This document shows positions 1-10,147 of a stretch of DNA of 10,147 nt, one piece after another. Origin of the DNA: a bacterium (lineage in GTDB: Bacteria; Blakebacterota; Blakebacteria; Blakebacterales; Blakebacteraceae). Both the position numbers and the translations under genes were made by a program. Every line of letters begins with the position of its first letter. Within the stretch, counting starts at the first letter, position 1. The notes beneath the pieces are model-generated. The model was given only the letters and a program-made list of their open reading frames with translations. It was not told where the DNA came from and did no database searches. The DNA lies in assembly GCA_025774615.1 (NCBI GenBank), contig JALGVQ010000100.1, positions 1-10,147 of the forward strand, read 5' to 3'.

Positions 1-496
1 TGGCGAAGAACGCCAGGTCGTCCCAGGGGAGGAGGTAGCCGGAGAATCCGAAGACGAGGGTGATGGCGAAGAGGAGGGCGCCACTGAGCCAGGTGACCTC
101 TCGCGGCTCCCTGTAGGATTTCATGAAGAAGGTGCTGAAGAGATGGATGAAGAGCGTCAGGGTCATCAGGTTGGCGCTCCAGTGATGGATGCTCCGGATC
201 AGGGTTCCGAAGGGGATCTCCATCGCAATACGCTGCACTGACATCCATGGTTCGCCCGGTCGGTAGTAAATCATCAGCAGTATGCCGGTGATCACCTGCA
301 CCATGAAGAAGAAGAGCGCGAGCCCTCCCATGTTGTACCAGATCGAGTGCTTGTGCTTCGGGACGACCTTCTTTTCGAGATGATCATACGTATTCCAGAC
401 CGGCAAGCGCTGCAGTATCCATCGCGCGAGTCTGCCGGAGTGAGAATCCGGTGCTGGAAGCCTCTCTTCAGCCTCTGTCGGGATCTCATATTTCAT
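1..496 (-). CDS. Cytochrome b, b6-type N-terminal part (partial, cut by the left edge)
   Basis: Membrane subunit of a Rieske/cytochrome bc or b6f-like quinol oxidase. 165 residues are visible; the rest lies beyond the left edge. Membrane helices are evident around residues 56-78, 104-124 and 136-156. His104 and His118, 14 apart in 'SIHHWSAN...FIHLF', match the first heme-ligand pair in helix B of cytochrome b6. 'PREVTW' and 'GYLLPWDD' match the b6 'PRELTW' and 'GYSLPWDQ' segments. The second ligand pair in helix D is out of view. At the position of b6 Cys35, which binds heme ci covalently, there is Asn55 ('WYNMGG'), so that heme is probably absent. The ATG overlaps the Rieske stop as ATGA, indicating translational coupling. 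The family is certain; bc-type or split b6-type architecture cannot be decided from the visible part, so no symbol is given. Confidence 0.95.
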   Translation of the reverse strand, partial: MKYEIPTEAEERLPAPDSHSGRLARWILQRLPVWNTYDHLEKKVVPKHKHSIWYNMGGLALFFFMVQVITGILLMIYYRPGEPWMSVQRIAMEIPFGTLIRSIHHWSANLMTLTLFIHLFSTFFMKSYREPREVTWLSGALLFAITLVFGFSGYLLPWDDLAFFA

Positions 497-975
497 GACC
501 CGACCTCACTCCCGGTTCCTCCGGTGAGCCGGAATACGTACAGGAGTCCATCCTCCTCGACAACCCCGAGTTCGGTGAGCGGTCGTGGTGGGGGGCCGGC
601 GATATTCTGCCCGTCGAGGTCATAGGTGCCGCCGTGGCAGTGGCAGTAGATCCGCTCACCCTCGAAGGCGACGTTGCAGCCCGCATGAGTGCACTTCGAA
701 TCGAATGCCCTCAGTGTACCACTCTGGTTCCGGAAAAGGATCAGTCCGCGATTGCCATATTTTCCGTTCCTGCCCATCCCCGGTCGGGAAACTTCCACTG
801 CAGCGATCTGTTCGACCAGAGCCCGGCCATCCTCGCCGAAGGGATCGGGAGGCGCCTGCGGGCTCAGATATCGGAGGATGGGATAGAGTGCTGCCGCAAG
901 CCAGCCGAGACCGACCGCTCCGAGGAATCCGAGAAATCCCCGTCGCGACCGTTCAGTGCCATCTGCCTCTGCCAT
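493..975 (-). CDS. Rieske [2Fe-2S] iron-sulfur protein with Tat-type signal anchor
   Basis: A 160-residue Rieske subunit that takes electrons from quinol at the outer face of the cytoplasmic membrane and passes them to a c-type cytochrome or similar acceptor. The N-terminus carries a twin-arginine motif (S10-R-R-G-F-L15) followed by a hydrophobic stretch at about 14-34, which is usual for a Tat-inserted, uncleaved anchor. Cluster ligands are Cys95 and His97 in 'CTHAGC' and Cys111 and His114 in 'CHCHGG'. Cys100 and Cys113 would form the stabilising disulfide, and 'GPPPRPL' (127-133) is the Pro loop. The second box differs from the common 'CPCHGS': His112 replaces Pro and Gly116 replaces the Ser that hydrogen-bonds the cluster. 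ATG at 975 is preferred over TTG at 978 because AGGAG lies 8 bases upstream of it. It sits 16 bp after the PhoU-like gene and overlaps cytochrome b by 4 bp. Confidence 0.95.
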   Translation of the reverse strand: MAEADGTERSRRGFLGFLGAVGLGWLAAALYPILRYLSPQAPPDPFGEDGRALVEQIAAVEVSRPGMGRNGKYGNRGLILFRNQSGTLRAFDSKCTHAGCNVAFEGERIYCHCHGGTYDLDGQNIAGPPPRPLTELGVVEEDGLLYVFRLTGGTGSEVGS

Positions 976-991
976 CAAAGAGTCTCCTGTG

Positions 992-1681
992 TCAGGTACC
1001 CCATTCTTCAGGTGTATCCTCGCTCTTTTCCCTGAATCCTATCCTATAGTAGGGGTTGATGATACTTGTTGCGACGTTCTTGATGTGGGCACTGATCCTC
1101 TTGAGATATCTGATGTAAAGAGCTGCGACAACTGCCACGCCGCAGCCGCCGGAGAGGACACCACCGGTCTTGAGACGCTTGATATTCGATTCCACCAGTT
1201 TCACGACCGACTCGTGATCTGCGAGGATCTTCCTGGCGATTTCGGCATCATTGGTCTCGAGTGCCGGTATGATCGTCTCGAACATGGAGGTGAGGGTGTC
1301 CTCGATCATCGTGACATCCTCATCGATCTCACCGGGGTTGAATACTTCCGGAAGGTCCTGGGCCAGTTCCACGATGTTCTTGGTGAAATCCCCGATCCGT
1401 TCGATATCGATGACGATCGCGGTCAGTACAAGGGCGTGATTGGCATCCGGGTTCTGCGATATCGCGAGATGGGTAACGATCTTCCTTCTGACGTCCCGCT
1501 CATACTTGTTGAGCTGCCTGTCCCGCTCATAGATGTCGAATTCGAGCGTGCCTTCCTTTCTCAGGGAAGCAACAGCGGCATTGAACATGACTTGTGATGC
1601 CCTGAGCATGGTGATCGCCTCCTTGAATGCTTCATCAGTGAGGCTCTCTTTTTTAAACAGCTGGAAGATCTTTTTCCACAT
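992..1681 (-). CDS. PhoU-domain protein, partner of the Na+/phosphate cotransporter
   Basis: A 229-residue helical protein of the PhoU family. Such proteins are cytoplasmic regulators of phosphate uptake and are often encoded beside, or fused to, Na+/Pi cotransporters. Two PhoU-like repeats are visible. The first has 'YERDVRRKI' (60-68) and 'DIERIGDFTKNI' (92-103), close to the family's metal-binding E-x3-D and ERIGD signatures. The second has 'DHESVVKLVESNIKRL' (155-170) and a degenerate 'RYLKRISAHIKNVATSI' (191-207). Between them lies 'GGVLSGGCGVAVVAALYI' (173-190), which is unusually Gly- and Ala-rich and hydrophobic for a PhoU helix. ATG at 1681 is preceded by AGGGAG at 9 bases. It is the second gene of the block, 38 bp after the transporter. 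The transporter lacks the C-terminal PhoU domain found in many relatives, so this protein probably supplies it in trans. Confidence 0.88.
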   Translation of the reverse strand: MWKKIFQLFKKESLTDEAFKEAITMLRASQVMFNAAVASLRKEGTLEFDIYERDRQLNKYERDVRRKIVTHLAISQNPDANHALVLTAIVIDIERIGDFTKNIVELAQDLPEVFNPGEIDEDVTMIEDTLTSMFETIIPALETNDAEIARKILADHESVVKLVESNIKRLKTGGVLSGGCGVAVVAALYIRYLKRISAHIKNVATSIINPYYRIGFREKSEDTPEEWGT

Positions 1682-1683
1682 TT

Positions 1684-1713
1684 CAGGTCACTCCCTATTA
1701 CAGGTCACTCCCT
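1684..1713. repeat. 13-bp direct repeat carrying duplicated Shine-Dalgarno
   Basis: CAGGTCACTCCCT occurs at 1684-1696 and again exactly at 1701-1713, a 17-bp period with TATTA plus flank between. On the minus strand each copy reads AGGGAGTGACCTG. The copy nearest the PhoU-like gene supplies its ribosome-binding site; the other lies just after the transporter stop codon. Confidence 0.9.
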
Positions 1714-1719
1714 CGGATA

Positions 1720-2814
1720 CTATTTCAACAGGAGGTACAGTATCGGGATCAGGTACAGGGCAAAATACCCGAGCACGATCAGTACTGTATTACCACCGGA
1801 CCTGCCCGCGACTTCACCTGCTTTTGTCGCCAGCCAGATCGGAAGACTCTTCACGGGATACAGGATCGCGATCCCCAGGATGTTGAATGTAAGGTGAGCG
1901 AGCGCCACCGTTATCGCCATCGGGTTCCCCGTCGCGAAGGAGGCCAGGATTGCGGTGACGGTGGTACCTATATTCGCTCCCAGAGTGTAGGGAAAGATTT
2001 TTCGAACGGTCAGCACGTTGGTGCCCACCAGGGGCACAACGAGTGATGTCGTGGCAGAACTGCTCTGCACTGTCGCGGTCAGCACGGCCCCCAGAGTGAA
2101 GCTTGCCAGATCGTTTCTGAAGAGCACGCGATCAAAAAGAGCTTCGATCCGCTGCAATACCGTGCTGCGCATGATCCGGACCATCTGCGAGAGCGCGAAG
2201 AAAAGCAGGAACATGGCGAGTATCACCAGCGGCAGTGAATGGGGGATCAGCTCAGAGATTGCATGACTGAGTGGTTTGACTATCACTTGCAGGGGGCTGA
2301 CCAGACTCAAACCACCTATTCCTGAGAATGCATTGGAAAGTGTGACCGCTATTTTTTCGACGGGATGGAAGAGCAGTTCAATAGGGAAGATGACAATCAC
2401 GGCCAGGACATTGAAAATATCGTGAACGGTGCCGGCAGCGAACGCCCTCTTGAACTCACCCCTTCGCGTCACATGGCCGAGTGAAACGATGGTGTTGGTC
2501 ACTGTTGTGCCGATATTCGCGCCCATGATCATCGGTATCGCCAGGCGCAGGTCGAGGGTGCCGGAGGCAACCAGACCGACAACGATCGACGTGGTCGATG
2601 ATGAACTCTGGACCAGACTGGTCGCCAGCATTCCCAGGATCAGGCCGGCCAGCGGGTCAGCAACGGTTTCGAGAAGGGTGTTCGCGAACCCTGAGCCAGC
2701 CATCTTGAACGCTGAACTCATCAGGTCGATGCTGACGAAGAACAGGTAGAGAACGGCGAAGAAGGTTATCGCCCGCCGGATGGATCGCCAGGGACCGCTG
2801 TCAGACACCGGCAT
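1720..2814 (-). CDS. Na+/phosphate cotransporter family protein (NptA/SLC34-like)
   Basis: Integral membrane transporter expected to import inorganic phosphate with Na+. The two inverted-repeat halves are plain: 'QSSSSTTSIV' (69-78) with 'GANIGTTVTN' (98-107), and again 'QSSSATTSLV' (250-259) with 'GANIGTTVTA' (279-288). The QSSS elements are the substrate and ion-binding hallmark of this family. About eight hydrophobic segments and 364 residues make it a compact version without a C-terminal PhoU domain; that domain is supplied by the next gene. ATG at 2814 is chosen because AGGA (2823-2826, complement) lies 8 bases before it. ATG at 2820 would add two residues but leave only 2 bases of spacing. 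It is the first gene of the minus-strand block leading into the Rieske/cytochrome b pair. The family is certain; the transported ion is inferred from the family. Confidence 0.94.
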   Translation of the reverse strand: MPVSDSGPWRSIRRAITFFAVLYLFFVSIDLMSSAFKMAGSGFANTLLETVADPLAGLILGMLATSLVQSSSSTTSIVVGLVASGTLDLRLAIPMIMGANIGTTVTNTIVSLGHVTRRGEFKRAFAAGTVHDIFNVLAVIVIFPIELLFHPVEKIAVTLSNAFSGIGGLSLVSPLQVIVKPLSHAISELIPHSLPLVILAMFLLFFALSQMVRIMRSTVLQRIEALFDRVLFRNDLASFTLGAVLTATVQSSSATTSLVVPLVGTNVLTVRKIFPYTLGANIGTTVTAILASFATGNPMAITVALAHLTFNILGIAILYPVKSLPIWLATKAGEVAGRSGGNTVLIVLGYFALYLIPILYLLLK

Positions 2815-2840
2815 GTACATCGTCCTGATTGGTGGGTCAC

Positions 2841-2869
2841 TTGATGATTGTCATCGGACAAAGTATAGG
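2841..2869 (+). promoter_or_regulatory. Possible sigma70 promoter for the dfx operon; overlapping divergent -10
   Basis: TTGATG (2841-2846), a 17-base spacer and TATAGG (2864-2869) form a plausible plus-strand promoter, 4/6 matches in each hexamer, about 225 bases before the dfx start. On the opposite strand the same TATA gives TATACT (2862-2867), a candidate -10 for the Na+/Pi transporter, though only CTGACA at a short 15-base spacing serves as its -35. The whole gap 2815-3094 is AT-richer than the genes and holds no convincing ORF. Pattern match only. Confidence 0.3.
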
Positions 2870-2995
2870 GATGTACGTCAGATGTCAGCCAGGTATCGCC
2901 TGCACACCGGAACTTCTACTGAACTCTGCAGCTGTATCGTCCTGACGACCCGGTTGAATAAGTACATCCATTTCTCGAATTGGAGTTTGCTCCGA

Positions 2996-3034
2996 CTCTC
3001 CTGACGAATAACATTCGCTCTGTGGTCGGGAGAG
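2996..3034 (+). promoter_or_regulatory. Inverted repeat in the dfx leader
   Basis: CTCTCCTGAC (2996-3005) can pair with GTCGGGAGAG (3025-3034) over 10 bp with one G-U pair and a 19-base loop. It sits about 60 bases before the dfx start and no T-run follows, so it is more likely an operator or leader structure than a terminator. Confidence 0.45.
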
Positions 3035-3094
3035 GAGTGATGGGTTTCAACATTACAGATCGTGCATTGTGAGATAGAAAAGGGAGGCACCATC

Positions 3095-3472
3095 ATGGTT
3101 ACCGAGAGACTACAGGTCTACCGCTGCAACCTCTGCGGCAACATGGTCGAGGTGGTGAAAGTGGGCGGCGGTTCGCTCGTCTGCTGCGGTCAGGAGATGG
3201 AACTGCTCGTCGAGGGTTCGACCGATGCCGCGGTTGAGAAGCATGTGCCGGTCATCGAGAAGGTCGAGGGGGGCACGAAGGTCACAGTCGGTGAAGTGGC
3301 GCACCCGATGGAGGAAGCGCATCTGATTGAATGGATCGAACTGATCGTCGATGGTAAGGCGTGGACACAGTTCCTCGATCCTGGAGACGCTCCGGAGGCA
3401 TTCTTTCCCGTCATCGGAGATGAGATGAAAGCCAGGGAGTACTGCAACCTGCACGGGTTGTGGAGAGGGTAA
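3095..3472 (+). CDS. dfx: Desulfoferrodoxin (superoxide reductase, two-iron type)
   Basis: Cytoplasmic enzyme that reduces superoxide to hydrogen peroxide without releasing oxygen, typical of anaerobes and microaerophiles. The 125 residues hold both iron sites. The N-terminal desulforedoxin-like domain has Cys11, Cys14, Cys30 and Cys31 (C-x2-C ... C-C) for the Fe(Cys)4 centre I. The C-terminal domain has the catalytic centre II ligands His50, His70, His76, Cys117 and His120 and the conserved E48-K49 pair next to His50. The closing 'YCNLHGLW' is the family signature. Length matches the usual 125-130 residues. ATG at 3095 follows a strong AGGGAGG with good spacing; an in-frame upstream ATG at 3062 has no such site. 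It leads a plus-strand group with the CsgG-family lipoprotein 44 bp downstream. No rubredoxin gene is in view. Confidence 0.97.
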
Positions 3473-3516
3473 CGAGGAGCATCGGAACGGAAATAACACT
3501 GGAACAGGGAGAACGC

Positions 3517-4146
3517 ATGTTGAAGAGGATCACCGCTCTCGCGCTTCTCCTGCTTGTCGGCTGCAGTTCGATGAGCAGGCTGGACATTGCACCTCTTGCC
3601 GACAAGCCGTATGATCAGCGGCTGACTATTGCGATCGTGGATTTTCAGAACCGGTCGGGTGATGCCGGATATGACGCTGTGATGGCCGGATTGACCGGTG
3701 CCTTCATCAACGATCTGAATGGAACGAAACAGTTCAGACTGATCGAACGGGAGCGGCTCTCTTCAGTGATCGACGAACTCTCACTGAGCGTCGCCGGCCT
3801 GACCGACCCTGAGACCGCGAAAGAGGTCGGCAAAGTCCTGGGAGTGGATGCACTGCTCTTCGGCAACCTCTCGTCGGTGACTTACTCGACCAATAAACAG
3901 ACGATCTTCATCGCCTGGACCGAGGGGGAGAAGACCGAGATCACTCTCGATGCGCGGCTCGTGAGAACCGAGACCGGTGAGATACTGGCTACCGGTCAGG
4001 CTTCTGCGTTCGTCAAATCCCGGAACTGGGTTGCATTCGGATTCGCCCGGCTCGGGAGAAAGACCGACAGGGTCTCGACTATCCAGCAGGCGCTCGAGAT
4101 CGCAAGGCAGCAACTGGCCAATTCTGTCGCGAGTGGAGCTCCCTGA
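3517..4146 (+). CDS. CsgG-family lipoprotein
   Basis: A 209-residue secreted lipoprotein. Residues 1-16 form a type II signal peptide ending in the lipobox L-V-G-C with Cys16 as the lipidated residue. The mature part matches the CsgG fold: 'LTIAIVDFQNRSGD' (36-49), 'FRLIERERLSSVIDEL' (73-88), 'AKEVGKVLGVDALLFGNLS' (101-119) and a strand pair with 'LDARLVRTETGEILATGQ' (144-161). CsgG forms the outer-membrane curli secretion pore, but many relatives in bacteria without curli have unknown roles. This one is shorter than CsgG (about 277 residues), and no curli genes are nearby, so a curli role is not supported. ATG at 3517 follows AGGGAG at 5-6 bases and begins the signal peptide; a GTG at 3460 inside dfx would spoil it. 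Probably co-transcribed with dfx. Confidence 0.85.
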   Translation: MLKRITALALLLLVGCSSMSRLDIAPLADKPYDQRLTIAIVDFQNRSGDAGYDAVMAGLTGAFINDLNGTKQFRLIERERLSSVIDELSLSVAGLTDPETAKEVGKVLGVDALLFGNLSSVTYSTNKQTIFIAWTEGEKTEITLDARLVRTETGEILATGQASAFVKSRNWVAFGFARLGRKTDRVSTIQQALEIARQQLANSVASGAP

Positions 4147-4170
4147 GGCCGAACTGGGGGGTTGCCTCAG
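4143..4170 (+). terminator. Weak hairpin over the CsgG-family stop codon
   Basis: CTGAGGC (4143-4149) and GCCTCAG (4164-4170) form a perfect 7-bp stem with a 14-base loop; the first arm contains the stop codon. No T-run follows, so intrinsic termination is doubtful. Confidence 0.3.
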
Positions 4171-4223
4171 ATATACGCCGGTTGATGACTCACGAGCAGA
4201 CACCTGCCTGAACAATCCCTGTA

Positions 4224-4238
4224 AGAGATTACATCTCT
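4224..4238. promoter_or_regulatory. 15-bp palindrome AGAGAT-TAC-ATCTCT, possible operator
   Basis: A perfect inverted repeat with 6-bp arms and a 3-bp centre, in the gap between the CsgG-family and DUF2892 genes. It could be a repressor site or a small hairpin. No convincing -35/-10 pair was found beside it. Confidence 0.4.
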
Positions 4239-4251
4239 GTCCCACCAATCG

Positions 4252-4278
4252 GTAACTGTCACGTTACATGAACGTTAC
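4252..4278. repeat. Three GTAAC/GTTAC pentamers phased at 11 bp
   Basis: GTAAC starts at 4252, GTTAC at 4263 and GTTAC at 4274, each exactly 11 bp apart; the last two extend to ACGTTAC. The first is the reverse complement of the others. The array ends 4 bases before the Shine-Dalgarno of the DUF2892 gene. Confidence 0.5.
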
Positions 4279-4294
4279 TGAAAGGAGCGCATGG

Positions 4295-4528
4295 ATGAAG
4301 CTGGTGAATGAAGCGACCTGGGAGCGCGTGATACGGGTCCTGCTGGGCGCGGTGATCCTTTACCTGGGATGGGGTGGAGTGGTGTCCGGCGGGTTGGGTA
4401 CTTTCCTGAAGTATTTTGGATTCCTGCCGCTGTTGACTGGTCTGACCGGGATCTGTCCAGCCTACCTTCTGATGAAATTCCGGACCAATAAAGTGGAAGT
4501 GGAACCTGAGGCGCCGGCGGTCGAATAA
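4295..4528 (+). CDS. Small DUF2892 membrane protein (YgaP membrane-domain-like)
   Basis: A 77-residue inner-membrane protein with two membrane helices, about residues 12-27 and 41-60, and a charged tail ending in a run of Glu, Ala and Pro. 'NEATWERVIRVLLG' at the start and 'GICPAY' (52-57, with Cys54) in the second helix are typical of DUF2892, the membrane part of YgaP-type rhodanese proteins. No rhodanese domain is attached here, and the function of the stand-alone family is not established. ATG at 4295 is chosen because AGGAG (4283-4287) lies 7 bases before it; the in-frame ATG at 4268 precedes that site and would place the phased repeats inside the gene. It converges with the RNA methyltransferase gene, 26 bp away. 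Confidence 0.85.
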   Translation: MKLVNEATWERVIRVLLGAVILYLGWGGVVSGGLGTFLKYFGFLPLLTGLTGICPAYLLMKFRTNKVEVEPEAPAVE

Positions 4529-4543
4529 CATCCCCGGATATCC

Positions 4544-4576
4544 ATGGGCGGACTTCAGTCCGACCGGTCCGCCCAT
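4544..4576. terminator. Strong inverted repeat between convergent genes, likely bidirectional terminator
   Basis: ATGGGCGGAC (4544-4553) and GTCCGCCCAT (4567-4576) pair perfectly over 10 bp with a 13-base loop. The element straddles the 3' end of the methyltransferase gene, 15 bp past the DUF2892 stop codon. There is no T-run on either strand. A competing inner hairpin, CGGAC-TTCA-GTCCG (4549-4562), uses part of the same left arm. Confidence 0.55.
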
Positions 4577-5127
4577 CCGGAACCAACCCTTTCCAGTATT
4601 CTGTATCCGACAACCGCGACCGCCGTCGCGACGTTGAGGGAGTTCTTGAACCCATAGGTCGGGATCTCGACGAATCCGTCGCACAGCTCGAGCACCTCAC
4701 GACTCACACCAAGGGCTTCGTTCCCGAATACCAGACCGACCGGGTTCGGGAACTCTATGGAATCGTACCGTCGCGCGTGTGTTGTCGTCTCTACCGCCCA
4801 GACCGGGATGTCCATCTCTCTGAGATCCTCTACTGCATGGGCAGTATCCTCGAAGTGTTTCCACGGCACATACCGGATTGTCCCGAGTGATGTCTTCTCC
4901 AGTTTCTTGTGAGGAGGAAAGGCGGTATATCCGCAGAGATAGAGTCCCGAGACACGCATGGTATCGCAGAGACGGAATATCGATCCGACGTTGAATGCGC
5001 TCCTGAGATTGTCGAGGATGATGTAGAGGGGGGCTTTCGGCAGGGCGCGATACTCATCGAGCGGCATATCAAGATCGAAGCTTCGGACCTCGAAACTGGT
5101 TTCCATGTCACCCGGCTTTCGAGACAT
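4555..5127 (-). CDS. SpoU/TrmH-family RNA 2'-O-methyltransferase
   Basis: A 190-residue SPOUT-superfamily enzyme expected to transfer methyl from S-adenosylmethionine to a ribose 2'-OH in tRNA or rRNA. All three SpoU motifs are present: motif 1 'DNLRSAFNVGSIFR' (39-52) with the catalytic Arg42 and Asn46; motif 2 'LVFGNEALGVS' (132-142); motif 3 'IPTYGFKNSLNVATAVAVVG' (155-174), which forms the knot and binds the cofactor. It has no N-terminal L30e-like RNA-binding domain; the first 30 residues are a short polar extension. The target nucleotide cannot be told from sequence. ATG at 5127 is preceded by a GAGGAGGAGG run that gives a strong ribosome-binding site. It lies 67 bp downstream of thyX on the same strand and probably shares its transcript. 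Confidence 0.92.
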   Translation of the reverse strand: MSRKPGDMETSFEVRSFDLDMPLDEYRALPKAPLYIILDNLRSAFNVGSIFRLCDTMRVSGLYLCGYTAFPPHKKLEKTSLGTIRYVPWKHFEDTAHAVEDLREMDIPVWAVETTTHARRYDSIEFPNPVGLVFGNEALGVSREVLELCDGFVEIPTYGFKNSLNVATAVAVVGYRILERVGSGWADRSD

Positions 5128-5194
5128 GCCTCCTCCTCGTCATCATCATCGTTATCGTCCCCGGATCGCGCCGATCCATCCGATGATAGACCGA

Positions 5195-6712
5195 TCAGGT
5201 GAAGAGATCCGATTTCTTCTCTTCGAAAATATCCTTGCCGTACGCGAGCATGAGCGTCAACGGCGCTGTCTCGCGCGCGAGGTCGAGCATGTCGCCGGCT
5301 ACCTCCCGGATGTCCCACTGGGCGTGGGCATCCTCACGCAGGCGGGAGATATGGTAGAGTTCCCGGGCGTCTGCTCTCACGATCATCCGCCGCCGGTGAC
5401 CGTTGGTGAGCACATATTCCGCCGCACGCGGATGATTTCCCTTCAATCGCGTGAAGGCTTCACTCGTACGGTCATAGATCCGCTCGAAGGAATCCTTCAG
5501 GCCGGCTTCGATTACAGAGGGCGGGTATGTGTAGCCGAGTGAGGGCTCGTATCCCTGCAGCAGTTGCGTGGTCATCCGGTGTCGTTTCATCTGACCGAAA
5601 CAGGCGGCGCTCAAGACGACCTCAAAGGTGAAGTGCGCCAGCTCGAATTCCCGCGTCGCCGCTTCCCAGGGATTAGAGAAGCGAAGGAATTCCCTGATCA
5701 CCTGCTTGGCGCGTTCTCCCTCTTCCATGAGCCGGCGTGCCATCCGGGCACAGCTCTCGACAGGTTCACGTGAATGAGCATGGATGATTGCCTGCAAGGT
5801 TGTGTGGTCGGGATCAGGTGAAGTTTCAAGCAGTTTCACACCACCGCTTGAGGGGAAGGGGGGCTCTGACTCCCCAGGGATGTCCCGGTATCCCTGTACG
5901 ATCTCATCGATGATCGTCTCGGTGTGGGAATGGGTCCTGGTGAAGTAGTCCTCCACCAGGGGCCTCCCGAACTCCTTCTCATATTCCACCGGGTCGGTCA
6001 GGAGGATCAGGGAAGGCGCGACCGCCCCTGCCTGCCGGTAGAACTCCTCGCCGAGGTCCCGCGCCTCTTTCAGAGGGTTGGCTCGCAGAGACCTGATCAC
6101 ATACTCAAGGTTCCGCCCGCTGGCGGTGAAACCGAGTTGCGCTTTCGTGGCAAGGCCGGTCACATAGCGCGCGTCCTCCTTGGCGTATCCCTCCACGACC
6201 TTGCTGTCCCGTTTCGATTCGAGCATGTCGGGATGTTTCTGCCGGAAATGATCCAGCAGAATGCCATAGGCCTCGCGATAGACCGCGAACTGCTCACTCA
6301 GGGTCTCCCTGAAGAGTGTGAGGTCTTCTCCCTCGAGTTCGGCCGGTTCGACAAAGTCCTCTTCCAGTTCCTGGTACCGCTGGGATTTTTCGGTATAGGA
6401 GCAGAGCCGGTGCCATTGCAGGGCTTCAACACAGAGCCGGGAGATATCGAGGATGTCGAAGTTGAAAACTGCGTGTTCAGCTACTGACTGATGTCCCATG
6501 TCGAAGACGATACTGCGTGCCGACCGCCTGGCCGCTTCGATGTCATTGATCGATTTCTCCCTCAACTGCGTTACCGGTGAGGGGTCCCGGCTGATGCGCG
6601 CGTAGGCCACCGCGATCGTCTCCGGTGTGAACGCGTCCGGGTTTTCCGCCCTCGTTCGGGCCTGCTCGATGAGCGAAATATCGAGGTTGTAACCGGCAAG
6701 GATGATCCGCAT
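5195..6712 (-). CDS. thyX: Tandem (two-domain) FAD-dependent thymidylate synthase ThyX
   Basis: Flavin-dependent synthase making dTMP from dUMP with methylene-tetrahydrofolate. It has 505 residues, about twice a normal ThyX (220-250), and consists of two ThyX-like halves. Half 1 (about 1-240) has the 'GHQSVAEHAVFNF' box (73-85) and the ThyX motif as W100-H-R-x7-S110 with Glu108 and Arg112. Half 2 (about 300-505) has Q374 and R377-H-R379 but lacks the motif Ser (Gly387), then 'ARELYHISRLR' (449-459) and 'AQWDIR' (464-469). Each half lacks residues the other keeps, suggesting one composite active site per chain (see findings). ATG at 6712 begins the typical 'MRIILAGYN' N-terminus; the Shine-Dalgarno is weak (AGG, 3 bases away), and the upstream 35 in-frame codons look non-coding. 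No classical ThyA is in view. Tandem ThyX proteins occur in some bacteria and are not unique to this one. Confidence 0.93.
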   Translation of the reverse strand: MRIILAGYNLDISLIEQARTRAENPDAFTPETIAVAYARISRDPSPVTQLREKSINDIEAARRSARSIVFDMGHQSVAEHAVFNFDILDISRLCVEALQWHRLCSYTEKSQRYQELEEDFVEPAELEGEDLTLFRETLSEQFAVYREAYGILLDHFRQKHPDMLESKRDSKVVEGYAKEDARYVTGLATKAQLGFTASGRNLEYVIRSLRANPLKEARDLGEEFYRQAGAVAPSLILLTDPVEYEKEFGRPLVEDYFTRTHSHTETIIDEIVQGYRDIPGESEPPFPSSGGVKLLETSPDPDHTTLQAIIHAHSREPVESCARMARRLMEEGERAKQVIREFLRFSNPWEAATREFELAHFTFEVVLSAACFGQMKRHRMTTQLLQGYEPSLGYTYPPSVIEAGLKDSFERIYDRTSEAFTRLKGNHPRAAEYVLTNGHRRRMIVRADARELYHISRLREDAHAQWDIREVAGDMLDLARETAPLTLMLAYGKDIFEEKKSDLFT

Positions 6713-6751
6713 GTACCTGTTCCATCGCTTCTGGTGATCGCGTCTCTGTCG

Positions 6752-6780
6752 TGTCCGGGATCGACCCCGATCCCGGGACA
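6752..6780 (-). promoter_or_regulatory. Strong hairpin in the thyX leader
   Basis: TGTCCGGGATCG (6752-6763) and CGATCCCGGGACA (6768-6780) pair over 12 bp with one bulged base and a 4-base loop, 40 bases before the thyX start. TATACT (6787-6792, complement) just upstream could be a -10, which would place the hairpin at the very 5' end of the mRNA; no good -35 was found. The gap 6713-6917 between the divergent thyX and phosphoesterase genes holds no ORF I can support. Confidence 0.5.
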
Positions 6781-6900
6781 GGCCACAGTATAACCACTCC
6801 GACCGACCTTCGGCCATCAGGGGAGATTGCCCGGGTGATGGTGTGATGATAGGCTCGACCTGAATATCTGATCCATGTGCCGCTTCAAGATACCGCTGTC

Positions 6901-6915
6901 AGGAAGGATCTTCCT
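6901..6915 (+). promoter_or_regulatory. Hairpin enclosing the Shine-Dalgarno of the PhoD-like gene
   Basis: AGGAAG-GAT-CTTCCT is a perfect 6-bp stem with a 3-base loop. It ends 2 bases before the ATG at 6918, and its left arm plus loop is the only purine-rich ribosome-binding site (AGGAAGGA). Folding would hide that site. Confidence 0.6.
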
Positions 6916-6917
6916 CG

Positions 6918-9650
6918 ATGAACAGAGCCTCCTTTACATGCCGGACTCAGCTGATAGTCGCGATTATCCTTCTGGCGGGTGGGTGCGGACGCCAGCAGGG
7001 AGGCGCTCCTTTCTCTTCCTGGCCCGATGGTGTCGAGCGGGTCTGGGTCGGACCGGAGTACTTCGCCAACCGGCTCGCGGACTGGAAGATCAACGATGGC
7101 AGACTTGAGTGTGTCGAGGCCGAGCGGAGATTTCCCCTCCGCACCGTTTTCCTTCTCACCAGGTCATTGAAGTCCGGCAATGGCTCATTCTCCATGCGGG
7201 TACGTACCGGTGCGATCGAGACTGACCGGTCACCATCGGCCGAGTCGTTCAGAGGATTTCTGATAGGCGGGGGAGGGGAGCATGTCGATTACCGGCTCAC
7301 TGCCTGGACCCATCATAAGCCTGCCGAGGATGGCGGGCTCTTCGCGGTGATCGATGGCTCGGGGACCGTCGCCTTCAGGAGCAATTCGGCTGATCTCCAG
7401 GTAGGGAATCAGTGGGCGGTGAGTGGCGGTGTCGAGAGCGACACGATACCGATCCTGGCAGGCGGGCCGGATGAGAGCAGTCCGATCGCCGGTGGATTAC
7501 GCGCGCCGGTCATTCTGGAACTCAAGGGTGAGATGGTGGGCGATGTGTATCAGTTGAAACTGACGGCCCTGGATGGGGAGAGCGGGGTGGTTCTCAGTGA
7601 GGCACTCTACGACGGAGTACCCCGGGAATACCTGGATGGAGGGATCGCGCTCGTTTCCCACCTCGGGCCAACAGGCAGTCTCCGGGGATACTGGTTCGAG
7701 GAGTGGAAGGTATCGGGTCCAAAGGTCGAGCGGCATGACGAGCGCCGTTTCGGTCCGGTGCTCACCACCCAGTACACCCTCAGTGAGGGGATCCTCCACA
7801 TGACCGCCCAGATGCCGCCACTCGGTCTCGATGATGTGGGAGCGGTCACTCTCGAAGTCAAAGAGAAGGGACGGGGAGCATGGACAGCCATCGACGAGAC
7901 CGAATGGATCGAGGACAGCTACATTGCCCCGTTCAGGGTCGAAGGGTGGGACTCCTCGCGTGATATACCATTCCGCGTGCTCTACGACCTGAAGACCGGT
8001 CCGAATGAGTACCGCTCATACTCGTACGAAGGGGTGATCCGGGCAGAGCCTGATGATGAGGATTTCGTGGTGGCGGCCTTCACTGGAAACAAGTGCTACA
8101 CCGGCGGTCTGAAGTGGAACAGCCAGGGGTACTGGTTCCCCCATAGTGAAGTGATCGATGCGGTCACCTGGCACGATCCCGATTTCCTTTTCTTCTCAGG
8201 CGACCAGGTATATGAGGGAGACCTCACCCCGGCAATACGGAACCCCATCGATAAGGCGATGCTCGATTATCTCTATAAATGGTATCGATGGTGCTGGGCG
8301 TTCCGTGATCTGACACGCGATCGTCCCGCGGTCACCATCCCCGACGACCACGACGTCTACCACGGCAATATCTGGGGCGCTGGCGGGAAAAAGGCCGAGG
8401 CGGCTGAAGGGATGACGGCTCAGGACAGCGGCGGCTACGTGATGCCGGAACGATTTGTGAATATGGTGCACCAGACCCAGACCTCCCATCTGCCCGATCC
8501 GTATGATCCCACACCTTCAGGACAGGGGATCTCGGTCTACTACTCCGACGTGAACTATGGCGGTGTGAGCTTTGCCGTCATCGCTGATCGGCAGTGGAAG
8601 TCCTCCCCGACTGTTGCCGTGCCGGATGGCCGTTTTGTGAACGGCTGGCCACAGAATACCGATTTCGATCCGGCAACAGAGGCGGATGTGCCGGGGGCGG
8701 TGCTCCTGGGAGAGAGACAGCTCGGGTTCCTGAGGGAGTGGTCTGCCGACTGGTCGAACGCGACCTGGATGAAAGTCGTCCTCTCCCAGACGATCTTTGC
8801 CAATATCGCCACGATACCCTCCGACGCGATGAGTGGATCAGTACTGCCTTCGGTCCCGTTCCTCGACCCTGATGTGTATCCCGACAACTGGAAGAAGGCC
8901 ACTGATGGTGATTCGAACGGGTGGCCGCAGACAGGAAGGGACAACGCGATCCGGGAGATGCGCCGTGGATTCGCTCTGCATATCGCGGGAGACCAGCATC
9001 TGGGGAGCACGATCCAGTACGGAGTGGATGACTGGGGTGACGCGGGTTTTGCCCTCTGTGTACCGTCGGTCGGCAATACCTGGCCACGCAGGTGGTTCCC
9101 CCCCGAATCGGGCATGAACCGGGAACCGGGTACGCCGAAGTACACCGGTGACTTCTTCGACGGATTCGGGAACCGGATGACGGTCCACGCCGTATCCAAT
9201 CCCTTCCTGACCGGCATGGAACCCACGAACCTCAATAACCGGGCTCCCGGATACGGGATCGTCCACCTCAATCGGAAGACCAGAGAGATCACCATCGAGT
9301 GCTGGCCCCGCTGGGTGGATCCCTCGGCTCCCGATGCCGAGCAGTACCCCGGCTGGCCGGTGACACTCCACCAGCTCGACAATTACAGTCGGGAACCGGC
9401 AGGATACCTTCCCCGGATAACGGTCGAGGGACTCGATGATCCGGTCATCCAGGTGATCGCGGAGAATACCGGAGAGATCATCTACACCATCCGGATCGCG
9501 GGGCAGGGCATACAGCCCCGGGTGTTCTCCCTTGAGGGGACCTATACCCTGGTCGTCGGTGATCCCGATCTGGAAATAGAGGAGCGATTCACCGGACTGC
9601 AGGCAGTTGCGGATCGGGCAGATGTGTCGGGGTTGTTGATCTCGTTCTGA
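6918..9650 (+). CDS. PhoD-like metallophosphoesterase lipoprotein with N-terminal beta-sandwich region
   Basis: A 910-residue secreted lipoprotein; the signal peptide ends in the lipobox L-A-G-G-C with Cys23. Residues about 35-270 look like a beta-rich, possibly ConA/lectin-like domain ('FRGFLIGGGGEHVDYRL', 'GYWFEEWKVSGPKV'), and about 280-375 a linker or second sandwich. The PhoD-type catalytic domain (about 383-800) has 'FFSGDQVYEGD' (425-435), 'IPDDHDVYHGN' (474-484), 'VLSQTIFAN' (621-629) and 'HIAGDQHLG' (688-696). These are the metal-binding GD, DDHD and GDxH motifs of the PhoD/metallophosphatase superfamily. Residues 835-905 form another beta-rich tail. PhoD enzymes cleave phosphodiesters and monoesters outside the cytoplasm; the substrate here is unknown. 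It is longer than classical PhoD (about 550-580). The ribosome-binding site lies in a hairpin. A sulfatase gene follows after 69 bp, suggesting joint use on a complex extracellular substrate. Confidence 0.88.
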   Translation: MNRASFTCRTQLIVAIILLAGGCGRQQGGAPFSSWPDGVERVWVGPEYFANRLADWKINDGRLECVEAERRFPLRTVFLLTRSLKSGNGSFSMRVRTGAIETDRSPSAESFRGFLIGGGGEHVDYRLTAWTHHKPAEDGGLFAVIDGSGTVAFRSNSADLQVGNQWAVSGGVESDTIPILAGGPDESSPIAGGLRAPVILELKGEMVGDVYQLKLTALDGESGVVLSEALYDGVPREYLDGGIALVSHLGPTGSLRGYWFEEWKVSGPKVERHDERRFGPVLTTQYTLSEGILHMTAQMPPLGLDDVGAVTLEVKEKGRGAWTAIDETEWIEDSYIAPFRVEGWDSSRDIPFRVLYDLKTGPNEYRSYSYEGVIRAEPDDEDFVVAAFTGNKCYTGGLKWNSQGYWFPHSEVIDAVTWHDPDFLFFSGDQVYEGDLTPAIRNPIDKAMLDYLYKWYRWCWAFRDLTRDRPAVTIPDDHDVYHGNIWGAGGKKAEAAEGMTAQDSGGYVMPERFVNMVHQTQTSHLPDPYDPTPSGQGISVYYSDVNYGGVSFAVIADRQWKSSPTVAVPDGRFVNGWPQNTDFDPATEADVPGAVLLGERQLGFLREWSADWSNATWMKVVLSQTIFANIATIPSDAMSGSVLPSVPFLDPDVYPDNWKKATDGDSNGWPQTGRDNAIREMRRGFALHIAGDQHLGSTIQYGVDDWGDAGFALCVPSVGNTWPRRWFPPESGMNREPGTPKYTGDFFDGFGNRMTVHAVSNPFLTGMEPTNLNNRAPGYGIVHLNRKTREITIECWPRWVDPSAPDAEQYPGWPVTLHQLDNYSREPAGYLPRITVEGLDDPVIQVIAENTGEIIYTIRIAGQGIQPRVFSLEGTYTLVVGDPDLEIEERFTGLQAVADRADVSGLLISF

Positions 9651-9719
9651 GTTCATCAGCGGCATGCAGCGAGATCCATTCATGGCTCTGATAGTCAAAG
9701 AGTAAAAGCAGGTGAAATG

Positions 9720-10147
9720 ATGGAACCACGATATTCCGCGATCGACCGCCGCAGATTCGTTACGACCTCGGCAGCCGGTATGGGTGGCCTCCTGCTCGGG
9801 AGCCTGCCGAAATCGGCCGTCCATGCAGAAGGACGGGAAGAACGTCCGAACATCCTCTGGATCATCGCTGAGGATATCTGTCCCGATCTCGGCTGTTACG
9901 GCACGCCTCTGGTCAGAACGCCGAATATCGATCGGCTGGCTCGTGAAGGGATGCGCTTCACCAGTGCCTTTGCCACCGCCCCGGTCTGTTCAGCCAGCCG
10001 CTCGGCATTGATGACCGGCATGTACCAGACATTGATCGGAGCCCACCAGCATCGCACCGATCCGAAGGGACCGCTTCCTGACGGCACGGAACCGATCACT
10101 GATCATTTCCGACGCGCTGGCTACTTCATCTCGAACCAGGCTGGAAA
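9720..10147 (+). CDS. Tat-exported sulfatase, type I formylglycine-dependent (partial, cut by the right edge)
   Basis: The first 142 residues of a sulfatase that hydrolyses sulfate esters or N-sulfate groups outside the cytoplasm. The N-terminus has a twin-arginine signal (R10-R-R-F-V14, then a Gly/Leu/Ala-rich stretch to about 36). The sulfatase domain opens with 'PNILWIIAEDICPDLGCYG' (43-61); Glu51-Asp52 fill the usual Asp-Asp metal-binding position. 'TPNIDRLAREGMRFTSAF' (67-84) follows, then the active-site box C90-S-A-S-R94 with 'ALMTG' (96-100). Cys90 would be oxidised to formylglycine by an unseen maturase. The 'AEDICPDLGCYG' form resembles the heparan N-sulfatase-like subgroup, but the specificity is not assignable from this fragment. 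ATG at 9720 is preferred over the adjacent ATG at 9717 for its 7-base spacing from AGG. It lies downstream of the PhoD-like gene, probably in one operon. Confidence 0.94.
   Translation, partial: MEPRYSAIDRRRFVTTSAAGMGGLLLGSLPKSAVHAEGREERPNILWIIAEDICPDLGCYGTPLVRTPNIDRLAREGMRFTSAFATAPVCSASRSALMTGMYQTLIGAHQHRTDPKGPLPDGTEPITDHFRRAGYFISNQAG

Follow-up and report, generated by a model that had tools for sequence, protein, structure and literature searches.

Flavin-dependent thymidylate synthase (ThyX, or FDTS) supplies many pathogens with a DNA precursor and, being absent from humans, is a target for drugs. In its single-domain form, represented by TM0449 of Thermotoga maritima (TM) and by the Mycobacterium tuberculosis and PBCV-1 enzymes, every subunit carries the whole set of active-site residues and the four sites are equivalent; because each mutation affects all roles at once, the shares of the three subunits in a site have been hard to separate. 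Fused or paired homologous domains, of which one of two symmetry-related sites is active, are known from the class III adenylyl cyclase C1/C2 pseudo-heterodimer and the two-domain archaeal tRNA-splicing endonuclease. The tandem ThyX described here resembles both in this respect, although their folds are unrelated and tandem ThyX would split three subunit roles two to one.

In complexes of the M. tuberculosis and H. pylori enzymes, subunit A contributes Arg95 and Arg199 to dUMP binding and subunit C contributes Arg87, Ser105, Arg107 and the lid residue Tyr108; the FAD phosphates are bound by the RHR motif of A together with Ser71 and Arg190 of B, and the flavins of A and B are positioned face to face (PMC6514825). 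By alignment, Arg95 and Arg199 correspond to TM R78 and R174, Arg87, Ser105, Arg107 and Tyr108 to TM positions 70, 88, 90 and 91, and Ser71 and Arg190 to TM T55 and R165. In T. maritima, Y91 is paired with an H53 that comes from a third monomer (PMC11940539), and in the PBCV-1 site Ser88 of monomer B joins Gln75 and Arg182 of A (PMC3498832). Tandem ThyX shares with these enzymes the fold, the RHR and S-x-R-Y motifs, the composite interface sites and the status of usually being the sole thymidylate synthase of the genome, but its residue set is split over two domains of one chain.

The tandem ThyX gene and its surroundings

The window analysed here, 10,147 nucleotides in full, encodes a tandem ThyX of 505 aa on the minus strand (6712..5195). 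The ATG at 6712 is taken as Met1, in agreement with the starts of homologues in the alignment; the mechanical open reading frame runs further, to 6817. The protein scores 200.9 bits against PF02511 (Thy1), in two stretches, and 128.7 bits against TIGR02170, whose curated cut-off is 87.9, and so belongs to the ThyX family. Its two halves are 17% identical over aligned columns. An AlphaFold2 model of the single chain, built from an alignment of 23 tandems, has a mean pLDDT of 86.1 and a pTM of 0.83. Both halves are predicted to adopt the ThyX fold: in the model, residues 1-254 match M. tuberculosis ThyX (2af6_C; Z 15.0, rmsd 3.2 over 215) and residues 285-496 match T. maritima ThyX (1o24_A; Z 17.4, rmsd 2.2 over 188).

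5195..6712, minus strand: tandem ThyX gene, 505 aa; two PF02511 matches (E 2.2e-59 for the whole protein), TIGR02170 thyX above cut-off, start matching homologues
5948..6712, minus strand: half 1, residues about 1-255, predicted ThyX fold (AlphaFold2 model), with subunit C and B residues
5195..5860, minus strand: half 2, residues about 285-505, predicted ThyX fold (AlphaFold2 model), with subunit A residues

The source genome is fragmented (324 contigs, 82% complete) and belongs to a lineage with few relatives. Among named records, the nearest full-length match is from a Candidatus Latescibacterota MAG, with an identity of 68% in the best segment and 69% in the alignment. Two further close relatives (L034, L035; 58-64% identical) lie on contigs labelled as Thermoplasmata archaea, reflecting either recent transfer or mis-binning. 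Downstream of thyX, on the same strand and 67 bases away, is a SpoU-family RNA methylase gene (4555-5127), possibly in one operon with it. The window also encodes a PhoU-domain protein and a Na/Pi cotransporter (992-2820, minus strand) and a large PhoD-like phosphatase (6918-9650, plus strand), so that thyX sits in a phosphate-related neighbourhood.

Active-site residues are divided between the two halves

The original prediction, read from the sequence, proposed that the two halves had reciprocally lost active-site residues, and each residue that it listed was confirmed in the translation and alignment, as was its T. maritima numbering, which agrees with TM0449 as printed in PDB alignments. 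Half 1 has Glu108, Ser110, Arg112 and Arg182, with Ala97 and Trp100 at the degenerate positions, and additionally retains His74, Ser76, Arg92 and Tyr113; half 2 lacks equivalents of His74, Ser76 and Arg92. Conversely, half 2 has Gln374, Arg377-His378-Arg379 and Arg459 but differs at the remaining positions, where it carries Glu432 as well as Leu385, Gly387 and Glu389, whose pairing with E86, S88 and R90 depends on the alignment, given a gap at TM 83-84 in the half 2 loop of most tandems. The S-x-R-Y motif is missing from half 2 whatever alignment is chosen. The features are as follows, with counts from the survey described below.

6485..6493, minus strand: His74-x-Ser76 (TM His53, Thr55), third-subunit residues, half 1; H53 in 69/77 and S/T55 in 77/77 half 1 domains vs 27/76 and 15/76 half 2 domains (role from PMC6514825 and PMC11940539)
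6437..6439, minus strand: Arg92 (TM position 70; M. tuberculosis Arg87), dUMP residue, half 1; 57/77 half 1, 0/76 half 2 (role from PMC6514825)
6413..6424, minus strand: Ala97 to Trp100, degenerate Q75...R78 positions by alignment, half 1; R78 retained in only 3/77 half 1
6374..6391, minus strand: Glu108-x-Ser110-x-Arg112-Tyr113 (TM E86, S88, R90, Y91), active-site loop, half 1; S88, R90 and Y91 in 77/77 half 1
6167..6169, minus strand: Arg182 (TM R147), half 1; 77/77 half 1, 1/76 half 2
5576..5593, minus strand: Gln374 and Arg377-His378-Arg379 (TM Q75, R78-H79-R80), half 2; RHR in 76/76 complete half 2
5546..5560, minus strand: Leu385, Gly387, Glu389, degenerate loop, half 2; S88 and R90 together in no half 2
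5336..5338, minus strand: Arg459 (TM R174), half 2; 76/76 half 2

Neither domain combines RHR with S-x-R as a single-domain ThyX does, RHR occurring only in half 2 and S-x-R-Y only in half 1. All dUMP and flavin contact residues are nonetheless present somewhere in the protein, with R78, H79, R80 and R174 in half 2 and position 70, S88, R90, Y91, R147, H53 and S/T55 in half 1. Judged by its sequence, the protein reads as a ThyX variant rather than a typical single-domain member, with a set that is complete only across the chain.

Read against the published complexes, half 2 appears to retain the residues of subunit A, and half 1 those of subunit C together with those of B (H53, S/T55). This alters parts of the original prediction. 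Its composite site stands, but the site draws on three subunits in the published complexes instead of the two assumed. Likewise, its count of one productive and one dead site per chain holds, but neither site would lie inside one chain, because three subunits are needed and the third-subunit residues H53 and S/T55 also sit in half 1. For the same reason, the assignment of the FAD side to half 2 alone has to be given up.

The reciprocal split is general among tandem ThyX

Of 386 genomes spread over the domain, 279 had ThyX in a Pfam search, and 78 of these, from 53 families, carry a tandem. Eighty tandem open reading frames, from the surveyed genomes and the contigs of named genomes, were split into halves, leaving 77 after removal at >90% identity; 77 half 1 and 76 complete half 2 domains were aligned with 25 single-domain ThyX, including TM0449. 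S88, R90, Y91 and R147 occur in every half 1 domain (77/77), as does S/T55 (77/77), with H53 in 69/77 and R70 in 57/77. The half 2 domains (n=76) have S88 in 6, R90 in 5, Y91 in 48 (Y or F), R147 in 1, S/T55 in 15, H53 in 27 and R70 in none, and no half 2 among the 76 genome tandems combines S88 with R90. The converse holds for R78, H79, R80 and R174, present in 76/76 half 2 domains and in 3, 31, 55 and 28, respectively, of the 77 half 1 domains. Among the genome tandems, no residue at 75, 78, 79, 80 or 174 is retained solely in half 1, and none at 70, 86, 88, 90, 91, 147, 53 or 55 solely in half 2. Taken over the whole chain, the set is complete in 76/76 complete non-redundant genome tandems, and R78, R80, S88, R90 and R174 are all present in 25/25 single-domain ThyX.

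As a held-out check, we examined 21 tandems from IMG/VR viral contigs, found after the genome set had been assembled, and all 21 show the same split at S88, R90, Y91, R147, RHR and R174. The total is 97/97 complete tandems (76 genome, 21 viral-contig), and the split is therefore far beyond chance. The division of labour originally proposed, in which half 1 supplies the 86-90 and 147 side and half 2 the 75-78 and 174 side, is seen without exception in the tandems examined. The evidence named beforehand as counting against it, a homologue whose two halves both carry the full motif, was sought among the 97 complete tandems and not found; nor did any of them have independent complete sites in both halves. 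What does not survive is the view of reciprocal loss as a trait of the window protein, since tandem ThyX shows it generally.

The exceptions are few. Three half 1 domains (L056, L067, L072) still have R78, and that of L072 passes a five-residue full-motif test, yet lacks H79, with its R174 call falling in an uncertain column. Eight half 1 domains have Asp at H53. The presence of R80 in 55/77 half 1 domains suggests that some use of the half 1 RHR region remains. R165, a third-subunit residue, is present in both halves of most tandems and gone from both in one lineage, and does not discriminate between the halves. That lineage (L010, L028, L096-L112) has S-H-P in half 1 at the place of RHR; with R165 gone from both halves as well, its flavin phosphate contacts must differ.

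A model for the tandem enzyme

We consider it very probable that the protein is an active flavin-dependent thymidylate synthase working as a homodimer of two-domain chains, a pseudo-tetramer with divided roles and with two working and two dead sites. From conservation and the published contacts we infer the quaternary arrangement, catalysis and the catalytic silence of the dead sites, including the homodimer itself, the predicted model being of a single chain. The homotetramer of four identical subunits would be replaced by a homodimer of tandem chains. Half 2 would serve only as subunit A, binding flavin through RHR and supplying R174; half 1 would serve only as subunits C and B, providing the active-site loop (S88, R90, Y91) and R147 for dUMP, and turning H53 and S/T55 to the flavin and folate face. 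Three domains would make up a working site, namely half 2 of one chain and the half 1 of each chain. If half 2 occupies positions A and D of a D2 tetramer and half 1 positions B and C, sites A and D would be complete and sites B and C would lack RHR. Each dimer would thus have two working and two dead sites, because a working site would need one half 2 and both half 1.

The third-subunit role could instead be played by half 2, so that a site would comprise one half 1 and two half 2, or be formed inside a single chain with a structural neighbour added. In support of this, R165, a B residue, is present in 54/76 half 2 domains, and in single-domain ThyX the FAD of A faces that of B (PMC6514825). 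However, H53 and S/T55 are retained in half 1 (69/77 and 77/77) and mostly gone from half 2 (27/76 and 15/76), and we regard this arrangement as unlikely.

Two other explanations deny the division of labour itself. That neither half alone has all essential residues could mean that one half is a plain pseudoenzyme, with a regulatory or scaffold role or another reaction than thymidylate synthesis, yet the losses of one half are made up by the other in 97/97 complete tandems, and the tandem is the sole thymidylate synthase detected in most of the 78 genomes from 53 families, which makes this reading very improbable. Fusion of two ThyX genes by an assembly error or frameshift might be suspected in a genome of 324 contigs, but the frame is continuous, a full-length relative (67-69% identical) exists in another genome and the same architecture occurs in single-contig genomes (e.g. 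G060, G143, G014, G295); the full-length homologues and single-contig genomes rule out such an artefact, to which we give next to no credence. A separate candidate for a split tandem, L039, proved to be an assembly gap with duplicated flanks.

In a homodimer of tandem chains, the subunit roles are separated genetically, and residues of the flavin side and of the dUMP side can be mutated individually. The tandem form also offers a clean example from nature of reciprocal subfunctionalisation in an active site that obligately spans an interface, seen in every copy examined from >50 families.

Function and selection

ThyA was found in none of the 78 tandem genomes, nor in any of the 67 that are at least 90% complete, and the tandem is therefore probably their only de novo thymidylate synthase. 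Mostly, the two halves are the only ThyX matches of these genomes in the Pfam search; G243 has a further, apparently damaged copy. The window genome (324 contigs, 82% complete) yielded no ThyA and no recognisable DHFR. The weight of the ThyA result is limited because single-ThyX genomes mostly lack ThyA too (n=63; eight matches, one full-length, the others weak and partial), and it tells us no more than that tandems act as ordinary ThyX does; the tandem appears to stand in for the latter.

In both halves, differences from relatives fall about 3 to 5 times as often on third as on second codon positions, and both look to be under purifying selection. Conservation and this codon-position pattern rule out a pseudogene. 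Since the same split is found in every tandem, across >50 families, this is probably a widespread working design and not a broken gene.

Previous records of tandem ThyX

That tandem ThyX proteins exist as annotated entries, as originally stated, is borne out by tandem-length records named FAD-dependent thymidylate synthase. Examples on large plasmids of Bacillus licheniformis and Paenibacillus match the window protein over 85-92% of its length, and their annotation does not set them apart from single-domain ThyX. The Chlamydia trachomatis ThyX, which we take to be about 529 aa and hence of tandem length, is probably also a tandem. C. trachomatis ThyX has been used in NADPH-oxidation assays (PMC3498832), and a mechanistic paper on it, Griffin 2005 (J Biol Chem), is cited in PMC2386288. 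The original prediction knew of no description of the division of labour, and our search of the open literature, with most subscription journals outside its range, likewise returned no account of tandem ThyX or of reciprocal loss. The reciprocally split tandem has apparently not been described before, the main risk to this statement being the 2005 C. trachomatis paper.

Origin and spread

Trees built with the active-site columns removed recovered two well-supported tandem lineages, with half 1 and half 2 in separate clades in each; a third consists of the lone L093 (G154), placed apart with single-domain ThyX. AU tests did not reject a single clade of all half 1 domains (p 0.62) or of all half 2 domains (p 0.66), nor trees in which the halves of one lineage were held together (p 0.36, 0.55). 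Trees and tests fit one fusion or several alike and cannot decide between them. On balance, we lean towards a broad, undescribed branch of ThyX, found in about 78/279 ThyX-bearing genomes of a spread sample, in which three subunit roles are split two to one between fused domains and every site needs both chains, and which may have originated repeatedly, each time with the same polarity.

Two unusual ThyX genes were met during the survey. L120 (G129, contig C1), a weak single Thy1 match of 306 aa and the only one in its genome, has Thr for the first Arg of RHR (THR) and retains the loop Ser and Arg. L115 (positions 347-2146; G094, contig C39) is a single-domain ThyX split by an intein with an HNH endonuclease (PF14890, PF01844), inserted at Thy1 profile position 81-82 within one 600-aa frame.

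None of the records of an annotated phage collection covered >80% of the tandem protein. One tandem lineage (L129, L131, L132, L136, L139, L143) lies on viral contigs of about 90-230 kb and has an extra Asn in the half 2 motif (RHNR for RHR) and Trp at TM position 165. Plasmids of Bacillus and Paenibacillus, about 200 kb in size, carry similar tandems and may be phage-plasmids. Three further tandems (L122, L123, L124), 40-45% identical to the window protein, come from viral contigs that, at 340-470 kb, are as large as jumbo phage genomes.
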